From the NCBI GenBank assembly GCA_029267335.1, contig JAJUJC010000005.1:1-64000 (forward strand): a DNA stretch of 64,000 bases, written 5' to 3'. Below, piece by piece: positions 1 to 64,000 of this stretch. The position numbers and the translations under genes are program-made. Position 1 is the first letter of the stretch. Every line of letters begins with the position of its first letter. Under the pieces are notes generated by a model that saw nothing but the letters and a program-made list of their open reading frames with translations, was not told the origin of the DNA and made no database searches. The DNA comes from Intestinibacillus massiliensis. Its GTDB lineage: Bacteria > Bacillota > Clostridia > Oscillospirales > Butyricicoccaceae.

Positions 1-18
1 ATCACTCAGAAGCCAGTC

Positions 19-24
19 TGTCAA
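19..24 (-). promoter_or_regulatory. -35 box of a second leftward promoter; its -10 lies outside the window
   Basis: On the minus strand TTGACA occurs here, preceded by an A/T-rich tract. With a 17-bp spacer its -10 would fall just past the left edge, so it cannot be confirmed. It sits about 90 nt downstream of a near-consensus promoter reading the same way, the tandem arrangement usual upstream of rRNA operons. The identity of the target is inference. Confidence 0.4.
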
Positions 25-110
25 GAACTTTTTTCAAATTCTTTTCGAATCTTGTTTAAGTTCTGGTCATTTTGTCTCCCTCGCGGCCGCCTCACCGAAG
101 CAGCTTGTTT

Positions 111-139
111 AGTATACCAACCATTCCGCCGTTTGTCAA
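111..139 (-). promoter_or_regulatory. Strong sigma-A promoter reading out of the left edge
   Basis: On the minus strand TTGACA (134-139) and TATACT (111-116) are separated by exactly 17 bp. An AT-rich tract lies upstream of the -35, like an UP element. About 110 nt of untranslated sequence follow to the window edge with no convincing open frame. The addA terminator at 167-208 insulates it from the gene upstream. The transcript is off-window; a stable RNA operon is the likeliest target. Confidence 0.8.
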
Positions 140-166
140 CAAGTTTTTACAAGTTTTTTTGACAAA

Positions 167-208
167 ATTCAAGGCGCATTTAACTGATGTATTAAATGCG
201 CCTCGAAT
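167..208 (-). terminator. Rho-independent terminator of addBA
   Basis: A long inverted repeat with arms around AGGCGCATTTAA and TTAAATGCGCCT and an 8-nt loop lies just past the addA stop. On the minus strand it is followed by TTTTG. Its position and stem length fit the end of the addBA transcript. Confidence 0.75.
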
Positions 209-214
209 TGCATT

Positions 215-3200
215 TCAATCAAGCAAATAGCTTTGTTTTGTGGCAAAAAAGTATAAATATTTTTGTTTTACCGGTTTATCAAAGATCTGCTCGACCGCAT
301 AGGCATAGGCATCAAGCTGTGCGCGATAGCTTTCTGCGCGTTCGGCAGCGTTGCCCGCGTGCACCCGATCGTTCTTAAAATCCACGATGCACATGCCGTC
401 CTCGTGCTCGATCATGCAGTCGATGACGCCTTGCAGTAACACCTGCTCGTCCGGCGTGCTCTGCGCCACCGGATAAAAGCGCGCAGCGGGGGCGAGCACC
501 GAGAACTTAAATTCGCGGCGCACCCTGCCCCGCTTCATCTGTTCCTGATACAATGCGCTGCCGAAAAATGCGGCGATGCGCGATGCGTCGATCGCATCCG
601 CCTGCTCGCGCGCCAGAATGTGCTTGTCCGCGAGCCGCGCGCACTCCGCCTGCACGCCTTCCACGGTCTCGCACGCGGCAAAATCCGCAAACTGCATGAA
701 CAGATGATGCGCGGTGCCGACCTCGGAGGGTGTCAGCCCCCGCGCGGCACGGTCAAAGAACGGACGACGCAGCACACGTTCGGGCTTGACCGCAGGCGGA
801 GCATCCTCGGACGCTTCTTCCGCTTTGAAGCCTTTTTTCACGCCGGTCGCGGTCAGCTTTGCCGGAATGTCCTGCAAAAACGCGGCTTCGTAGGGCTGTG
901 TTGCCGGCACGCGCAGCGCGTTTGCGGTCTGCTCGTGTGCAGTCTCGTTCTCCGCTTGGTCTTGTTCGTTTTGCTCGTCGGACTGCACGCGCACGCAGGC
1001 AAAGGAAAAGCATTCCGGCAAATCAGGTGCGGGTGCGAGCGTCACCCCCGCCAGGTCACGCAGCGGCTGTGCCTGCGGATGACGCAGCAGCGGCGCAAGC
1101 AGCCACAGCGCGGTGGAGCGCGCCGCGCCGAGCGCATAGGGAGGGATACGCTCCTCCTGCGCGAGCGGCGCCCACTTGCGCAGCGACGATGCTGCAGAGC
1201 CGGATGCGCAGGTGATGACCATTTTATCGCGGGCACGCGTCATGCCGACATATAAGATACGCAGTTCCTCGCTGACCTGTTCGCGCCGTGCCTGCGCCGC
1301 GATGGCGAGCCGCCACAGCGAAGGGTATTGGATACCGCGTTCCATATCCCGGCATTTTGGGCCAAAACCCAGTTCGGAATGAACCAATATGGGCGCATAT
1401 AGATCGGTCTCATTAAAGGTTTTGGCGCAGTCGGCAAGAAAGACGACGGGAAACTCCAGCCCCTTGGACTTGTGGATGGATAGGATGCGCACCGCGCCGC
1501 CGTCTGCCGAGGGCGTGGGTGCAGGAAAGTCCTCCCCGTTTGCGAGCATGCCGCGCACCAGGCACAGAAAACGAAACAGCCCGCGATGCCCCTGCGCTTC
1601 ATAGGCACGCGCACGCTCAAAAAACGCGAGCAGATTCGCCTGCCGTCTTGCGCCGTTTGGCAGTGCGCCGTAAATTCCCATCGCACCGGTCTCATCGTAG
1701 AGCAGTTCGATCATCTGCCACATGGGTAGGTCTGCGGCAAGCAGCCGCCAGCGTGCAAGCTGCTGCAAAAACAGCGCCGCGTGTTCATCCTCTGCGGCGG
1801 CGAGCACGAGCGCATCATAAAAGCACGCATCACGCGCGTGCAAATGGATGTCCGCAAGCTGCTGCTCGGTGAAGCCGAGCAGGGGCGAACGCAGCGCGCC
1901 GATCAGTTCGATATCCTGCCGCGGATTGTCGATCACCGACAGCAGCGACAGGACCGCGCGCACCTCGGTCGCAGCGAGCAACCCGGTCGAGTCGTCGGTC
2001 TGTGCGGCCAACCCGACTGCTTCGAGTGCAGCGGCATACACCGCTGCCTTGCGCTTGACCGAGCGCAGCAGAATCGTGCAGTCCGACGCGACCGCCGGAC
2101 GCTGTCGCCCGAGCGCCTTATCATAAACGAGGAAACCCTCGTGCAGCAGCTGCGCGATGCGCTGTGCGACCACGCGCGCCTCTGCCTCGGTCTTGTCGGG
2201 CGCATTACCGTCCTCATCCTTGGACAGATCGACCACGCACACCTCGGTATCGTAACACGGGTTTTCCGCATCGGGATAATCCGCACCCGGATAAAGCGCT
2301 TCGCGCGCGCCGTATTCGACGTCTCCGACCGACGCGCTCATCACCGCACGGAACACCGCGTTTGCCGCTTGGAGCACCTGTGCACGCGAGCGGAAGTTGC
2401 GCGACAGCACAACGCGGCGCGGCTGTCCCTCGCCCGCTTGGGCAGCGTCCGTAAATGTCAGATATTTTTGCAGAAAGATGTACGGGTTGGCAAGGCGAAA
2501 GGAGTAGATGCTTTGCTTGACGTCGCCGACCATGAACAGCCGCGCGCCGTCGTCCGAGACCGCGCGGAAAATCGCGTCCTGCACGGCGTTCGTGTCCTGA
2601 TACTCGTCGACGAGCACCTCGACAAAGCCGCGCGACAGGGTGCGTGCAAGGGCGCTCGGTTGTCCCCCTTCATATAATAGACGAATCGCAAAGTGCTCGA
2701 GATCGCCGAAATCGACCAGACCGCGCCGCCGTTTTTCCGCGCTGTACGCCGCTGTAAAATCCTCGACCGCGTCAATGAGTGCGCCCATGGCGGGCGCAGT
2801 GCGCACGCGATCGTCCTCTGCCTGCGCTTCTGTCACGCATAAAATGCGTTCGCGCAGCTTTTTAACCACGCTTTTCCACTCCTCGCGCAGCGCCTTGAGC
2901 GCTTCGAGATGCTCCTTGTCCTCATAGCCGCGCGTGCTGCCCAGACGGTCGAATGCGACCTCCTGCGCGCCCGCGACCGCACCGTCCCAGTCTCCGGCGG
3001 CGATGGTGTCGAGCAGCCTGCCCGCACGCGCGCGGTCCGCGAGAAACGCGGGCAGGTATGCGTCGCGCAGCACATCGTCCCCCTCCATGTCCGCGATTGC
3101 GCGATCCAATCGCCCCGCGCCGTATTCGACCGCGACGCGCGCCTCTTCGAGCAGCACCTTGCCGTGCGGCGTGTCCGCGAGCGCACCGATCGGCTGCTCG

Positions 3201-3796
3201 TAGCCCTGCCGCACATGCTCGAGAAAAGCATGCGGCTCGGGATGCGCCTGTATCTTATGATAGGTCTCCAAAATGACCTCGTGCAGCTGTTTGTCGTCGC
3301 GTCCCGCGGTCAGCAGATCACTCAGCGCGAGAAAAGCCGCGTCGCCCGCTTCATAGCGTGCTTCGAGCAGCGCTTCCATGGTCTCGTCGAGGATGGGACC
3401 GGTCTCGCTCTCGTCCGCGACGCGAAAATCCGGTGTCAGGTCAAGTGCGGCAAACTGATCGCGCGCGAGCGACAGACAAAACGCGTGGACCGTCGTAATC
3501 TGTGCGCGGTGCACAAGAAAGAGCTGACGGCGCAGCCGCTTATCCTCCGGCGCAGCCGCTGCACGGGCAGTCAGCGCGTCGGACAGCTTGCCGCGCAGCT
3601 CGGCGGCCGCGGCATTGGTATAGGTGACCATGAGAAAGCGGTCGATGTCGACCGGGTTTGTGTCGTCGGTCAGGCGGCGCAGTACGCGCTCAACGAGCAC
3701 GGCGGTCTTGCCGCTGCCAGCGGCCGCCGACACAAGCAGCGTGCCGCCCCGATTTTCGATCGCTTCGCGCTGCTCCTCAGTCCACTGTGTCGCCAT
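215..3796 (-). CDS. addA: ATP-dependent helicase/nuclease subunit A (AddA)
   Basis: AddA is the motor and 3'-strand nuclease subunit of AddAB, the Firmicutes counterpart of RecBCD, which resects double-strand breaks and loads RecA. The 1193-residue product has an N-terminal UvrD/Rep-type helicase with Walker A AAAGSGKT at residues 24-31 and the Walker B/DEAD-like VDEYQDTN, further SF1 motifs (for example ILYVGMTRARD), and a C-terminal RecB-type nuclease with GVIDCMIE and IVDFKND. The start chosen is the ATG at 3796, which has GGAGGGAGG about 8 nt upstream; an in-frame ATG at 3817 lacks a ribosome site. The first 20 nt overlap the end of addB, indicating translational coupling. Length and motif order are normal for the family. 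Confidence 0.97.
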   Translation of the reverse strand: MATQWTEEQREAIENRGGTLLVSAAAGSGKTAVLVERVLRRLTDDTNPVDIDRFLMVTYTNAAAAELRGKLSDALTARAAAAPEDKRLRRQLFLVHRAQITTVHAFCLSLARDQFAALDLTPDFRVADESETGPILDETMEALLEARYEAGDAAFLALSDLLTAGRDDKQLHEVILETYHKIQAHPEPHAFLEHVRQGYEQPIGALADTPHGKVLLEEARVAVEYGAGRLDRAIADMEGDDVLRDAYLPAFLADRARAGRLLDTIAAGDWDGAVAGAQEVAFDRLGSTRGYEDKEHLEALKALREEWKSVVKKLRERILCVTEAQAEDDRVRTAPAMGALIDAVEDFTAAYSAEKRRRGLVDFGDLEHFAIRLLYEGGQPSALARTLSRGFVEVLVDEYQDTNAVQDAIFRAVSDDGARLFMVGDVKQSIYSFRLANPYIFLQKYLTFTDAAQAGEGQPRRVVLSRNFRSRAQVLQAANAVFRAVMSASVGDVEYGAREALYPGADYPDAENPCYDTEVCVVDLSKDEDGNAPDKTEAEARVVAQRIAQLLHEGFLVYDKALGRQRPAVASDCTILLRSVKRKAAVYAAALEAVGLAAQTDDSTGLLAATEVRAVLSLLSVIDNPRQDIELIGALRSPLLGFTEQQLADIHLHARDACFYDALVLAAAEDEHAALFLQQLARWRLLAADLPMWQMIELLYDETGAMGIYGALPNGARRQANLLAFFERARAYEAQGHRGLFRFLCLVRGMLANGEDFPAPTPSADGGAVRILSIHKSKGLEFPVVFLADCAKTFNETDLYAPILVHSELGFGPKCRDMERGIQYPSLWRLAIAAQARREQVSEELRILYVGMTRARDKMVITCASGSAASSLRKWAPLAQEERIPPYALGAARSTALWLLAPLLRHPQAQPLRDLAGVTLAPAPDLPECFSFACVRVQSDEQNEQDQAENETAHEQTANALRVPATQPYEAAFLQDIPAKLTATGVKKGFKAEEASEDAPPAVKPERVLRRPFFDRAARGLTPSEVGTAHHLFMQFADFAACETVEGVQAECARLADKHILAREQADAIDASRIAAFFGSALYQEQMKRGRVRREFKFSVLAPAARFYPVAQSTPDEQVLLQGVIDCMIEHEDGMCIVDFKNDRVHAGNAAERAESYRAQLDAYAYAVEQIFDKPVKQKYLYFFATKQSYLLD

Positions 3797-6700
3797 GCGG
3801 TTGTCCTCCCTCCACATTTGTCCAAAATTCCTGCTCGCTCACCGTGCGCAGCACACGCGCGCGGTCGCCCGCCCATTCGTCAAACTGGCATGCCGCGCGG
3901 AACTCGCACCACTGGCAGTAGTCGTGCTGTCCGTTGCGGTACGGGTCGGCACGCACATCGCCCGCGGCGAGCGCGCGTCCCATTTCGAGCAGTTTGCCCT
4001 GTGCATACCGCGCGAGCCGCCCGAAGCGCGCGAGATCCGCCACGCCTCCGACCACACTGACCTCCTCACCCTTTTTGGGTTTGGTCAGCTTGACCGGGAT
4101 GAAGCGGCCGTCGCCCGACAGGCCGTGCTCCATCGCTTCGAGGATGTCCATGTCGTCCGTCACCAGACCGGAACGGCGCAGCAGCTTTTCGCGCAGCGCG
4201 CGCAGGGTGTCTGCGTCCTCTTCACGGTCTGCATCGAGCAGTTCATCCCGCGCAGGCACATAGAGCACGCCCGCGGGCACAATTTCATAGAGTGCGCGCG
4301 ACAGCTTTTCGCGGTAACGCTCCAAGCCCTCGTCCTGTAGCGCGTAGAGATACAGCACAAGCTGCATATTGAGCCCGTACCAAATATCCGACAGTGAAAA
4401 TGCCTTTTTGCCGCTTTTATAGTCCATCACGCGTACATACAGCCGTCCGTCCTTGAGATAGCCGTCCACGCGGTCGACCTTGCCGGAGAGCTGCGCTTCA
4501 GTCTCACCGTCTGTCACCGCGATCGGGGGCAGATCGCCGGACAGGGAAAAATCAAGCTCATAGTCGATGGGGGCAAAGTCCGACACGCGCAGTTCCTCGA
4601 GCACGTTCTCGAGGATGCTCTCCATGGTCTTGATGAGCCGGCGAAACAGATACTGAAAACGTGCCGGCTTGTTTTCCAGCCCGCCGAGTTGCTCCTCAAT
4701 ATATTGGGTAACATAGCGTTTCATGATGGCACGCGCCTCGTCCATCGACGCCTGCGCCGCGCCGCCCTCGCGGTTTCCCAGCTCTCCCAATGTGTTTTCA
4801 AGTACAAAATGGATGAACGTGCCCGCTTCGGGTGCGTCAAACTGCGCGACGCGGCGCGCCTTTGCCCGCAGACCGTACTGCATAAAGAATGCAAACCGGC
4901 AAGAGTAAAAGGTGTCGACGCGCGACGCGGTCAGACCCAGCGTGCGCCCGTACAGCCCCGCGACCGTGTCACGTCGGGTCAGCGGCCCGCGCTCCACCCG
5001 GGTGGTCGCGGCACGGCGCACGCGCTCGTCCTTTTGATAGTGCGCATACGCCGCGCGCGCGGCAGGTGTGTCCGCACCGCTCAGATAGGCGCACGCGAGA
5101 TCGACGCACGGCCTCTCCGCTTCCAGCCGGTCACATCCGCCCTGCGCCGCATGGCTCGTAAACGGCACGCCCTCGAGCAGCGTGCGCACGCTGCCGATCA
5201 AATACGACGGCCGGGTCTGCGCGCCGCCCGCGTCACTTTCATGCCAGCACAGCAGCAGCGACTCGGTCGGGCATGCAAGCATGTGATAGAGCATTTCCTG
5301 CTCCATAAGCATACGCTCCGCGCCCGACGCGGACAACTTGACCCCCCAGTTGTCGAGGATCAGCCGGTCGGTCTCGGTCAACACGCCGCCCGCCGCAGGA
5401 GTCTGCGGCAGCACGCCGTCATTGACCCCAAGCACAATGAGGTGCTTGGCATACGAACCGGTCACGCGCTCCAGACTGCCGCAGGTCACGCGGTCGAGCG
5501 ACACGGGGATCGTGCCCACATCATATTCACCGAGCACCAGTGTGAAAAGCTGCGCGAACCGCTTCGCGTCCATGGGCGCATCGCCACAGGTCCACGCGAA
5601 CTGCTCGAGCGCGCCCACGAGAATCTCCCAAAGCTGCCGATATTCCTCCGCAAGCTGCAACCGCCCCGCGTCCTCATGCGCCTGCGCACGCGCCGCCATC
5701 CGGTCGGGCGCACCCACCGCCTCCAAAAAATCATAGAGCGCCGCCGCGTACTGTGTCGCAGTCTGTGCCTCATTCAGTGCCGCGGCAAACGCCGCAAACG
5801 GTGCGCTCGCGCGCTCGCGCAGGTCGTTGAGCACCGCAAGTGCCGTGCGAGAGGCATCATCGAACGGCAGACCGTATCCGTCGGGATGTCCGGTAAACGG
5901 TCTGCGCCATGCACCGCCCTGCACGCGCCAAGTCAACGCGTAATTTTCCAAGCGGTCGATCTCCTCGGGTGTCAGGTCGCACAGTCCGGTTTTAAGACAG
6001 CCGAAAAAGTCCTCATACCGCCAGCCACCCGTCACGGTCTCAAGCGCAAGCGTGACGAGTGCGAGCGGCGGTTTTTGCATGAGATCGCTCTTTTCGCTGA
6101 TGAAAACCGGCACTTCGTAGCGCGCCATCGCCATTTGCAGTGGTGCGCGGTAGGCGCTCATATCGCGTGCGGCGATGACGAAGTCGCGATAGCGCGCTCC
6201 CTCCTCGCGCACACGGCGGCGGATGATCGCAGCGGCGTGCTCACACTCGTCGAAGGGACTTGCAGCAGCATATAAATGCACACTGTGTCCGTCCGAGGGG
6301 CGGGACGGGCGCGCGGGCAGCAGCCCTTCGCGCTCGAGCACAGCGAGGTCGGCCGGGCGCGCGCGGCGGCTATCCCCGAGCGCAAGCTGCTCCACGCGCA
6401 GACCCATGCGCTCCCCCATGCGGCGCAGCGTCGCGGCGAGCTTGCAGCCTGACACAAAAATTTCCGGCTCGCTCTCGTCGCAGGTGATCGCCGCGGTCAG
6501 CGGCAGCCCGAGCCGCAACAGTTGCTCGACGATGTCAAGCTCCTGTGGTGTCAGACCGTTGAACGCATCCAGATAAATCGTCGTACCCGCCAGCACGCGG
6601 CTTTCGGGTAGGCGCGCGGCGAGCAACGCAAGCGCATCGCGCGGGTCGGGCAGGTTCTCCGCACACAGACGGTCGTACATCGTCGCAATCTGTCCGAGAT

Positions 6701-7169
6701 CACGCAGTTTGTCTGCCAGTGCGGCATCCTCCTGCGGGTCAAGTTCCTCCAAAACGGAAAAGAGCTGCTCCGGCGCGACCTCGTAGCATTTGAACTCGTC
6801 AATCGCGCGCAGCAATTCGCGCACAGTCTCCGCACGGTCTGCCGCACCCGCATACACCCGCAAACCGGACGACACACGCCGCACCGCCTCCTGCAGGGTA
6901 AGCAGCCGTCCCGCGGGCGTGAGCACGGTATCTGCCAGGCCGCCGACCTCGGCAAACACACGGCCGGTCAGCCGCGAAAAGGTTACGACCTCCGCGGTCG
7001 ATGCGCCGCGGTTGCCGCTTGCCGCTGCAAGCCGCCGCTCATAATCGTGCGAATACAGTTCGGGCACGAGCAGCAGTTGTCTGCCCTGCCCTGCGCGCGC
7101 CGCGCGTGTGATCTCCTCGAGTATGCGTGCGGTCTTGCCGCTGCCCGCCCGTCCTGTAATGATGCGCAT
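3777..7169 (-). CDS. addB: ATP-dependent helicase/deoxyribonuclease subunit B (AddB)
   Basis: AddB is the partner of AddA in break resection; it recognises Chi and carries the second nuclease domain. The 1130-residue product starts at the ATG at 7169 with AGGAGG 9 nt upstream. A Walker A GRAGSGKT is at residues 6-13. The C-terminal nuclease has the iron-sulfur cysteine arrangement known for AddB: one cysteine in FYSCRFAFF and three in DYCQWCEFRAAC near the end. Between them lie the nuclease residues VMDYKSGKK. It is the first gene of the addB-addA operon, with its own promoter at 7200-7228. Confidence 0.96.
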   Translation of the reverse strand: MRIITGRAGSGKTARILEEITRAARAGQGRQLLLVPELYSHDYERRLAAASGNRGASTAEVVTFSRLTGRVFAEVGGLADTVLTPAGRLLTLQEAVRRVSSGLRVYAGAADRAETVRELLRAIDEFKCYEVAPEQLFSVLEELDPQEDAALADKLRDLGQIATMYDRLCAENLPDPRDALALLAARLPESRVLAGTTIYLDAFNGLTPQELDIVEQLLRLGLPLTAAITCDESEPEIFVSGCKLAATLRRMGERMGLRVEQLALGDSRRARPADLAVLEREGLLPARPSRPSDGHSVHLYAAASPFDECEHAAAIIRRRVREEGARYRDFVIAARDMSAYRAPLQMAMARYEVPVFISEKSDLMQKPPLALVTLALETVTGGWRYEDFFGCLKTGLCDLTPEEIDRLENYALTWRVQGGAWRRPFTGHPDGYGLPFDDASRTALAVLNDLRERASAPFAAFAAALNEAQTATQYAAALYDFLEAVGAPDRMAARAQAHEDAGRLQLAEEYRQLWEILVGALEQFAWTCGDAPMDAKRFAQLFTLVLGEYDVGTIPVSLDRVTCGSLERVTGSYAKHLIVLGVNDGVLPQTPAAGGVLTETDRLILDNWGVKLSASGAERMLMEQEMLYHMLACPTESLLLCWHESDAGGAQTRPSYLIGSVRTLLEGVPFTSHAAQGGCDRLEAERPCVDLACAYLSGADTPAARAAYAHYQKDERVRRAATTRVERGPLTRRDTVAGLYGRTLGLTASRVDTFYSCRFAFFMQYGLRAKARRVAQFDAPEAGTFIHFVLENTLGELGNREGGAAQASMDEARAIMKRYVTQYIEEQLGGLENKPARFQYLFRRLIKTMESILENVLEELRVSDFAPIDYELDFSLSGDLPPIAVTDGETEAQLSGKVDRVDGYLKDGRLYVRVMDYKSGKKAFSLSDIWYGLNMQLVLYLYALQDEGLERYREKLSRALYEIVPAGVLYVPARDELLDADREEDADTLRALREKLLRRSGLVTDDMDILEAMEHGLSGDGRFIPVKLTKPKKGEEVSVVGGVADLARFGRLARYAQGKLLEMGRALAAGDVRADPYRNGQHDYCQWCEFRAACQFDEWAGDRARVLRTVSEQEFWTNVEGGQPHGDTVD

Positions 7170-7199
7170 GCTGTTTGCCCTCCTTTTGCCGTTGCTTTT

Positions 7200-7228
7200 A
7201 GGATAGCATTCCCGCCGCACACCGTCAA
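7200..7228 (-). promoter_or_regulatory. Promoter of addBA
   Basis: On the minus strand TTGACG (7223-7228) and TATCCT (7200-7205) are 17 bp apart, about 30 nt upstream of the addB start codon. Confidence 0.7.
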
Positions 7229-7271
7229 GGAAGCGCCGCTTTTGGAAAATGAAATTTTTTAAAAAAAGATG

Positions 7272-7300
7272 TTGACATTGGGCGAAATCTGTTGTATATT
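7272..7300 (+). promoter_or_regulatory. Promoter of the tRNA operon
   Basis: TTGACA (7272-7277), a 17-bp spacer and TATATT (7295-7300) lie 24 nt before the first tRNA. It is divergent from the addB promoter, with an A/T-rich stretch between the two. Confidence 0.85.
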
Positions 7301-7324
7301 AAATAGGCACTCGCGAAACGAGAT

Positions 7325-7401
<77 letters not shown>

Positions 7402-7426
7402 TTTTCTTTTTAAAGTGCAATTACCT

Positions 7427-7502
7427 GCCTCTGTAGCTCAGTCGGTAGAGCAGGGGACTGAAAATCCCCGTGTCGGTGGTTCGATTCCGCCCGGAGGCAC
7501 CA
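7427..7502 (+). tRNA. tRNA-Phe (anticodon GAA)
   Basis: 76 nt with an encoded CCA. The anticodon loop is CTGAAAA with GAA between GGGGA and TCCCC arms, and the T loop is GTTCGATTC. It lies 25 nt after tRNA-Asp and 4 nt before tRNA-Gly. Confidence 0.97.
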
Positions 7503-7506
7503 ATAT

Positions 7507-7582
7507 GCGGCTGTAGCTCATCTGGTAGAGCGCCACCTTGCCAAGGTGGAGGTAGCGAGTTCGAGCCTCGTCAGCCGCTCCA
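7507..7582 (+). tRNA. tRNA-Gly (anticodon GCC)
   Basis: 76 nt with an encoded CCA. The acceptor arm GCGGCTG pairs with CAGCCGC, the anticodon arms are CCACC and GGTGG with loop TTGCCAA, and the T loop is GTTCGAGCC. The last 22 nt recur as a direct repeat at 7704-7725. Confidence 0.97.
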
Positions 7583-7725
7583 TCATCCAAGCACCTGTCA
7601 AATGACAGGTGCTTTTTTCATTGCTTGCGCTCGCTGCCTCCACCTTTTCAATCGAGGTGGGGTCCCCGTGAAAGCTCGTCTTTTACGGGGCGTGATAACG
7701 CGCTCGAGCCTCGTCAGCCGCTCCA
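7583..7725 (+). repeat. 143-bp structured segment ending in a duplicate of the tRNA-Gly 3' end
   Basis: The last 22 nt of tRNA-Gly (7561-7582, TCGAGCCTCG...GCTCCA) recur exactly at 7704-7725. Between the copies lie the tRNA terminator and two further hairpins: CCACCT/AGGTGG (7640-7660) and CCCCGTGAAAG/CTTTTACGGGG (7664-7690). The G-U pair in the latter forms only in plus-strand RNA. There is no credible gene. A 3'-end tRNA duplication can mark a site-specific integration scar or a small non-autonomous repeat; which one cannot be told from this window. Confidence 0.6.
7590..7618 (+). terminator. Terminator of the tRNA operon
   Basis: Arms AGCACCTGTCA and TGACAGGTGCT with a 2-nt AA loop are followed by six T residues, beginning 8 nt after the tRNA-Gly CCA. 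Confidence 0.9.
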
Positions 7726-7764
7726 AAAAGAAAAGCACCGATCGTTGATCGGTGCTTTTCTTTT
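7726..7764. terminator. Bidirectional terminator
   Basis: A perfect 18-bp inverted repeat (7726-7743 and 7747-7764) around a GTT loop, A-rich on the left and T-rich on the right. It can terminate rightward transcripts from the tRNA side and leftward transcription of the carbonic anhydrase gene, whose stop codon abuts it. Confidence 0.85.
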
Positions 7765-8315
7765 TATGGTGTGACCGCATCCAGCCGACCGGTTTCAGGA
7801 TCCATCAGGAATCCGTATACCGCGACATCTTGCGGAATCAGCGGGTGCGTCCGAATGGTTTTGACCGTTTCGCGCACCGAGTCGCAAGGATTTTCAAAGC
7901 CCTTGAGCCAGCGGTGCATATCCACGCCCAAATACTGCATGAGCGCAAGCTGCGTGGGATCGACGCCGCGTGCGGTCATTTTATCGACCAACGCCTGCAC
8001 GTTGAGGTTCTGCATACCGCAATCATAGTGATTGATGACCAGAATCTCTTCCACGCCCAGTTCGTAAATAGCGACGATCAAACTGCGCATGACACTGCCA
8101 AACGGATTGGTGATGAGCGCACCCGCGTTCTTAATCATTTTCACATCGCCGTTTTGCACGTTGAGCGCGGCGGGCAGCAATTCGGTCAGGCGCGTGTCCA
8201 TACAGGTCAAAATCGCAATTTTCTTGCTTGGATATTTGGTCGTATGATATTTTTCATAGGCTTTTTCCTCGACGAATGCGCGATTAAATCGCAAAATTTT
8301 CTCGATCTGTGACAT
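7764..8315 (-). CDS. Beta-carbonic anhydrase
   Basis: This zinc enzyme interconverts CO2 and bicarbonate in the cytoplasm and supplies bicarbonate for carboxylations. The 183-residue product has the beta-class ligands Cys38 in TCMDTRL and His96/Cys99 in NHYDCG, plus the Asp40-Arg42 dyad. Its short form resembles the minimal beta class found in Firmicutes rather than the longer plant-like enzymes. The start is preceded by GGAAAGGAAG. It appears monocistronic, with its own promoter at 8362-8390 and terminator at 7726-7764. Confidence 0.93.
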   Translation of the reverse strand: MSQIEKILRFNRAFVEEKAYEKYHTTKYPSKKIAILTCMDTRLTELLPAALNVQNGDVKMIKNAGALITNPFGSVMRSLIVAIYELGVEEILVINHYDCGMQNLNVQALVDKMTARGVDPTQLALMQYLGVDMHRWLKGFENPCDSVRETVKTIRTHPLIPQDVAVYGFLMDPETGRLDAVTP

Positions 8316-8361
8316 CTTTTTCGCTTCCTTTCCGGTTCGGCGATGATTTTGACTTTCCGGT

Positions 8362-8390
8362 ATTGTATCATACCGTACGCCCGCTGTCGA
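8362..8390 (-). promoter_or_regulatory. Promoter of the carbonic anhydrase gene
   Basis: On the minus strand TCGACA (8385-8390) and TACAAT (8362-8367) are 17 bp apart, in the gap after the amidase gene stop. Confidence 0.65.
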
Positions 8391-8396
8391 CCTTTT

Positions 8397-9074
8397 TTAT
8401 ACGCCGTACAACCCTGCGCGGTCATTGATGACCAGATTGCGAAGCGCATTATGCTCGAGATTGAGGTATTCGTTATCCCCCCGCAGGAACCCCTTGCGCG
8501 TCAGTTTGGCAACCGTGTCACGCGCCCAATCCGGAATATCCGCCCACGTTTTGTAAATTGTCATGTCCTCTTCCCCTTTCAGTCGTTTCTGGAATCTTAC
8601 CCATGCATCTGCGTCGCGCACAAACGGTTCCGGACAGCATTTGTGCGTGACATCGTAATGCCGCAGCACATTTTCTACCGGAATCGCATACCGTGTCATC
8701 AGTTCACGCAGCAGCGCCGCTGCATGATCGAGCGTGCCCTCCCGAAAGCAAAACCGTCCCTTTGCGTCGCGATAGGCGCACAGCTCGACGCCGATTGCAT
8801 TGCGGTTGCGACAAAACGGATGATAATACGCGCCGCGTGTACCGCAGTGCCATGCAACGCAGTCCTCTGGCACGCTGTTCCAGATTTCCTGCGCATCCAC
8901 AAAGTAATGCGCCGACACGCCCGGCTGCGCGGTCGCGAAATACTGCGCGTTTGCGCGGGCGCTGTCGCCGTCGTTTCCCGTGTAGTGCACGACCACATAG
9001 CGGATATCGTGGGGCTTGCGCACACTGTCCGCCGCATAATTTGCGGGATTCGCCCGCTTGGTTTGAATCTCCAT
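8397..9074 (-). CDS. N-acetylmuramoyl-L-alanine amidase (Amidase_2), endolysin-like
   Basis: The predicted enzyme cleaves the amide between N-acetylmuramic acid and the stem peptide. Of 225 residues, 20-155 form an Amidase_2 (PGRP-like) domain with zinc ligands His30 (VVVHYTGN), His139 (LRHYD) and Cys147 (KCCPEP). Residues 172-225 form a small C-terminal domain containing DWARDTVAKL and a GD(N) turn, of the kind appended to phage-type and autolysin amidases, probably for wall binding. There is no signal peptide, so export would need a holin, lysis or a non-classical route. It could be a domesticated phage endolysin, but no phage gene surrounds it. Strong site AAGGAGGTG upstream of the ATG. 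Confidence 0.88.
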   Translation of the reverse strand: MEIQTKRANPANYAADSVRKPHDIRYVVVHYTGNDGDSARANAQYFATAQPGVSAHYFVDAQEIWNSVPEDCVAWHCGTRGAYYHPFCRNRNAIGVELCAYRDAKGRFCFREGTLDHAAALLRELMTRYAIPVENVLRHYDVTHKCCPEPFVRDADAWVRFQKRLKGEEDMTIYKTWADIPDWARDTVAKLTRKGFLRGDNEYLNLEHNALRNLVINDRAGLYGV

Positions 9075-9105
9075 TTTCGCACCTCCTTATAAACCGGTGC
9101 GAAAA

Positions 9106-9140
9106 CAAAAAAAGTTGACCGCGAACGGTCAACTTTTCTT
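9106..9140 (-). terminator. Terminator of the topoisomerase operon
   Basis: An 11-bp stem, AAAGTTGACCG/CGGTCAACTTT, with loop CGAA. On the minus strand a T-rich run follows directly. It lies between the topoisomerase A-subunit stop and the amidase start, so the amidase probably needs its own promoter, which I could not place. Confidence 0.85.
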
Positions 9141-9143
9141 TTT

Positions 9144-11351
9144 TTAGGATAATGTGAGCTGGGTTTCCGGCAAATCCTCGTCACGCAGGATCGCGCCGAT
9201 CGACGGAATGGTGCGGCAGCGGTAGCGTCCGTTGTCGACGAGCCCCGCGTCTTCCATGCGGCATGCACGTGTGATCGTGTGCTTACCGCGCAGCACCATC
9301 GCCTGCACGCCCTGCGTCGAGCGCGTCGCCTTGACGTCGAGGGCTCCGACCGAGAAAGTCAGCGCACGGTTTGCAGAAGAGAACAGCGTGATCTCCTCCT
9401 CATCGCCCGCAAGGAAAAACGCAACTGCGCGCGCCTTATCGGAATACGCACCGGTCAGGCGGCGGCGGTTTTGCTTGGTCTCGAAGCTCTCGAGCGAGAA
9501 GCGTGCCGCCTTGCCGTTTTCAAAGACCACGACGAGCGTGCCCTTATAATCGTCCGGCAGGAACGCAAATACCGGTGTTTCTCCCTCGTCCATGCCGAGC
9601 TTTTGCGGCAGGAAGTCACCGAGTACGGATGCCTTGCAGTCGTCGAAATCATGCAGGCGCGCCTTATATGCCTGCTGCTTGTCGGTCAGGAAGATGATCT
9701 CGGTCTTGTTGGTGGTTTCAAGCTGCCAAACGACCTCGTCGCCTTCCTTTAATTTGTGCTCCGAGCCCATACGGAAGGACTGCGGCGTGATCTTCTTGAA
9801 ATAGCCCTCACGCGTCAGGAACACAAGCACAGGATAGTCCTCAATGTGCTCGTTTTCGTCGTAGGTCTCGACCTCGTGCGCATGCACGATCTCGCTGCGG
9901 CGCGGCGCAGGATATTTCTTGATGACTGCCTCAAGCTCTTTGATGATGATGGCGCGAATCTTCGCTGCGCTGCCCAGAATATCTTGCAGCCGCTTGATTT
10001 CCGCCTCCAGTTCGCTCGTTTCCTGCAAACGCTTGAGGATATATTCCTTATTAATATGCCGCAGACGAATATCCGCGATGAAATCCGCCTGTGCCTCGTC
10101 GATGCCGAAGCCGATCATCAGGTTCGGTACGACCTCCGCGTCCTCTTCGGTCTCGCGGATGATGGCGATGGCACGGTCGATGTCGAGCAAAATCTTCGAA
10201 AGACCTTGCAGCAGATGCAGCTTTTCCTGCTTTTTCTTCAGGTCGTACGCCACGCGGCGGCGGATGCTCTCCGTACGCCACGACGTCCATTCCTCAAGAA
10301 GCTCGCGCACGCCAAGCACTTTAGGCATGCCGCCGATGAGCACGTTGAAGTTGCACGCAAAGGAATCCATGAGCGGCGTCATTTTCATGAGCTTGGTCAT
10401 GAGTTTGTCCGGGTCGACACCGCGCTTGAGGTCGATCGCAATTTTCAGACCGCTCAGGTCGGTCTCGTCACGCACATCGGAGATCTCGCGAATTTTACCG
10501 GTCTTGATGAGATCCGCCAGCTTGTCGATGATCGCTTCGATCGTCGTCGTGTACGGAATTTCCGTGACCTCAATGATGTTTTCTTTTTTAATATACTGCC
10601 ACTTCGCGCGCACCTTGAACGAGCCGCGCCCGCTTGCGTAGATGCGGCGCATTTCGTCCTCGTCGAACACGATCTCGCCGCCGGTCGAAAAATCCGGCGC
10701 GGGCAGCGTGCTCAGCAGGTCATGCTCCGGATTTTTGATGCACTCGATCGCCGTGCGGCAGGTCTCGTGCAGGTTGAAGCCGCAGAAGTTCGACGCCATG
10801 CCGACTGCGATGCCCGTGTTTGCGGACACCAGAATATTGGGGAAGGTCGTGGGCAGCAGCGTGGGTTCCTGCATCGTGCCGTCGTAGTTGTCGATAAAGT
10901 CGACCGCATTGCAGTCGATGTCGCGGAACAGTTCGGTGCAGATGCCGTCGAGTTTCGCCTCGGTGTAACGCGCGGCGGCATACGCCATATCGCGCGAATA
11001 GACCTTGCCGAAGTTGCCCTTGGAGTCGACGAACGGCGTGAGCAGCGACTCGTTGCCGCGTGTCAGACGCACCATGGTCTCATAGATCGCCTGATCGCCG
11101 TGCGGGTTCAGCTTCATGGTCTCACCGACGATGTTCGCGGACTTGGTGCGGTTGCCGTTCAGCAGCCCTTTTTTGTACATCGTGAAGAGCAGCTTGCGGT
11201 GCGAGGGCTTGAAGCCGTCCAGTTCGGGGATAGCGCGCGACACGATGACGCTCATCGCGTAGGGCATATAGTTTTCCCGCAGGGTGTCCGTGATGCGCTG
11301 ATCGCTTGACGGATGCTCGCGGTAGGTTTTCTGTTCGGGTTTTTTAGGCAT
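9144..11351 (-). CDS. parC: Type IIA DNA topoisomerase subunit A, ParC-like (divergent)
   Basis: The breakage-reunion subunit of an ATP-dependent type IIA topoisomerase. The 735-residue product has the winged-helix/tower core with catalytic Tyr129 in AARYTEAKL, the KPSHRKLLF segment where gyrases read RPVQRR-like, and a long coiled coil around 430-490. A beta-pinwheel-like C-terminus lacks a recognisable GyrA box (QRRGGKG), which argues for topo IV/decatenase activity rather than supercoiling. It is shorter than typical GyrA (about 800-850). It lies 16 bp downstream of its B subunit in one operon. The naming is by family logic; a search of the rest of the genome for separate gyrAB would settle it. 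Confidence 0.85.
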   Translation of the reverse strand: MPKKPEQKTYREHPSSDQRITDTLRENYMPYAMSVIVSRAIPELDGFKPSHRKLLFTMYKKGLLNGNRTKSANIVGETMKLNPHGDQAIYETMVRLTRGNESLLTPFVDSKGNFGKVYSRDMAYAAARYTEAKLDGICTELFRDIDCNAVDFIDNYDGTMQEPTLLPTTFPNILVSANTGIAVGMASNFCGFNLHETCRTAIECIKNPEHDLLSTLPAPDFSTGGEIVFDEDEMRRIYASGRGSFKVRAKWQYIKKENIIEVTEIPYTTTIEAIIDKLADLIKTGKIREISDVRDETDLSGLKIAIDLKRGVDPDKLMTKLMKMTPLMDSFACNFNVLIGGMPKVLGVRELLEEWTSWRTESIRRRVAYDLKKKQEKLHLLQGLSKILLDIDRAIAIIRETEEDAEVVPNLMIGFGIDEAQADFIADIRLRHINKEYILKRLQETSELEAEIKRLQDILGSAAKIRAIIIKELEAVIKKYPAPRRSEIVHAHEVETYDENEHIEDYPVLVFLTREGYFKKITPQSFRMGSEHKLKEGDEVVWQLETTNKTEIIFLTDKQQAYKARLHDFDDCKASVLGDFLPQKLGMDEGETPVFAFLPDDYKGTLVVVFENGKAARFSLESFETKQNRRRLTGAYSDKARAVAFFLAGDEEEITLFSSANRALTFSVGALDVKATRSTQGVQAMVLRGKHTITRACRMEDAGLVDNGRYRCRTIPSIGAILRDEDLPETQLTLS

Positions 11352-11367
11352 TTATTTTCACCTTAAC

Positions 11368-13362
11368 TTAACTGATGTCGGCAAAATCAAGATATTGATA
11401 GCCGTTTTCCGCAATATATTCCTTGCGCCCCGCGAGGTTGTCGCCGAGCAGCAGATCGAACATATCGCTTGTCGCCTGCGCCTCTTCGGGGCACACACGG
11501 ATGAGGCGGCGCGTTTCCGGGTTCATCGTGGTCTCCCACATCATGTCACCTTCGTTTTCGCCCAAGCCCTTGGAACGCTGAATGAGCAGCTTTTTGCCCT
11601 CAAATTTTTTGAGGATCGCGGCTTTTTCGCCTTCGTCAAAGGCAAAATAGCTCTTGCCCTTGTACTCGATCTCATAAAGCGGCGATTCCGCGATATAGAC
11701 GTACCCCTGCTCGATGAGCGTGGGCGCAAGGCGATAGATCATCGTCAGGATGAGCGTGCGGATCTGGAAGCCGTCGACGTCGGCATCGGTGCAGATGATG
11801 ATCTTGTTCCAGCGCAGCGATGCGAGATCGAACGACGCGAGGTCCTTCGCCGCCTTACCGCGCACCTCCACACCACAGCCGAGCACCTTGATGAGGTCGG
11901 TGATGATGTCGTTTTTGAAAATCTTATCGAAATCCGCCTTCAGGCAGTTGAGGATCTTACCGCGCACGGGCATGATCGCCTGAAATTCGCTGTCACGCCC
12001 CTGCTTGACCGAGCCGAGTGCGGAATCGCCCTCGACGATGTACAGCTCGCGGCGCGCGACGTCCTTGGTGCGACAGTCGACGAACTTCTGCACGCGGTTT
12101 GCGACATCCAGATTGCCGGACAGCTTCTTTTTGATATTCAGACGCGCCTTTTCCGCCTGTTCGCGGCTGCGCTTGTTGATGAGGATCTGCTCCGCGATCT
12201 TGTCCGCTTCCGCCTTGTTCTCGATGAAATAGACTTCCAGCCCCGCCTTGAGGTATTCGGTCATCGCCTCCTGGATAAACTTGTTTGTGATCGCCTTTTT
12301 GGTCTGATTTTCGTAGGAGGTATAGGTCGAAAAGCAGTTGGTGATCAAAATCAGGCTGTCAAACACGTCCTGATAGGATACCTTGCTCTCATTTTTCTGG
12401 TACTTGTTGTTCTGCTTGAGATAGCCGTCGATCGCGGAGACGAACGCCGAGCGCACCGCCTTGTCGGGCGCGCCGCCGTACTCGAGCCACGAGGAGTTGT
12501 GATAATACTCGATGTGGCTGATCGCGGACGAAAAGCAGAACGCGCACGACAGCTTGACCTTGTATTCGGGCTTGTCCGCGCGATCGCGTCCGCGTTTTTC
12601 CGCCTCATAGAACTGTACGCTCGTCAGCGGGTTTTCCCCCGCAAGCTCAGTGACGTAATCTACGATGCCGTTCTGATAGCAGAACTCGGTCGTCTCAAAT
12701 TTGCCGCCGACCTGATTGCGCAGCACAAAGCGCAGCCGGTTGTTGACGACCGCCTGCCGCTTGAGCACGTCGAGATAGTAGTCGACCGGGATGTTGATGT
12801 CGGTAAAGACCTCGAGATCGGGCTTCCAGCGAATGACCGTGCCGGTTTTCCTGCTGTCGGTCCGCTTTTTGATATAGCCCTCCTCGGTGCCGGTGCGGTT
12901 TTCTCCCTTCTCGAAGTGCAGCGTATATTCGTAGCCGTCGCGCACGATGGACACATCCATATACGCCGAGGCGTACTGTGTCGCGCAGGTGCCCAGACCG
13001 TTCAGACCGAGCGAGAACTCATAGTTTTCGCCGGTGTCGTTCTTATATTTGCCGCCCGCATACAGCTCGCAAAAGACCAGCTCCCAGTTATAGCGCTGCT
13101 CGTTCGGGTTCCAGTCGACCGGAATGCCGCGGCCGCGGTCCTCGACCTCGATGGACGCGTCCTCGTAGCGTGTGACCGTGATGCAGTCGCCATAGCCTTC
13201 GCGCGCCTCGTCGATCGAGTTCGACAAAATCTCAAATACCGCGTGCTCACAGCCCTCGAGCCCGTCCGAGCCAAAGATGACGCCCGGGCGCTTGCGGACA
13301 CGGTCCGCACCCTTGAGCGAGGAGATGCTGTCGTTTCCGTATTGTGTGGTACTTTTTTTCAT
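11368..13362 (-). CDS. parE: Type IIA DNA topoisomerase subunit B, ParE-like (divergent)
   Basis: The ATPase/Toprim subunit partnering the ParC-like protein. The 664-residue product has a GHKL ATPase (SNSIDEA, EDRGRGIPV), a transducer domain and a Toprim domain with VEGDSALGS and TDADVDGFQIRTL, ending in the usual B-subunit tail. Several normally invariant positions differ: GLNGLGTCATQYAS replaces the common GLHGVGASVVNALS, the VDWNPNEQRYNWELVFCEL stretch is unusual, and DGFQIR replaces DGAHIR. I use the ATG at 13362, spaced 7 nt from AGGTG; a GTG at 13371 is too close to it. The promoter is at 13394-13422. Confidence 0.87.
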   Translation of the reverse strand: MKKSTTQYGNDSISSLKGADRVRKRPGVIFGSDGLEGCEHAVFEILSNSIDEAREGYGDCITVTRYEDASIEVEDRGRGIPVDWNPNEQRYNWELVFCELYAGGKYKNDTGENYEFSLGLNGLGTCATQYASAYMDVSIVRDGYEYTLHFEKGENRTGTEEGYIKKRTDSRKTGTVIRWKPDLEVFTDINIPVDYYLDVLKRQAVVNNRLRFVLRNQVGGKFETTEFCYQNGIVDYVTELAGENPLTSVQFYEAEKRGRDRADKPEYKVKLSCAFCFSSAISHIEYYHNSSWLEYGGAPDKAVRSAFVSAIDGYLKQNNKYQKNESKVSYQDVFDSLILITNCFSTYTSYENQTKKAITNKFIQEAMTEYLKAGLEVYFIENKAEADKIAEQILINKRSREQAEKARLNIKKKLSGNLDVANRVQKFVDCRTKDVARRELYIVEGDSALGSVKQGRDSEFQAIMPVRGKILNCLKADFDKIFKNDIITDLIKVLGCGVEVRGKAAKDLASFDLASLRWNKIIICTDADVDGFQIRTLILTMIYRLAPTLIEQGYVYIAESPLYEIEYKGKSYFAFDEGEKAAILKKFEGKKLLIQRSKGLGENEGDMMWETTMNPETRRLIRVCPEEAQATSDMFDLLLGDNLAGRKEYIAENGYQYLDFADIS

Positions 13363-13393
13363 CCAATTCACCTATTTATTCACAGATAAACTT

Positions 13394-13422
13394 ATTATAA
13401 TCTATTTTTCCTGCTTCGTCAA
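13394..13422 (-). promoter_or_regulatory. Promoter of the parE-parC operon
   Basis: On the minus strand TTGACG (13417-13422) and a perfect TATAAT (13394-13399) are 17 bp apart, about 30 nt before the parE start. Confidence 0.85.
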
Positions 13423-13492
13423 ATCACATGCGGTCCACCGCGCATAACCGTGCCGTTTTTTTCATATTCTATAGCGGAAGGGGGCACGGCAA

Positions 13493-13756
13493 ATGGACAT
13501 CGGTTCCTGCTTGGTATATGGCATTCTGGGGCTTTTTATCCTGCTCGCATTCGGCGCGCTGTTCGCACCGCTGCGTTGGGCGTTCAAGGCATGCATCCAC
13601 ATGGGGCTTGGATTCCTCGGCCTGCTCGTCGCAAACGTGTTCGGCTCCTTTCTCGGGGTGACGGTCGGCGTCAATCTGGTGAACACACTGGTCGTCGCGC
13701 TGCTCGGACCGGCAGGCGTGCCGCTGCTGCTGCTGCTGTCCTGGAGTCTTACATAG
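13493..13756 (+). CDS. bofA: Pro-sigma-K processing inhibitor BofA family protein
   Basis: BofA sits in the outer forespore membrane and holds the protease SpoIVFB inactive until the forespore signal arrives. The 87-residue product is almost entirely hydrophobic: a helix at about 5-25, then a C-terminal region with GVNLVNTLVVALLGPAG and a run of leucines, matching the family's conserved GxNxxNxxxxxxLGxPG pattern. The start is preceded by GGAAGGGGG. It lies 41 nt upstream of the GerA/SpoVAF-type gene and is probably co-transcribed with it. Short BofA-like proteins are widespread in Clostridia, so the exact target protease is inferred. Confidence 0.83.
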   Translation: MDIGSCLVYGILGLFILLAFGALFAPLRWAFKACIHMGLGFLGLLVANVFGSFLGVTVGVNLVNTLVVALLGPAGVPLLLLLSWSLT

Positions 13757-13797
13757 GGCGGTATCGCTGCCCTTCTTTCATAAAAGGACTGATTTGA

Positions 13798-15204
13798 TTG
13801 CCCAAACTCTATCCGAGTCTGTCGGTCAGCGAACCGCGTCTGCGCGGGCTGCTGCATACCGACCGCAATTTTGACGTCATTGTACGCGACGTGACCTTTG
13901 CCGGCGGACGGCAGGCGGCGTTTTTCCTCATAGACGGCTTTGTGAAGGACACGCTGTTTGAAAAAATCATGGAATTTCTTTACGGGCTGGATGAAAGCGC
14001 GTTCACCTCTGCGGATACCTTTTCCCGGCAGGGCATGCCCTACTGCGAGGTCGCGCTCGAGCCGTGTGAGAACAAACTCATCACCGCCATTTTGAGCGGG
14101 CAGACCGCGCTGCTCATCAACGGCTTCGAGCAGGCGATCCTGCTCGACATTCGCACCTACCCGCAGCGAGACACCGCTGAGCCCGAAAAGGACAAGACCT
14201 TTCGCGGCTCGCGCGACGGCTTCGTGGAAACGATGGTGCTCAACTGTGCACTCATCCGGCGGCGCATCCGCTCTCCGCTGCTGTGCTTCGAGACCTTCTC
14301 GGTCGGCACGACCTCCAAAACCGACGTGACCGTATGTTATATGGACGATCGCGTCGATAAGGAGCTGCTCGGCAAAATCAAGTGCAAACTGGAGAACGCG
14401 CGGGTCGATGCGCTGACGATGAATCAGGAAAGCCTTGCCGAGGTTCTGCTGCCGCATAAATGGTGGAATCCGCTGCCGAAATTCAAATATTCCGAGCGAC
14501 CGGACACGGCGGCGGCGCAGGTGCTCGAGGGTGACATCATCCTGCTTGTGGACAACTCCCCCGCTGCCATCATGCTGCCAACCTCGATTTTCGACATCAT
14601 GGAGGAGGCAAACGACTATTATTTCCCACCCGTGACCGGCACCTATCTGCGTTTAACCCGTTTCTTTGTGTTGCTGCTCATGCTGCTGCTCACGCCGTGC
14701 TGGCTGCTGCTCACGCAGAATCCGCAGTGGGCGCCCGACTGGCTTTCCTTCGTCGCGCTGCGGGAAAATCCGTTTGTACCGGTGTTCTGGCAGCTCATTC
14801 TGCTCGAGATCGGCATCGATGGGCTCAAACTCGCGACCATCAACACCCCGAGCATGCTTACGACCTCCCTGTCAGTCGTTGCGGGCATCGTGGTCGGTGA
14901 TTTTGCGGTCAAAAGCGGTTGGTTCTCCGCGGAGCCGATGCTCTATATGGCGATCGTCGCCCTCGGCAGCTACAACCAACCCTCGTGGGAGCTGGGCTAC
15001 GCGTTCAAGTTCATGCGCGTCGGACTGCTCATCGCAGTCTATGCCTTTGATCTCTGGGGGCTGATCGTGGGGCTGGTGCTCATCTGTGCCCTGCTGTTGT
15101 GTACCAAAACCTTTGCAGGCACAAGCTATCTCTATCCGCTCGTGCCATTTGATGCCAAAGTGCTGTACCGCAAGCTGTTCCGTCCGGGCATCCGCAGCCA
15201 ATAA
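13798..15204 (+). CDS. spoVAF: Spore germination protein of the GerA/SpoVAF family
   Basis: Predicted inner-membrane protein of the spore involved in germinant response or dipicolinate release. Of 468 residues, the first 280 or so are soluble (GerA N-terminal fold). Then come about five membrane helices between 283 and 450, including the LLMLLLTPCWLLL helix, the family segment NTPSMLTTSLSVVAG, and QPSWELGYAFKFMR, which resembles SpoVAF more than GerAA. The start is TTG at 13798, supported by AAAGGAC 7 nt upstream; no ATG is suitably placed. The usual neighbours (spoVAA-E or gerB/gerC) are absent, so the precise receptor is unknown. Confidence 0.85.
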   Translation: MPKLYPSLSVSEPRLRGLLHTDRNFDVIVRDVTFAGGRQAAFFLIDGFVKDTLFEKIMEFLYGLDESAFTSADTFSRQGMPYCEVALEPCENKLITAILSGQTALLINGFEQAILLDIRTYPQRDTAEPEKDKTFRGSRDGFVETMVLNCALIRRRIRSPLLCFETFSVGTTSKTDVTVCYMDDRVDKELLGKIKCKLENARVDALTMNQESLAEVLLPHKWWNPLPKFKYSERPDTAAAQVLEGDIILLVDNSPAAIMLPTSIFDIMEEANDYYFPPVTGTYLRLTRFFVLLLMLLLTPCWLLLTQNPQWAPDWLSFVALRENPFVPVFWQLILLEIGIDGLKLATINTPSMLTTSLSVVAGIVVGDFAVKSGWFSAEPMLYMAIVALGSYNQPSWELGYAFKFMRVGLLIAVYAFDLWGLIVGLVLICALLLCTKTFAGTSYLYPLVPFDAKVLYRKLFRPGIRSQ

Positions 15205-15215
15205 ACACACCAAAA

Positions 15216-15250
15216 AGACGCCCCGAAGCGCATTGCTTCGCGGGCGTCTT
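15216..15250 (+). terminator. Hairpin after the spore germination gene
   Basis: Arms AAGACGCCC-CGAAGC and GCTTCG-C-GGGCGTCTT with loop GCATT lie 12 nt after the stop. The T tract is weak (TTGCGTTTG), so termination may be incomplete or Rho-assisted. Confidence 0.6.
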
Positions 15251-15573
15251 GCGTTTGAAGGGGCGGCGGGGCAAAGGAGTGAAACCCCGCTTTTATGCGG
15301 CGCACCGTACCTCATCCTTGCTTTTGCCGTGTCCCGCCCCGTTGTTGTTGGACTGCCAAATCCCTTGGCCGCGCGGTATTCCGTCCCACGACCGGACTGG
15401 CAGATTTAAAAAAGGGGTTGCTGCCTCAGGGAATGCCGTTCCCTTCGATCTGTATTTATGATACCGCATGGATGTGAAGAAAGTTTGTCAAAAATGCGAA
15501 CACTTTCCAAACAAACGGTTGACATTTTGCAACAAACTCTCCACAAACGAGTGGGTTCGTAGCTTACATACAC
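15251..15573. other. Intergenic region without a gene
   Basis: About 320 nt between converging transcripts. I see no open frame with a ribosome site and no tRNA. There are minor inverted repeats (GGGAA-TGCCG-TTCCC near 15432-15444; CTGCCA...TGGCAG at about 15353-15404) and an A/T-rich right half. No function can be assigned. Confidence 0.5.
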
Positions 15574-15574
15574 A

Positions 15575-15604
15575 AAAAGGCGAAGCTTTGCAGCTTCGCC
15601 TTTT
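15575..15604 (-). terminator. Terminator of rpsU
   Basis: A 12-bp stem AAAAGGCGAAGC/GCTTCGCCTTTT with a 6-nt loop lies 10 nt past the rpsU stop and is followed by T residues on the minus strand. Confidence 0.9.
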
Positions 15605-15613
15605 AATGGGTTC

Positions 15614-15796
15614 TTACTTGAACTTTTTCTTCTTTGCGCGTGCCGCCTCAGACTTCTTGCGGCGCTTGACGCTCGGGCTCTCATAGTGCTCGCGCTTGCG
15701 GAGCTCGGAAAGCGTACCCGCCTTGGCGCAGGATCTCTTGAATCGGCGCAGAGCGCTGTCGATGGATTCATTTTCCTTAATGCGGATTTCCGACAT
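15614..15796 (-). CDS. rpsU: 30S ribosomal protein S21
   Basis: The 60-residue small-subunit protein bS21, located near the anti-Shine-Dalgarno region. It has the family core [16 protein letters not shown] and a very basic tail ([15 protein letters not shown]). The start at 15796 follows AGGGAGGG at normal spacing. It is transcribed alone: a consensus promoter at 15907-15935, about 110 nt of leader, and a terminator at 15575-15604. Confidence 0.97.
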
Positions 15797-15906
15797 CGTT
15801 TTCCCTCCCTCCGCGCGTTCCGGATGAACGCATAAAAGGCGCGGTTGCGACCTTTTTAGATTACGGGGTGTAGAGACACTACGTCCCTGCACAAAACCGT
15901 AAGGTT

Positions 15907-15935
15907 ATTATATCGTTTTTATCGGTTTTTGTCAA
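15907..15935 (-). promoter_or_regulatory. Consensus promoter of rpsU
   Basis: On the minus strand a perfect TTGACA (15930-15935), a 17-bp spacer and a perfect TATAAT (15907-15912). The transcript would have a leader of about 100 nt before the rpsU start (15797-15900), in which I cannot recognise a known ribosomal-protein leader. The promoter sits only 15 nt past the leuS stop. Confidence 0.95.
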
Positions 15936-15949
15936 GAGTAACCGGCAAT

Positions 15950-18382
15950 TTATTTTGCAACAATATTGACGATCTTATTCTTGACCACAATCGTTTTCAC
16001 GACCTGCTTGCCGTCAAGCGCGCGCTGCACCTTTTCGTCCGCCATTGCGGTATCGATGGCGAGCTGCTGCTCGCAGTCCATCGGCAGCTTAATCGTGCTC
16101 TTGAGCTTGCCGCACACCTGCACCGCGATCTCGACCGAGGACTCCACGGTCTTGTCGTCGTCGTAGGTCGGCCACGGCTCACGCGACAGCACACCGAATG
16201 CGCTCTCGTAGCCGTAGCCGCATTCCTGCCACAGCTCCTCCGCGATATGCGGCGCGAACGGGCACAGCAGCGCGAGCAGCGTCTTGTACTCCGCGCGGTT
16301 GACGCCCTTGTCGTAGAACTCGTTGACCATGCTCATGAGCGCGGCGATCGCGGTGTTCGCCTTGAGGTTTTCGATGTCCTCACCGATCTTTTTAATGGTC
16401 TTGTGCATGAGCACCTCGTGCTGTGCGGAATAGCTGTCACCCTCTGTGACCTGCTCGGACAGATTCCAAACGCGCTCAAGGAAGCGGCGGCAGCCCTTGA
16501 TGGACTTGGGCGACCACGGCGCAGCCTTTTCAAAGTCGCCGATGAACATCTCATACAGGCGCATGGTATCCGCGCCGTAGCTGTCGACGATCTCGTCGGG
16601 GTTAACGACGTTGCCGCGCGACTTGGACATCTTTTCGCCGTTTTCGCCCAGGATCATGCCGTGCGAGGTGCGCTTCTGATACGGCTCCTTGGTCGGCACG
16701 ACGCCGATGTCATACAGAAACTTGTGCCAGAAACGGCTGTACAGCAGATGCAGCGTCGTGTGTTCCATGCCGCCGTTGTACCAGTCGACGGGCGACCAGT
16801 ATTCGAGCGCTTCCTTGGACGCGAGCGCGTCCTCGTTATGCGGATCCATATAGCGCAGGAAGTACCACGACGAGCCTGCCCACTGGGGCATGGTGTCGGT
16901 TTCGCGCTTGGCGGGGCCGCCACAGTGCGGACAGGTGGTATTGACCCAATCGGTCATCTTGGCGAGCGGGGACTCGCCGTTTTCGGTCGGCTCGTAGCTT
17001 TCGACGTCGGGCAGGGTCAGCGGGAGCTGCTCCTCGGGCACGGGCACCCAGCCGCACTTGTCGCAATAGACGAGCGGGATGGGCTCGCCCCAGTAACGCT
17101 GACGGGAGAATACCCAGTCGCGCAGCTTAAAGTTGACCTTTTCGTGACCGATGCCCTTCTCGGTCAGCCACGCGATGATCGCCTTCTTCGCCTCTTCCAC
17201 GGTCATGCCGTTGAGGAAATCGGAGTTGACGAGCTTGCCGGTCGCAACGTCGGTGAAGGGCGCTTCCTGCACGCTGCCGCCCGCGATGACCTCGATGATC
17301 GGCAGATCGAACGCCTTGGCGAAGTCCCAGTCACGGTCGTCGTGCGCGGGAACCGCCATGATCGCGCCCGTGCCGTAGCCCATCAGCACGTAGTCGGACA
17401 CAAAAATCGGGATCTGCGTGCCGTTGACCGGATTGATCGCGCATACGCCGTCCAGACGCACGCCGGTCTTGTCCTTGTTGAGCTCGGTGCGCTCGAAATC
17501 CGACTTGCGCGCCGCTTCCTCACGATAAGCGCGCACCGCGTCGATATTTTTCAGTTTGTCCGCCCAGCTCTCGATGATCGGGTGCTCGGGCGAAATGACC
17601 ATGTAGGTCGCGCCGAAGAGCGTATCGGGACGCGTGGTGTAAACGGTCAGCGCATCGCCCTCGGTGGTGCGGAAGTCAACCTCTGCGCCGGTCGATCGAC
17701 CGATCCAGTTCTTCTGCTGGATCTTGACACGCTCGATGAAATCGACCTCGTCGAGGTCGTCGATCAGACGCTGCGCATACTTGGTGATGGCAAGCATCCA
17801 CTGGCTCTTGGTCTTGTGTACCACGGTCGAGCCGCAGCGCTCACACACGCCGTTCACGACCTCTTCGTTTGCAAGGACGCACTTGCACGAGGTGCACCAG
17901 TTGACGCTCATTTCCTTCTTGTAGGCAAGCCCCTTCTTGAAGAGCTGCTGGAAGATCCACTGCGTCCACTTATAATACTGCGGGTCGGTGGTATTGATCT
18001 CACGCGACCAGTCAAAGGACAGACCGAGCGCCTTGAGCTGGCTCTTGAAGCGCGCGATGTTGTTCTTCGTAACGATCGCGGGATGGATATGGTTCTTGAT
18101 CGCGAAATTCTCAGTCGGCAGACCGAACGCATCCCAACCCATCGGGTACAGGACGTTCTTGCCCTCCATGCGCTTCTTGCGCGCGACGATGTCGAGCGCG
18201 GTATAGGAGCGCGGATGTCCGACGTGCAGACCCTGTCCGGACGGATAGGGGAACTCGACAAGCGCATAGAATTTTTCCTTTTCGCTGCCGTTTTCCGCTT
18301 CGAAGCAGTGCTTTTCGTCCCAGATGTCCTGCCATTTCTTTTCAATCTGCTGATACTCGTACTTCAATGGATTTTCCCCCAT
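15950..18382 (-). CDS. leuS: Leucyl-tRNA synthetase
   Basis: Class I synthetase that charges tRNA-Leu. The 810-residue product has the HIGH-type HVGH at 53-56, the CP1 editing domain ([12 protein letters not shown]), a zinc-binding pair of CxxC elements (CTSCK, CERCG) and KMSKS within [10 protein letters not shown], followed by the anticodon-binding domain. It is the last gene of the smc-ftsY-rph-...-rsfS run and lies 63 nt after rsfS. No T-box is seen upstream. Confidence 0.98.
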
Positions 18383-18445
18383 TTTTTAGAATATAGAACG
18401 GGAAAAACCGGAACGCCCGCACGGCGGGCTTCCGGCTGTCCCTTC

Positions 18446-18820
18446 TCAGGCTTCGTCGTCTGTGATGCCGAGGTCGGCAAGCGCAACGCGCTGGCTGTCC
18501 TTCCACAGATTTTCGAGCTTATAAAATTCGCGCGCTTCGGGCATGAACACATGCACGAGCACCGAACCGTAATCGAGCAGGATCCACTGTGCGGATTCAA
18601 AGCCCTCGGTGTGGTGCGGCATGAGACCGTGATCGGTCTTGAGATGCCACTCAACATTGTCCGCGAGCGCCTTGACCTGTGTGGTCGAGGTCGCAGAGCA
18701 AATGACGAAATACTCGGTCAGCGAGGTTTTCTGCTCAACGTAGAGCACCTGAAGCTCGCGTCCCTTTTTTTCAAGCAGCGCCTGACAAATATATTTGACG
18801 GTTTCCTGCGGTTGGTTCAT
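18446..18820 (-). CDS. rsfS: Ribosomal silencing factor RsfS
   Basis: The protein binds L14 (uL14) and blocks joining of the 30S and 50S subunits when nutrients are short. The 124-residue Iojap-type domain includes TEYFVICSATSTTQVKALAD and WILLDYGSVLVHVF, the signature strands of the family. The ATG at 18820 is chosen because AAGGAG lies 9 nt upstream; an ATG at 18844 lies before that site. Family neighbours nadD and yqeK are two to three genes upstream, the standard Firmicutes order. Confidence 0.96.
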   Translation of the reverse strand: MNQPQETVKYICQALLEKKGRELQVLYVEQKTSLTEYFVICSATSTTQVKALADNVEWHLKTDHGLMPHHTEGFESAQWILLDYGSVLVHVFMPEAREFYKLENLWKDSQRVALADLGITDDEA

Positions 18821-18840
18821 ATTGTAATACTCCTTTTCTA

Positions 18841-20310
18841 TCATGCTTCCGGATCGGCGGTCGCAGCGGGGGGCGTTGCAGGCGCGGTCGTGCCGCCGCT
18901 CTCCGAGGTGCCGCCCGAGGACGAGCCGCCCGTCGTATCTTCGGTCGAAGACGTGGTCGGCTGCTCGGTCGTCGTGCTGCTGTCGCCGGTCGACGGCTTG
19001 GGTTCTGTGGTCGTGCCGCTGTCGCCGGTCGACGGCTTGGTCTCGGGATCGGTCGCTGCCGCTTCGTGCTTGCTGCCCGTGCTGCCGGTGTCCTTCTCCG
19101 TGGTGGTCTTATCGCTTGTATCGCTGTTTTCACTGTCCGTCGTGGGCTTTTTTTGCTTTTTCGAGGAGGAAGAACTGCTAGACGAACTGCTCTCCGAATC
19201 CCCCCCCGACGCCTTGTCCGGACCGGACACCACATCGAGATCGGTCAGCTTGTTGACATACGGGTTAAAGTACTCGTTGACGAGCGCGAGCGTCTTGGTT
19301 TCGTCCGGGAAGAAGAACGAGCCGTACCAGCTTGTTCCCGCATAGGAATAGGCAAAATCGCCGGGCAGTGTATGCATTTTGATGCTTTCGCCCGTCGTGC
19401 CCATCGCCTTCATACCCATCCAGAGCATATTGCCCGCGGTCAGATCGGTCTTGACGTTCTTGAATACCGCGTCGGTAATCTTATTGATGTTGACGAGATT
19501 CGAGGGCTGCAGCACCTGCGAAGCAAGATACTTGAGGAAGTCCTGCTGCTTCGTGATACGCTCCTCATCGCTGCCGGTGTAATGCGGGTCGCCGGTCTTG
19601 ACGCCGCCGTTGTTCTTGCGCCAGCGCAGGAACTCGACGACCTGCTGTCCGTTCATGTGCGTCATACCCGGTTCAAAGTCGATGTTCAGGTTCTGCGAGG
19701 GGTCCTTATAGTACATGCGGAACGGAACTTCGTAATCCACGCCGCCGATCGCGTCGACGATATCCGCAATGCCCTTAAAGTTCACAATAATATAGTAGTC
19801 GGGTGCAAAGCCGATGACCTTCTGCACCTCTGCCTTGGTCTCTTCGATGCCTTTTTTGGTACCATAGGCGGCGTTGATCTTCTTTGCCGCCCCCTTGCGC
19901 GCCACATCGGACATCGTATCGCGCGGAATATTTAGGATATTAATCTTCTGCGTCTTGGTATCAAAGCCACAGACCATCAGCGCATCGGTGCGCGTTTCGT
20001 CCTCATCGACTGCGCCGACGAGGAACGTGAAATAATCCGCAACGCGATCGCCCATATTGGCGGCGTCGGGCGCATCGCCGTTCTGCGCGTCGTTGATTGT
20101 CGTATTGTTGGGCTTATTTGCAGGATTCGGGGGGCTGACGATCGTGTTCCACAGCGCCGCACCCGTCACGCCCAGTGCGAGCACCACGGCGACCGCAATG
20201 ACAGCGCGCTGGATCTTTTGCTTTTTCGTCAGCGTTTTCTTGGTTTTCTTGGGCTTAGGCGCCTTGGGTGTGCCATCGCCGCTGCTATTTCCGTTGCCGA
20301 ATACTTTCAT
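18841..20310 (-). CDS. LytR-CpsA-Psr (LCP) family cell-wall polymer ligase
   Basis: LCP enzymes move undecaprenyl-linked anionic polymers onto peptidoglycan outside the membrane. Of 489 residues, a basic cytoplasmic tail (1-33) precedes a membrane helix (about 34-54) and the LCP domain (about 85-330), which has TRTDALMV, ILNIPRDTM and EFLRWRKN. These hold the Asp and Arg residues that bind the pyrophosphate-lipid in the family. The C-terminal 120 residues are a low-complexity Ser/Thr/Pro/Gly tail with a 13-residue tandem duplication, probably spanning or attaching to the wall. It lies 27 nt after yqeK and 20 nt before rsfS, an arrangement common in Clostridia. Confidence 0.93.
   Translation of the reverse strand: MKVFGNGNSSGDGTPKAPKPKKTKKTLTKKQKIQRAVIAVAVVLALGVTGAALWNTIVSPPNPANKPNNTTINDAQNGDAPDAANMGDRVADYFTFLVGAVDEDETRTDALMVCGFDTKTQKINILNIPRDTMSDVARKGAAKKINAAYGTKKGIEETKAEVQKVIGFAPDYYIIVNFKGIADIVDAIGGVDYEVPFRMYYKDPSQNLNIDFEPGMTHMNGQQVVEFLRWRKNNGGVKTGDPHYTGSDEERITKQQDFLKYLASQVLQPSNLVNINKITDAVFKNVKTDLTAGNMLWMGMKAMGTTGESIKMHTLPGDFAYSYAGTSWYGSFFFPDETKTLALVNEYFNPYVNKLTDLDVVSGPDKASGGDSESSSSSSSSSSKKQKKPTTDSENSDTSDKTTTEKDTGSTGSKHEAAATDPETKPSTGDSGTTTEPKPSTGDSSTTTEQPTTSSTEDTTGGSSSGGTSESGGTTAPATPPAATADPEA
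18980..19040 (-). repeat. 39-bp tandem repeat in the LCP gene tail
   Basis: A 22-nt core (CTGTCGCCGGTCGACGGCTT and 2 more bases) occurs at 18980-19001 and again at 19019-19040, a 39-bp period that encodes a repeated KPSTGDS...TTTE unit in the Ser/Thr-rich tail. It could vary in copy number by slippage. Confidence 0.8.
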
Positions 20311-20337
20311 GTGTTTGTTTTTGATGCCTCCGTCTAG

Positions 20338-20934
20338 TTATCCCATCACCGGCACAGGGACACGCCAGGTAACGCCCTGTGCAAGCAGATCATTGCGCGC
20401 GGCGAGCGTATCGGCATGGATGAGCTTACCGCGTTCGATCAGCTCCATGAGAGAGCTGTCAAAGCAGTACAGCATTGCTTTGTCGATATCTTCCTTCGCG
20501 AGCTGACGCGCCTGTTCAACGCCGTCGAAAACGCGGTTTTCCTCGATGTAGTCGGCAAGATACACGATCTTGTCAAGCAGGCTCATGCCCGCACGTCCGG
20601 TCGTATGATAGGCGATCGCATCGACCACGTCGCGCGGTGCGCCGTATTCATGCGCCGCGATCCCCGCCGCGGTCTTTCCGTGCAGCATTTTCCACTCGTT
20701 TTTTTCAACGTCACTCGGTATTATATCGTACTTTTCGCACAAATACAACTGTTCTTCCCGAGAAAGGCGTTTTGTAATGTCATGTAAACACGCCGCCACT
20801 GCGCTTTTTTGCACATCGCCGCCATACCGCTCGGCAAGCCGTATCGCCGCGCGCTCCACACCGAGTGTGTGCGTATAGCGGTAGCCCGACAGCCTCTCCA
20901 GCACGCTCTGCCGAATCGTTTCGTCCCATAACAT
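20338..20934 (-). CDS. yqeK: HD-domain protein YqeK, probable diadenosine tetraphosphate hydrolase
   Basis: YqeK-type HD proteins symmetrically hydrolyse Ap4A. The 198-residue product has the metal ligands of an HD phosphohydrolase: RYTHTLGV (His22), ACLHDITK (His51-Asp52), a later LHGKTAA, and IAYHTTGR and LADYIE. I prefer the ATG at 20934 because AAAGGCGG lies upstream and the HD motif then falls at the usual distance from the N-terminus. An ATG at 20958 would add eight residues but has no ribosome site. It sits directly after nadD, its standard neighbour. Confidence 0.9.
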   Translation of the reverse strand: MLWDETIRQSVLERLSGYRYTHTLGVERAAIRLAERYGGDVQKSAVAACLHDITKRLSREEQLYLCEKYDIIPSDVEKNEWKMLHGKTAAGIAAHEYGAPRDVVDAIAYHTTGRAGMSLLDKIVYLADYIEENRVFDGVEQARQLAKEDIDKAMLYCFDSSLMELIERGKLIHADTLAARNDLLAQGVTWRVPVPVMG

Positions 20935-20980
20935 ATGAAAAACCGCCTTTCCGTCCATTTTGATGTCTATCTAAAAGGGT

Positions 20981-21568
20981 CTACTCATACAAACGGTTTG
21001 CGTAGATATATCGTGCGACGGCAGGGGGCACCTTGCCCTCGAGCGCGCCGGTTTCACGCAGCTCGGTCGAGGAAAGGGGCAAAGCGGGACAATGGATGAG
21101 ACGGATGTCCGCGTCGCAAAGTTCCCGCAGACGCGCCGCGTGTGTCTCAAGTGCCGCCCGGTCATCCTCCTTGCGTGCGACGACCGCAAACACCGCCAAA
21201 CGGCAGATTTCGCGGTATTTTCGCCACTTTTCAAGCGTCAGCAGCATATCGGTGCCCACAATTAAAAAGCGTTCCTCCGCCGCATGCTCGAGCGCACGCA
21301 GTGTGTCGACCGTGTAGCTCACACCACCGCGCTCGATCTCCATTGTCGACAGCTCCGCCCACGGCTCGTTTTCGAGCATGAGCCGCACCATGTCACAGCG
21401 CTGCACCGCGCTCGCGCTGCCCTGCGGCAGCGGCTTGTGCGCGGGGACGTTCGTCGGGATAAAGAGCACACGTTCGAGCCCCAGCTCCTCGTGCGCATGA
21501 CGCGCTGCCTCCAGATGTCCGAGATGCGGGGGATTGAACGTCCCGCCCATGATGCCCAGCCGTTTCAT
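20981..21568 (-). CDS. nadD: Nicotinate-nucleotide adenylyltransferase
   Basis: Converts nicotinate mononucleotide and ATP to deamido-NAD, a late step of NAD synthesis. The 195-residue product has the nucleotidyltransferase signature GGTFNPPHLGH (residues 8-18, HxxH at 15-18) and SSTELRE near the C-terminus. The ATG overlaps the yhbY stop as TAATG, indicating coupled translation. An upstream in-frame extension lies wholly inside yhbY and is rejected. Confidence 0.96.
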   Translation of the reverse strand: MKRLGIMGGTFNPPHLGHLEAARHAHEELGLERVLFIPTNVPAHKPLPQGSASAVQRCDMVRLMLENEPWAELSTMEIERGGVSYTVDTLRALEHAAEERFLIVGTDMLLTLEKWRKYREICRLAVFAVVARKEDDRAALETHAARLRELCDADIRLIHCPALPLSSTELRETGALEGKVPPAVARYIYANRLYE

Positions 21569-21867
21569 TACTTCTCGAGTACGATACGGCGCTTGTCCTT
21601 GTCCGAAGCCTGGCGGTACACGACAAGTCGTGTGCCGATGCACTGTACCGGCTCGGCGTGCAGGGTCTCGCACAGTTCCTCCTGTGCGCCGCGCACGGTC
21701 AGGAACGAGTTTTCGAGCACGCGCACCTTGACGAGCTCATGGCATTCCAGTTGATCGGAAAGCTGGTCGATCACGCCCTGCGTGATGCCGTCCTTGCCGA
21801 TTTGCAGCGTCGTAGGCAGCGGATTTGCCAGCTTGCGGAGTTGGGCGCGTTGTTTACTGGTCAGCAT
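21568..21867 (-). CDS. yhbY: CRM-domain RNA-binding protein YhbY
   Basis: A 99-residue ribosome-assembly factor associated with pre-50S particles. It is a single CRM fold with LTSKQRAQLRKLA, the conserved IGKDGIT loop and LVKVRVLENS. AGGAG lies 10 nt before the ATG at 21867. It lies between rdgB and nadD in the run from smc to leuS. Confidence 0.93.
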   Translation of the reverse strand: MLTSKQRAQLRKLANPLPTTLQIGKDGITQGVIDQLSDQLECHELVKVRVLENSFLTVRGAQEELCETLHAEPVQCIGTRLVVYRQASDKDKRRIVLEK

Positions 21868-21884
21868 AGTTCTTTTTCTCCTAT

Positions 21885-22481
21885 TCAGTCGTGGTGGGCG
21901 GCGGACAGTCGTTCCGCCAGCTTTTCGCGGCATGCTCCCAATGCGCGGGCGCGGTGGGAGATCTGATTTTTCACTTCCTGCGGCAATTCGCCGAAGGTGC
22001 AGTCATATTCCGGAACATAAAACACCGGATCGTAGCCGAAACCGCCCGCACCGAGCATAGTACGCGCGATTACGCCGTCGCATGCGCCGCGCACGGTAAA
22101 TTCCGTGCCGTCCGGAAAGACGCACGCGACCGCAGACACAAAGCGCGCGGTGCGCTGTCCGTCGGGCACGGTTTCCATGTTGCGCAGCAAAAACTGCGTG
22201 CGGTCGGTATCCGTACCCGCGCAATAGCGCGCAGAATACACGCCGGGTGCGCCACCGAGCGCGTCGACGCACAGACCGGAATCGTCTGCGAGCGCGGGCT
22301 TTCCGGTCAGGCGGCACGCCGCGCGCGCCTTAATGAGCGCGTTTTCTTCAAAACTCTCGCCGTCCTCGACCGGCTCGGGTGCGTGCTCAGGCAGCGGCTG
22401 CACGGAAATGCTGAGCATGCTCAGGATGTCGCGCAGCTCCGCGAGTTTTTTTCGGTTGTGCGAGGCAAGTACAAACTCCAT
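21885..22481 (-). CDS. rdgB: XTP/dITP diphosphatase (RdgB/HAM1)
   Basis: Removes deaminated purine triphosphates (ITP, dITP, XTP) from the nucleotide pool. The 198-residue product has the HAM1 signatures EFVLASHNRKKL, SFEENALIKARAA, ADDSGLCVDAL and GFGYDPVF. The ATG at 22481 follows GGTGAGC at sensible spacing; a GTG at 22487 overlapping the rph TGA is an alternative that adds two residues. The pairing with rph, which it overlaps or nearly abuts, is common in Firmicutes. Confidence 0.95.
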   Translation of the reverse strand: MEFVLASHNRKKLAELRDILSMLSISVQPLPEHAPEPVEDGESFEENALIKARAACRLTGKPALADDSGLCVDALGGAPGVYSARYCAGTDTDRTQFLLRNMETVPDGQRTARFVSAVACVFPDGTEFTVRGACDGVIARTMLGAGGFGYDPVFYVPEYDCTFGELPQEVKNQISHRARALGACREKLAERLSAAHHD

Positions 22482-22483
22482 GC

Positions 22484-23206
22484 TCACAGCTCACCCGTAA
22501 TCTTCTTCTGCTCGCGGCACAGCTTTGTCGTGCCCTTGCGTCCGAGCGAGAGCAGCTTTTGCAGCTCGTCCTTTTTGAACGGACGACCCTCGCCCGTACC
22601 CTGCACCTCGACGAACTCGCCCTCACCGGTCATGATGATGTTGCAGTCGACGATCGCGTGAGAATCCTCGGCATAGTTGAGATCGAGGATCGCTTCGTCC
22701 TCGAAAATGCCCGCGCTGACCGCACTGACATGCGTGCGCAGCGGCATTTTGCGAATGACGCCGTCGTCCATCAGCTTCTTGCACGCGAGCCACAGCGCGA
22801 CAAAGCCGCCTGTGATCGACGCACAGCGTGTGCCGCCGTCCGCCTGAATGACGTCGCAGTCGACCACGATCTGGCGCTCGCCGAGCGCTTCCATATCGGT
22901 GACCGCGCGCAGTGAACGGCCGATCAGCCGCTGAATCTCCGCGGCGCGTCCGTTCAGCTTGAGCTTGGAAATATCGCGTTTGGAGCGCGTGTTTGTCGCG
23001 CGCGGCAGCATCGCATATTCCGCCGTCACCCATCCGCAGCCCGTGCCGTATACATGCGGCGGCACGCTCTGCTCGACGGTCGCGTTGCAGATGACCTTGG
23101 TGTTGCCCACCTCAATGAGCACCGAGCCCTCCGCGTGCATCGTATAGTGCGGCGTGATCTTCACGCGCCGCATCTCGTCGTTTCTTCTCAAATCCGGTCT
23201 TGCCAA
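22484..23206 (-). CDS. rph: Ribonuclease PH
   Basis: A phosphorolytic 3'-to-5' exoribonuclease that trims tRNA precursors. The 240-residue product has the PNPase/RPH fold: VKITPHYTMHAEGS, GWVTAEYAMLPRAT, LIGRSLRAV, DCDVIQADGGTR and MTGEGEFVEVQGTGE. The start is TTG at 23206, fixed by AAAGGAG 7 nt upstream. It lies 17 nt downstream of ftsY. Confidence 0.96.
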   Translation of the reverse strand: MARPDLRRNDEMRRVKITPHYTMHAEGSVLIEVGNTKVICNATVEQSVPPHVYGTGCGWVTAEYAMLPRATNTRSKRDISKLKLNGRAAEIQRLIGRSLRAVTDMEALGERQIVVDCDVIQADGGTRCASITGGFVALWLACKKLMDDGVIRKMPLRTHVSAVSAGIFEDEAILDLNYAEDSHAIVDCNIIMTGEGEFVEVQGTGEGRPFKKDELQKLLSLGRKGTTKLCREQKKITGEL

Positions 23207-23223
23207 AATGCTTCTCCTTTCGG

Positions 23224-24159
23224 TCAGCCCTCGTGTTCGTCTGTTGCCTGCACTGCGGGAAGCAGCGCTTCGATAAAGTCGTCGCGGTCAAAGTCCATGA
23301 GATCGTCCAAGCCCTCGCCCACGCCGACGAGCTTGACCGGCACGCCCAGTCCCGCCGAGATCGCCACGACGATGCCGCCCTTGGCGGTGCCGTCGAGTTT
23401 GGTCAGGATGATACCGGTCAGCTTTGCCGCCTTGTTGAATTCCTCCGCCTGATGCACCGCGTTCTGTCCGGTCGTCGCGTCGAGCACGAGCAGCGTTTCG
23501 CGGCTGGAATCCGGCAGCTCGCGCGTCAGGATACGGTCGATCTTGGCAAGCTCGTTCATCAGGTTTGCCTTGTTGTGCAGCCGTCCCGCCGTGTCGATAA
23601 TAATGATGTCCGCGCCGCGCGCCTTTGCCGCCGCGACCGCATCGAACACAACTGCCGCGGGGTCTGCGCCCTCGCCGTGGCGCACGATGTCTGCGCCCGC
23701 GCGCTTCGCCCAGATTTCAAGCTGATCCGCTGCTGCCGCGCGGAAAGTATCCGCCGCCGCGAGCATGACGCGCTTGCCGTCCGCAACGTAGCGCGCCGCG
23801 AGCTTGCCGATGGAGGTCGTCTTGCCCACGCCGTTGACACCGATGACGAGCACGACCGCGGGCGCGCCCGACAGATCGAGCGGCGTGTTCTCCTGCATCT
23901 CCTCGATGAGGATTTCCTTGAGCACCGCGCGCAGCTCGGCGGAGGTATTGATTTTCTGACGCTTCGCGCGCTGCTCGAGCGTCGCCACCGCCTTTGCCGC
24001 GACCGTTGCGCCCAGATCTGCGAGAATCATTGCCTCTTCCAGTTCGTCGAGCAGGTCCGCATCGACCTTGACGAACGTCGCCATGACGTCGCTCATTTTT
24101 TCCGTGACCGCTTCGGTCGTGCGCTTCAGCCCCTGCTTGATTTTATCAAAAAAGCCCAT
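23224..24159 (-). CDS. ftsY: Signal recognition particle receptor FtsY
   Basis: An SRP GTPase that docks ribosome-SRP complexes at the membrane for co-translational insertion. The 311-residue product has a short N-terminal helical region with an amphipathic start (MGFFDKIKQGLK), the N domain, and the G domain with GVNGVGKT (107-114), DTFRAAA, DTAGRL and TKLDGTAKGG. The long acidic A domain of enterobacterial FtsY is missing, as is normal in Gram-positives. It is 19 nt downstream of smc, the conserved smc-ftsY pair. Confidence 0.97.
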   Translation of the reverse strand: MGFFDKIKQGLKRTTEAVTEKMSDVMATFVKVDADLLDELEEAMILADLGATVAAKAVATLEQRAKRQKINTSAELRAVLKEILIEEMQENTPLDLSGAPAVVLVIGVNGVGKTTSIGKLAARYVADGKRVMLAAADTFRAAAADQLEIWAKRAGADIVRHGEGADPAAVVFDAVAAAKARGADIIIIDTAGRLHNKANLMNELAKIDRILTRELPDSSRETLLVLDATTGQNAVHQAEEFNKAAKLTGIILTKLDGTAKGGIVVAISAGLGVPVKLVGVGEGLDDLMDFDRDDFIEALLPAVQATDEHEG

Positions 24160-24178
24160 TATTGCCTCCTTGTGCTTG

Positions 24179-27100
24179 TCATTTGATCTTGATGCCCAGT
24201 CGTTCCTCCGCCTCCGTGAGGTTGAGCATGAGCATTTTGGACACGCCCTGCTCCTGCATCGTCACACCGTAGAGCATATCCGCCTCTTCCATCGTGCCGC
24301 GTCGATGCGTGATGACGATGAACTGCGTGTTGTCCGACAGACGGCGGATGTACTGCGCATAGCGCGCGACATTGACGTCGTCGAGCGCGGCTTCGATCTC
24401 GTCGAGCACGCAGAACGGTGTCGGACGCACCTTGAGGATCGCAAAATACAGCGCGATCGCGACAAATGCCTTTTCACCGCCCGATAACAGCGTGATGGTC
24501 TTGAGCGCCTTGCCCGGCGGGGAGACGCGGATTTCAATGCCGCAGCCCAGAATATCCGAGGTGTCCTCCAGTTGCAGCTCCGCGTGGCCGCCGCCGAAGA
24601 TCTCGCGGAAGGTCTCGCCGAAATACGCGTTCAGCTTGGCAAACTCGCTCGCGAAGATCTCCTTCATATTTTCGGTGAGCTGGTCGATGACCTTGTACAG
24701 CTCGCGCTGCGCCTTTTCCAGATCGTCCTTTTGCGTGCCGAGGAACTCATACCGCTCGCGCAGCTTTTCGTACTCCTCGACCGCGTCAAGGTTGACGTTG
24801 CCGAGCGCACGCAGACGGGTCTTGAGGTTCGCCGCGTCCTTTTCCGCCTGCGCCACATCGGCAAGCGGCTGCGCAACGAGCGCGGCGGGTGTGGGTGTCA
24901 ATTCATAGCTTTCCCACATTTTATCCAAAATTTGCGTCTCTTCGCTTTTTAACTGCACGCCCTGCGTTTCCAGTCGCGCGTGCTCGCGTTCGAGCGCGAG
25001 AATGGTGTCGCCCTGCGTCTGGATCTCCTTGTCGACCGTGGTTTTATCGCCCTCGACACGCAGCCGCTGCTGCGCCGAAGAAGCAATCAGACCGCGCAGC
25101 TCCTCCGCCGTCTGCGTGTCGCGTGCCTTGGTCTCGTCCGCGTGGGACAGTTCGTCCCGCATGCGCGCGATCTCCGCACGGAAACCCGCGACCGCGTCCT
25201 CGTTTCCGGTCAGCGTGTCCGCCATGTCGCGCCGCACCGCTTCGAGATCGGTCAGCGCGCGGCGTTCCGCCGCGGCTTCGGTGCGTGCTTCGGTCAGCGC
25301 GGTCGTCAGATTTGTGAGCGTATCGTCGTTTTGTTCCTGCTGCGTCTGAAGCGCGTGCAGCGCGGCGTGCTCCTGCGCAATGCGCTGCACGCATGCGGCA
25401 AGCTGCGTATCGAGCGCCGCAAGCGCTTCGGTTTTTTGCGCAGCGGTCTGCTCATAGCGCGTGCGTGCCGCCGCGAGGTCGTCGCGCTCGAGCACGAGTG
25501 CATCGTGCCGCTGCCGCAGGTTGTCGAGCAGCGCGGCGCGCTGTCCGAGCACGGCGGTCAGACGCGTGTGATCTTCCTGCGCGCGCACCCGTTCCGCGTC
25601 GATCGCCTTACTGTCAAAATCGAGCGCGGCAAGCTCGTGCCGCGCACTCGCAAGCGCAGCTTCCGCCTGTTCGCGCTGTGCGTTCAGCGTGCGCTGCTGC
25701 TCCTCGAGTGTGCGCAGTTTTGCCGCGCGCGCAAGCACGCCGGTCGACTTGGACGCCGAGCCACCGGTCATCGCGCCGCCCGCCTGCAAAATTTGTCCGT
25801 CCTTCGTGACGATGCGAAAACGGTTGCCGTACGCCTTCGCAAGCGCGAGCGCGTTATCGAGCGTGTCTGCAACGACCGTACGTCCGAGTAGGTTGGAAAG
25901 CACATCGCGATATGCGGGCGCACACTGCACGAGCGTATCCGCCGTACCGCAAAAGCCGCGTGCACGCTCCAGCCCCTGCTCGCGCAGTATGGACGGACGG
26001 ATCGTATCCAGCGGCAGAAAAGTCGCGCGTCCGCCGTCGGCGCGTTTTAAGTATTCGATGGCGTCACGACCAACGCGAGGGGTGTCGACGACGATGTTCG
26101 ATGCCGCCGCACCAAGCGCGGTCTCGACCGCGAGAATGTATTCATCGGGCACGTCGATCAGTGCGGACACCGGCCCGTGTACGCCCGGCATCGCGCCGCG
26201 CGCCGCGCGGGTCATGATGGTCTTGACGCTGCGGGAAAATCCCTCGTAATCCTTCTGCATCTCACGCAGCATACGCACGCGGTTGTCGCAGTCGGTGCAT
26301 GCCGCGGCAAGACGGCGGCTGTCCGCTTCGAGTGTTTCCACCTTTTTGCGGCGGCTGTCCGCCTTGAGCGTCACGCCCGCGAGTTTGTTGCGGCAGCCGG
26401 CAAGGATGCCCTCGCACGCGGCAAGTTCGTGTTCGAGCTGCTGTCCGGTGCGTTCCTCCTGCGCAAGCTGCTGCGCCGCGCGTGCGATGTCGCCCGCGAT
26501 CGTGTCGCGCCGCGTACCCAGATTGTCGAGCGCAGTGCGCGCGGCGGTGCGTTCCAGTTCGAGCGCAAAGCGCGCCTGGGTATGTGCCTGCCGCGCGTCC
26601 TCCTCCGCTGCAATGCGCGCGCGCACCTGTTCGGTTTGCGCACGCAGATCATCGTCCCGGGCGATGCACGCGTCGCGCTGCGCAGACAGTGTCGCAATCT
26701 GCGCGTCGAGCGTGCCGCACCGTGTACGGCGCTCTGCAAGCTGCGCTTCGAGTGAGCGCGCCTGCTCCGCTTGCCGCGTGCTTTCGCGCTCGGTGCGCTC
26801 GATATTTTCCTCGTGGTTGCGGATGCTCGCGGCAAGCACGGCGCAGCGGCTCTCGTGTCCCGCGATGCGCTGCTCATGCTCGCGCAGCTGCACGCGCAGC
26901 CGCTCGGTCTCCGCGTCGATCCGGTGCAGGTCGGCGGCAAGCGTTTCGCTGCGCGCATACAGCGTATCGCGTGCGGCGGTCTCCCGCGCGAGCTGATCGG
27001 CGCAGACCTGCGTGTCCGCGGCGTTTTTCGCCGTGTCGGTGCGCAGGCGCTCCAGCCCGACCAGCCACAGTGACACCTCGAGCACGCGCAGCTCATCGCG

Positions 27101-27754
27101 CAGCAGCAGATACTGCTTCGCCTTTTCCGCCTGCTTCTCGAGCGGCTCCTTCTGGTTTTCCAGTTCCGCATAAATGTCGCGGATGCGTGCAAGATTGTCC
27201 TCGGTCGCGGCAAGGCGGCGCTCCGCCTCTTCCTTGCGGTAGCGGAACTTCGTGATGCCCGCCGCCTCCTCAAAGACCTCGCGGCGATCCTCGCTCTTGA
27301 GCGACAAAATTTCGTCGATACGTCCCTGCCCGATGATGGAATAGCCATCTCGCCCCAAACCGGTGTCCATGAACAGTTCATGGATATCGCGCAGACGGCA
27401 GTGTTTTTTGTTGATGGAATATTCGCTCTCGCCCGAGCGATAGTAGCGGCGGGTGACCATAATCTCGGAAAAATCCGAGCGGAACACATGCGCCGCATTG
27501 TCCAAAATGAGCGAGACCTCGGCAAAGCCGACCGGTCCGCGTTTGACCGTGCCGCCGAAAATGACATCCTCCATTTTTGCACCGCGCAGGCTGCGGGAGG
27601 ACTGCTCGCCGAGCACCCAGCGGATTGCGTCGGAAATATTGGACTTGCCGCTGCCGTTCGGGCCGACGATCGCTGTCAAACCCCCGAGAAACTGTATTTC
27701 GGTTTTATCCGGAAAGGACTTGAAGCCCTGAAGCTGCAAGCTTTTGAGAACCAT
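24179..27754 (-). CDS. smc: Chromosome segregation protein SMC
   Basis: The SMC ATPase compacts and aligns sister chromosomes together with ScpA and ScpB (not in this window). The 1191-residue product has Walker A GPNGSGKS (31-38) in the N-terminal head, about 330 residues of coiled coil, a hinge around 500-650 with GVHGPVSALIDV and the Gly-rich GGAMTGGS, a second coiled coil, then the C-head with signature LLSGGEKAFVAIAL and Walker B FCVLDEIEAALDD. The arms are rich in Ala/Arg/Glu/Gln as expected. It heads a long leftward operon ending with leuS; the rnc terminator isolates it from upstream genes. Confidence 0.98.
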   Translation of the reverse strand: MVLKSLQLQGFKSFPDKTEIQFLGGLTAIVGPNGSGKSNISDAIRWVLGEQSSRSLRGAKMEDVIFGGTVKRGPVGFAEVSLILDNAAHVFRSDFSEIMVTRRYYRSGESEYSINKKHCRLRDIHELFMDTGLGRDGYSIIGQGRIDEILSLKSEDRREVFEEAAGITKFRYRKEEAERRLAATEDNLARIRDIYAELENQKEPLEKQAEKAKQYLLLRDELRVLEVSLWLVGLERLRTDTAKNAADTQVCADQLARETAARDTLYARSETLAADLHRIDAETERLRVQLREHEQRIAGHESRCAVLAASIRNHEENIERTERESTRQAEQARSLEAQLAERRTRCGTLDAQIATLSAQRDACIARDDDLRAQTEQVRARIAAEEDARQAHTQARFALELERTAARTALDNLGTRRDTIAGDIARAAQQLAQEERTGQQLEHELAACEGILAGCRNKLAGVTLKADSRRKKVETLEADSRRLAAACTDCDNRVRMLREMQKDYEGFSRSVKTIMTRAARGAMPGVHGPVSALIDVPDEYILAVETALGAAASNIVVDTPRVGRDAIEYLKRADGGRATFLPLDTIRPSILREQGLERARGFCGTADTLVQCAPAYRDVLSNLLGRTVVADTLDNALALAKAYGNRFRIVTKDGQILQAGGAMTGGSASKSTGVLARAAKLRTLEEQQRTLNAQREQAEAALASARHELAALDFDSKAIDAERVRAQEDHTRLTAVLGQRAALLDNLRQRHDALVLERDDLAAARTRYEQTAAQKTEALAALDTQLAACVQRIAQEHAALHALQTQQEQNDDTLTNLTTALTEARTEAAAERRALTDLEAVRRDMADTLTGNEDAVAGFRAEIARMRDELSHADETKARDTQTAEELRGLIASSAQQRLRVEGDKTTVDKEIQTQGDTILALEREHARLETQGVQLKSEETQILDKMWESYELTPTPAALVAQPLADVAQAEKDAANLKTRLRALGNVNLDAVEEYEKLRERYEFLGTQKDDLEKAQRELYKVIDQLTENMKEIFASEFAKLNAYFGETFREIFGGGHAELQLEDTSDILGCGIEIRVSPPGKALKTITLLSGGEKAFVAIALYFAILKVRPTPFCVLDEIEAALDDVNVARYAQYIRRLSDNTQFIVITHRRGTMEEADMLYGVTMQEQGVSKMLMLNLTEAEERLGIKIK

Positions 27755-27865
27755 GCGGCACCTCTCATCAAATGATTACTTTCAGTTTATCACGTTCCCC
27801 AGTCCGGCGCAATGCGATGGGCTACGAAATTTGTGGTTTATGCGTGTTTTACGCGATTTGAGATG

Positions 27866-27894
27866 AAAAAAGCCGGAAGCTACTTCCGGCTTTT
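27866..27894 (-). terminator. Terminator of rnc
   Basis: A 12-bp stem AAAAGCCGGAAG/CTTCCGGCTTTT with loop CTA. Read on the minus strand it ends in a T run, 4 nt after the rnc stop. Confidence 0.92.
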
Positions 27895-27898
27895 GCGT

Positions 27899-28576
27899 TT
27901 ATACTTCACCCATCAGCTCGAGCGCCTGCTTTGCCGCCATCTGCTCGGCTTCCTTTTTGCTGCGGCCCGCACCGGTGGCGAAAATGTTGCTGTTGAGCAG
28001 CAGCTGCATCGTAAACGTCTTGTCGTGGTCGGGACCTTCCTCGCCGGCAAGGCGGTATTCGAGCGTTTCCTGCTTGCTCTTCTGCACGATTTCCTGCAGC
28101 ATGGTCTTGTAGTCCTTGAACATCCCGCCGCGACGTGCGTGCTCCGCCTTGCGCGGCACGAAATCGAGCACGAATGCGCGTGCGGGTTCGATGCCGCCGT
28201 CGAGATAAATCGCGCCGAGCAGGGCCTCGGTCGCATCCGCGAGGATGGAGGGACGCTGCCGTCCGCCACCGGTCTCCTCGCCGTGTCCGAGCTTGATTTC
28301 CCCATCGATGCCGAGTTCTTTGGCGATTTCATACAGTGCCTGTTCGCAAACGACTGCCGCGCGCAGCTTGGTGAGCTCGCCCTCGGGCAGTTCGGGATAT
28401 TTGTTGAACAGGTAGTCGGCGGTAACAAAGCCGAGTACGGAATCGCCAAGGAACTCCAGCCGCTCGTTATGGTGCAGACGGCGCTCCCGATGCTCATTGG
28501 CATAGGAGGAATGGGTCATCGCGGTTTGAAACAGCGCGTCGTTTTGAAAATGATAGCCGATCTTGTCCATCAGCAT
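27899..28576 (-). CDS. rnc: Ribonuclease III
   Basis: Double-strand-specific endonuclease for rRNA maturation and mRNA turnover. The 225-residue product has the signature NERLEFLGDS (catalytic Glu41, Asp45) and DATEALLGAIYLD (Asp114, Glu117), then a double-stranded RNA-binding domain from about 157 ending in SKKEAEQMAAKQALE. AAGGAG precedes the ATG at 28576. It follows acpP across a gap containing a stem without a T tract, and ends in a strong terminator before smc. Confidence 0.97.
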   Translation of the reverse strand: MLMDKIGYHFQNDALFQTAMTHSSYANEHRERRLHHNERLEFLGDSVLGFVTADYLFNKYPELPEGELTKLRAAVVCEQALYEIAKELGIDGEIKLGHGEETGGGRQRPSILADATEALLGAIYLDGGIEPARAFVLDFVPRKAEHARRGGMFKDYKTMLQEIVQKSKQETLEYRLAGEEGPDHDKTFTMQLLLNSNIFATGAGRSKKEAEQMAAKQALELMGEV

Positions 28577-28660
28577 GGGTTCTTCTCCTTTTCTGCTGGC
28601 GGAAAACGCGCAGGAGCCTTGTGAAAAAGGCTCCTGCCCGCACGTTCCGTCCTATTGCTT

Positions 28661-28894
28661 TCAATCCTCGGCATCTCCGAGCAGCCGGACGATGTCTCCG
28701 ATCGTGCGCACGCCCGCGGCGCGCGCTTCGGTGATCTCTCCGGTGTCGAACTCCTCTTCGAGCGCCATGGACAGCTCGACCAGATCGAGCGAATCCGCGC
28801 CGAGGTCGTCCTCGAGCGAGGTGTCCATGGTCAGCTCTTCGATTTCGACACCAAACTGCTCCGCAATGAGCTCACACAGCTTTTCGAATACCAT
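28661..28894 (-). CDS. acpP: Acyl carrier protein
   Basis: Carries growing acyl chains in fatty-acid synthesis. The 77-residue, very acidic protein has the phosphopantetheine site GADSLDLVEL (Ser35). The start at 28894 has GGAGG about 10 nt upstream. It is placed between plsX and rnc, the usual Firmicutes context (plsX-...-acpP-rnc-smc), and has its own promoter at 28954-28982. Confidence 0.97.
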   Translation of the reverse strand: MVFEKLCELIAEQFGVEIEELTMDTSLEDDLGADSLDLVELSMALEEEFDTGEITEARAAGVRTIGDIVRLLGDAED

Positions 28895-28953
28895 ATTATT
28901 TTCCCTCCGCTTTACGCGCCGTTTCACGCGGCGCATGCCATTTCTCATTTCTG

Positions 28954-28982
28954 ATAATAGTGTGTGCCGTGCACGCTGTCAA
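28954..28982 (-). promoter_or_regulatory. Promoter of acpP-rnc
   Basis: On the minus strand TTGACA (28977-28982), a 17-bp spacer and TATTAT (28954-28959), in the gap after plsX. It allows acyl carrier protein to be made at a higher level than the genes upstream. Confidence 0.85.
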
Positions 28983-29001
28983 GAGGGAAAGGCGCGATTT
29001 C

Positions 29002-30021
29002 TCAGTCCTGTGTGACGGTCATGTGCGCGATGTTTTGCTGCACCGCTTCGATCATGCCGCTCTTGGTGTACGCGATCGCCTGACGCACGGCATTTTTAAA
29101 CGCCATTTCATTCGACGAGCCGTGCGCCTTGATGACCGGACGCGCGATACCGAGGAACGGCGCGCCGCCGACCTTGTCCTGATTGAACAGGTCGCGGAAG
29201 TCGTCCATGCCGGATTTGCACGCGAGGTAGCTCAGCTTGGTCAGCGCGTTGTGCATAAACACGTCCTTGATCGCACCGCCCATGAACTTTGCCACGCCCT
29301 CGATGGTCTTGAGCATGACGTTGCCCGCGAAACCGTCGATGACTGCCACGTCGCACGCGCCGAGCGGCACATCGCGTCCCTCGACGTTGCCGACCCAGTT
29401 GATAAAGCCCTCGTCGCCTGCCTTTTGCAGCAGCGCATACGCCTCTCGGCGCAGCGGATCGCCCTTGGAGTCCTCCGCGCCGTTGTTAACGAGTCCCACG
29501 CGCGGCTTTGCCACGCCGACGATCTTCTCCATATACAGGCTGCCCAAAAATCCGAATTGTAGCAGATATTCCGGTGTGCACTCCGTGTTCGCCCCCGCGT
29601 CGACCAGCATGAACTGACCGCCGCTGCACGGCAGCAGCGGCGCGAGCGCGGCGCGGCGGATGCCCTTGATGCGGCCACCATACAGCGTAGCGCCGGACAG
29701 CAGCGCGCCCGTGTTGCCCGCGGACACGACCGCGTCGCCCTCGCCCGCTTTGAGCATCTTGAGCGCGACCGCCATCGAGCTTTCCGGACGGCGCCGCAGC
29801 GCGGTCGCAGGGTCATCGTGCATATCGACCGCATCGGGCGCATGCACGATGGACAGATGCGGCACGCTCTGCGCGTTCTGTGTTTTCAGCAGCTCGCGCA
29901 GCTTGCCCTCGTCCCCGACGAGCACGATCTCTTCTCCGTATTCCTGCGCGGCGAGCACAGCGCCCGCAACGCAGGCTGCGGGGGCGTTGTCACCGCCCAT
30001 TGCATCGAGCAGAATCTTCAT
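29002..30021 (-). CDS. plsX: Phosphate acyltransferase PlsX
   Basis: Makes acyl-phosphate from acyl-ACP, the first step toward phosphatidic acid by the PlsX/PlsY route. The 339-residue product has the N-terminal ILLDAMGGDNAP, SAGNTGALLSGA and the C-terminal APFLGIARPVIKAHGSS. Its ATG overlaps the trmFO stop as ATGA. No fapR or fabD/fabG neighbours are present; acpP follows under its own promoter. Confidence 0.97.
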   Translation of the reverse strand: MKILLDAMGGDNAPAACVAGAVLAAQEYGEEIVLVGDEGKLRELLKTQNAQSVPHLSIVHAPDAVDMHDDPATALRRRPESSMAVALKMLKAGEGDAVVSAGNTGALLSGATLYGGRIKGIRRAALAPLLPCSGGQFMLVDAGANTECTPEYLLQFGFLGSLYMEKIVGVAKPRVGLVNNGAEDSKGDPLRREAYALLQKAGDEGFINWVGNVEGRDVPLGACDVAVIDGFAGNVMLKTIEGVAKFMGGAIKDVFMHNALTKLSYLACKSGMDDFRDLFNQDKVGGAPFLGIARPVIKAHGSSNEMAFKNAVRQAIAYTKSGMIEAVQQNIAHMTVTQD

Positions 30022-31343
30022 TTTTGTTCCTCCATGATGCCCTGCAACACCTCAAGCGCGCGCGCCGAGATGGCGAGATTCTTTTCGCGTTTTTTGTTCT
30101 TGCCCTTGACACGGTAATCGAGCGGGTCAAGGATGCCGAAATTGATGTTCATCGGCTGGAACTTGGTCACGGTCTGGTTGGAAATATAGCGTCCGAGCGC
30201 ACCGATCGCGGTCGTCGCGGGGAAATCGGGCGCGGGCGCGCCGGTCAACTCGCACGCAGTCGCAAGCCCCGCAAGGAAACCCGACGCGTTGGACTCGATA
30301 TAGCCCTCGACGCCGGTCATCTGTCCGGCAAAGCGCACATCGGGATGCGCGCGCAGCGCATAGTTGTGATCGAGCAGACGCGGCGAGTCAAGGAAGGTGT
30401 TGCGATGCATCACGCCATAGCGCACATATTCCGCATCGCGCAGCGCGGGAATCATGGAAAACACGCGCTTTTGCTCCCCGAATTTTAGGTGCGTCTGGCA
30501 GCCGACCAGATTGTACAGCGTGCCCTGCGCGTTGTCACGCCGCAGCTGCAGCACCGCAAACGGATCTTTTCCGGTCTTGGGGTCAGGCAGACCGACCGGC
30601 TTTAAAGAGCCGAACAGCAGCGTATCGAAGCCGCGCCGTCCCATGACCTCGACCGGCATGCAGCCCTCAAACACCTTGGAGTCCTCAAAGCCGTGCACGG
30701 GTGCTTCCTGCGCGGTCGTCAGCGCGTTCCAGAACGCGTCATACTCCTCGCGGGACAGGGGGCAGTTGATGTAATCCGGCGTGCCCTTGTCGTAACGCGA
30801 GGCAAAGTACGCGCTGTCCATGTCGATGCTGTCAAACGTGACGATCGGCGCGGCAGCATCGTAAAAATGCAGGAACTCCCCGCCGACGAGCGTGTGGATG
30901 TCCTCAAAAAGCGCATCCGAGGTCAGCGGGCCGGTCGCGACGATGACCTTGCCCTCGCGCGGCACGCGTGTGACCTCGCCGTGCACGACCGTGATGTTCG
31001 GATGGCTCGTGATCTTTTCGGTGATGCGCGCGGCAAATGCCTCGCGGTCGACCGCAAGCGCACCGCCCGCGGGCGTTTCGGTCTCGTCCGCGCACGCGAT
31101 CACCAGACCGCCGAGCCGGCGCAGTTCCTCTTTGAGCAGTCCTGCGGCGTTCGTCAGCTCGTTCGAGCGCAGGGAGTTCGAGCACACAAGCTCCCCGAAC
31201 GCATCGGAATGGTGCGCGGGTGTGCGCTTTTCGGGCTTCATTTCGTGCAGCTCGACCGCAATGCCGCGCTGCGCGAGCTGCCATGCCGCCTCGCATCCCG
31301 CAAGCCCTGCCCCGATCACGACGACCTTATTCTGCTGCTCCAT
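30018..31343 (-). CDS. trmFO: Methylenetetrahydrofolate-tRNA-(uracil-5-)-methyltransferase TrmFO
   Basis: Folate- and FAD-dependent enzyme forming m5U54 in tRNA T loops. The 441-residue product has an N-terminal FAD site VIGAGLAGCEAAWQLA and family blocks LVCSNSLRSNE, ATGPLTSDALF, GYIESNASGFLAGL and FQPMNINFGILD. The ATG at 31343 has AGGAGG 6-7 nt upstream, inside the topA 3' end (17-nt overlap). The frame stays open about 480 nt further upstream only because it runs through the topA Lys/Ala-rich tail in another frame; that extension is not real. Confidence 0.96.
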   Translation of the reverse strand: MEQQNKVVVIGAGLAGCEAAWQLAQRGIAVELHEMKPEKRTPAHHSDAFGELVCSNSLRSNELTNAAGLLKEELRRLGGLVIACADETETPAGGALAVDREAFAARITEKITSHPNITVVHGEVTRVPREGKVIVATGPLTSDALFEDIHTLVGGEFLHFYDAAAPIVTFDSIDMDSAYFASRYDKGTPDYINCPLSREEYDAFWNALTTAQEAPVHGFEDSKVFEGCMPVEVMGRRGFDTLLFGSLKPVGLPDPKTGKDPFAVLQLRRDNAQGTLYNLVGCQTHLKFGEQKRVFSMIPALRDAEYVRYGVMHRNTFLDSPRLLDHNYALRAHPDVRFAGQMTGVEGYIESNASGFLAGLATACELTGAPAPDFPATTAIGALGRYISNQTVTKFQPMNINFGILDPLDYRVKGKNKKREKNLAISARALEVLQGIMEEQK

Positions 31344-33741
31344 CCGTGTCCTCCTGCTTTGCCTTCTTCGTGGTCTTTCTCGTGGTGGTTTTCTTCGCGG
31401 CGGCCGTCTTGCTCGCCGTCGTCTTTTTCGCCGCGGGCTTCTTCTCGGTCTTTTCCGCGGTCTTTTTTGTGGTTTTCTTTGCGGCGGTCTTCGTCGCGGT
31501 CTTTTTGGCGGTCGTCTTTTTCGCCGCCTTCTTTGCCGCCTTGCCCTCGGCTTCCTCGCGGGCGCGTTCCTCCTCGCGTTCCTTTGCCTTGGCGGCACGC
31601 GCTTCCCGGCGCAGGCGGTTCTTCTCCGCCTCCTCGGGCGATACGCCCTCCTTGACCAGTTCGGCATAGCCGCAGCCCTCGCGCAGGCACACGTCCTTGA
31701 CCTCCTTGGAGTCGCGGTCGGTGTGGCGGAAGAGCGACGAGTCGCACACCGGGCACTTGGTTTTGAGCGGTTTGTCCCATGTGATGAACGAGCATTCCGG
31801 GTATTTGTCGCAGCTATAGTAGACATAGCCGCGCGCGGACTTCTTCTTGACGACCTTCGCGCCGCAGACCGGACACGCGGCGCCCGTATCCTCGGTGATC
31901 GCCTTGGTGTTTGTGCACTCGGGATAGCCCGGGCACGCGAGGAACTTGCCGAAGCGGCCGTTTTTGATGACCATGTTGCGTCCGCACTTGTCGCAGATCA
32001 CGTCCGTCACCTCGTCCTCGATCTTGATACGCTGCCCTTCGAGCGCGGTTTCCGCGTCGCGCAGCGCACCCTCGAAGCCCTTGTAGAAGTTTTTGAGCAG
32101 GGTAACATAATCCAATCGACCCGCTTCGACCTCGTCAAGCTCGTTTTCCATGTGCGCGGTAAATTCGTAGTCTGCGATGACCATAAAGCGATCGACGAGC
32201 AGACCGGTCACGCCCTCGCCGAGCGGGGTCGGACGCAGCGCGCGGCTCTCCTTGGTCACATAGTCGCGTGCCTCGATCGTGGAGATCGTTGGCGCGTAGG
32301 TCGACGGACGACCGATTCCGCGTTCCTCCATCGCGCGGATGAGCGACGCTTCCGTGTAGCGTGCAGGCGGCTGGGTGAAATGCTGCGCGGGGTCGATCTT
32401 CTCCGCGGTCAGCACGTCTCCCTCGGCAAACGCGGGCAGCGCCTTACCCGTGCCGGAATCCTTCTTTTCGTCGTCGGTCGACTCGACGTAGACCGCGGTG
32501 AAGCCCGCGAACGCGACCGTATAGCCGCTTGCGCGGAAGGTATAGCGGTCGGCATAAAGGTCGGCGGACACCGTGTCAAGGATGGCGTCTGCCATCTGGC
32601 ACGCGACAAAGCGCGACCAGATGAGCTTGTACAGCTTATACTGGTCGGCGGTCAGCGAGTCGTGGATCATGTCCGGCTCCAGCTCGATGTGCGACGGGCG
32701 GATCGCTTCATGTGCGTCCTGCGCACCGCCCTTGGTCTTGTAAACGCGTACCTTGCCCGGATAATACGGCGCACCGTAGCGGCTTTTGATGAACTCCGCG
32801 GCGGCGGCGGTTGCCTCGTCCGCCAGGCGCAGGGAGTCGGTTCTCATGTAAGTGATGAGACCGGTCAGACCGTGTCCCTCGATCTCGACACCCTCATACA
32901 GCTCCTGCGCGACGCTCATCGTGCGGCGCGGGGTCATGTTGAGTTTACGCGACGCCTCCTGTTGGAGCGTCGAGGTAATGAACGGCGCGGCGGGAGATTT
33001 TTTCTTCTTCCCCTTTTTGATCGGACCAACCGTAAAGGGCTTTCCCTGCACGGCGGACACGATGCCCATGGTCGTTTCCTCATTGGTCAGCTCGATCTTG
33101 CCCTCCGCGTCGCCGTAAAAGCGCGCGGTGAACTGTCCGCCCTGCGCGGTGCGCAGCGCGGCCTCGATCGTCCAGTATTCCTCGGGCACAAACGCGCGGA
33201 TTTCGTTCTCGCGGTCGACGACCAGACGCGTCGCTACCGACTGCACACGGCCTGCGCTCAGTCCGCGCTTGACCTTGCGCCACAGAAAAGGCGAAAGCTC
33301 ATAGCCCACGACGCGGTCTAGGATGCGGCGCGCCTGCTGCGCGTTGACAAGGTCGATGTCGATGTCGCGTGGGTGCTCGATACCGTACTTGACCGCCTGC
33401 TTCGTAATCTCGTTAAAGGTGACACGCTGCGAGCGATGATCGCCCAGCATGAGCAGCTCCTTGAGATGCCACGAGATCGCTTCTCCTTCACGGTCAGGGT
33501 CAGTTGCGAGATAGACGAAGTCGCTCTCGTCTGCGGCGGCGCGCAGCTCGTTTATCATTTTTTCCTTGCCCTCGATGGGGATGTACTGGGGCTTGAAATC
33601 ATGTTCTATATCTACGCCCATCTTCTTTTTTGGAAGATCGCGCAGATGGCCCATAGAGGCCTTTACGACGTAGTCCGGACCCAAGTATTTGCCGATGGTC
33701 TTGGCTTTGGCCGGGGACTCGACGATTACCAGCTTAGACAT
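31327..33741 (-). CDS. topA: DNA topoisomerase I with a basic C-terminal tail
   Basis: Type IA enzyme that relaxes negative supercoils. The 804-residue product has a Toprim domain (IVESPAKAKTIG, ATDPDREGEAI), the catalytic tyrosine in TYMRTDSLRL and SAGRVQSVATRL. Three C-terminal zinc ribbons follow: CDKCG...CPGYPEC, CPVCG...CDKYPEC and CPVCD...CLREGC. The last roughly 90 residues are a Lys/Ala/Thr-rich tail (KKTTAKK-type repeats) resembling histone H1 and probably binding DNA non-specifically. It lies 44 nt downstream of dprA, a standard Firmicutes pairing. Confidence 0.97.
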   Translation of the reverse strand: MSKLVIVESPAKAKTIGKYLGPDYVVKASMGHLRDLPKKKMGVDIEHDFKPQYIPIEGKEKMINELRAAADESDFVYLATDPDREGEAISWHLKELLMLGDHRSQRVTFNEITKQAVKYGIEHPRDIDIDLVNAQQARRILDRVVGYELSPFLWRKVKRGLSAGRVQSVATRLVVDRENEIRAFVPEEYWTIEAALRTAQGGQFTARFYGDAEGKIELTNEETTMGIVSAVQGKPFTVGPIKKGKKKKSPAAPFITSTLQQEASRKLNMTPRRTMSVAQELYEGVEIEGHGLTGLITYMRTDSLRLADEATAAAAEFIKSRYGAPYYPGKVRVYKTKGGAQDAHEAIRPSHIELEPDMIHDSLTADQYKLYKLIWSRFVACQMADAILDTVSADLYADRYTFRASGYTVAFAGFTAVYVESTDDEKKDSGTGKALPAFAEGDVLTAEKIDPAQHFTQPPARYTEASLIRAMEERGIGRPSTYAPTISTIEARDYVTKESRALRPTPLGEGVTGLLVDRFMVIADYEFTAHMENELDEVEAGRLDYVTLLKNFYKGFEGALRDAETALEGQRIKIEDEVTDVICDKCGRNMVIKNGRFGKFLACPGYPECTNTKAITEDTGAACPVCGAKVVKKKSARGYVYYSCDKYPECSFITWDKPLKTKCPVCDSSLFRHTDRDSKEVKDVCLREGCGYAELVKEGVSPEEAEKNRLRREARAAKAKEREEERAREEAEGKAAKKAAKKTTAKKTATKTAAKKTTKKTAEKTEKKPAAKKTTASKTAAAKKTTTRKTTKKAKQEDTDGAAE

Positions 33742-33785
33742 AAATGGTATTCCTTTCGTTCGATAGCGTTGGGAAACGGCGGTGC

Positions 33786-34985
33786 TCAGCGGTCGGGCAC
33801 GGTCAGTCTGCCGTGCGCGCGGGTCAGCACCCCGTCAAGTTCAAGCATGGTCAGCAGCGCGCTAACACGCGGCGCGGACAGTTCGCTGCGCTCGACGATC
33901 TCATCGACCGACGACGCGCCTGCGCGCACGGCTGCAACAATCGCGCGCTCCTCGTCGCTCAGCGCATCGTCCTCCGGCGGAGGCGGCGCGGCGGGCGCGG
34001 GCGCATCCTCGCGCAGCATGCGCTCCCAACGGGCGGGATCGTGCGGCGGCGGCCCACCGACCTGCCGCACAAAGGCGCGGTGTACGCGCTGCTCAAGCGG
34101 GGTGTCGGGCAAAAACGCCGCGTATTCGCGGATGATCGGACGCGCATCCTGCACGAGCCGCGCCGCGCCCGACGCGATGAGATCGTTCGAGCCCTCAAAG
34201 CTCGGCATGTCGATCAGTCCGGGCACAGCGAACACGTCGCGACCCTGCTCGAGCGCGCAGTCCGCCGTGATGAGCGAGCCTGCGCCGCGTCCCGCCTCGA
34301 TGACGAGCGTACCGGGCGTCATGCCGCTGATGATGCGGTTGCGCGCGGGAAAATGATGCCGCTCGGGCGGCGTGCCAGGCGGATATTCGCTGACGAGCGC
34401 GCCGGAGAGCGCGATGTCCTCCATGAGCCGCCGGTGTTCGGGCGGATAGCACACATCGATGCCGCAGCCGAGCACCGCGACCGTCGTGCCGCCCGCTTCG
34501 ATGGCGGCGCGGTTTGCCGCCCCATCCACGCCCGCCGCCATGCCCGACACGATGACGAAGCCCGCGCGGGAAAGCGCGGCGGACAGCTTGCGCGCGGCGA
34601 CCAGCCCGTAAGCGGACGCTTTGCGTTTGCCCACGACGGACACACACGCCACACGGTCAAGATCAGGCAGCGCGCCGCGCACATACAGTACGACGGGAGG
34701 ATCCGCGATCTGTCGCAGCCGGTCGGGATAGCCCGCGTCGGTCTGCGCCAGGATGGTCACGCCCAGACGGTCGCAGTCCGCAGCGATGCGGTCGGCGGCG
34801 CGGGTATCCTTGTCGCAGAGCGCGTCGACCTGTGCCTTGGTCAGACCCTCGGTCTGGGTCAGCGTGTGCCGATCGGCGGCGTAAATGCGCTCGACCGTGC
34901 CAAAGGAGGACAGCAGCTCCGCGGCGAGCCGCGGCGATACCGTGCCCCGCGAGGCGAGCCAGAGCCATAGGCTGCGTGCGGACAT
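33786..34985 (-). CDS. dprA: DNA-processing protein DprA
   Basis: Binds incoming single-stranded DNA and loads RecA during transformation. The 399-residue product has a helical N-terminal domain, a Rossmann-like DprA core with VSVVGKRKASAYG, VSGMAAGVDGAA, GCGIDVCYPPEH, FPARNRIISGM and EAGRGAGSLITA, then a Pro/Ala linker and a C-terminal winged-helix (DprA_WH, about 340-399). The start at 34985 is supported by AAAGGAG; an ATG at 35018 is not. Confidence 0.96.
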   Translation of the reverse strand: MSARSLWLWLASRGTVSPRLAAELLSSFGTVERIYAADRHTLTQTEGLTKAQVDALCDKDTRAADRIAADCDRLGVTILAQTDAGYPDRLRQIADPPVVLYVRGALPDLDRVACVSVVGKRKASAYGLVAARKLSAALSRAGFVIVSGMAAGVDGAANRAAIEAGGTTVAVLGCGIDVCYPPEHRRLMEDIALSGALVSEYPPGTPPERHHFPARNRIISGMTPGTLVIEAGRGAGSLITADCALEQGRDVFAVPGLIDMPSFEGSNDLIASGAARLVQDARPIIREYAAFLPDTPLEQRVHRAFVRQVGGPPPHDPARWERMLREDAPAPAAPPPPEDDALSDEERAIVAAVRAGASSVDEIVERSELSAPRVSALLTMLELDGVLTRAHGRLTVPDR

Positions 34986-35040
34986 CGCATCCACTCCTTT
35001 CACAGTGTCAGAGCGCACCGCGCTCTGTGCATCGGCAGTC

Positions 35041-35075
35041 GAAAATAGACAATACAGCGCGTATTGCCCATTTTC
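35041..35075 (-). other. RNA hairpin between the methyltransferase gene and dprA
   Basis: Fifteen-base arms, GAAAATGGGCAATAC and GTATTGTCTATTTTC on the minus strand, flank the loop GCGCT. All 15 pairs form in minus-strand RNA if two G-U pairs are allowed, whereas the plus strand would have two A-C mismatches. So the structure is for the co-directional transcript. There is no T tract, so it is more likely an mRNA stability or processing element than a terminator. A smaller inverted repeat CAGAGCGC/GCGCTCTG follows at 35009-35027. Confidence 0.6.
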
Positions 35076-35081
35076 GATCGT

Positions 35082-35861
35082 CTATGATCGTTTTGACATC
35101 TCCCACAGGAAGATGGACGCGGCAACGCCCGCGTTGAGCGATTCCGCGCAGCCCTGCATGGGCAGAATGACACGTCGGTCGGACAGCGCAAGCGCTTCCT
35201 CGGACACACCGCGCCCCTCATTGCCGATGATGACCGCGCTCTCCGTGAGCGGTACGCGGCCGACGGGCAGCGCATCGTCCGTGAGCGCGGCGGCATAGAC
35301 CGGCAGACCCTCGGCGTGCAGCCGCGCGATCGCGTCCGCGAGCGGCAGACGCACGACCGGCAACCGGAAGATCGCGCCCATCGTCGCGCGCACGACCTTG
35401 GGTGAACAGGGATCGACACAGCCCGGCGTGAGCACGACCGCGTCGATGGCGAACGCGTCCGCCGTGCGCAAAATGGTACCCAGATTGCCGGGGTCCTGCA
35501 AGCTGTCGAGCACGAGCACCCGTCGCGCGCCCGCAAGCGTATCCGCGCCGCACGCGCGCGGCTCGCACGCAAACAGCACAGGCTGCGGGGTCTCGACGTC
35601 GCTCGCCTGTGCAAACAGCGCAGCAGGTGCGCAGAACAGCACCGCCCCCGCCTGCTCGGCGCGCCGCAGCAGCGCAGCGTCGACCGCCGCGCCCTCGCGG
35701 GTGAGCACGGTCTTGACCCGTGCCCCGGACGATAACGCCTCACCGAGCATTTTTTCGCCCTCGCACAACATTTCACCCGCATTTTGCCGGTATTTCTTAT
35801 CGCGCGCGAGCCGCGCCAAATGTTTGAGTGTACCGTTTTGCCGGCTTTCGATCGTGGTCAT
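35082..35861 (-). CDS. TrmH/SpoU family RNA 2'-O-methyltransferase
   Basis: An SPOUT-class enzyme using S-adenosylmethionine to methylate a ribose in rRNA or tRNA. The 259-residue product has an L30e-like substrate-binding N-domain, then motif 1 DPGNLGTILRTADAF, motif 2 IIGNEGRGVSEE and motif 3 LPMQGCAESLNAGVAAS. Its ATG overlaps the ktrA stop as ATGA. The target nucleotide cannot be read from the sequence; in other Firmicutes homologues beside pheST or ktr genes are annotated as 23S rRNA methyltransferases. Confidence 0.9.
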   Translation of the reverse strand: MTTIESRQNGTLKHLARLARDKKYRQNAGEMLCEGEKMLGEALSSGARVKTVLTREGAAVDAALLRRAEQAGAVLFCAPAALFAQASDVETPQPVLFACEPRACGADTLAGARRVLVLDSLQDPGNLGTILRTADAFAIDAVVLTPGCVDPCSPKVVRATMGAIFRLPVVRLPLADAIARLHAEGLPVYAAALTDDALPVGRVPLTESAVIIGNEGRGVSEEALALSDRRVILPMQGCAESLNAGVAASIFLWEMSKRS

Positions 35862-36514
35862 CGCATTTTATCGAGCTGCTCGATGGTCGCGTTTTCACCG
35901 ACTACGATCAGCATATCGCCCGTATGGATGACCTGATCCGCCGACGGGGAGATCGTAATGATCTTGCCATCCGCGCCGCGCAGCGCGAGAACATTGACGC
36001 CGTAGCGCGCGCGCACGTTCAGCTCTGCGAGCGTTTTGCCGTTCCACTTTTCGGGCGGTACGATCTCGACGATGCTGAAATCGGGTGACAGCTCGATAAA
36101 GTCGATGATGCTGTCATTTGACAATGTCTGCGCGAGGCGTTGCCCCATGTCGCTCTCCGGAAATACGACCTTGTCCGCGCCGATGCGGTCGAGCACCTTC
36201 GCGTGCAGCGCGCTCTGCGCCTTGGCGATGACGAATTTCACGCCTAGCTCCTTGAGCAGCAGCGTGACGAGCACGCTGTCCTGAATGTCGGACGCAATCG
36301 CCACGATCGCAACGTCAAAGTTGCGCACGCCGACCGCGCGCAGTACGCTTTCCTCTGTCGCGTCGCCCACGATGGCGTGCGTGACCTCGTCCTTGATGCG
36401 CTGAATGGTGTCCTCATTGCTGTCGAGTGCAAGCACTTCATTGCCGCGGCTGTATAGCTCGCGCGCGACCGCTGCGCCAAACCGGCCCATACCAATAATT
36501 GCAAAAGATTTCAT
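35858..36514 (-). CDS. ktrA: Potassium uptake regulatory subunit KtrA/TrkA
   Basis: Cytoplasmic gating ring of the Ktr K+ channel/transporter. The 218-residue product has an RCK_N Rossmann domain with IIGMGRFG (6-13) and a conserved acid (ALDSNED) that binds ATP/ADP, and an RCK_C domain from about 135. RCK_C domains in this family bind c-di-AMP, and the window also encodes the c-di-AMP phosphodiesterase GdpP. It lies 82 nt downstream of ktrB. Confidence 0.95.
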   Translation of the reverse strand: MKSFAIIGMGRFGAAVARELYSRGNEVLALDSNEDTIQRIKDEVTHAIVGDATEESVLRAVGVRNFDVAIVAIASDIQDSVLVTLLLKELGVKFVIAKAQSALHAKVLDRIGADKVVFPESDMGQRLAQTLSNDSIIDFIELSPDFSIVEIVPPEKWNGKTLAELNVRARYGVNVLALRGADGKIITISPSADQVIHTGDMLIVVGENATIEQLDKMR

Positions 36515-36596
36515 ACTGTATTTCCCCTTATGCCGCGCGCCGTCCTTGCTGCACGCGGACTTTCTTCTCAAAAATAACCGATCGCGTGCGACCGTT

Positions 36597-37973
36597 TTAT
36601 CCGACGAAAACCTGTGTCTCGGGATAGTGGATGCTCGCTTCGCTCTGCTGTCCCATGAGCACCGCAACGCCGAGCGTGAGCACGCCGACGCGACCGAGGA
36701 ACATGAGCGCAATGAGCGTCAGATGGGATACAACACCGAGCTGTGCGGTGATGCCGATCGTCAGACCAACTGTGCAGAACGCCGAGGTCGCCTCAAACAG
36801 GCTCGCGGAAAACGGGGCGTTGTCGAAGGTGAGCAGTACGATGGCGCCTGCAAAAATCAGCGTGACACCGATGATGAGCATGGTGACAGCGTTGACGATG
36901 TTGCGCGTGCCGAGTGTGCGCCCGAACACCGTGACCTCGCGCTGTCCCTTCATCGCGCTGCGCGCGGTGAGCACGAGCACGGCGAGCGTGACCGTCTTGA
37001 TACCGCCCGCGGTCGAGCCGGGGGAGCCGCCGATGAGCATGAGCAGGATGCCGACCGCATGGGTCTGGCTGGTCATCGCGCCCTGCGGAATGGTTTCAAA
37101 GCCCGCGGTACGCAGTGTGACCGACTCGAAGAGCGCCGCCATCGGTCGTGCCCAAAGAGGCAGTTGACCAAGCGAACGAGGATTATTCCACTCAAAAACG
37201 CAGATGAAAAGCGCGCCGCCGAAAATCAGCATGGCGGTCGTGATGAGCACAAGCTTGGTGTGCAGCCGCAGATGGCGGAAGCGATGGTGCTCATACAGGT
37301 CGTTCCAGACATAAAAACCGATACCGCCAATGACGATGAGCAGCATGATCGTCAGGTTGACGATGGGGTCGGTGACATAAAGCCCAAGTGAGGAAAAGGG
37401 CTTGGTCTGTCCGAGCAGGTCAAATCCCGCGTTACAAAATGCGGAGACCGAGTGGAATACACCCTTTTTGATGCCGTCCGCCACGCCATAATCGCTCATG
37501 AAACGCAGCGACAGCACGATCGCGCCGATGCCCTCAAACAGCAGTGTGCCGAGTAGCACGCGACGCGTCATGCGCACGATGCCCGACATGTCGTCGACAT
37601 TGAGCGAGGTGGTCATGATCATGCGTTCGCGCATCGTAATGGTGCGCCGCACGAGGAAGGAAAACAGCGTCGCGATACTCATAAAGCCCAGACCGCCGAT
37701 CTGGATGAGCAGCAAAATGACGCTCTGCCCGAAGCCGCTCCAGTGGGTATAGGTATCGACGACGATCAGACCGGTGACGCAGGTCGCGCTCGTGGAGGTG
37801 AACAGCGCCGTGACAAAATCCGTCCACTCACCGGTGCGTGAGGAGATCGGAAGCATAAGCAGAAGCGCACCAGTCAGAATGATGAGGAAAAAGCCCACGC
37901 CGACGATCTGCGTCGGCTTGACCCGCTTCCCTTTCTTTTTTACGCGTGCAACATGCTTCTGCACAAAATTCAT
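36597..37973 (-). CDS. ktrB: Potassium uptake membrane subunit KtrB/TrkH
   Basis: Ion-translocating subunit of the Ktr system. The 458-residue product has eight main transmembrane helices in four MPM repeats with selectivity-filter segments SATCVTGL, SAFCNAGF, TLRTAGFE and SAFCTVGLT, plus the gating-loop neighbourhood GGSPGSTAGGIKT. The ATG at 37973 lies 11 nt after AAGGA; a TTG at 37979 is possible. It is transcribed with ktrA, the methyltransferase, dprA, topA, trmFO and plsX. Confidence 0.95.
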   Translation of the reverse strand: MNFVQKHVARVKKKGKRVKPTQIVGVGFFLIILTGALLLMLPISSRTGEWTDFVTALFTSTSATCVTGLIVVDTYTHWSGFGQSVILLLIQIGGLGFMSIATLFSFLVRRTITMRERMIMTTSLNVDDMSGIVRMTRRVLLGTLLFEGIGAIVLSLRFMSDYGVADGIKKGVFHSVSAFCNAGFDLLGQTKPFSSLGLYVTDPIVNLTIMLLIVIGGIGFYVWNDLYEHHRFRHLRLHTKLVLITTAMLIFGGALFICVFEWNNPRSLGQLPLWARPMAALFESVTLRTAGFETIPQGAMTSQTHAVGILLMLIGGSPGSTAGGIKTVTLAVLVLTARSAMKGQREVTVFGRTLGTRNIVNAVTMLIIGVTLIFAGAIVLLTFDNAPFSASLFEATSAFCTVGLTIGITAQLGVVSHLTLIALMFLGRVGVLTLGVAVLMGQQSEASIHYPETQVFVG

Positions 37974-38010
37974 GTACAAACAAATCCTTCTTTCCCGCCG
38001 CTACACGGCG

Positions 38011-38044
38011 AAAAGCCTGAACACTGTCAAACGGCGTCCAGGCT
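38011..38044 (-). terminator. Terminator of greA-lysS
   Basis: On the minus strand AGCCTGGAC/GTTCAGGCT (9 bp with one G-U, 13-nt loop) followed by TTTTC, 10 nt past the lysS stop. Confidence 0.75.
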
Positions 38045-38054
38045 ATTTCGGTGC

Positions 38055-39560
38055 TTACTCAGAAAGCGGCTTCATCGTGGGGAACAGCAGCACGTCGCGG
38101 ATGGACGCGCTGTCGGTCAGCAGCATGACCAGACGGTCGATGCCCATGCCCATACCGCCGGTCGGCGGCATGCCGTACTCGAGCGCGTTGACGTAATCCT
38201 CGTCCATCATGCTCGCTTCGTCGTCGCCCGCATCGCGCAGGGCGACCTGACGCTCGAAACGTGCCTTCTGGTCGATGGGGTCGTTCAGCTCGGAGAACGC
38301 GTTTGCAAGCTCGCGTCCGACGACGAACAGCTCAAAACGCTCGGTCAGGCGTGCATCGGTCGGCTTGCGCTTGGCAAGCGGCGAAACCTCAACCGGATAA
38401 TCGGTGATGAAGGTCGGCTGCGTCAGCTTGTCCTCGACGAACTCGTCGAAGCACTGCGCGAGCAAATCGCCCCAGCTTTCCTTGCCCTTTTCGGTCTCGA
38501 TGCCCTTGGCGTGCATCTGGCGCAGAGCCTCCTCGCCGTCGATCGCCATGAAGTCGATGCCGGCGTATTCTTTGACCGCGTCCGCCATGGTCAGGCGTTT
38601 CCAGCCCTTGGCAAAGTCGATGTCGACACCCTGATAGGTGACACGCGTCGTGCCGAGCACCTTATCGCACACATGCACGACCATATCCTCGGTGATGTCC
38701 ATCATGCCGTTATAGTCGGTGTATGCCTGATACAGCTCGATCGAGGTGAACTCCGGATTGTGCTTGGTGTCCATGCCCTCGTTGCGGAAGATACGGCCGA
38801 TCTCATAGACCTGCTCCAGGCCGCCGACGATCAGGCGCTTGAGGTGCAGCTCGGTCGCAATGCGCATATACATGTCGATGTCGAGCGCGTTGTGATGCGT
38901 GACGAACGGACGCGCGGACGCGCCGCCCGGGATGGTGTTCAGGCACGGGGTCTCGACCTCCATGAAGCCGCGGCCATCCATGAACGCGCGAATCTCGCGC
39001 ACGATCTTGGAGCGCTTTTCGAAGGTATCACGCACATCGGGGTTGATGATGAGATCGACATAGCGCTGACGATAGCGCATGTCGGTGTCCTTCAGGCCAT
39101 GCCACTTTTCCGGCAGCGGGATCAGGTTCTTCGACAGCAGCGTCAGCTTGTCCACCATGATGGAAATCTCACCCTTCTGGGTGCGGAACACATCGCCCTC
39201 GACGCCGACCAGATCGCCGATGTCGAGCTTCTTAAACGCCTGATACTCGTCTACGCCGAGCACGTCGCGCTTGACATAGAGCTGGATCCGGCCGAAACGG
39301 TCGGACAGGTCGGAAAAGGACGCCTTGCCCATGATGCGTTTGGACATCATGCGGCCCGCGAGCGCGACCTTTTTGCCCTCGAACGCGTCATAGTCACCCG
39401 TAATGTCGGTGGTGTAGTGCGTGCGGTCAAAGCGCACGCGCGCGAACGGATCGTTGCCCGCGTCCTGTAATTCCTGCAGCTTCTCGCGGCGGATACGGCG
39501 CAGCTCGTGAAGTTCCTCTGCGGTCTGCTCGTGCTGCTCCTGCTGATTATTTTCTGCCAT
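38055..39560 (-). CDS. lysS: Lysyl-tRNA synthetase (class II)
   Basis: Charges tRNA-Lys. The 501-residue product has an N-terminal OB anticodon-binding domain (about 55-160) and a class II core with motif 2 [20 protein letters not shown] and motif 3 [15 protein letters not shown]. The ATG at 39560 is spaced 6-7 nt from GGGTGAG; an ATG at 39566 is too close. It forms an operon with greA upstream, a common Firmicutes pair. Confidence 0.98.
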
Positions 39561-39604
39561 TCTCATCTCACCCTAATCAAAATTTATCTATGAAAGTGCG
39601 TTTC

Positions 39605-40078
39605 TTACTTTTTAATATCGACGATCTGATACTTGATCGTGCCGTCCGGCGCTTCGACCTCAACGACCGTGCCGATTTTCTTGCCGAGCATCGCCTTGCC
39701 GAACGGGGACTCGTCGGAAATCTTGCCATCCATCGGGTCGGCTTCCTGCGAGCCGACGAAGTGATATTCCTCTTCCTCATCCAGCTCCAGATCCTTTACA
39801 ACGAAGCGGCATCCGGGGGAAACCTCGTCCGCTGCATACATGTCGTCGGTGATGACGACCGCATGCGCGAGCACGTTTTCAATCTCCGCCATACGCGAGA
39901 AAACCTTGCCCTGCTCGTTCTTCGCCTCGTCGTATTCGCTGTTCTCCGACAGGTCACCGAAGGAGCGCGCCTCCTTGATCTGCTCCGCGACTTCGTGCTC
40001 GCGGACGGTCTTTAAATATTCCAGCTCCTCTTTGAGCTTGTCAAGGCTTTCCTGTGTCAGCTTGAATTCCTTTGCCAT
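39605..40078 (-). CDS. greA: Transcription elongation factor GreA
   Basis: Rescues backtracked RNA polymerase by stimulating transcript cleavage. The 157-residue product has an N-terminal antiparallel coiled coil carrying the acidic tip GDLSENSEYDEAKNEQG, then the FKBP-like C-domain (SPFGKAMLGKKIGTVVEVE). It has its own strong promoter and is followed by lysS. Confidence 0.98.
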   Translation of the reverse strand: MAKEFKLTQESLDKLKEELEYLKTVREHEVAEQIKEARSFGDLSENSEYDEAKNEQGKVFSRMAEIENVLAHAVVITDDMYAADEVSPGCRFVVKDLELDEEEEYHFVGSQEADPMDGKISDESPFGKAMLGKKIGTVVEVEAPDGTIKYQIVDIKK

Positions 40079-40137
40079 TTTTCACGCTATCCTCTCTATA
40101 TGAAAATTCTGTTTCTGGGTCCATTACATTACGTCTT

Positions 40138-40166
40138 ATTATATGGACGCTTCCTGCCAATGTCAA
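40138..40166 (-). promoter_or_regulatory. Consensus promoter of greA-lysS
   Basis: On the minus strand a perfect TTGACA (40161-40166), a 17-bp spacer and a perfect TATAAT (40138-40143), about 60 nt before greA. Confidence 0.95.
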
Positions 40167-40185
40167 GCAATCGACCAAAAGGTTC

Positions 40186-40929
40186 TTATTTTTTTATCAA
40201 ATCGACGATTTCCAGTGCGCTGCACGCCGCCCGGTCATGAGAAACGACCATACTCAGCACCCCTTCACGGTCGGTGTCTACGAGCGGCTCGTAAAGACCG
40301 CCTGCAACATGGGCGTCGTCAAAGTCCGCGGCGGGCGCGCCGCCCTCGCACAGAGCGACCGTGACCGGATGCGGCAGCCGCACGCGAAAGGTCGGATGCG
40401 GCCGATCAAAGAGCAGCACTGCGGTTTTGGACGCGTGCACGCCGACCTGGTCGAGCAGTGCCGCCGCGCCGGTCTCGTCCATCAAACGGCGGCGCACCGA
40501 TTCCCCGCGCGCGCCGAAATCGAGCACAAGCTGCCGGCAATGCTGCGCGGCATAGCGCGCGGCGGCGAGCACGTCGCTGTCCAGTCCGCGGGCATAGAGC
40601 AGTACCGCGCTGTTCGGCGTGCCGCGCAGCACATGCGCGAGCACCCGCGGCGCAAGCGCGCGCAGCAATGCCGTGTGCGGCGCTGCATCTATATGATACC
40701 GCGCGAGCACGGACTTCATGTATGGCGTATCGGGCGCTGCCACACGGGTCACACCGCGCAGTGCGAGCAGGCGCACGCTCTGCCGCAGCATCAGGTTGTC
40801 GAGCATGCCGTCCTCGCTGCGCATTTGCAGCAGCGCGGTCTGAAATCGCACACCGCCGATGGTCTCCATGCGCTCGATGCGCGCACGCGGCGCGTCCCCA
40901 TCCACCCGGATTCGGATGATCCCCTGCAT
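40186..40929 (-). CDS. Conserved-looking protein of unknown function
   Basis: I do not recognise this 247-residue protein. It has no signal peptide or membrane helix and is rich in Ala, Arg and Leu. Alternating hydrophobic strands and helices (for example SAVLLYARGLDSDVLAAAR, CRQLVLDFGARGES and SKTAVLLFDRP) suggest an alpha/beta fold of Rossmann type, but there is no glycine-rich nucleotide loop. The ATG at 40929 has AGGAGGGG 9 nt upstream. It is the last gene after ftsEX, the murein hydrolase and the CtpA-type protease, 61 nt downstream of the protease gene, so a role linked to envelope growth or sporulation is a guess from position. The gene is real, judging by its ribosome site and codon use. 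Confidence 0.75.
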   Translation of the reverse strand: MQGIIRIRVDGDAPRARIERMETIGGVRFQTALLQMRSEDGMLDNLMLRQSVRLLALRGVTRVAAPDTPYMKSVLARYHIDAAPHTALLRALAPRVLAHVLRGTPNSAVLLYARGLDSDVLAAARYAAQHCRQLVLDFGARGESVRRRLMDETGAAALLDQVGVHASKTAVLLFDRPHPTFRVRLPHPVTVALCEGGAPAADFDDAHVAGGLYEPLVDTDREGVLSMVVSHDRAACSALEIVDLIKK

Positions 40930-40990
40930 AACCTGTCCCCTCCTGCACGTTTTGAGACAGAATATGCAGCATTTCCCCGCGCTAGAACGA

Positions 40991-42184
40991 CTATTTCCCT
41001 TCCTTGACCGCTTTGTATGCCGCTTGGAGCTGGGTGTCCTCGCTTGACTGCATGCCGAAGAAGTTTTTGTAGTTTTCCTCGCTCAGCGAGACCAAAACAT
41101 CGGGTTTGATGCCGATGCCTGCGAGATTCTTGCCTTTTGGGGTGTAATAGGTGCGGTCAGACAGGATGATCGCCGAGCCGTCCGACAGCTCATAGGAGCG
41201 TTGTGAGTAGCCCTTGCCCGTCGTGTGGTCGCCCACGATGACCGCCTTGCCGTATTCCTGCAGCGCCGCGGGGAAAAACTCCGCCGCGCTGATCGACTGG
41301 TCGTTCACAAGCACCGCCATCGGCAGATCGAGCGCATTTGCATCCGATTTGAGCACGGTCTCCTCCCCCGTTTTGTCGCGCAGGCTGATGATCGGTCCTT
41401 CGGGCAGCAGCGGATCGAGCATCTTCGACAGCACATCGACCGAGCCTCCTCCGTTGAAGCGCACATCGAAAATAAAGCCCTCGGCGTCCTGCTTTTGCAG
41501 CGTATCGAGCGCGTTTAAAAATTCGGTATCCGCGCCGCCGTCAAAATCCGAGATCGCAATGTAGCCGACGTTCCCGTCCAGCATTCGGCTGCGGATCGCG
41601 GTGCGCTTGACTGTTGCGCGTTTGATGGAATAGGTCTGCTCGCTGCCGTCCGCGTGGCGCACCTGAAGCGTGAGCGTCGTGCCCGCCTTGCCGCGCACCG
41701 CGTCCACGACCTCGGCGGCGGTGTACTGTTTGCCCACCGTTTTATCATCCGCACCCACGATGACGTCGCCCGCGACGAGACCCGCTTTTGCCGCCGGCGA
41801 GTCGGGGTACACCTCAAAAATACGGATCGTGCCGTCGCTCATCGTGACCTGCGTGCCGATGCCTACCATCTCGCCGTCGAGCCGCAGTTTATACGCCGCA
41901 TAGTCCTCCTTGGAGACATAATAGCTCCATTTATCGCCCACACCGAGCACAAAACCGGTCGCTGCAGTGTCGAGCGCTTTTTGTGGGTCATATTCTCCGA
42001 CATAGCGTTCGTCGATGACATGCTGTAACTCGCTGAGCTTGCCGTACAGCTTTTGCTGCGCGGCATATTCCGGCATCGCGGCGTTGAAGCTGCGGTTGCT
42101 TGCAAGCAGCGTGACATTCGCGGTCGCGACTGCGGTCAGCAGGCACAGCGCCGCTGTCGTACCCGGGGTGATGTGTTTTTTCAT
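40991..42184 (-). CDS. C-terminal processing protease, S41 family with PDZ domain (CtpA type)
   Basis: Exported serine protease. The 397-residue product has an N-terminal signal or membrane anchor (about 8-29), a helical linker, a PDZ domain (about 95-180; GIGTQVTMSDG, SPAAKAGLVAGDVI), and the S41 domain with the DVRFNGGGSVDVL block, nucleophile Ser in NDQSISAAEFF and the general-base Lys in HTTGKGYSQ. The start at 42184 follows TAGGAGG by 9 nt. It lies directly downstream of an M23 murein hydrolase in the ftsEX operon; CtpA/CtpB proteases often process wall hydrolases or the sigma-K checkpoint in spore formers, so either role is possible. Confidence 0.93.
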   Translation of the reverse strand: MKKHITPGTTAALCLLTAVATANVTLLASNRSFNAAMPEYAAQQKLYGKLSELQHVIDERYVGEYDPQKALDTAATGFVLGVGDKWSYYVSKEDYAAYKLRLDGEMVGIGTQVTMSDGTIRIFEVYPDSPAAKAGLVAGDVIVGADDKTVGKQYTAAEVVDAVRGKAGTTLTLQVRHADGSEQTYSIKRATVKRTAIRSRMLDGNVGYIAISDFDGGADTEFLNALDTLQKQDAEGFIFDVRFNGGGSVDVLSKMLDPLLPEGPIISLRDKTGEETVLKSDANALDLPMAVLVNDQSISAAEFFPAALQEYGKAVIVGDHTTGKGYSQRSYELSDGSAIILSDRTYYTPKGKNLAGIGIKPDVLVSLSEENYKNFFGMQSSEDTQLQAAYKAVKEGK

Positions 42185-42251
42185 CAAACATTGCCTCCTA
42201 CGAAAAAACAGGGAGCGGAACCGTTTTGATTCCCCTCCCCGTTTTTTGACA

Positions 42252-43517
42252 TTAGTTGAAATACCGCATCGGATTGACCGTCGAACCGTTGACATACACT
42301 TCAAAGTGCAGATGGTTACCGGTCGAGTTGCCGGTCGAGCCGACCAGACCGATCTTCTGTCCCGCGGAAACATGCTCGCCCGCGGAGACCAGTCGCTTGG
42401 ACTGGTGCGCGTAGGCGGTCATGACGCCGCCGCCATGGTCGATGACCGTATAGTTGCCGTAAGAGCTCGACATGTAGCTGCGCACAACCGTACCGGAAGC
42501 CGCCGCAACGATGGTCGCGCCGCACGGCACACCCACGTCAATGCCCGCGTGCAGCTTGCGCTTGCCCGTGATCGGGTGCGTGCGGTAGCCATAAGGCGAG
42601 GAGATGCGGTCCGTGCCATAATCGGGCAGCGGCCAGACAAACGTGCCGCTTGTCGGGATGACCACGCCGCTGTCCTCCGAGGAGGATGAGGACGACGAAC
42701 CGCTCTGCTGCTGCTGTTTTCTGCGTGCCGCCGCTTCCGCTGCTGCGCGCTCTGCTGCCTCACGGCTCAGACGCTCAATCTCGGAATTGATGGATTCCTG
42801 CTCGGCTTCCATTTTTTCCGCCTGCGCCTTCTTGGCGTCCATGTTGGCGTTCAGCTCGGTGATGATTTTCTGCTGCTCGGACTTCTGGTCGTCGAGCGCA
42901 CTGTACTTGCTCTCCAGAGAATTCTGATAGGTCTCTTCATCCTTTTTATCGGACTCGAGCGAGGCTTTTTTGACCTCAATATCCTTTTTCGCCGCGGTAT
43001 AATCGCGTACGACCTTTTTATCGTAATCCATGATCTGGCTGACGATCTCGAGATTCGACAGCATGTCGGAGAAGCTGTCGGAGCTGAGCAGCACATCGAG
43101 ATAGCTGATGTCGCCGTTTTCATACATGACGCGCACACGCGTTTCAAACAGCTCGGTTTTCTCGTCGAGCGCGCGCTCCGCTTCGTCAAGCTCGTCCGAC
43201 TTTACGCCGATCTGCTCCTTCAGGCTGCGAATGAGCGCCTTGGTCGTGTCGATCTCGTCCTGCGTCAGTTCCATCTGCTTATCGAGCGCGGCTTTACGCT
43301 CGCTTGCCGCGTCAATCTTGTTGCCGAGCGCCGCGATCTCGCGTTTGACCGCAGCTTTCTGGCTCTCGATGGAGGAAAGCTGTTTTTTCAGGCTCGAGAT
43401 GCCGCCCGCCGCACCGGCGTAGGATAGACCGGAGGCGAGCGCCGAGAAAATCATGAGAACCGCGAGCAGCAGTGCGACCGCACCCGCGATGATCTTGGCT
43501 GTCTTATTGCGCATCAT
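42252..43517 (-). CDS. Murein hydrolase (M23) with N-terminal coiled coil, PcsB/EnvC-like
   Basis: Predicted FtsEX-controlled peptidoglycan endopeptidase. The 421-residue product has a signal sequence (about 8-29), a long coiled coil (about 40-265) of the type that docks on the FtsX extracellular loop, a Gln/Ser-rich linker, and a C-terminal LytM/M23 domain (about 300-418) with zinc-site residues in KLHAGIDVG and GNHLHFEVY. All M23 ligands appear present, so it should be catalytic itself rather than an activator. It is immediately downstream of ftsX, 31 nt apart. Confidence 0.93.
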   Translation of the reverse strand: MMRNKTAKIIAGAVALLLAVLMIFSALASGLSYAGAAGGISSLKKQLSSIESQKAAVKREIAALGNKIDAASERKAALDKQMELTQDEIDTTKALIRSLKEQIGVKSDELDEAERALDEKTELFETRVRVMYENGDISYLDVLLSSDSFSDMLSNLEIVSQIMDYDKKVVRDYTAAKKDIEVKKASLESDKKDEETYQNSLESKYSALDDQKSEQQKIITELNANMDAKKAQAEKMEAEQESINSEIERLSREAAERAAAEAAARRKQQQQSGSSSSSSSEDSGVVIPTSGTFVWPLPDYGTDRISSPYGYRTHPITGKRKLHAGIDVGVPCGATIVAAASGTVVRSYMSSSYGNYTVIDHGGGVMTAYAHQSKRLVSAGEHVSAGQKIGLVGSTGNSTGNHLHFEVYVNGSTVNPMRYFN

Positions 43518-43548
43518 GTCGGAAATAACCTCATTTCTGTCGAAAGCC

Positions 43549-44442
43549 TTAAACGTCCATAAACCGGCGGATGGTCAGTACCGAGCCGCCCACACCGACG
43601 ACCACACCCGCGGCGAGATACACGCCGAGCACGAGCATGCGGATCTCGGCAAACGGCACCATACTGAAGGACGGCAGCACGCCCGAGACCACATCGGACA
43701 GCTTGGCATACACGCCCCATTCCGTAAAGAACGCGAGCGCGCCCGCGGCAAGACCAAGTAGCATGCCCTCGATGACGAACGGCCATCGGATGAACCAGTT
43801 GGTCGCACCGACCATTTTTTGTATCGCGATCTCGTTGCGCCGCGTAAACATTGCGAGTTTGACCGTGTTGGAGATGATGAAAATGGAGATCAGACCGAGC
43901 GCGACGACCAGTGCGACCGAAATGATCTGGAACACACGCTGCACCTTGACGAGCATGGCGATCGTGTCCTCGTTGACGCGCACGTTTGCAACGCCCTGCA
44001 CGCTTTTGATCTCCTCAACGGTGCTTTGGACAAGCGTCACATCCCGTAAGGTGATGTGATACGCGTCGCGCAGCGGATTGTTCGTGCGGTCGAAGCCGTC
44101 GAGCAGCTCGGCGTTGTTGCCGAGCTTCGCGCGGTATTCTTCGAGCGCCTGCTCGCGCGACTGGAACGTCGCTTCGCGCACGTTGCCGATGGCGCGCAGC
44201 TTGTCCCCGATTTCCTTTGTCTGCGCCGCGTCGAGATCCTCGCCCACAAAAATGACGACCTCGCTCTCCTGCTGCAATTTAATGATCTGCAAGTCGATAT
44301 TGTAAGAGATCAGGGCGACCGAGCCTGTGATGAGCAGCATTGCAAGGATGATGCTGACCGCAGCAAAGCTCATAAATCCGTGCAGAAAAATATTCTGGAC
44401 GCCCTCCTTCCAGAAATATTTAAAGCTCGTTCGGTTTTTCAT
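43549..44442 (-). CDS. ftsX: Cell-division ABC transporter membrane protein FtsX
   Basis: With FtsE it forms a mechanotransmission complex that switches on wall hydrolases. The 297-residue product has one helix at about 22-45, a large extracytoplasmic loop (about 50-160) and three C-terminal helices, with the FtsX-domain segment TRRNEIAIQKMVGATNWFIR. The start at 44442 lies inside the end of ftsE (23-nt overlap), behind GGTGGG. The next gene encodes its likely client hydrolase. Confidence 0.95.
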   Translation of the reverse strand: MKNRTSFKYFWKEGVQNIFLHGFMSFAAVSIILAMLLITGSVALISYNIDLQIIKLQQESEVVIFVGEDLDAAQTKEIGDKLRAIGNVREATFQSREQALEEYRAKLGNNAELLDGFDRTNNPLRDAYHITLRDVTLVQSTVEEIKSVQGVANVRVNEDTIAMLVKVQRVFQIISVALVVALGLISIFIISNTVKLAMFTRRNEIAIQKMVGATNWFIRWPFVIEGMLLGLAAGALAFFTEWGVYAKLSDVVSGVLPSFSMVPFAEIRMLVLGVYLAAGVVVGVGGSVLTIRRFMDV

Positions 44443-45118
44443 ATTCGTAATACCCACCTGTCTGGTCGCTGATAATCTCACCCTTGTCGATCACGATGAC
44501 ACGCTTGGAGAATTTGTCCACAAGCTCTTTTTCGTGTGTGACGATCAAAATGGTCGTCCCAAGCTGGTTGATCTTTTCAAACAGGGTCATCAGCTCGAGC
44601 GAGCGCGCCGGATCGAGGTTGCCGGTCGGTTCGTCCGCGATGATCAGACGCGGGTTGTTGACGAGCGCGCGCGCGATTGCCACACGCTGCTGCTCGCCGC
44701 CGGACAACTCGAGCGGGCGCACATTCGCCTTTTCGGTCAGCCCGACCAGTTCGAGCACATAGGGCACGCGCTTACGGATCGCGCGGCTCGTCGCACCGAC
44801 CGCGCGCATCGCGAACGCGACGTTCTCGTATACGGTTTTTTTGTCGATCAGGCGAAAATCCTGAAACACAACGCCGAGCGTACGGCGCAGATAGGGCACT
44901 TCGCGTTTTTTGAGCGTGCCGATATTATAGTTGTTGACGACGATGCGTCCCTCGGTGGGACGGATCTCGCCGATCAGCAGTTTGATCAGGGTGGATTTTC
45001 CCGACCCCGACGAACCGACGAGGAACACAAATTCGCCCTCGTCGATGCGAAACGTCGCTTTTTGGACAGCACGGGTACCGTTTTCGTACACCATGCTGAC
45101 ATCGCTCATTCTGATCAC
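44420..45118 (-). CDS. ftsE: Cell-division ATP-binding protein FtsE
   Basis: ABC ATPase partner of FtsX. The 232-residue product has Walker A GSSGSGKS, Q-loop VFQDFRLI, signature ELSGGEQQRVAIARAL, Walker B LIIADEPTGNLDP and a switch histidine in IVTHEKE. The start is read as GTG at 45118 with AAGGAG 11 nt upstream; the in-frame ATG three codons later is possible. The gene begins 29 nt after the PucR/CdaR-type regulator. Confidence 0.95.
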   Translation of the reverse strand: MIRMSDVSMVYENGTRAVQKATFRIDEGEFVFLVGSSGSGKSTLIKLLIGEIRPTEGRIVVNNYNIGTLKKREVPYLRRTLGVVFQDFRLIDKKTVYENVAFAMRAVGATSRAIRKRVPYVLELVGLTEKANVRPLELSGGEQQRVAIARALVNNPRLIIADEPTGNLDPARSLELMTLFEKINQLGTTILIVTHEKELVDKFSKRVIVIDKGEIISDQTGGYYEYEKPNEL

Positions 45119-45147
45119 TGTGTTTCAAGCTCCTTTGCTACAAGAGG

Positions 45148-46242
45148 TCAAGTGTTGCTGCCTTCCTCGCGGCTCGCCAGATACTTGCGCACCATGAGCG
45201 CGACCTTAAAGACGATCGCGTGGTCGAATTCCCGCAGGTCGAGTCCGGTCAGCTTCTTGATCTTTTCCAGACGGTACACCAGCGTGTTGCGGTGAACAAA
45301 CAGCTTGCGCGAGGTCTCCGACACGTTGAGGTTGTTTTCAAAGAACTTCTGAATGGTAAACAGGGTCTCCTGATCGAGCGCGTCGATCGAGCCCTTTTTG
45401 AACACTTCGGTCAGGAACATTTCGCACAGCGTTGTGGGAAGCTGATAGATCAGACGACCGATGCCCAGATTTTCAAAGCTGATGATCGACTTTTCCGTGT
45501 CGAATACACCGCCGACCTCGATAGCGACCTGCGCTTCCTTAAACGACTTTGCAATGTCCTTCATCTGCACCGAGATCGAGCCGATGCCAATGATCGTCTT
45601 GACGAGCAGTTCGGAGGACAGCGCATCCTCAATGGACTTTGCGACCTTGGCAAGATCCTTGATCTCGCTGCCGGGTTTGATCTCCTTGACGAGCACGATG
45701 TCGTTTTCGGAAATGTGCAGCACGAAGTCCTTCTGCTTGTCGGGGAACAGACCCTGAATCACGTCGATTGCCGCGATGTCCGCGCGCTCGATCTGGCGCA
45801 CGAGGAACACGACGCGCGGGACATCGCTGCCAAAGTGCAGCTCGCGCGACTTGATATAGATATCTCCGGGCAGAATATTATCGAGGATGATGTTTTTGAC
45901 GAACGTTGCCTTGTCGTGCTTTTCGTCATACAGCGTCTTGATGTTGTTGATTGCGACCGAAGCCAGTGCGCACACGCTGCGTGCAAGCTCGTCCTCCCCC
46001 TGCACGAACACAGCATACTCAAAGCGCGTGCTACGATCGGATACCGAGCGGTATGTATACCCGCCGAAACGGATCATGTCGCCGGCATAGCCGAGTTCTG
46101 TCACCGCATCTTCGCGCATCTCACCGATGCGCGGCAGATCGGTACATGCAATGACCGCCCCCGTCGCGTCTACGATGCCGATCGTGCGATCGACCGTGTC
46201 TTTCATTTGGAGGATAATCGACTGGAACAATCTAGAAGCCAT
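45148..46242 (-). CDS. PucR/CdaR-type transcriptional regulator
   Basis: Predicted DNA-binding regulator. The 364-residue product has an N-terminal region resembling the sugar-diacid recognition domain (about 1-130; DRTIGIVDATGAVIACTD, FGGYTYRSV), a central GGDEF-like/PucR domain (about 130-290) and a C-terminal PucR HTH (about 305-355; NVSETSRKLFVHRNTLVYRL). The ATG at 46242 is spaced from AAAGG by 8 nt. It leads the ftsE-ftsX-hydrolase-protease operon, an unusual partner for this family, which more often controls purine or sugar-acid catabolism. The ligand is unknown. Confidence 0.88.
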   Translation of the reverse strand: MASRLFQSIILQMKDTVDRTIGIVDATGAVIACTDLPRIGEMREDAVTELGYAGDMIRFGGYTYRSVSDRSTRFEYAVFVQGEDELARSVCALASVAINNIKTLYDEKHDKATFVKNIILDNILPGDIYIKSRELHFGSDVPRVVFLVRQIERADIAAIDVIQGLFPDKQKDFVLHISENDIVLVKEIKPGSEIKDLAKVAKSIEDALSSELLVKTIIGIGSISVQMKDIAKSFKEAQVAIEVGGVFDTEKSIISFENLGIGRLIYQLPTTLCEMFLTEVFKKGSIDALDQETLFTIQKFFENNLNVSETSRKLFVHRNTLVYRLEKIKKLTGLDLREFDHAIVFKVALMVRKYLASREEGSNT

Positions 46243-46379
46243 CTCCATCACCTTTCCTAACTCTACTTCTCTTTATCGAACGCTTCCTGCTCTGCTCGTT
46301 TGCACGTCATTTCGACGTCTGCGGACACATCCGAGCATTGTTCACAAGAATCCTTCGATACCCCTCGCTATTTCACGAC

Positions 46380-46385
46380 ATTATA
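46380..46385 (-). promoter_or_regulatory. Extended -10 promoter of the regulator-ftsEX operon
   Basis: On the minus strand TGATATAAT gives a perfect TATAAT with the TG extension; the -35 is poor. The mRNA would carry a leader of about 130 nt (46243-46373), in which I see no known riboswitch. Confidence 0.65.
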
Positions 46386-46431
46386 TCATAGTCGGCGCAT
46401 TTTTTGTACAAAATCTTTTCAGAAACTTTGT

Positions 46432-47184
46432 TTATTTTTGAGAAATTCCATTTTTTGTATTTTGCGCATGTTCCCGGTCGACAGTCAGAGCCGCCCGCTC
46501 GTCCTCCCGCAGTTCGCGAAAGGCGCCCGGCGCAAGCGCCGGATCGAGCGGCAGCGTGCCGATTTGTTCACGGCGCAGCGCCGTGACCGTACCGCCGACC
46601 GCGCGCAGCATGCGTTTGACCTGGTGGAATTTTCCCTCGCACAGCGTAATGCGTGCGCGATCCCCGCCCAGCGGCTCGAGCGTCGCGGGACGGCAGACTG
46701 TCCCGTCCGCAAGCGTCAGCCCTGCGGCGAAACGCGCTGCCGCATCCGGTGCGAGCGTGCCGTCAAAGCGCGCCTCATACACCTTGGAAACATGGCGGCG
46801 CGGCGACATGAGCGCATGTCCGAAAGCACCGTCCGTGGTCAGCAGCAGCAGCCCCTCCGTGTCCTTGTCCAGCCGTCCGACCGGAAAGATACCTGCGCGG
46901 CGCAGCTGCTCGGGCAGCAGGTCGAGCACGGTGCGCTGAAAATTGTCCTCAGTCGCGGTGACAACGCCGGCGGGCTTGTTGAGCATGAGATACCAGTGCG
47001 CGCGATAGACGAGCGGCTGCCCGTCTACACTCAGTTTGTCCTGTTCGGGGTTGATCTTGCGGTCAGGCGTGCGGCAAATGTCTCCATTCACGGTGATTTT
47101 GCCCGCGCGAGCCAGTGCCGCGATCTCGCGCCGAGACCCCGCCCCCAGACCTGCAAGGACTTTATCCAACCGTTCGGATGTCAT
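46432..47184 (-). CDS. RsuA/RluB family pseudouridine synthase
   Basis: Isomerises a specific uridine in rRNA. Of 250 residues, 3-45 form an S4 RNA-binding domain (RLDKVLAGLGAGSRREI), followed by the catalytic core with LNKPAGVVTA, the catalytic Asp in VGRLDKDTEGLLLLTTDG, and EGKFHQVKRMLRAVGG. Size and motifs fit RsuA (16S U516) slightly better than RluB, but that is not decisive. GGAGGGTGAGG precedes the ATG and the promoter is at 47227-47255. Confidence 0.92.
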   Translation of the reverse strand: MTSERLDKVLAGLGAGSRREIAALARAGKITVNGDICRTPDRKINPEQDKLSVDGQPLVYRAHWYLMLNKPAGVVTATEDNFQRTVLDLLPEQLRRAGIFPVGRLDKDTEGLLLLTTDGAFGHALMSPRRHVSKVYEARFDGTLAPDAAARFAAGLTLADGTVCRPATLEPLGGDRARITLCEGKFHQVKRMLRAVGGTVTALRREQIGTLPLDPALAPGAFRELREDERAALTVDREHAQNTKNGISQK

Positions 47185-47226
47185 TCCTCACCCTCCATTC
47201 GTCGCTTTTCCTATAATATAAAATAT

Positions 47227-47255
47227 ATCGTAACACTTTTTTGCATTTTGCACAA
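47227..47255 (-). promoter_or_regulatory. Promoter of the pseudouridine synthase gene
   Basis: On the minus strand TTGTGC (47250-47255), a 17-bp spacer and TACGAT (47227-47232), in an A/T-rich gap. Confidence 0.65.
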
Positions 47256-47317
47256 TAGGTTTTCGTGAAAAAGTTGATTTTTTGGCTGTCAATTTGCCAA
47301 TTCTTTCACAAAGTATA

Positions 47318-47355
47318 CAAAGCGCGGTCTTCCCTGTCGAAAAGACCGCGCTTTG
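47318..47355 (-). terminator. Terminator-like hairpin after the VOC gene
   Basis: A perfect 14-bp stem CAAAGCGCGGTCTT/AAGACCGCGCTTTG with a 10-nt loop, 7 nt past the VOC-family stop. The T tract on the minus strand is weak. Confidence 0.7.
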
Positions 47356-47362
47356 TGTGTGC

Positions 47363-47731
47363 TTATTTTTTGGGAACGATCTCGATCCAGTAGCCGTCGG
47401 GATCCGCGATGAAATAAATACCCATTGCCGCATTTTCAAAGCAAATGCAGCCCATTTCCTGATGCTTGCGGTGCGCTTCCTCGAAATCGTCCGCGGCGAG
47501 CGCGATGTGGAACTCGTTCTCCCCCAGATTGTACGCCTGCGGATGTTCGCGCAGCCACGTCAGTTCGAGCAGATGCGGCGTGACACCGTCGCCGAGATAG
47601 ACGAGCACAAAGCTGCCGTCCGGCGCGGAGATGCGGCGCGTTTCGACGAGTCCGAGCGCGTTTTCATAGAACGACAGCGCACGATCGAGGTCTGCCACAT
47701 TGATGTTATTATGTGCAAAAGTGAAAGACAT
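47363..47731 (-). CDS. VOC-family protein, glyoxalase I-like
   Basis: A 122-residue single-module glyoxalase/bleomycin-resistance fold: HNNINVADLDRALSFYENALGL at the N-terminus, HLLELTWLREH, FHIALAADDFEEAH and a C-terminal YFIADPDGYWIEIVP. The His and Glu positions used for metal in lactoylglutathione lyase (His7, Glu57, His75, Glu119 by my count) are present, so methylglyoxal detoxification is plausible. Closely similar proteins act on other small molecules. It is a monocistronic gene with its own promoter. Confidence 0.85.
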   Translation of the reverse strand: MSFTFAHNNINVADLDRALSFYENALGLVETRRISAPDGSFVLVYLGDGVTPHLLELTWLREHPQAYNLGENEFHIALAADDFEEAHRKHQEMGCICFENAAMGIYFIADPDGYWIEIVPKK

Positions 47732-47770
47732 GACAAAAAGTCTCCTTTTCGGGTGGGGTTCTTCGAGAAT

Positions 47771-47799
47771 ATCCTATCATATCTGTGGATGTTCCGCAA
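47771..47799 (-). promoter_or_regulatory. Promoter of the VOC gene
   Basis: On the minus strand TTGCGG (47794-47799), a 17-bp spacer and TAGGAT (47771-47776), back to back with the gdpP promoter. Confidence 0.6.
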
Positions 47800-47805
47800 G
47801 CACAC

Positions 47806-47834
47806 TTTACAGACTGCCCCACTTTTGTTATACT
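47806..47834 (+). promoter_or_regulatory. Promoter of gdpP-rplI-dnaB
   Basis: TTTACA (47806-47811), a 17-bp spacer and TATACT (47829-47834), 37 nt before the gdpP start. Confidence 0.8.
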
Positions 47835-47871
47835 GTATCTGGATATTTGTGCGTGAAAGGAGGCGAAGTGC

Positions 47872-49869
47872 TTGGATAAACGACTGGGCAGACTCATCCA
47901 GCCGGGATTCGGCATTTTTTTCATTGTTTTTTTGGCATTCGTACTCGCCTGTGCTTTCATTTCGCCGCTCGTCACTTATATCGGTCTGGTGGTCGACGGG
48001 CTGTGCTTTCTCATTTATAGTTTGCGTATGCGCAGCCGCAAGCATGCGGTCGCGGAGTACCTGCAAAACCTGAACACCGACGTAGACAGCACCTCACGCG
48101 ATACGCTGGTCAATTTTCCGATGTCCACCCTCGTCGCGCTGTCGACAACGGGCGAGATCCTGTGGTGCAACGAGCTGTTTGAGGAAGAGACTGGCAAAAA
48201 GGAATGCGCGCTTTCGCAGCGTTTACAGGACATCGCGCCTGATTTCAACATGCACTGGATGCGCGAGGGCAGGAAGCAGTACCCCGGCGAACTCAAGATT
48301 GGCGACCGCTACTTTCTGGTCTACGGCAATCTCGTGCGCGACCGCAAGCACACGACCGCGCTCATGGTGCTCTACTTCATCCCCTGCACGGAGATGGTCG
48401 AGCTGCGCACACGATTTGAATCCTCCCGTCCCGTGGTGTCCGTCATTTCGATCGACAACTACGAAGAACTGACCAAGAACGAGAGCGACTCGGAAAAATC
48501 CGCCATTCTCGCGGAGATCGACAAAAAGATTGGGGCATGGACCGCAGGCAGTGGGGCGCTGCTGCGCAAATTCGACCGCGACAAGTACATTTTTGTGCTC
48601 GACGAAAAAACGCTCGACCACCTTTCGGAATGCAAATTCGCGGTGCTCGACGATGTGCGCACGCTGCAAAACCGCGAGGGCATCACCGCAACGCTGTCAA
48701 TCGGCGTGGGCAAGGACGGCGAAAACTTTGAGGAGACCTACCGCTTCGCCGGGCTTGCGCTCGAAATGGCGCTCTCTCGCGGGGGCGATCAGGCGGTCAT
48801 CAAAAATAAATACTCATTTGACTTCTTCGGCGGTCTGTCGAAAGAGGTCGAAAAACGCACCAAGGTCAAGACCCGCGTCGTCGCAAGCGCGCTCGGTCAG
48901 CTCATCCGCGATTCCTCTCAGGTGCTTGTCATGGGCCACACCATGAGCGACATCGACTCGCTCGGCGCGGCGATCGGCATGGTGTGCGCAGTGCGCAGCC
49001 GCGAAAAGCCCGTGCACATCGTCATCAACAGCGAGCGCACCCTTGCGGGCGACTTGATGCGCAAGATCCAGGAGCTGCCTGCCTACCACGATGTCTTTGT
49101 GAGCCCTGAGGAAGCCATGATCATGTGCGACTTCAACACCCTGCTCATTGTGGTCGACACCAACCGCCCGGACTATGTCGAGTCGCAGCCGCTGCTCGAA
49201 TCCATCAACAAGATCGCGGTCATCGACCACCACCGCCGCGCAGCGGATTATATTGATAATTCCGCGCTCAATCTGCACGAGCCTTACGCTTCCTCGACCT
49301 GTGAACTCGTCGCGGAGCTGCTGCAATACATGGTGCCAAACCGCACCATCCTGCGTGAAGAGGCAGAATGCATCCTCGCGGGCATCTATCTCGACACCAA
49401 GGGCTTTACGATCAAGGCGGGTGTGCGCACCTTTGAAGCAGCCGCCTACCTCAAGCGCGCAGGCGCGGACATGGTCGCGGTGAAAAAGCTGTTTCAGAGC
49501 ACCTTCGACGAATATATGACGCGGCAGCGCATCATTTCGTCCGCACGCAACTGCGGCAGCGGTGTTGTGGTCGCGGTGTCGAACGTCGAAACCGACCGCG
49601 CGGTCGCCGCGAAGGCAGCCGACGAGCTGCTCGGCATCATAGGTGTGCACGCGAGCATCGTCGCGTTCCGCTCAGGGAACGATACCATCGTGTCCGCACG
49701 CTCGCTCGGCAAGATCAACGTCCAGATTCTCATGGAAAAGCTGGGTGGCGGCGGTACGCTCGCCTCGGCGGGCGCACAGCTGGAGGGCGTGGCGCTGGAA
49801 GAGGCGGAGGGTCGCATCAAGGCGGCTGTCACGCAGTATTTTGAAGAAAACAAAACCAAAACATTATAA
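47872..49869 (+). CDS. gdpP: Cyclic-di-AMP phosphodiesterase GdpP (DHH-DHHA1 family)
   Basis: Hydrolyses c-di-AMP to pApA and so sets K+ and turgor homeostasis. The 665-residue product has two membrane helices (about 14-50), a PAS-like domain (about 65-165), a degenerate GGDEF domain (about 175-310, SRGGDQA instead of GGDEF), the DHH domain with GHTMSDIDSLGAA and VIDHHRR, and DHHA1 with KLGGGGTLASAGAQ. The start is TTG at 47872, with GGAGG 8 nt upstream. It is followed 17 nt later by rplI and then dnaB, the conserved Firmicutes order. KtrA encoded elsewhere in the window is a typical c-di-AMP target. Confidence 0.96.
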   Translation: MDKRLGRLIQPGFGIFFIVFLAFVLACAFISPLVTYIGLVVDGLCFLIYSLRMRSRKHAVAEYLQNLNTDVDSTSRDTLVNFPMSTLVALSTTGEILWCNELFEEETGKKECALSQRLQDIAPDFNMHWMREGRKQYPGELKIGDRYFLVYGNLVRDRKHTTALMVLYFIPCTEMVELRTRFESSRPVVSVISIDNYEELTKNESDSEKSAILAEIDKKIGAWTAGSGALLRKFDRDKYIFVLDEKTLDHLSECKFAVLDDVRTLQNREGITATLSIGVGKDGENFEETYRFAGLALEMALSRGGDQAVIKNKYSFDFFGGLSKEVEKRTKVKTRVVASALGQLIRDSSQVLVMGHTMSDIDSLGAAIGMVCAVRSREKPVHIVINSERTLAGDLMRKIQELPAYHDVFVSPEEAMIMCDFNTLLIVVDTNRPDYVESQPLLESINKIAVIDHHRRAADYIDNSALNLHEPYASSTCELVAELLQYMVPNRTILREEAECILAGIYLDTKGFTIKAGVRTFEAAAYLKRAGADMVAVKKLFQSTFDEYMTRQRIISSARNCGSGVVVAVSNVETDRAVAAKAADELLGIIGVHASIVAFRSGNDTIVSARSLGKINVQILMEKLGGGGTLASAGAQLEGVALEEAEGRIKAAVTQYFEENKTKTL

Positions 49870-49886
49870 AACGGAGGACATTACAC

Positions 49887-50333
49887 ATGAAGGTCATTTT
49901 AAAAGCCGACGTCAAGGGACAGGGCAAAAAGGGCGAACTCGTGGAAGTGAGTGAAGGCTACGGCCGCAACTTCCTGCTGCCGCGCGGTCTTGCGACGCTT
50001 GCGACCGCGGATAACATCAACACCATGAAGCAGGCGGACGCCGCCAAGGCACGCCGCATCGAGCTCGAGAAGCAGGCGGCACGCGACACCGCGGAAAAGT
50101 TGACCACACTGCAGGTGCTCGTGCGCGCCAAGGCAGGTCAGGGCGGTCGTCTATTCGGCGCGATCACCGCAAAGGAAATCTCCGATAGCCTGAAGGAGCA
50201 GCACGCGCTCGACATCGACAAGCACAAGATCGTGCTCGCAGAACCGATCAAGGCGTTCGGCAGCTATGCGATCAAGGCGAAGCTCTATCCCGAGATCACG
50301 GGCGACATCAACGTTAAGGTCATCGAAGCGTAA
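49887..50333 (+). CDS. rplI: 50S ribosomal protein L9
   Basis: bL9, 148 residues: an N-terminal RNA-binding domain with KADVKGQGKKGELVEVSEGY and NFLLPRGLA, a long connecting helix (about 40-75) and the C-terminal domain ending in GDINVKVIEA. ACGGAGGAC precedes the ATG. Confidence 0.98.
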   Translation: MKVILKADVKGQGKKGELVEVSEGYGRNFLLPRGLATLATADNINTMKQADAAKARRIELEKQAARDTAEKLTTLQVLVRAKAGQGGRLFGAITAKEISDSLKEQHALDIDKHKIVLAEPIKAFGSYAIKAKLYPEITGDINVKVIEA

Positions 50334-50344
50334 TTTTTGAAACT

Positions 50345-50380
50345 CGCGCATCGGGCAGTCCGTCCGATGCGCGGTTTTGT
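50345..50380 (+). terminator. Terminator-like hairpin between rplI and dnaB
   Basis: A 10-bp stem CGCGCATCGG/CCGATGCGCG with a 9-nt loop followed by GTTTTGTTG. It probably attenuates so that rplI is made in excess over dnaB, whose ribosome site follows within 12 nt. Confidence 0.65.
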
Positions 50381-50400
50381 TGAAACGGAGGTGCTACAGC

Positions 50401-51732
50401 ATGGACGAACTTCTCGCGCGGCAGATGCCGCAGTCGACCGAGGCGGAACAGGCAGTCATCGGCTCCATGCTGATCGACCCCGCCTGCATCCCCGAGGTCA
50501 TCGAGCAGCTGCGGCCAGACGATTTCTATGCCGATGAAAACCGCCGCATCTTTGAAACCATCTACTCGATGTTCAACAGCGCGCTCAAGATCGACGCGGT
50601 CACCGTGCTTGAAGAACTGCGCGCGCAAGGCGCATACGACGAGGCGGGCGGGCGCGCGTATCTCATGCAGCTTATGGATGTCACGCCGACCGCCGCCAAT
50701 GTGCGCGAATACGCCAAGATCGTACGCGACAAGAGCATGCTGCGTGCGATCGCGGGCGCGGCGAGCGAAATCCAGTCCCTCGCGTTCGAGGGCGCGGGCA
50801 GCGCCGCGGACATCGCGGAGCTTGCCGAGCAGAAAATCTACAACGTGCGCCACGGACGCGAGATCAAGGGTCTGTCGCACATTAAGAACGTCATTATGGA
50901 CTTGTACGCCAAGCTCGATGAGCTCAGCCAGTCCGGCAATGACATTCCTGGCATCCCCACCGGCTTCCACGACCTCGATCACGCGCTGACCGGTCTCAAC
51001 AAGTCCGACCTCATCCTCATCGCGGCGCGTCCCGGCATGGGCAAGACCGCGTTCGCGCTCAATCTCGCGCTCAATGCCGCGAAATCCTCCAAAAAGGACG
51101 TCGTCGTGTTCCAGCTTGAAATGAGCAAGGATCAGCTCGCCGCGCGGTTTCTGTCCAACGAGGCACTCATCGAATCACAAAAACTCAAAACCGGTAACCT
51201 CGAGCAGGACGACTGGGTCAAGATCGCGCGCGCATCCAACGTGCTCGCCAAGACCCGCATCTACGTCGACGATAATCCCGCCATCACGGTCGCGGAGATC
51301 AAGGCGAAGTGCCGCCGTCTGGGTGAGGGTCTTGGACTGATCGTCATCGACTATTTGCAGCTCATGCAGTCGGGCGGGCGCCGCAACGACAACCGCACGC
51401 AGGAGGTCGCGGAGATCTCCCGCGGACTGAAGATCATGGCGAAAGAGCTCAATGTGCCGGTCGTGTGTCTGTCACAGCTTTCGCGTGCATCCGAGCAGCG
51501 CGCTGACAAGCGCCCCATGCTGTCCGACCTGCGTGAATCGGGCGCGATCGAGCAGGACGCGGACATCGTGCTCTTCATTTATCGCGATGACTACTATAAT
51601 GAGGACAGCGAGGACAAAAACGTCGCGGAGATCATCATTGCGAAAAACCGTCACGGCGCGACCGGCACGGTCAACCTGCAATGGATCGGTCAGTACACGA
51701 CATTCTCCAATCAGGACCGCATCCATGGATAA
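50401..51732 (+). CDS. dnaB: Replicative DNA helicase DnaB/DnaC
   Basis: Hexameric helicase of the replication fork. The 443-residue product has an N-terminal domain (about 5-110), the RecA-like core with Walker A ARPGMGKT and Walker B LIVIDYLQLM, and the arginine-finger region near CLSQLSRASEQRADKRP. There is no intein. The ATG at 50401 follows GGAGG by 9 nt; an ATG at 50377 has no site. It overlaps tilS by 8 nt. Confidence 0.97.
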   Translation: MDELLARQMPQSTEAEQAVIGSMLIDPACIPEVIEQLRPDDFYADENRRIFETIYSMFNSALKIDAVTVLEELRAQGAYDEAGGRAYLMQLMDVTPTAANVREYAKIVRDKSMLRAIAGAASEIQSLAFEGAGSAADIAELAEQKIYNVRHGREIKGLSHIKNVIMDLYAKLDELSQSGNDIPGIPTGFHDLDHALTGLNKSDLILIAARPGMGKTAFALNLALNAAKSSKKDVVVFQLEMSKDQLAARFLSNEALIESQKLKTGNLEQDDWVKIARASNVLAKTRIYVDDNPAITVAEIKAKCRRLGEGLGLIVIDYLQLMQSGGRRNDNRTQEVAEISRGLKIMAKELNVPVVCLSQLSRASEQRADKRPMLSDLRESGAIEQDADIVLFIYRDDYYNEDSEDKNVAEIIIAKNRHGATGTVNLQWIGQYTTFSNQDRIHG

Positions 51733-53098
51733 CGCCTTTTCCGCGCGCATCGTGCAGGCGGCGCGCGACCTGCTGTGCGCGGGCGATACCGTGCTGTGTG
51801 CGGTCTCGGGCGGCGCGGACTCGGTCGCGCTGCTGCGCGTGCTGCTCACCCTGCGCGATACGCTCGGCATTTCGCTGTGCGCCTGTCATGTGCATCACGG
51901 GCTGCGCGGCGCGGAAGCTGACCGCGACGCGGCGTTTGTACGCGATTTGTGCGCGGCGCACGGCGTGCCGTGTGAAATCGTGCAGCGTGACGTGTCTGCC
52001 TACGCCAAGGCGCACGGTCTCGGCATCGAGGAAGCCGCGCGCGTCGTGCGCTATGACGCCCTGCAAAGTGTCGCACATATACAGGGCGCGACTAAGATCG
52101 CGCTCGCGCACACGCTCGACGACAATCTTGAGACCATGCTCTTTCACCTCGCCCGCGGCACGGGCACGCGCGGTCTGGCGGGCATCCCGCCCGTGCGCGA
52201 GGCGTTCGTGCGTCCGCTGCTCGGCGTGACGCGCGCGCAGATCGAGGACTATCTGTCCGTCCTCGGGCAGCCCTATATGACCGACAGCTCGAATGCCGAC
52301 ACGGATTACACCCGCAACCGCATCCGGCACGACATTGTGCCCGTGCTGCGGCAGCTCAATCCGCGCTGCGCGCAGGCGGCGGGGCGCGCGGCGCGGCTGC
52401 TGCGCACCGACGAGGACTGTCTGTCCGCACAGGCGGCTGCGCTGCGTGATACCCTCACATTGCCCTGTGATGGCGGCGTGCTCCTGCGGTGCGACGGCCT
52501 GCGTGCGGCACATGCCGCGCTGCGCACCCGCGTGCTGCGCGGCGCACTGCGCGACGCCGGCATGCCCATGTCGGAGTGCACCGCCGACCTCATCGACCGG
52601 TTGGAAGCGCTGCTTTCCGCACGCTCCCCTTCGGCGTCTCTCGACCTGCCGGATGGTCTGACCGCTGCGCGGCGTTACGACGCGCTGTTTTTCGGGCGTG
52701 CCACTACCCATACCCCGCCGCAGGACACACCGCTGCACGCGGATGCCCCCCCGCTCCTATGGGATAACCGTGCGACATTGACGGTTTTTTACACTGATCA
52801 CGCGCAGGATTTTTACAAAACGTTCAATACTTTTTCGCTTAATTGTGATAAAATAGATGCTGACACGCTTTGCGTGCGCACGCGCCGCACCGGCGACGCC
52901 ATCCGGCTGACCGAGGGCGGCGGCTCCCGCACGCTCAAGCGCCTGATGATCGACCGCCGCATCCCGCGCGACACGCGCGATACCCTCGCGGTCATCGCGG
53001 ACAAAAACGGCGTCATTGCCGCAGAAAGCATCGGAACCGATATCGAACGCGCCGCTCAAACCGGCTGCGCGCTCATTATAAAACTGAAAGGGATTTAA
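51725..53098 (+). CDS. tilS: tRNA(Ile)-lysidine synthetase
   Basis: Modifies C34 of the AUA-reading tRNA-Ile to lysidine, so it is essential. The 457-residue product has an N-terminal PP-loop CAVSGGADSVALL, the CHVHHGLRG and HTLDDNLETMLFHLARGTG blocks, then TilS substrate-binding and C-terminal domains (SRTLKRLMIDRRIPRDTRD). Its start overlaps the dnaB stop, indicating coupling; hpt follows 6 nt later, as in many Firmicutes (tilS-hpt-ftsH). Confidence 0.96.
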   Translation: MDNAFSARIVQAARDLLCAGDTVLCAVSGGADSVALLRVLLTLRDTLGISLCACHVHHGLRGAEADRDAAFVRDLCAAHGVPCEIVQRDVSAYAKAHGLGIEEAARVVRYDALQSVAHIQGATKIALAHTLDDNLETMLFHLARGTGTRGLAGIPPVREAFVRPLLGVTRAQIEDYLSVLGQPYMTDSSNADTDYTRNRIRHDIVPVLRQLNPRCAQAAGRAARLLRTDEDCLSAQAAALRDTLTLPCDGGVLLRCDGLRAAHAALRTRVLRGALRDAGMPMSECTADLIDRLEALLSARSPSASLDLPDGLTAARRYDALFFGRATTHTPPQDTPLHADAPPLLWDNRATLTVFYTDHAQDFYKTFNTFSLNCDKIDADTLCVRTRRTGDAIRLTEGGGSRTLKRLMIDRRIPRDTRDTLAVIADKNGVIAAESIGTDIERAAQTGCALIIKLKGI

Positions 53099-53104
53099 AA
53101 AGTT

Positions 53105-53647
53105 ATGAAGCAAGACATTCTCGAGGTACTGTTTACAGAGGAGCAGCTGCGTGAAAAGGTCGCGGAGCTGGGCGCACGCATCACCGCAGACTATCAGGGC
53201 AAAAACCCGCTGATCGTCAGCGTGCTCAAGGGCTCTTACGTATTCATGGCGGACCTGACCCGCCAGATCGACACCAAGTGCAACATCGACTTCATGGTCG
53301 TGTCGAGCTACGGCAGCGGCACCAAGACCTCGGGCGAGGTGCAGATCATCAAGGACATCGGCAGCAAGATCGAGGGGCGCGACCTCATCATCGTCGAGGA
53401 CATCCTCGACAGCGGCGTCACGCTGAGCTACCTCATGAAGATCCTGCAGGCGCGCGGCGTCAATTCCATCCGCCTGTGCACCCTGCTGTCCAAGCCCGAA
53501 CGCCGCAAGATCGACGTACCGATCGACTATCTCGGCTTTGAAGTGCCGGATGAGTTCGTCGTCGGCTACGGTCTGGACTATGACGAAACCTACCGCAATC
53601 TGCCCTACATCGGCATCCTTAAGCCCGAGGTGTACGGCGGTAAATAA
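53105..53647 (+). CDS. hpt: Hypoxanthine phosphoribosyltransferase
   Basis: Purine salvage enzyme converting hypoxanthine or guanine with PRPP to IMP or GMP. The 180-residue product has the PRPP-binding loop IIVEDILDSGVTL, LKGSYVFMADL near the N-terminus and VGYGLDYDETYRNLPYIG near the C-terminus. It lies between tilS and ftsH. Confidence 0.97.
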   Translation: MKQDILEVLFTEEQLREKVAELGARITADYQGKNPLIVSVLKGSYVFMADLTRQIDTKCNIDFMVVSSYGSGTKTSGEVQIIKDIGSKIEGRDLIIVEDILDSGVTLSYLMKILQARGVNSIRLCTLLSKPERRKIDVPIDYLGFEVPDEFVVGYGLDYDETYRNLPYIGILKPEVYGGK

Positions 53648-53674
53648 TTCCCCAACGAAAGGTGTGATACACGC

Positions 53675-55591
53675 TTGAAAGGCAAAATGAGAGGCCTCGG
53701 CCTTTATCTGGTGATCCTTTTGGTGCTGTTGACCGCGGTCAGCGTCGTGCTGGGGCAGACGCAGACCGGCACGGAAGCGGTCAAGTACAGTGATGTCGTG
53801 GGCTATTTCCAGAACGAAAAGGTCACGTCGTTCGAAATGGACAACGATACGGTCAAGCTCAAGCTCAAAACCGGCGAACAGGTGCAGTACCAGCTCGCAG
53901 GCGATCTGGGGCGGAGCATTTTCTACAACGATCTGGGCAATACCATCTACGAGCAGAAAAAAGCGGGTATCCTGACGGATTATGAATATAAGACGCAGCA
54001 GATCCCGTGGTGGATGAATTTCCTGCCCTATCTCGTGCTCATCGGTCTGCTGCTCGTGTTCTGGTATTTCATGATGAACAAGCAGGGCGGCGGAGGCGGC
54101 AATCCCATGCAGTTCGGCAAAGCACGCGCCAAGCTTGCGACCGATGACCGCCGCAAGGTCACCTTCGGGGACGTTGCCGGTGCAGACGAGGAAAAGGCGG
54201 AATTGCAGGAGATCGTCGAATTTCTCAAGAACCCGCAGAAGTTCATGGAGATCGGTGCGCGCATCCCCAAGGGTGTGCTGCTCGTCGGCCCTCCCGGCAC
54301 GGGTAAGACCCTGATCGCACGCGCGGTCGCGGGCGAAGCCGGCGTGCCCTTCCTGTCGATTTCCGGTTCCGACTTTGTCGAGCTGTATGTCGGCGTAGGC
54401 GCAAGCCGCGTGCGCGACCTGTTCGAGCAGGCGAAGAAAAACGCGCCTGCGATCGTCTTTATTGACGAGATCGACGCGGTTGGCCGTCAGCGCGGCGCAG
54501 GTCTCGGCGGCGGTCATGACGAGCGCGAGCAGACGCTCAACCAGCTGCTCGTCGAAATGGACGGCTTCGGCGCGAACGAAGGCGTCATCATCATCGCGGC
54601 GACCAACCGTCCCGACATCCTCGACCGCGCACTGCTGCGTCCGGGTCGTTTCGACCGTCAGGTCTATGTCGGCGCACCCGATGTCAAGGGTCGTGAAGCG
54701 ATCCTGCGCATCCACGCACGCAACAAGCAGTTCGAGCCGGACGTCAAGTTCGACGAGATCGCCAAGACCACGGCGGGCTTCACCGGCGCGGATCTGGAAA
54801 ACCTGCTGAACGAGGCCGCTCTGCTCGCAGCGCGCCGCAACAAGAAGTTCATCACGCAGGAAGAGATCGAGCAGGCGCTGCTCAAGGTGGTCATGGGCGT
54901 GGAAAAGAAGAGCCACATCATCACCGAGAACGACAAAAAGCTGACCGCTTATCACGAAGCCGGTCACGCGCTGTGCTTTAAGCTGCTGCCGACACAGGAT
55001 CCCGTGCACCATGTCACGATCATCCCCCGTTCCTCGGGCGCAGGCGGCTTTACCATGCCCATGCCCATGGAGGACAAATCCTATCGCACGCGCACCTATA
55101 TGCAGGAATACCTTGTGGTGTGCCTGGGCGGCCGCGTTGCAGAAGCGCTCGTGCTCGGCGATATTTCGACCGGTGCATCGGGCGACATCCAGCAGGTGAC
55201 CAATATGGCGCGCTCCATGGTCATGACCTACGGCATGAGCGATAAGATCGGCCCGATCGACTACGGCTCGGATTCCGGCGAGGTGTTCCTCGGCCGCGAG
55301 TTTGCCGCAGGCAAGGCATATTCCGAGGTCAAGGCCGCGGAGATCGACGACGAGATCCATCGCATTATCCACGAGGCGTATGTCTCGTGCGATGCGCTCA
55401 TCCGCACCCATATGGAGGAGCTGCACCGCGTTGCAGAATACCTTATTCGCAATGAGACCATGGACGGCGAAACCTTTGAAAAGGTCTTTGCAGGCGAGGA
55501 AGTCGCTGACAAGACCGTAGGGATCGATCTCACGATCGAATCCGCCCCCATGCAGGACGCACCCACACAGCATCCAGAACCCAACGCATAA
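53675..55591 (+). CDS. ftsH: ATP-dependent zinc metalloprotease FtsH
   Basis: Membrane-anchored AAA+ protease for quality control of membrane and regulatory proteins. The 638-residue product has two membrane helices (about 7-27 and 113-131) flanking a short external domain, then the AAA+ module with [20 protein letters not shown], the second region ATNRPDILD and the sensor arginine RPGRFDR. The M41 protease domain has HEAGH and a downstream Asp in YGMSDKIG. The start is TTG at 53675 behind AAAGGTG; an ATG four codons later is an alternative. Confidence 0.97.
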
Positions 55592-55634
55592 ATAATAAAA
55601 AGCCCGCAGGTATAACCTGCGGGCTTTTTATTAT
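55592..55634. terminator. Bidirectional terminator between ftsH and the symporter gene
   Basis: A perfect 20-bp stem with GC-rich core GCCCGCAGGT/ACCTGCGGGC, A/T flanks and loop ATA. It serves both convergent genes. Confidence 0.93.
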
Positions 55635-55641
55635 AGGCGCA

Positions 55642-56967
55642 TCAGCCGATGCCGCCCGGAATGACAAAACTGCAAATGACGACCGCCGCCGCGAGCAGCA
55701 CATAGACATACTTCGCGAGGAAGCCGAACGCGCGGCTGAGCGGCTTCGTGCGGCCGTTCATCAGCTCTGCGCGGATGGCGGGCACGCCAAGCACCCAATA
55801 GATCATGACCGCGCCCAGAATCGCGCCGATCGGCACGACATAGATCGTGATAATGTCCATCCAACGTCCCATGAGCGGTTCGTATTCGATGAACAGACCG
55901 ACTGCAAGCGTCGCCGCACCGGTCAGCACCACCGCCGTGCGCCGCTTGAGCCCCAGACGGCTCTGCGCTGCCTCCGATACGACTTCGAGCATGTTGGCCA
56001 GCGAAGTGATGCCCGCAAACAGCACCGAAACAAAGAACAGGAACGCAAACACGCGACCGGCAGGCATCTGCTGGAACACACGCGGCAGCGTGATAAACAG
56101 CAGCTTGGGGCCTGCCTGCGGGTCAAGCCCGAAGGCAAACACGGCGGGCAGGATGGCGAAGCCCGCAAGCATCGCTGCACAGGTGTCGAGCACCGCGGTC
56201 ATGACCGACGAGTGCACCACATCCTCCTTGCGGCTGAGATAGCTGCCGTAGATGATCATGCCCGAACCCGTGACCGAAAGCGAGAAGAACGCCTGTCCCA
56301 TCGCCATGATCCACGTTTTCAGGTTAAAGAGCGCCTCCCAATGCGGCACGAGCAGGTACTTGTAGCCCTCCGCCGCGCCGGGCAGGAAGGCAACGCGCAC
56401 TGCAATGACGATAAACAGGACGAAAAATGCGGGCATCATGACCTTATTGATCTTTTCGATGCCGCCGGATACGCCGCCGATCAGGATGAACACGGTCAGC
56501 AGCACGACGATCACATGCCACGGCACACTGCTCAGATGATGATCGGTCATTTGGTTGAAGAATACTTCCGGCTCGGTCGACATGAGTGAACCGGTCAGCG
56601 CGCCTGCCGCGCCGCGCACGACCCAACCTACGATGATGGCATAGCCGATGGCGATGCCGAGCGAGCCGAACAGCGGGATCGCGCCGAGCACCGAGCCGCC
56701 GCGCTTGCCGCGCGCGCACATCGCATATTCATAGGAACCGATCGGCCCCGTGCCGGTCAGCCGTCCGAACGCGAACTCACCCGACAGTCCGACATAGCCG
56801 AACAGCGCGACAAACAGCAGATAAGGGATCAAAAACGCCGCACCGCCGTACTGACCGACGCGATACGGGAACAGCCAGATGTTGCCCATGCCGACTGCGG
56901 AACCGACCGCGGCAAGCACAAATCCGATCTTGCTGGAAAACGTGCCATTTTTAGGAGCATGCTGCAT
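55642..56967 (-). CDS. Sodium-dependent transporter, NSS/SNF family
   Basis: Predicted Na+-coupled amino-acid symporter of the neurotransmitter:sodium symporter family (LeuT fold). The 441-residue product has TM1 with the unwound substrate/Na+ segment AAVGSAVGMGNIWLFPY, a QYGGAAFLIPYLLF TM2 start, and about 12 helices in total. The start at 56967 has GGAGG 6 nt upstream; the frame continues further upstream but without support. The substrate cannot be told. It is divergent from the threonine operon with a shared 285-bp control region. Confidence 0.92.
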   Translation of the reverse strand: MQHAPKNGTFSSKIGFVLAAVGSAVGMGNIWLFPYRVGQYGGAAFLIPYLLFVALFGYVGLSGEFAFGRLTGTGPIGSYEYAMCARGKRGGSVLGAIPLFGSLGIAIGYAIIVGWVVRGAAGALTGSLMSTEPEVFFNQMTDHHLSSVPWHVIVVLLTVFILIGGVSGGIEKINKVMMPAFFVLFIVIAVRVAFLPGAAEGYKYLLVPHWEALFNLKTWIMAMGQAFFSLSVTGSGMIIYGSYLSRKEDVVHSSVMTAVLDTCAAMLAGFAILPAVFAFGLDPQAGPKLLFITLPRVFQQMPAGRVFAFLFFVSVLFAGITSLANMLEVVSEAAQSRLGLKRRTAVVLTGAATLAVGLFIEYEPLMGRWMDIITIYVVPIGAILGAVMIYWVLGVPAIRAELMNGRTKPLSRAFGFLAKYVYVLLAAAVVICSFVIPGGIG

Positions 56968-57016
56968 AAAAAACCTCCGGTGGTGGTTAATTTTCAAAAT
57001 GAAAGCACCGTTTGAT

Positions 57017-57045
57017 AGTATATCATGAAAGTGTCGAAAGAACAA
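57017..57045 (-). promoter_or_regulatory. Promoter of the symporter gene
   Basis: On the minus strand TTGTTC (57040-57045), a 17-bp spacer and TATACT (57017-57022), about 50 nt before the start. Confidence 0.7.
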
Positions 57046-57082
57046 GTAAAACCGCGTCCGCTGTACATGGACGCTTGTCTTT

Positions 57083-57104
57083 GTACGCAAAAAGCGCTTT
57101 GTAC
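57083..57104. promoter_or_regulatory. Possible operator between divergent promoters
   Basis: Two TTTGTAC-type elements with GTAC at 57083 and 57101, 18 bp apart, flank the palindrome AAAGCGCTTT (57091-57100). Another TGTAC lies at 57063-57067 and one more at 57233-57237. The cluster sits upstream of both promoters and could bind the ACT-domain regulator encoded next door. This is inference from layout only. Confidence 0.3.
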
Positions 57105-57180
57105 AGTTTGCCATTCTTTTCAAAATGTCAACATGCACAAAGATACCTCCCAAAACCCGTGCATTTCATGGATTATTCCC

Positions 57181-57209
57181 TTGCATGCCCGCAGGGAATG
57201 TGGTATGCT
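57181..57209 (+). promoter_or_regulatory. Promoter of the threonine operon
   Basis: TTGCAT (57181-57186), a 17-bp spacer and TATGCT (57204-57209), 44 nt before the first start codon. Confidence 0.75.
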
Positions 57210-57253
57210 ATAGAGGCATTGCAAAGACAGATGTACACGGTAGGAGGACACGC

Positions 57254-57697
57254 GTGAATACACAACCAAAATATTACCTGGTCGAGCGCACGCTTCTGCC
57301 CGAGGTTTTCCAGAAGGTCGTCGAAGCGAATACCGCACTCAAGACCGGACAATGCCGCACGGCGGCGGAAGCGGCAGCCAGCGTCGGACTGTCGCGCAGC
57401 GCGTTTTACAAGTACAAGGACGGCATTCGTCCCTTTTTCGAGGTGACGACCGACCGCATCGTGACGTTCCACCTCATGCTGAGCGACAAAGCCGGCGTGT
57501 TGTCGAACATTCTCGGGCTGTTTGCCCGCTCGGGTGCGAACCTGCTGACGATCAACCAATCCATCCCGATGAGCGGACAGGCGTCGGTCACGATCGCCGC
57601 ACGCACGGACAGCATGAACTGCTCGGTCGAAACGCTTATGACACGCGTCGAGGCGCTCGACGGCGTGCTGCGGATCGAAATACTCGCTTCGGAATAG
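57254..57697 (+). CDS. ACT-domain regulatory protein (PheB/ThrR type)
   Basis: The 147-residue protein has an N-terminal helical region containing a helix-turn-helix-like stretch (TAAEAAASVGLSRSAFYKYK, about 38-57) and a C-terminal ACT domain (about 70-145) beginning VTFHLMLSDKAGVLSNIL. Proteins of this type precede phe or hom/thr genes in Firmicutes; one Bacillus member is described as a repressor of threonine biosynthesis. The start is GTG at 57254 with AGGAGG 7 nt upstream. It lies 26 nt upstream of hom, so feedback by an amino acid through the ACT domain is likely. Confidence 0.87.
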   Translation: MNTQPKYYLVERTLLPEVFQKVVEANTALKTGQCRTAAEAAASVGLSRSAFYKYKDGIRPFFEVTTDRIVTFHLMLSDKAGVLSNILGLFARSGANLLTINQSIPMSGQASVTIAARTDSMNCSVETLMTRVEALDGVLRIEILASE

Positions 57698-57723
57698 AAT
57701 AGAACCTGTGGAGGATGAATGAT

Positions 57724-58932
57724 ATGATCAAAGTTGCAATCATGGGACACGGCACGGTCGGCTCGGGCGTTTACGAAGTATTTCAGATGAACGCCGACAA
57801 GATCGCCCGCGCGCTCGGCGAGCCAGTCGAAGTTAAATATGTGCTCGATCTGCGCGATTTTTCGCAGCTGTCCTATGCCGATAAATTCGTGAAGGACTTC
57901 ACGGTGCTCGAAAACGACCCGGAGATCTCGGTCGTCGCGGAGGTCATGGGCGGCGTCGGCGCGGCGTTCGAGTTCACCAAGCGCCTGCTGTGCGCAGGCA
58001 AGAGCGTGTGCACCTCCAACAAGGAGCTGGTCGCGATGCACGGTGAGGAGCTGCTCGCCATCGCCCGCGAGCACAACGTCGGCTACATGTTTGAAGCCTC
58101 GGTCGGCGGCGGCATCCCGCTCATCCGCCCCATGCTCCAGTGCCTCGCGGGCAATGAGATCGTGGAAATCTGCGGTATCCTCAACGGTACCACCAACTAT
58201 ATCCTGACCCAGATGATCCACAGCGGCGTGTCCTTTGAGGATGCGCTGCGCCAGGCGCAGGAAAACGGCTACGCGGAAAAAGATCCGACTGCCGATGTCG
58301 AGGGACACGACGCGTGCCGCAAGATCTGCATTCTGTCCGACATCGCGTTCGGTGACAAGTTCGACCCTGAGGAGGTCGAGTGCGAGGGCATCACGAAGAT
58401 CACACTGCGCGACGTTGCCGCCGCCGACAAGCTCGGCTGCGCCATCAAGCTGATCGGCCGCGCGGTGCGCTGCGACGACGGCACGGCATACGCGTTCGTC
58501 GCGCCCCATCTCGTGCCCAAGTCCAACCTGCTCGCCTCGGTCGAGGACGTGTTTAACGCGGTCATGATCGACGGCAACGCGACGGGCGACGTCATGTTCT
58601 ATGGCAAGGGCGCGGGCAAGCTCGCGACCGCCTCCGCCGTCGTTGCGGATATGATGGACTGCGCGTTCCACAAGGATCGCCGCCGCCAGATCTTCTGGGG
58701 CGACGGTTCGCAGCACCTGCTGCGCCCGCTCGATACGTTTGAATCGCGCTGGTATGTGCGCTTCTCGGGCGCAAAGAGCGATCTCGAGGCGTTCCTGCCG
58801 GTCGACAGCGTGACCGACCGCGGGGATGAGGTCGTCGCGGTCACACGCCGCTGCGCGACCGCCGAGCTGCGCCGCCGTCTGGCGCTGCTCGCAGAAAAAG
58901 GCACGATTGCAAACGCGATGCGTATGCTGTAA
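57724..58932 (+). CDS. hom: Homoserine dehydrogenase
   Basis: Reduces aspartate semialdehyde to homoserine, the branch point to threonine and methionine. The 402-residue product has an N-terminal NAD(P) site AIMGHGTVGSGVYEVF, the catalytic core with NGTTNYILTQM, EKDPTADVEGHDACRK, the catalytic lysine region DAAFGDKFDPEE-like, and a C-terminal ACT domain (about 325-402; WYVRFSG) for threonine feedback. The ATG at 57724 is spaced 9 nt from GGAGG; the ATG at 57715 abuts it and is rejected. Confidence 0.96.
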   Translation: MIKVAIMGHGTVGSGVYEVFQMNADKIARALGEPVEVKYVLDLRDFSQLSYADKFVKDFTVLENDPEISVVAEVMGGVGAAFEFTKRLLCAGKSVCTSNKELVAMHGEELLAIAREHNVGYMFEASVGGGIPLIRPMLQCLAGNEIVEICGILNGTTNYILTQMIHSGVSFEDALRQAQENGYAEKDPTADVEGHDACRKICILSDIAFGDKFDPEEVECEGITKITLRDVAAADKLGCAIKLIGRAVRCDDGTAYAFVAPHLVPKSNLLASVEDVFNAVMIDGNATGDVMFYGKGAGKLATASAVVADMMDCAFHKDRRRQIFWGDGSQHLLRPLDTFESRWYVRFSGAKSDLEAFLPVDSVTDRGDEVVAVTRRCATAELRRRLALLAEKGTIANAMRML

Positions 58933-58949
58933 ATAAAGGGGAACAGATC

Positions 58950-59840
58950 ATGGTAAAAGTAACGGTTCCGGCGACCAGCGCCAACATGGGCTCGGGGTAT
59001 GACAGCATCGGCATCGCCCTTGACCTGTACAACACGATCACCTTCGAGGAGAGCGACCGCATCGACATTTCCGATGTGTCGGGCGCGGATATTCCGAAAG
59101 ATGAAAATAATCTGATTTACCAATGTGCAAAAAAGGTGTATGATATTTGTGGCAAATCGCTCTCCGGACTGAAAATCGTCGAGGACTGCGCGATCCCGCA
59201 GACACGCGGACTGGGTTCGTCCTCCGCGTGCACGGTCGCAGGCATTCTGGGCGCAAACGCGCTGCTCGGCGGCCCGTTGGACGAGCAGAACGTGCTCGAT
59301 CTCGCCGCGTCGATCGAGGGGCATCCCGACAACTCGACCCCCGCGATCCTAGGCGGCTTCTGCGTCGCCCTGCTCGAGTACGGCAAGGTATGGAGCGTGC
59401 GCGTGCCGATGAACGGCAAGGTCGATTTTATCACGTTCATCCCGAATTTCGAGCTGTCGACCGAAAAAGCGCGCGGTGTGCTCCCCAAGACCGTCGCGCA
59501 TCACGACGCGGTCTTTAACCTGTCGCGCGCCGCGCTGCTCGCGGGTTCGCTGACGACGGGCAAGCTCGAAAATCTCGGCGTCGCAGTCGGTGACTGTCTG
59601 CATCAGCCCTACCGCTTCGACCTCATCCCGAACGGGCGCGATGTCGTGCACGCGGCAAAGGCAATGGGCGCGCTGGGCGCGTTCATCTCGGGCGCAGGTC
59701 CGTCCATCATCGCGATCGTCGACGCGCACGACAAGACCTATCTGTCCCGCGCGCAGATGTATTGCCAGCAGAATTTTCCGGCGTGGACACCCATCTGCCT
59801 GCACTGCGACGAGACCGGCGCACGCGCGGAGATCATCTGA
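58950..59840 (+). CDS. thrB: Homoserine kinase
   Basis: GHMP kinase phosphorylating homoserine on the way to threonine. The 296-residue product has the N-terminal VTVPATSANMGSGYDSIGIALD, the ATP loop QTRGLGSSSACTVAG and the C-terminal GAFISGAGPSIIAIV. It starts 17 nt after hom. thrC is not in this operon within the window. Confidence 0.96.
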   Translation: MVKVTVPATSANMGSGYDSIGIALDLYNTITFEESDRIDISDVSGADIPKDENNLIYQCAKKVYDICGKSLSGLKIVEDCAIPQTRGLGSSSACTVAGILGANALLGGPLDEQNVLDLAASIEGHPDNSTPAILGGFCVALLEYGKVWSVRVPMNGKVDFITFIPNFELSTEKARGVLPKTVAHHDAVFNLSRAALLAGSLTTGKLENLGVAVGDCLHQPYRFDLIPNGRDVVHAAKAMGALGAFISGAGPSIIAIVDAHDKTYLSRAQMYCQQNFPAWTPICLHCDETGARAEII

Positions 59841-59903
59841 CGGGGCTATCACGGATACACAAGGCGAACTCTCTGGTTCGTTGAAGGAGGATAAAAGGTT
59901 ACT

Positions 59904-61112
59904 ATGAGCATGATTGTGCAAAAATTCGGCGGTACTTCGGTGGCAAACGCCGAGCGCCTGCGCAAGGTGGCGGACATCGTCACCTCGTATTATCGCAAGG
60001 GCAATGATATGGTCGTCGTCGTTTCCGCGCAGGGCGATACAACGGACGATCTCATCGAAAAGGCGATGGAGCTGAACGAAAAGCCCTCCAAGCGCGAGAT
60101 GGACGTTCTGCTGCACACCGGCGAACTCATCTCCATGTCGCTGCTCGCGATGACGATCGAAGGACTGGGCTTCCCCGTCGTATCGCTGACCGGCTGGCAG
60201 GCGGGCATGGAGACCAACAGTACCTATGGCGACGCGCGCATCCACCGCGTGAATGCCGAGCGCATCCGCAACGAACTTGACCAGAAGCGCATCGTCATTG
60301 TATCGGGCTTTCAGGGTATCAACAAGTTCGGTGACGTGACCACACTCGGCCGCGGCGGCTCGGACACCTCCGCTGTCGCGATCGCGGCGACACTGGGTGC
60401 GGATCTGTGCCAGATCTACACCGATGTCGACGGCGTGTACACCGCCGACCCGCGTATCGTGCCCAACGCGCGCAAGCTCGAAGAGATCACATACGACGAA
60501 ATGCTGGAGCTTGCGTCGCTCGGCGCGCAGGTGCTGCACAATCGCTCCGTCGAAATGGCAAAGAAGTACAATGTCGACCTCGAGGTCGTATCCAGCTTTA
60601 CCCGCAATCCGGGTACCAAAGTCAAGGAGGGCTCTAACATGGAAAAAATGATCGTCAGCGGTGTTGCCCGTGACAATAAGTGCGCGCGTGTCGCGATTAT
60701 CAACCTCGACGACACGCCGGGCGTCGCATTTAAGGTATTCTCTCTGCTCGCAAAGCATCAGGTCAACGTCGACATCATTCTCCAGTCGGTCGGCAAGAAC
60801 GGCAAAAAGTCCATCTCCTTCACCATCCCCGAGGACAACGCAGACATGGTCAAGGCGCTCATCGAGGAAAACAAGGAAATGCTCGGCTACGAGGCGGTCA
60901 GCGTCAACACCAAGGTCGCCAAGGTGTCGATCGTCGGCGCGGGCATGGCGTCCAATCCGGGGGTTGCCGCAAAGATGTTCGAGGCGCTCGCAGGCGCGAA
61001 CATCAACATCCGCATGATCTCGACCTCGGAGATCAAAATTTCCGTTCTTATCAACGAGGAAGACAGCGAGCGCGCTGTCAAGGCAATCCACGATAAGTTC
61101 TTCAACAATTAA
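59904..61112 (+). CDS. lysC: Aspartate kinase, alpha subunit
   Basis: First enzyme of the aspartate family pathway (lysine, threonine, methionine, diaminopimelate). The 402-residue product has an amino-acid kinase domain with VQKFGGTSVANAERL, TLGRGGSDTSAVAIAA and YTDVDGVYTADPR, then two ACT domains (about 265-400) for allosteric control. AAGGAGG precedes the start. An internal in-frame start at 60639 would give a separate ACT-only beta subunit, as in Bacillus aspartokinase II. There is no lysine riboswitch upstream. Confidence 0.97.
   Translation: MSMIVQKFGGTSVANAERLRKVADIVTSYYRKGNDMVVVVSAQGDTTDDLIEKAMELNEKPSKREMDVLLHTGELISMSLLAMTIEGLGFPVVSLTGWQAGMETNSTYGDARIHRVNAERIRNELDQKRIVIVSGFQGINKFGDVTTLGRGGSDTSAVAIAATLGADLCQIYTDVDGVYTADPRIVPNARKLEEITYDEMLELASLGAQVLHNRSVEMAKKYNVDLEVVSSFTRNPGTKVKEGSNMEKMIVSGVARDNKCARVAIINLDDTPGVAFKVFSLLAKHQVNVDIILQSVGKNGKKSISFTIPEDNADMVKALIEENKEMLGYEAVSVNTKVAKVSIVGAGMASNPGVAAKMFEALAGANINIRMISTSEIKISVLINEEDSERAVKAIHDKFFNN
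60639..61112 (+). CDS. Aspartate kinase beta subunit from an internal start within lysC
   Basis: An AAGGAGG (60624-60630) lies 8 nt before an in-frame ATG at codon 246 of lysC, in KVKEGSNMEKMIVSG. Translation from it would give a 157-residue protein consisting of the two ACT domains. The site is better than most in the window and its position matches the well-known alpha/beta organisation of Bacillus aspartokinase II. Whether it is used here is inference. Confidence 0.7.
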   Translation: MEKMIVSGVARDNKCARVAIINLDDTPGVAFKVFSLLAKHQVNVDIILQSVGKNGKKSISFTIPEDNADMVKALIEENKEMLGYEAVSVNTKVAKVSIVGAGMASNPGVAAKMFEALAGANINIRMISTSEIKISVLINEEDSERAVKAIHDKFFNN

Positions 61113-61134
61113 ATCCGTTTTTCGTGCATTTCGC

Positions 61135-61165
61135 GCCGCGCCCGTTGTATCGGGCGCGGCGTTTG
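61135..61165 (+). terminator. Terminator of the threonine-lysC operon
   Basis: An 11-bp GC stem CGCCGCGCCCG/CGGGCGCGGCG (61135-61145, 61152-61162) with loop TTGTAT, followed by a short TTTGTG tail, 22 nt after lysC. The loop doubles as a -35 box for the next promoter. Confidence 0.75.
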
Positions 61166-61175
61166 TGCTATAATA
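61146..61175 (+). promoter_or_regulatory. Extended -10 promoter of rlmB overlapping the terminator
   Basis: TTGTAT (61146-61151), 18 bp, then TGCTATAAT with a perfect TATAAT (61170-61175) and TG extension. The leader to rlmB is about 60 nt. Confidence 0.7.
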
Positions 61176-61239
61176 ACAAAGTATATCAATGACAGTGATC
61201 TTTTTTAAGAAACCATCACCGACAACGGAGACGATAAAA

Positions 61240-62064
61240 ATGAATGAAAACAAACGACCGCACCGCTCAAACGACCGCCCGCGCCGCGAAGCGCCCGAAC
61301 TGGACGCGGAGGGCGCGCTCATCGAGGGCCGCAACGCCGTGCTCGAACTGCTGCGCTCCGAGCGACCGGTCGACAAGCTGTTCCTCGCGTCCGGACAGAG
61401 CGGACGCATGCAGGACGTGTACGCACTGGCAAAATCGCGCGGCATCCCCGTGCAGGAATGTGACCGCCGCAAACTCGACGCAATGAGCGTGACACACGCG
61501 CATCAAGGTGTCATCGCACAGGCGGCGGCACACGAATACGCCACGCTCGACGCGTTGTTCGACGCGGCGCAGGCAGCGGGCGAAGCGCCGCTCTTCGTCG
61601 TGTGCGACGGCATTGAAGATCCGCATAATCTCGGCGCGATCATCCGCTCGGCGGAATCCGCGGGCGCACATGGCGTCATCATCCCCAAGCGCCGCGCCGC
61701 GGGACTGACCGCGGTTGCCGCGCGTGCTTCGGCGGGTGCACTCGAGCACATCGCAGTACACAAGGCGACCAATCTCGCGCAGACCATCGACGAACTCAAG
61801 GAACGCGGCGTGTGGATCTTCGGCGCGGAGGCGGACGGCAACGTATCGCTCTACAATGCGGATTTCGCGGGTGCGGCAGCGCTCGTCATCGGCTCCGAGG
61901 GCGCGGGACTGTCCCGTATCGTGCGCGAAAAGTGCGATTTTATCGTGAGTATTCCCATGCGTGGACGGGTCAACTCGCTCAACGCATCCAACGCGGCGGC
62001 TGTCCTGCTCTATGAGGCGGTGCGCCGGCGCACCCACGGCAAGCAGGAGATGGAACAGACATGA
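61240..62064 (+). CDS. rlmB: 23S rRNA 2'-O-ribose methyltransferase RlmB (TrmH family)
   Basis: An SPOUT methyltransferase acting on a 23S rRNA guanosine (Gm2251 in Escherichia coli). The 274-residue product has a basic N-terminal tail, a substrate-binding domain from EGRNAVLELL, motif 1 DPHNLGAIIRSAESAG, motif 2 VIGSEGAGLSRI and motif 3 IPMRGRVNSLNASNAAAVLL. The ATG at 61240 follows GGAG by 9 nt; an ATG at 61189 is unsupported. It overlaps the next gene by 4 nt (ATGA). Confidence 0.94.
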   Translation: MNENKRPHRSNDRPRREAPELDAEGALIEGRNAVLELLRSERPVDKLFLASGQSGRMQDVYALAKSRGIPVQECDRRKLDAMSVTHAHQGVIAQAAAHEYATLDALFDAAQAAGEAPLFVVCDGIEDPHNLGAIIRSAESAGAHGVIIPKRRAAGLTAVAARASAGALEHIAVHKATNLAQTIDELKERGVWIFGAEADGNVSLYNADFAGAAALVIGSEGAGLSRIVREKCDFIVSIPMRGRVNSLNASNAAAVLLYEAVRRRTHGKQEMEQT

Positions 62065-64000
62065 AAAAAAATATCATGGACACACAGGATCTCTCCGAGA
62101 TTCGCAAGCTGATTGGTGACGCGTCTGCGCCCGACACCACCGACAGCGAGGGCTTCAACATCGACGCGATCATCGCGGAGGTCGAGGGCACGGTTCGTGA
62201 CATTGAACAGGGTAAGCAACAGCGTGTGGAAAACCTGCACGCGGCGCAGTCTCCCCAATCCCGCGTCGAACCAGCTTCCACCGCGGAGCAGCGCGCGCGT
62301 TTCCGCGTCGTAGAGACACCGCTAACCGGTGCGCCTTCTATGCCGAACGCCCCATCTGTGACGGACATTCCCGCGGCACAGGTGCCGCCTGTGCCCGCCG
62401 CTGCGCCGCAAACGCCTCCCCCTGCGCCGGTACGGTCTGCGCCGCAGCTTGTCGACGAACCCGAAAAGGAATTATCCGAAAAGAAATATTGCAAGCAGGA
62501 AAAGCGCCGCAAAAAGCAGGAAAAACAGGCGCACCGCGTGCAGGAGGACGAGCCGGTCTATGAGCCGCGCGATCCCCGGGTCGCACAGACCTCCTGCCTG
62601 CGCCGTGCGCGCTCCCTCGCGGGACGCAGCGCGCTTGTTGCGCTGTTATTCCTCGGCGTCACCTACCTGACCCTTGCAGGCGGCATGGGCTGGCCCGTAC
62701 CCGCACTGCTGACCTATGAGACCGCGACGGTCACGACCGTGCTCGCCATGCTCGTCATGGAATTCATCGCCATGCTCGTCGCAGTTGACATCATCGGGGG
62801 CGGACTGTATGTGCTCTTCACGGGCGCACCCGATCGCCGCACACTGGTTTCGTGCGCGTGCCTGTCCACGCTCGCGCACGGCGTGAGTATCATCCTCAAG
62901 CCCACCTGGGGCGGGCTGCTGCCCTACTGTGCACTCTCGCTGCTGCTGCTCCTCGCGGCGATGCAGGACGAAAAAGCGCGGTATGCCGGGCGGCAGCGCG
63001 CGTTCAAGGCGGCGACGCTCGCGACGCAGCCCACGGGCATCTTCATGCACCGCGACGGCAAAAAAGCGCCGCGCACCGCACTCAAGACCGACCTGCCGGA
63101 CGCGACTCCCTTCCTCACGGAAATGGAAAAGCCCGACGTCGCGCAGCGGTTTTCTTCGGTCTATGCGCCGGTCATGCTCGCCGCGTCGATCATCTTCGCA
63201 CTCGTCGTTTCGGTCGCGCAGGGCGTACCCTCGCGTTTCTTCTGGGCGCTGTCCGGTCTGCTCACGATGAGCGCGCCGATTGGTCTGCTGTGTGCCTCCG
63301 GTCCGGCGTATCGCAACGTGTCGCGCCGTCTGCTCACCGAAGGTGCCGCGATCGCGGGCACGCACAGCGCGGGCATGCTGCGCCGCTCCAAACAGGCGGT
63401 CCTGACCGACTGGGACCTGTTCCCCGCTGGCTCGATCACGATCGACGGCATGCGCAACTACGGCAACTACAGCCCGGAAAAGCTGCTGTCCTATGCCGCG
63501 GCGGTCACGAGCGGACGCGGTCTGGAAATCGGCCGCGTGTTCTCGGAATCCCTGCGCGAGCAGTACGGTCGGCCGGTCAAGGCGACAAATGTCCTGCAAT
63601 ATGAGAGCGGCGGTCTGTCCGCAGACATCGGCGGCGACAGCGTGCTCGTCGGCACGGCAGCGTTCCTCATGAAGCTGCACATTCGCGTGCGCGACATCCA
63701 TGGCATCGAAAACGGCGTGTTCGTCGTCATCAATAATCAGGTCGCGGGCGCGTTTGCACTGACTTACCACCCGTCCGCACAGACCTACAGCGCGCTGCAC
63801 GCGCTGTGCCGCCTGCACATCAAGCCCGTGCTCACCACGCGCGACTTCAACATCACACCCGCCATGGTGGACAGCCTGTTCGAGCTGCGCTCCGGCACGA
63901 CGCAGGAGATTGCCGACCCGCCGCAGTGCACCGACAAGGACACCATCTGCGGCATCCTGTCGCACGACGGCATCGTCCCCTTTGCACAGCTTTTGCACAG
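62061..64000 (+). CDS. Membrane protein with degenerate P-type ATPase-like catalytic region (partial, runs off the window)
   Basis: One frame is open from ATG 62061 to the window end (646 codons). Residues 1-180 are hydrophilic and Pro/Ala-rich with a Lys/Arg/Gln cluster (about 142-155). Hydrophobic segments follow at 191-208, 226-253, 261-279, 286-301, 367-386 and 393-413. From 400 the order matches a P-type ATPase: a helix ending SAPIGLLCASG where metal pumps have a CPx/P motif; LTDWDLFPAG (Asp450) where they have DKTGTLT; a compact nucleotide-domain-like region with GGDSVLVGTA; then VLTTRD (593-595) where they have LTGD. About 65 residues replace the actuator domain and no TGES is seen. 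It starts inside rlmB (ATGA) behind AGGAG. I infer an inactive or repurposed P-type ATPase relative; the downstream GDGxNDxxAL region is outside the window. Confidence 0.7.
   Translation, partial: MKKNIMDTQDLSEIRKLIGDASAPDTTDSEGFNIDAIIAEVEGTVRDIEQGKQQRVENLHAAQSPQSRVEPASTAEQRARFRVVETPLTGAPSMPNAPSVTDIPAAQVPPVPAAAPQTPPPAPVRSAPQLVDEPEKELSEKKYCKQEKRRKKQEKQAHRVQEDEPVYEPRDPRVAQTSCLRRARSLAGRSALVALLFLGVTYLTLAGGMGWPVPALLTYETATVTTVLAMLVMEFIAMLVAVDIIGGGLYVLFTGAPDRRTLVSCACLSTLAHGVSIILKPTWGGLLPYCALSLLLLLAAMQDEKARYAGRQRAFKAATLATQPTGIFMHRDGKKAPRTALKTDLPDATPFLTEMEKPDVAQRFSSVYAPVMLAASIIFALVVSVAQGVPSRFFWALSGLLTMSAPIGLLCASGPAYRNVSRRLLTEGAAIAGTHSAGMLRRSKQAVLTDWDLFPAGSITIDGMRNYGNYSPEKLLSYAAAVTSGRGLEIGRVFSESLREQYGRPVKATNVLQYESGGLSADIGGDSVLVGTAAFLMKLHIRVRDIHGIENGVFVVINNQVAGAFALTYHPSAQTYSALHALCRLHIKPVLTTRDFNITPAMVDSLFELRSGTTQEIADPPQCTDKDTICGILSHDGIVPFAQLLH

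Follow-up and report, generated by a model that had tools for sequence, protein, structure and literature searches.

What kind of sequence carries a second copy of the end of a tRNA gene just downstream of that gene, with a run of hairpins between the two copies? This question is raised by a window of 64,000 nucleotides, the whole stretch of DNA analysed here, in which ARAGORN calls a cluster of tRNA-Asp, tRNA-Phe and tRNA-Gly at 7325-7582. The last gene of the cluster, tRNA-Gly(GCC), is separated from tRNA-Phe by a gap of 4 nt and is followed, in this order, by a first terminator-like hairpin (T1), an antisense segment, a hairpin core, a second copy of the gene end and a second hairpin (T2) (Table 1). 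We consider it about an even chance (roughly 0.5) that positions 7583-7725 arose by insertion of a small, structured, non-coding unit at the tRNA-Gly 3' end and that this unit forms one class with units at other gene ends. The same layout recurs at other gene ends of related Clostridia, and therefore we treat all of these as one class. Overall, the evidence points towards an RNA element, mobile or regulatory, of a little-known kind.

Table 1. Features of the tRNA-Gly locus, in window positions
Feature	Position	Strand	Basis
tRNA-Gly(GCC), host gene, with the left repeat copy as its last 22 nt (7561-7582)	7507-7582	+	ARAGORN, sequence
T1, terminator-like hairpin (11 bp, 7589-7614) and T tract, between tRNA and unit	7589-7618	+	terminator scan, folding
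Segment antisense to tRNA-Gly 7543-7559 (3' side of anticodon stem, variable region, 5' side of T stem), one G·U	7630-7646	+	sequence
Stem B, CCUCCACCU with AGGUGGGG, 8-9 bp, alternative register possible	7637-7662	+	folding
Stem C, 11-bp core hairpin after GGGGT, one G·U, covaries in relatives	7664-7690	+	folding, alignment
Second copy of the tRNA-Gly 3' end, CCA included	7704-7725	+	exact repeat
T2, strong hairpin accompanied by A and T tracts, interpreted as the terminator of the locus itself	7726-7764	+	folding, empty-site comparison

An initial annotation of this DNA had reported that the last 22 nt of tRNA-Gly recur exactly at an offset of 143 bp, with three stems between the copies, and sequence comparison and folding reproduced both observations (the stems being the T1 hairpin, stem B and stem C). 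Simple arithmetic puts the probability of an exact 22-mer recurring by chance within 150 bp at about 1e-11. The terminator announced behind the second copy is indeed present and strong, except that it folds as 19 bp with a 3-nt loop (z -9.58) and not as 18 bp; a scan of the plus strand for terminator-like sites reported T1 alone and did not pick up T2. The annotation had made no mention of the antisense segment, which is the reverse complement of the body of tRNA-Gly over 17 nt with one G·U, or over 18 nt with two. In the better preserved units described below, this segment straddles the start point of the second copy. Direct-repeat pairs of at least 15 nt, spaced 60-350 bp apart, number 4 in the whole 64 kb on both strands together, and the tRNA-Gly pair is the sole one of them to enclose an antisense run of at least 14 nt with G·U allowed (control 0). 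Folded as RNA, 7630-7725 reaches z -2.87 on the plus strand versus -0.66 on the minus strand. At gathering scores, Rfam finds nothing in the window copy beyond the three tRNAs, and the 22 weak matches (E up to 1) belong to other families and fall mostly on the T2 hairpin. The next gene of the window lies on the opposite strand; the unit is therefore not a leader of that gene.

Filled and empty tRNA-Gly sites

A nucleotide search of the whole assembly returned one more full unit, on the minus strand at C4:232076-232253, again behind a tRNA-Gly, together with a truncated third piece at C4:231929-231987. The two genes that bear units are the only tRNA-Gly(GCC) genes among the matches listed for this genome. 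The window locus (contig C3) and the C4 locus agree at 91% over window positions 7502-7764, the similarity stopping at both sides, and the C4 unit has a T1 similar to that of the window. Three changes directly precede the 22-mer of the window copy, and the T stem of the second copy is intact at the C4 locus; the window unit thus looks somewhat decayed. Since the homology between the two units takes in T2, gene conversion or duplication of a whole tRNA cassette could explain one from the other. A wobble-tolerant scan of the window and about 425 kb of this genome (G000) found the two known units and no other (control 0). With the known C4 unit as the sole find in those 425 kb, the unit is not a many-copy repeat in this genome. 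In several genomes, truncated extra copies of T1 and antisense trail the full unit and end near the antisense, as do the piece at C4:231929-231987 (locus L039) and another at about 3589-3660 of locus L042; such copies suggest that a single site went through repeated events or through decay.

In the sister species (G001), the orthologous Asp-Phe-Gly cluster on contig C31 has a single tRNA-Gly end followed by a plain terminator, and no unit behind this gene. It shares its flanks with the window on both sides, namely an AddB-like gene and a gyrase/topoisomerase-A-like gene (names of the best NCBIfam matches, under curated cut-offs). The sister orthologue of the C4 locus, on contig C34 and with common neighbours on one side, likewise shows a single tRNA-Gly end and is empty. 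At tRNA-Phe, the sister species carries a unit whose core is of another type and which the window lacks. This unit lies between tRNA-Phe and tRNA-Gly at 2842-2961 of locus L044 (G001:C31) and contains a hairpin with a CCGGTGG-like loop.

Matches at the nucleotide level were sparse: among 295 genomes of the order, 7 (our own included) gave one to 7583-7725, all 7 with a unit behind tRNA-Gly. An exact pattern scan of one genome per species (84,980 species) gave 22 matches in 19 stretches on 17 contigs, all from Clostridia by their record titles, and four of these genomes were already known from the search of the order. Nineteen of the 22 matches lie 37-62 nt downstream of a tRNA-Gly(GCC), the remaining three being second units further downstream. 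In the window's family, a covariance model matched 37 of 87 genomes at E 0.01 and 12 of 87 at 44 bits or more. Eleven of these 12 have the unit at tRNA-Gly; the sequence of the twelfth locus stops too early to reveal a tRNA. Those matches below 44 bits that were inspected were dispersed cores, accompanied by a gene copy in some cases but not in others. In genus g27, matches at E 1e-6 occur in 14 of 42 genomes and a unit at tRNA-Gly in 12 of 42, after 5 of 22 matches without a tRNA in the locus had been set aside. A class-wide search at E 1e-6 returned four of 391 genomes: our own, G048 and two new ones, G644 and G660, which we dropped as plain dispersed palindromes with no tRNA in the locus. 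In a phage collection, 208 records match over at most 45% of the query; the best 20 of the 208 match mainly the tRNA part, and these records gave no lead on the unit. Across several families, the tRNA-Gly units follow a common plan, and in most units inspected the second copy equals the acceptor sequence of its host (exceptions are L072 and L078, where the copy is truncated, and L081, where there is none).

Pairing, strand and a possible switch

In an alignment of 41 distinct units, fitted to model R1 and hence leaning towards structure, stem C is paired at 98.7%, and 7 of its 12 pairs have changed on both sides. Its wobbles comprise 31 G·U versus 1 A·C, or 23 versus 1 when the 11 rows fetched by a pattern containing the antisense are removed. 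Since the pairing of stem C is kept by two-sided changes and its wobbles are G·U in preference to A·C, the alignment points to selection on an RNA read in the direction of the tRNA. For the structure as a whole, the share of paired cells is 93.2%, compared with 39-52% when the partners are slid by 1 to 3 columns, and 55 cells have changed on both sides against 3-10 in the slid versions. Pairs with a two-sided change number 9, compared with 3-7 after sliding and a mean of 4.8 after shuffling, 2 of 500 shuffles reaching 9. The rows include one without a visible tRNA (L090) and some that represent second or partial units. A MAFFT alignment of 7 units likewise shows stem C. Stem A, formed by the antisense and the copy, and stem B vary little and are therefore less informative; in stem B, 35 of 41 rows allow RCCUC to pair with GAGGU, and two registers fit. 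Sense-strand folding gave z-scores of -2.5 to -9.3 over 37 units, with the sense strand gaining more than its shuffles in 27 of the 37, although these 22 tRNA-Gly units and 15 others are in many cases related and are not independent.

The antisense segment likewise exceeds what controls give. Exact antisense runs of at least 15 nt were found in 17 of 252 distinct direct-repeat pairs (15 loci), while the longest runs in the reversed and complemented controls were 12 and 14 nt; these loci were fetched as matches, so that the count measures the layout and not its frequency. When G·U pairs were admitted at a threshold of 14, the sampled rest of our own genome gave 1 of 28 pairs beside the one of 4 in the window, each with a control of 0. 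In 383 kb of G048 and G218, partly picked around known units, the same scan gave 4 of 48 pairs (control 0): one at tRNA-Pro, one at EF-Tu and two in a single contig. The latter two (L259, G218:C74, about 109-500) are direct-repeat pairs 234 bp apart with a 14-nt wobble antisense. A census demanding 11 exact antisense nucleotides misses both units of our genome, and the scan that allows G·U recovers both. Within the alignment, complementarity of the antisense columns to tRNA-Gly is kept in 37-41 of 40-41 rows, even where these columns have no steady partner inside the unit. Without the 11 pattern-fetched rows, each column still pairs in 26-30 of 29-30 rows; the remaining rows were found with models or sequences of the unit, and thus this conservation is partly built in by retrieval.

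Such pairing might also serve the tRNA gene itself. The unit would then be a cis-acting RNA switch: transcripts stopping at T1 would yield normal tRNA, and read-through would give a misfolded RNA and less tRNA-Gly. This we find rather unlikely, and we judge in the same way its detailed form, in which the antisense pairs with the 3' half of the tRNA and the second 3'-end copy with its 5' acceptor strand. Folding of 7507-7765 gives a predicted minimum energy of -138.4 kcal/mol when the antisense duplex forms, versus -118.9 kcal/mol for the cloverleaf and the rest folded apart, a gain of about 19.5 kcal/mol, and a switch also fits the conserved antisense and the sense-strand wobbles. However, the layout is also found at protein genes, in which the copy plays no part of this kind; its presence within genera is patchy; and co-transcriptional folding would favour the tRNA first.

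Units at other gene ends and their possible movement

Besides tRNA-Gly, the layout was seen, whole or in part, at tRNA-Sec (L105), tRNA-Leu, tRNA-Phe, tRNA-Pro and, in L103, at a tRNA end not called by ARAGORN. The units at tRNA-Sec, L103, tRNA-Leu and the protein genes below were reached through weaker, dispersed matches of the covariance model. The tRNA-Leu unit (L095) lies about 220 nt past its tRNA, and tRNA-Pro, Phe, Asp, Cys and Ser show the arrangement of antisense plus copy, partial or whole, with other cores. The protein genes so marked encode EF-Tu, GroES, NusA, AspS, LepA, glutamate dehydrogenase, the beta subunit of a sodium-pump decarboxylase and OraE, where the names are the best NCBIfam matches of the C-terminal part (several under the curated cut-off, the last part alone being used). 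The antisense is clear at EF-Tu (19 nt), LepA (16 nt), NusA, AspS and the decarboxylase beta subunit, and weak (7-8 nt) at glutamate dehydrogenase and OraE; at groES, inspection of the copy found no clear antisense. Ribosomal protein S15 (L097) was rejected as a target, its core lying in the other orientation and no gene-end copy being seen. A repeat score of at least 40 was also reached by 4 of 180 control positions, and the repeat copies in L148 and L149 are not gene ends. At locus L132 (G013:C74:11258-11806), units are repeated in tandem with a period of 236 bp, and each of them includes a copy of the end of the LepA gene.

Within genus g27, the EF-Tu gene is empty in G355, has one unit in G218 and two in tandem in G369. 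In G218, the duplicated stretch measures 94 nt, is not identical throughout and runs from within the coding end through the terminator; its end coincides exactly with that of the terminator T tract, and there the antisense starts. Directly after the part that pairs with the antisense, the EF-Tu copies have a few bases unlike the gene. Between the units of G218 and G369, paired changes that preserve the hairpins can be recognized by eye.

Let the tRNA end be written as u-o-r, with u its upstream part, o the first part of the copied stretch and r the rest. In these terms, the order at the window locus is u-o-r, T1, antisense o'u', hairpin core, o-r, T2. In this notation, the incoming unit would have rebuilt the tRNA end on its left, leaving the duplicated end on its right, and it is because of such rebuilding that the tRNA gene would stay whole. 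We infer that the unit moves and that it is guided to its site by the antisense, which spans the insertion point. As hints of an RNA intermediate, one can name the sense-strand wobbles and the EF-Tu duplication ending at the T tract. We would prefer a scheme of copying from such an intermediate because the duplication in G218 ends where a messenger would end. Reverse transcriptase (PF00078) was not found in the unit-bearing genomes G273, G262, G367 and G001, and one was found in G000; Y1 transposase (PF01797) was not found in G000 (E 1e-5), G273, G337, G154 or G367. Neither family follows the units across their carriers, its absence from several of them speaking against a resident enzyme, and the search of these two families yielded no dedicated one. 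It is tempting to suppose, if only as a doubtful possibility, that these are minimal, gene-free, RNA-guided mobile elements. Each would be an RNA of 100-200 nt with an antisense arm pairing across its own insertion point; on insertion, the gene end would be copied, the host gene left intact and a guide and docking sequence gained from each target, with the enzyme supplied in trans.

One reading offered by the initial annotation, that of a small mobile repeat bearing a tRNA tail plus a terminator of its own, is supported in outline, as a putatively mobile element, by the second unit in the genome, the empty sites and size variation, the tandem units and the other genes involved. Relatives do not share one and the same single-copy segment free of size variation and dispersed copies, the pattern that the annotation had named as telling against it.

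Two further histories deserve to be weighed here, and we find each of them improbable. Accidents of replication or repair, with template switching at palindromes, could yield the inverted piece, the hairpin and the direct duplication together, functionless later. One can sketch the order of the pieces as a series of template switches, the palindrome of the core hairpin is frequent in these genomes, and neither of the two enzyme families tracks the units. Yet a single geometry recurs at many unlinked genes, and the two-sided compensatory changes with a G·U bias point to selection, which an accident does not give. Alternatively, a structured small RNA might have been born once beside tRNA-Gly and then inherited and lost, with gene conversion matching the copy to the tRNA and the look-alikes elsewhere being unrelated. 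The common plan of the tRNA-Gly units over several families would agree with this, as would the identity of the copy with the host's own acceptor sequence in most units inspected; against it stand the identical core motif and antisense geometry at other genes and the empty orthologous sites.

Known systems and the dispersed core hairpin

Integration of the integrase type leaves a direct repeat of the tRNA 3' end with CCA, and integrative elements at tRNA 3' ends keep the gene whole by duplicating its end. Our unit likewise sits at a gene 3' end and keeps the gene whole by end duplication, but it differs in its size of about 140-210 bp, its internal antisense to the target and its conserved RNA structure. 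That the locus is a scar or remnant of such an element, prophage or integrative, with the tRNA-Gly 3' end as its attachment site, or the excision scar that the initial annotation had proposed, is very improbable: the exact 22-nt repeat is the expected product of integration, but the segment is one short, conserved, covarying structure across many genera and genomes and not debris, its antisense is matched to the target, units also occur at protein genes, and the orthologous site of the sister species has no island, just a single tRNA-Gly end and terminator. The units viewed are all short, in scans that reached repeat copies up to 350 bp apart.

In group I and group II introns, a guide sequence pairs with both sides of the insertion point. 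The o'u' of the unit is contiguous and spans the insertion point, much as an internal guide or a delta-EBS1 pairing does; unlike these introns, the unit has no Rfam match to a catalytic core and carries a full replacement gene end, and we rejected both intron types for want of that core. T-box leaders and other tRNA-sensing RNAs are RNA structures complementary to a tRNA, as is the unit with respect to tRNA-Gly. The unit, however, lies downstream of the tRNA gene and matches no Rfam family model, on which ground a T-box or another Rfam RNA was also rejected.

Among the titles and abstract openings of the best literature matches (subscription papers being outside this scope), none describes the layout, which is no proof of its being unpublished. 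If the units move, their targeting sequence would be taken from the gene entered, unlike in any family compared here, and this might offer a point of departure for programmable insertion. Should they be immobile, they would represent an unlisted structured RNA with the potential to sequester tRNA-Gly and imitate its 3' end. In both cases, this is a repeated feature beside core translation genes in gut Clostridia, whose copy in the window has no Rfam match.

Another comparison is with small repeats of the REP, BIME and MITE types (e.g., RU-1 and ERIC; PMC2229807), which are short, non-coding, palindromic and dispersed. The unit is also short, non-coding and palindromic, and its core hairpin is dispersed. 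In contrast to those repeats, its arms are not constant and copy the target gene, and it duplicates 22 to about 94 nt of a gene end instead of a short random site. We regard the unit as a variant of such small repeat elements, and there is a real chance that it forms a separate kind. A MITE in the strict sense was rejected: constant terminal inverted repeats are lacking, as the inverted arms follow the target gene, and the target duplication is not of a few bp (22 nt here, 94 nt at the EF-Tu gene of G218). The REP type moved by a Y1 transposase is matched in its dispersed palindrome, a feature of the core motif and not of the window unit, and unmatched in its enzyme, no PF01797 gene having been found in G000.

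Searched as an exact pattern, which the window hairpin does not fit, the core motif was found in 28 of the order's 295 genomes, against 0 for the reversed-pattern control. The core hairpin GGGG-N-CCCCG is also widespread as a plain dispersed palindrome. A long direct repeat is missing at 22 of the 33 cores examined, so that core and unit may have separate histories. In genus g21, a GGGGTCCCCG hairpin with a GAGGAGGAAC-type flank lies, partly duplicated, inside an apparent RNase P RNA gene (L146-L149; gene recognized by eye). Near position 66029 of G293:C10 (L158), the core palindrome falls within what by eye is an apparent group II intron RNA. Finally, in L138 and L139 of family f19 the palindrome stands in tandem, 41-42 bp apart, with no gene copy.
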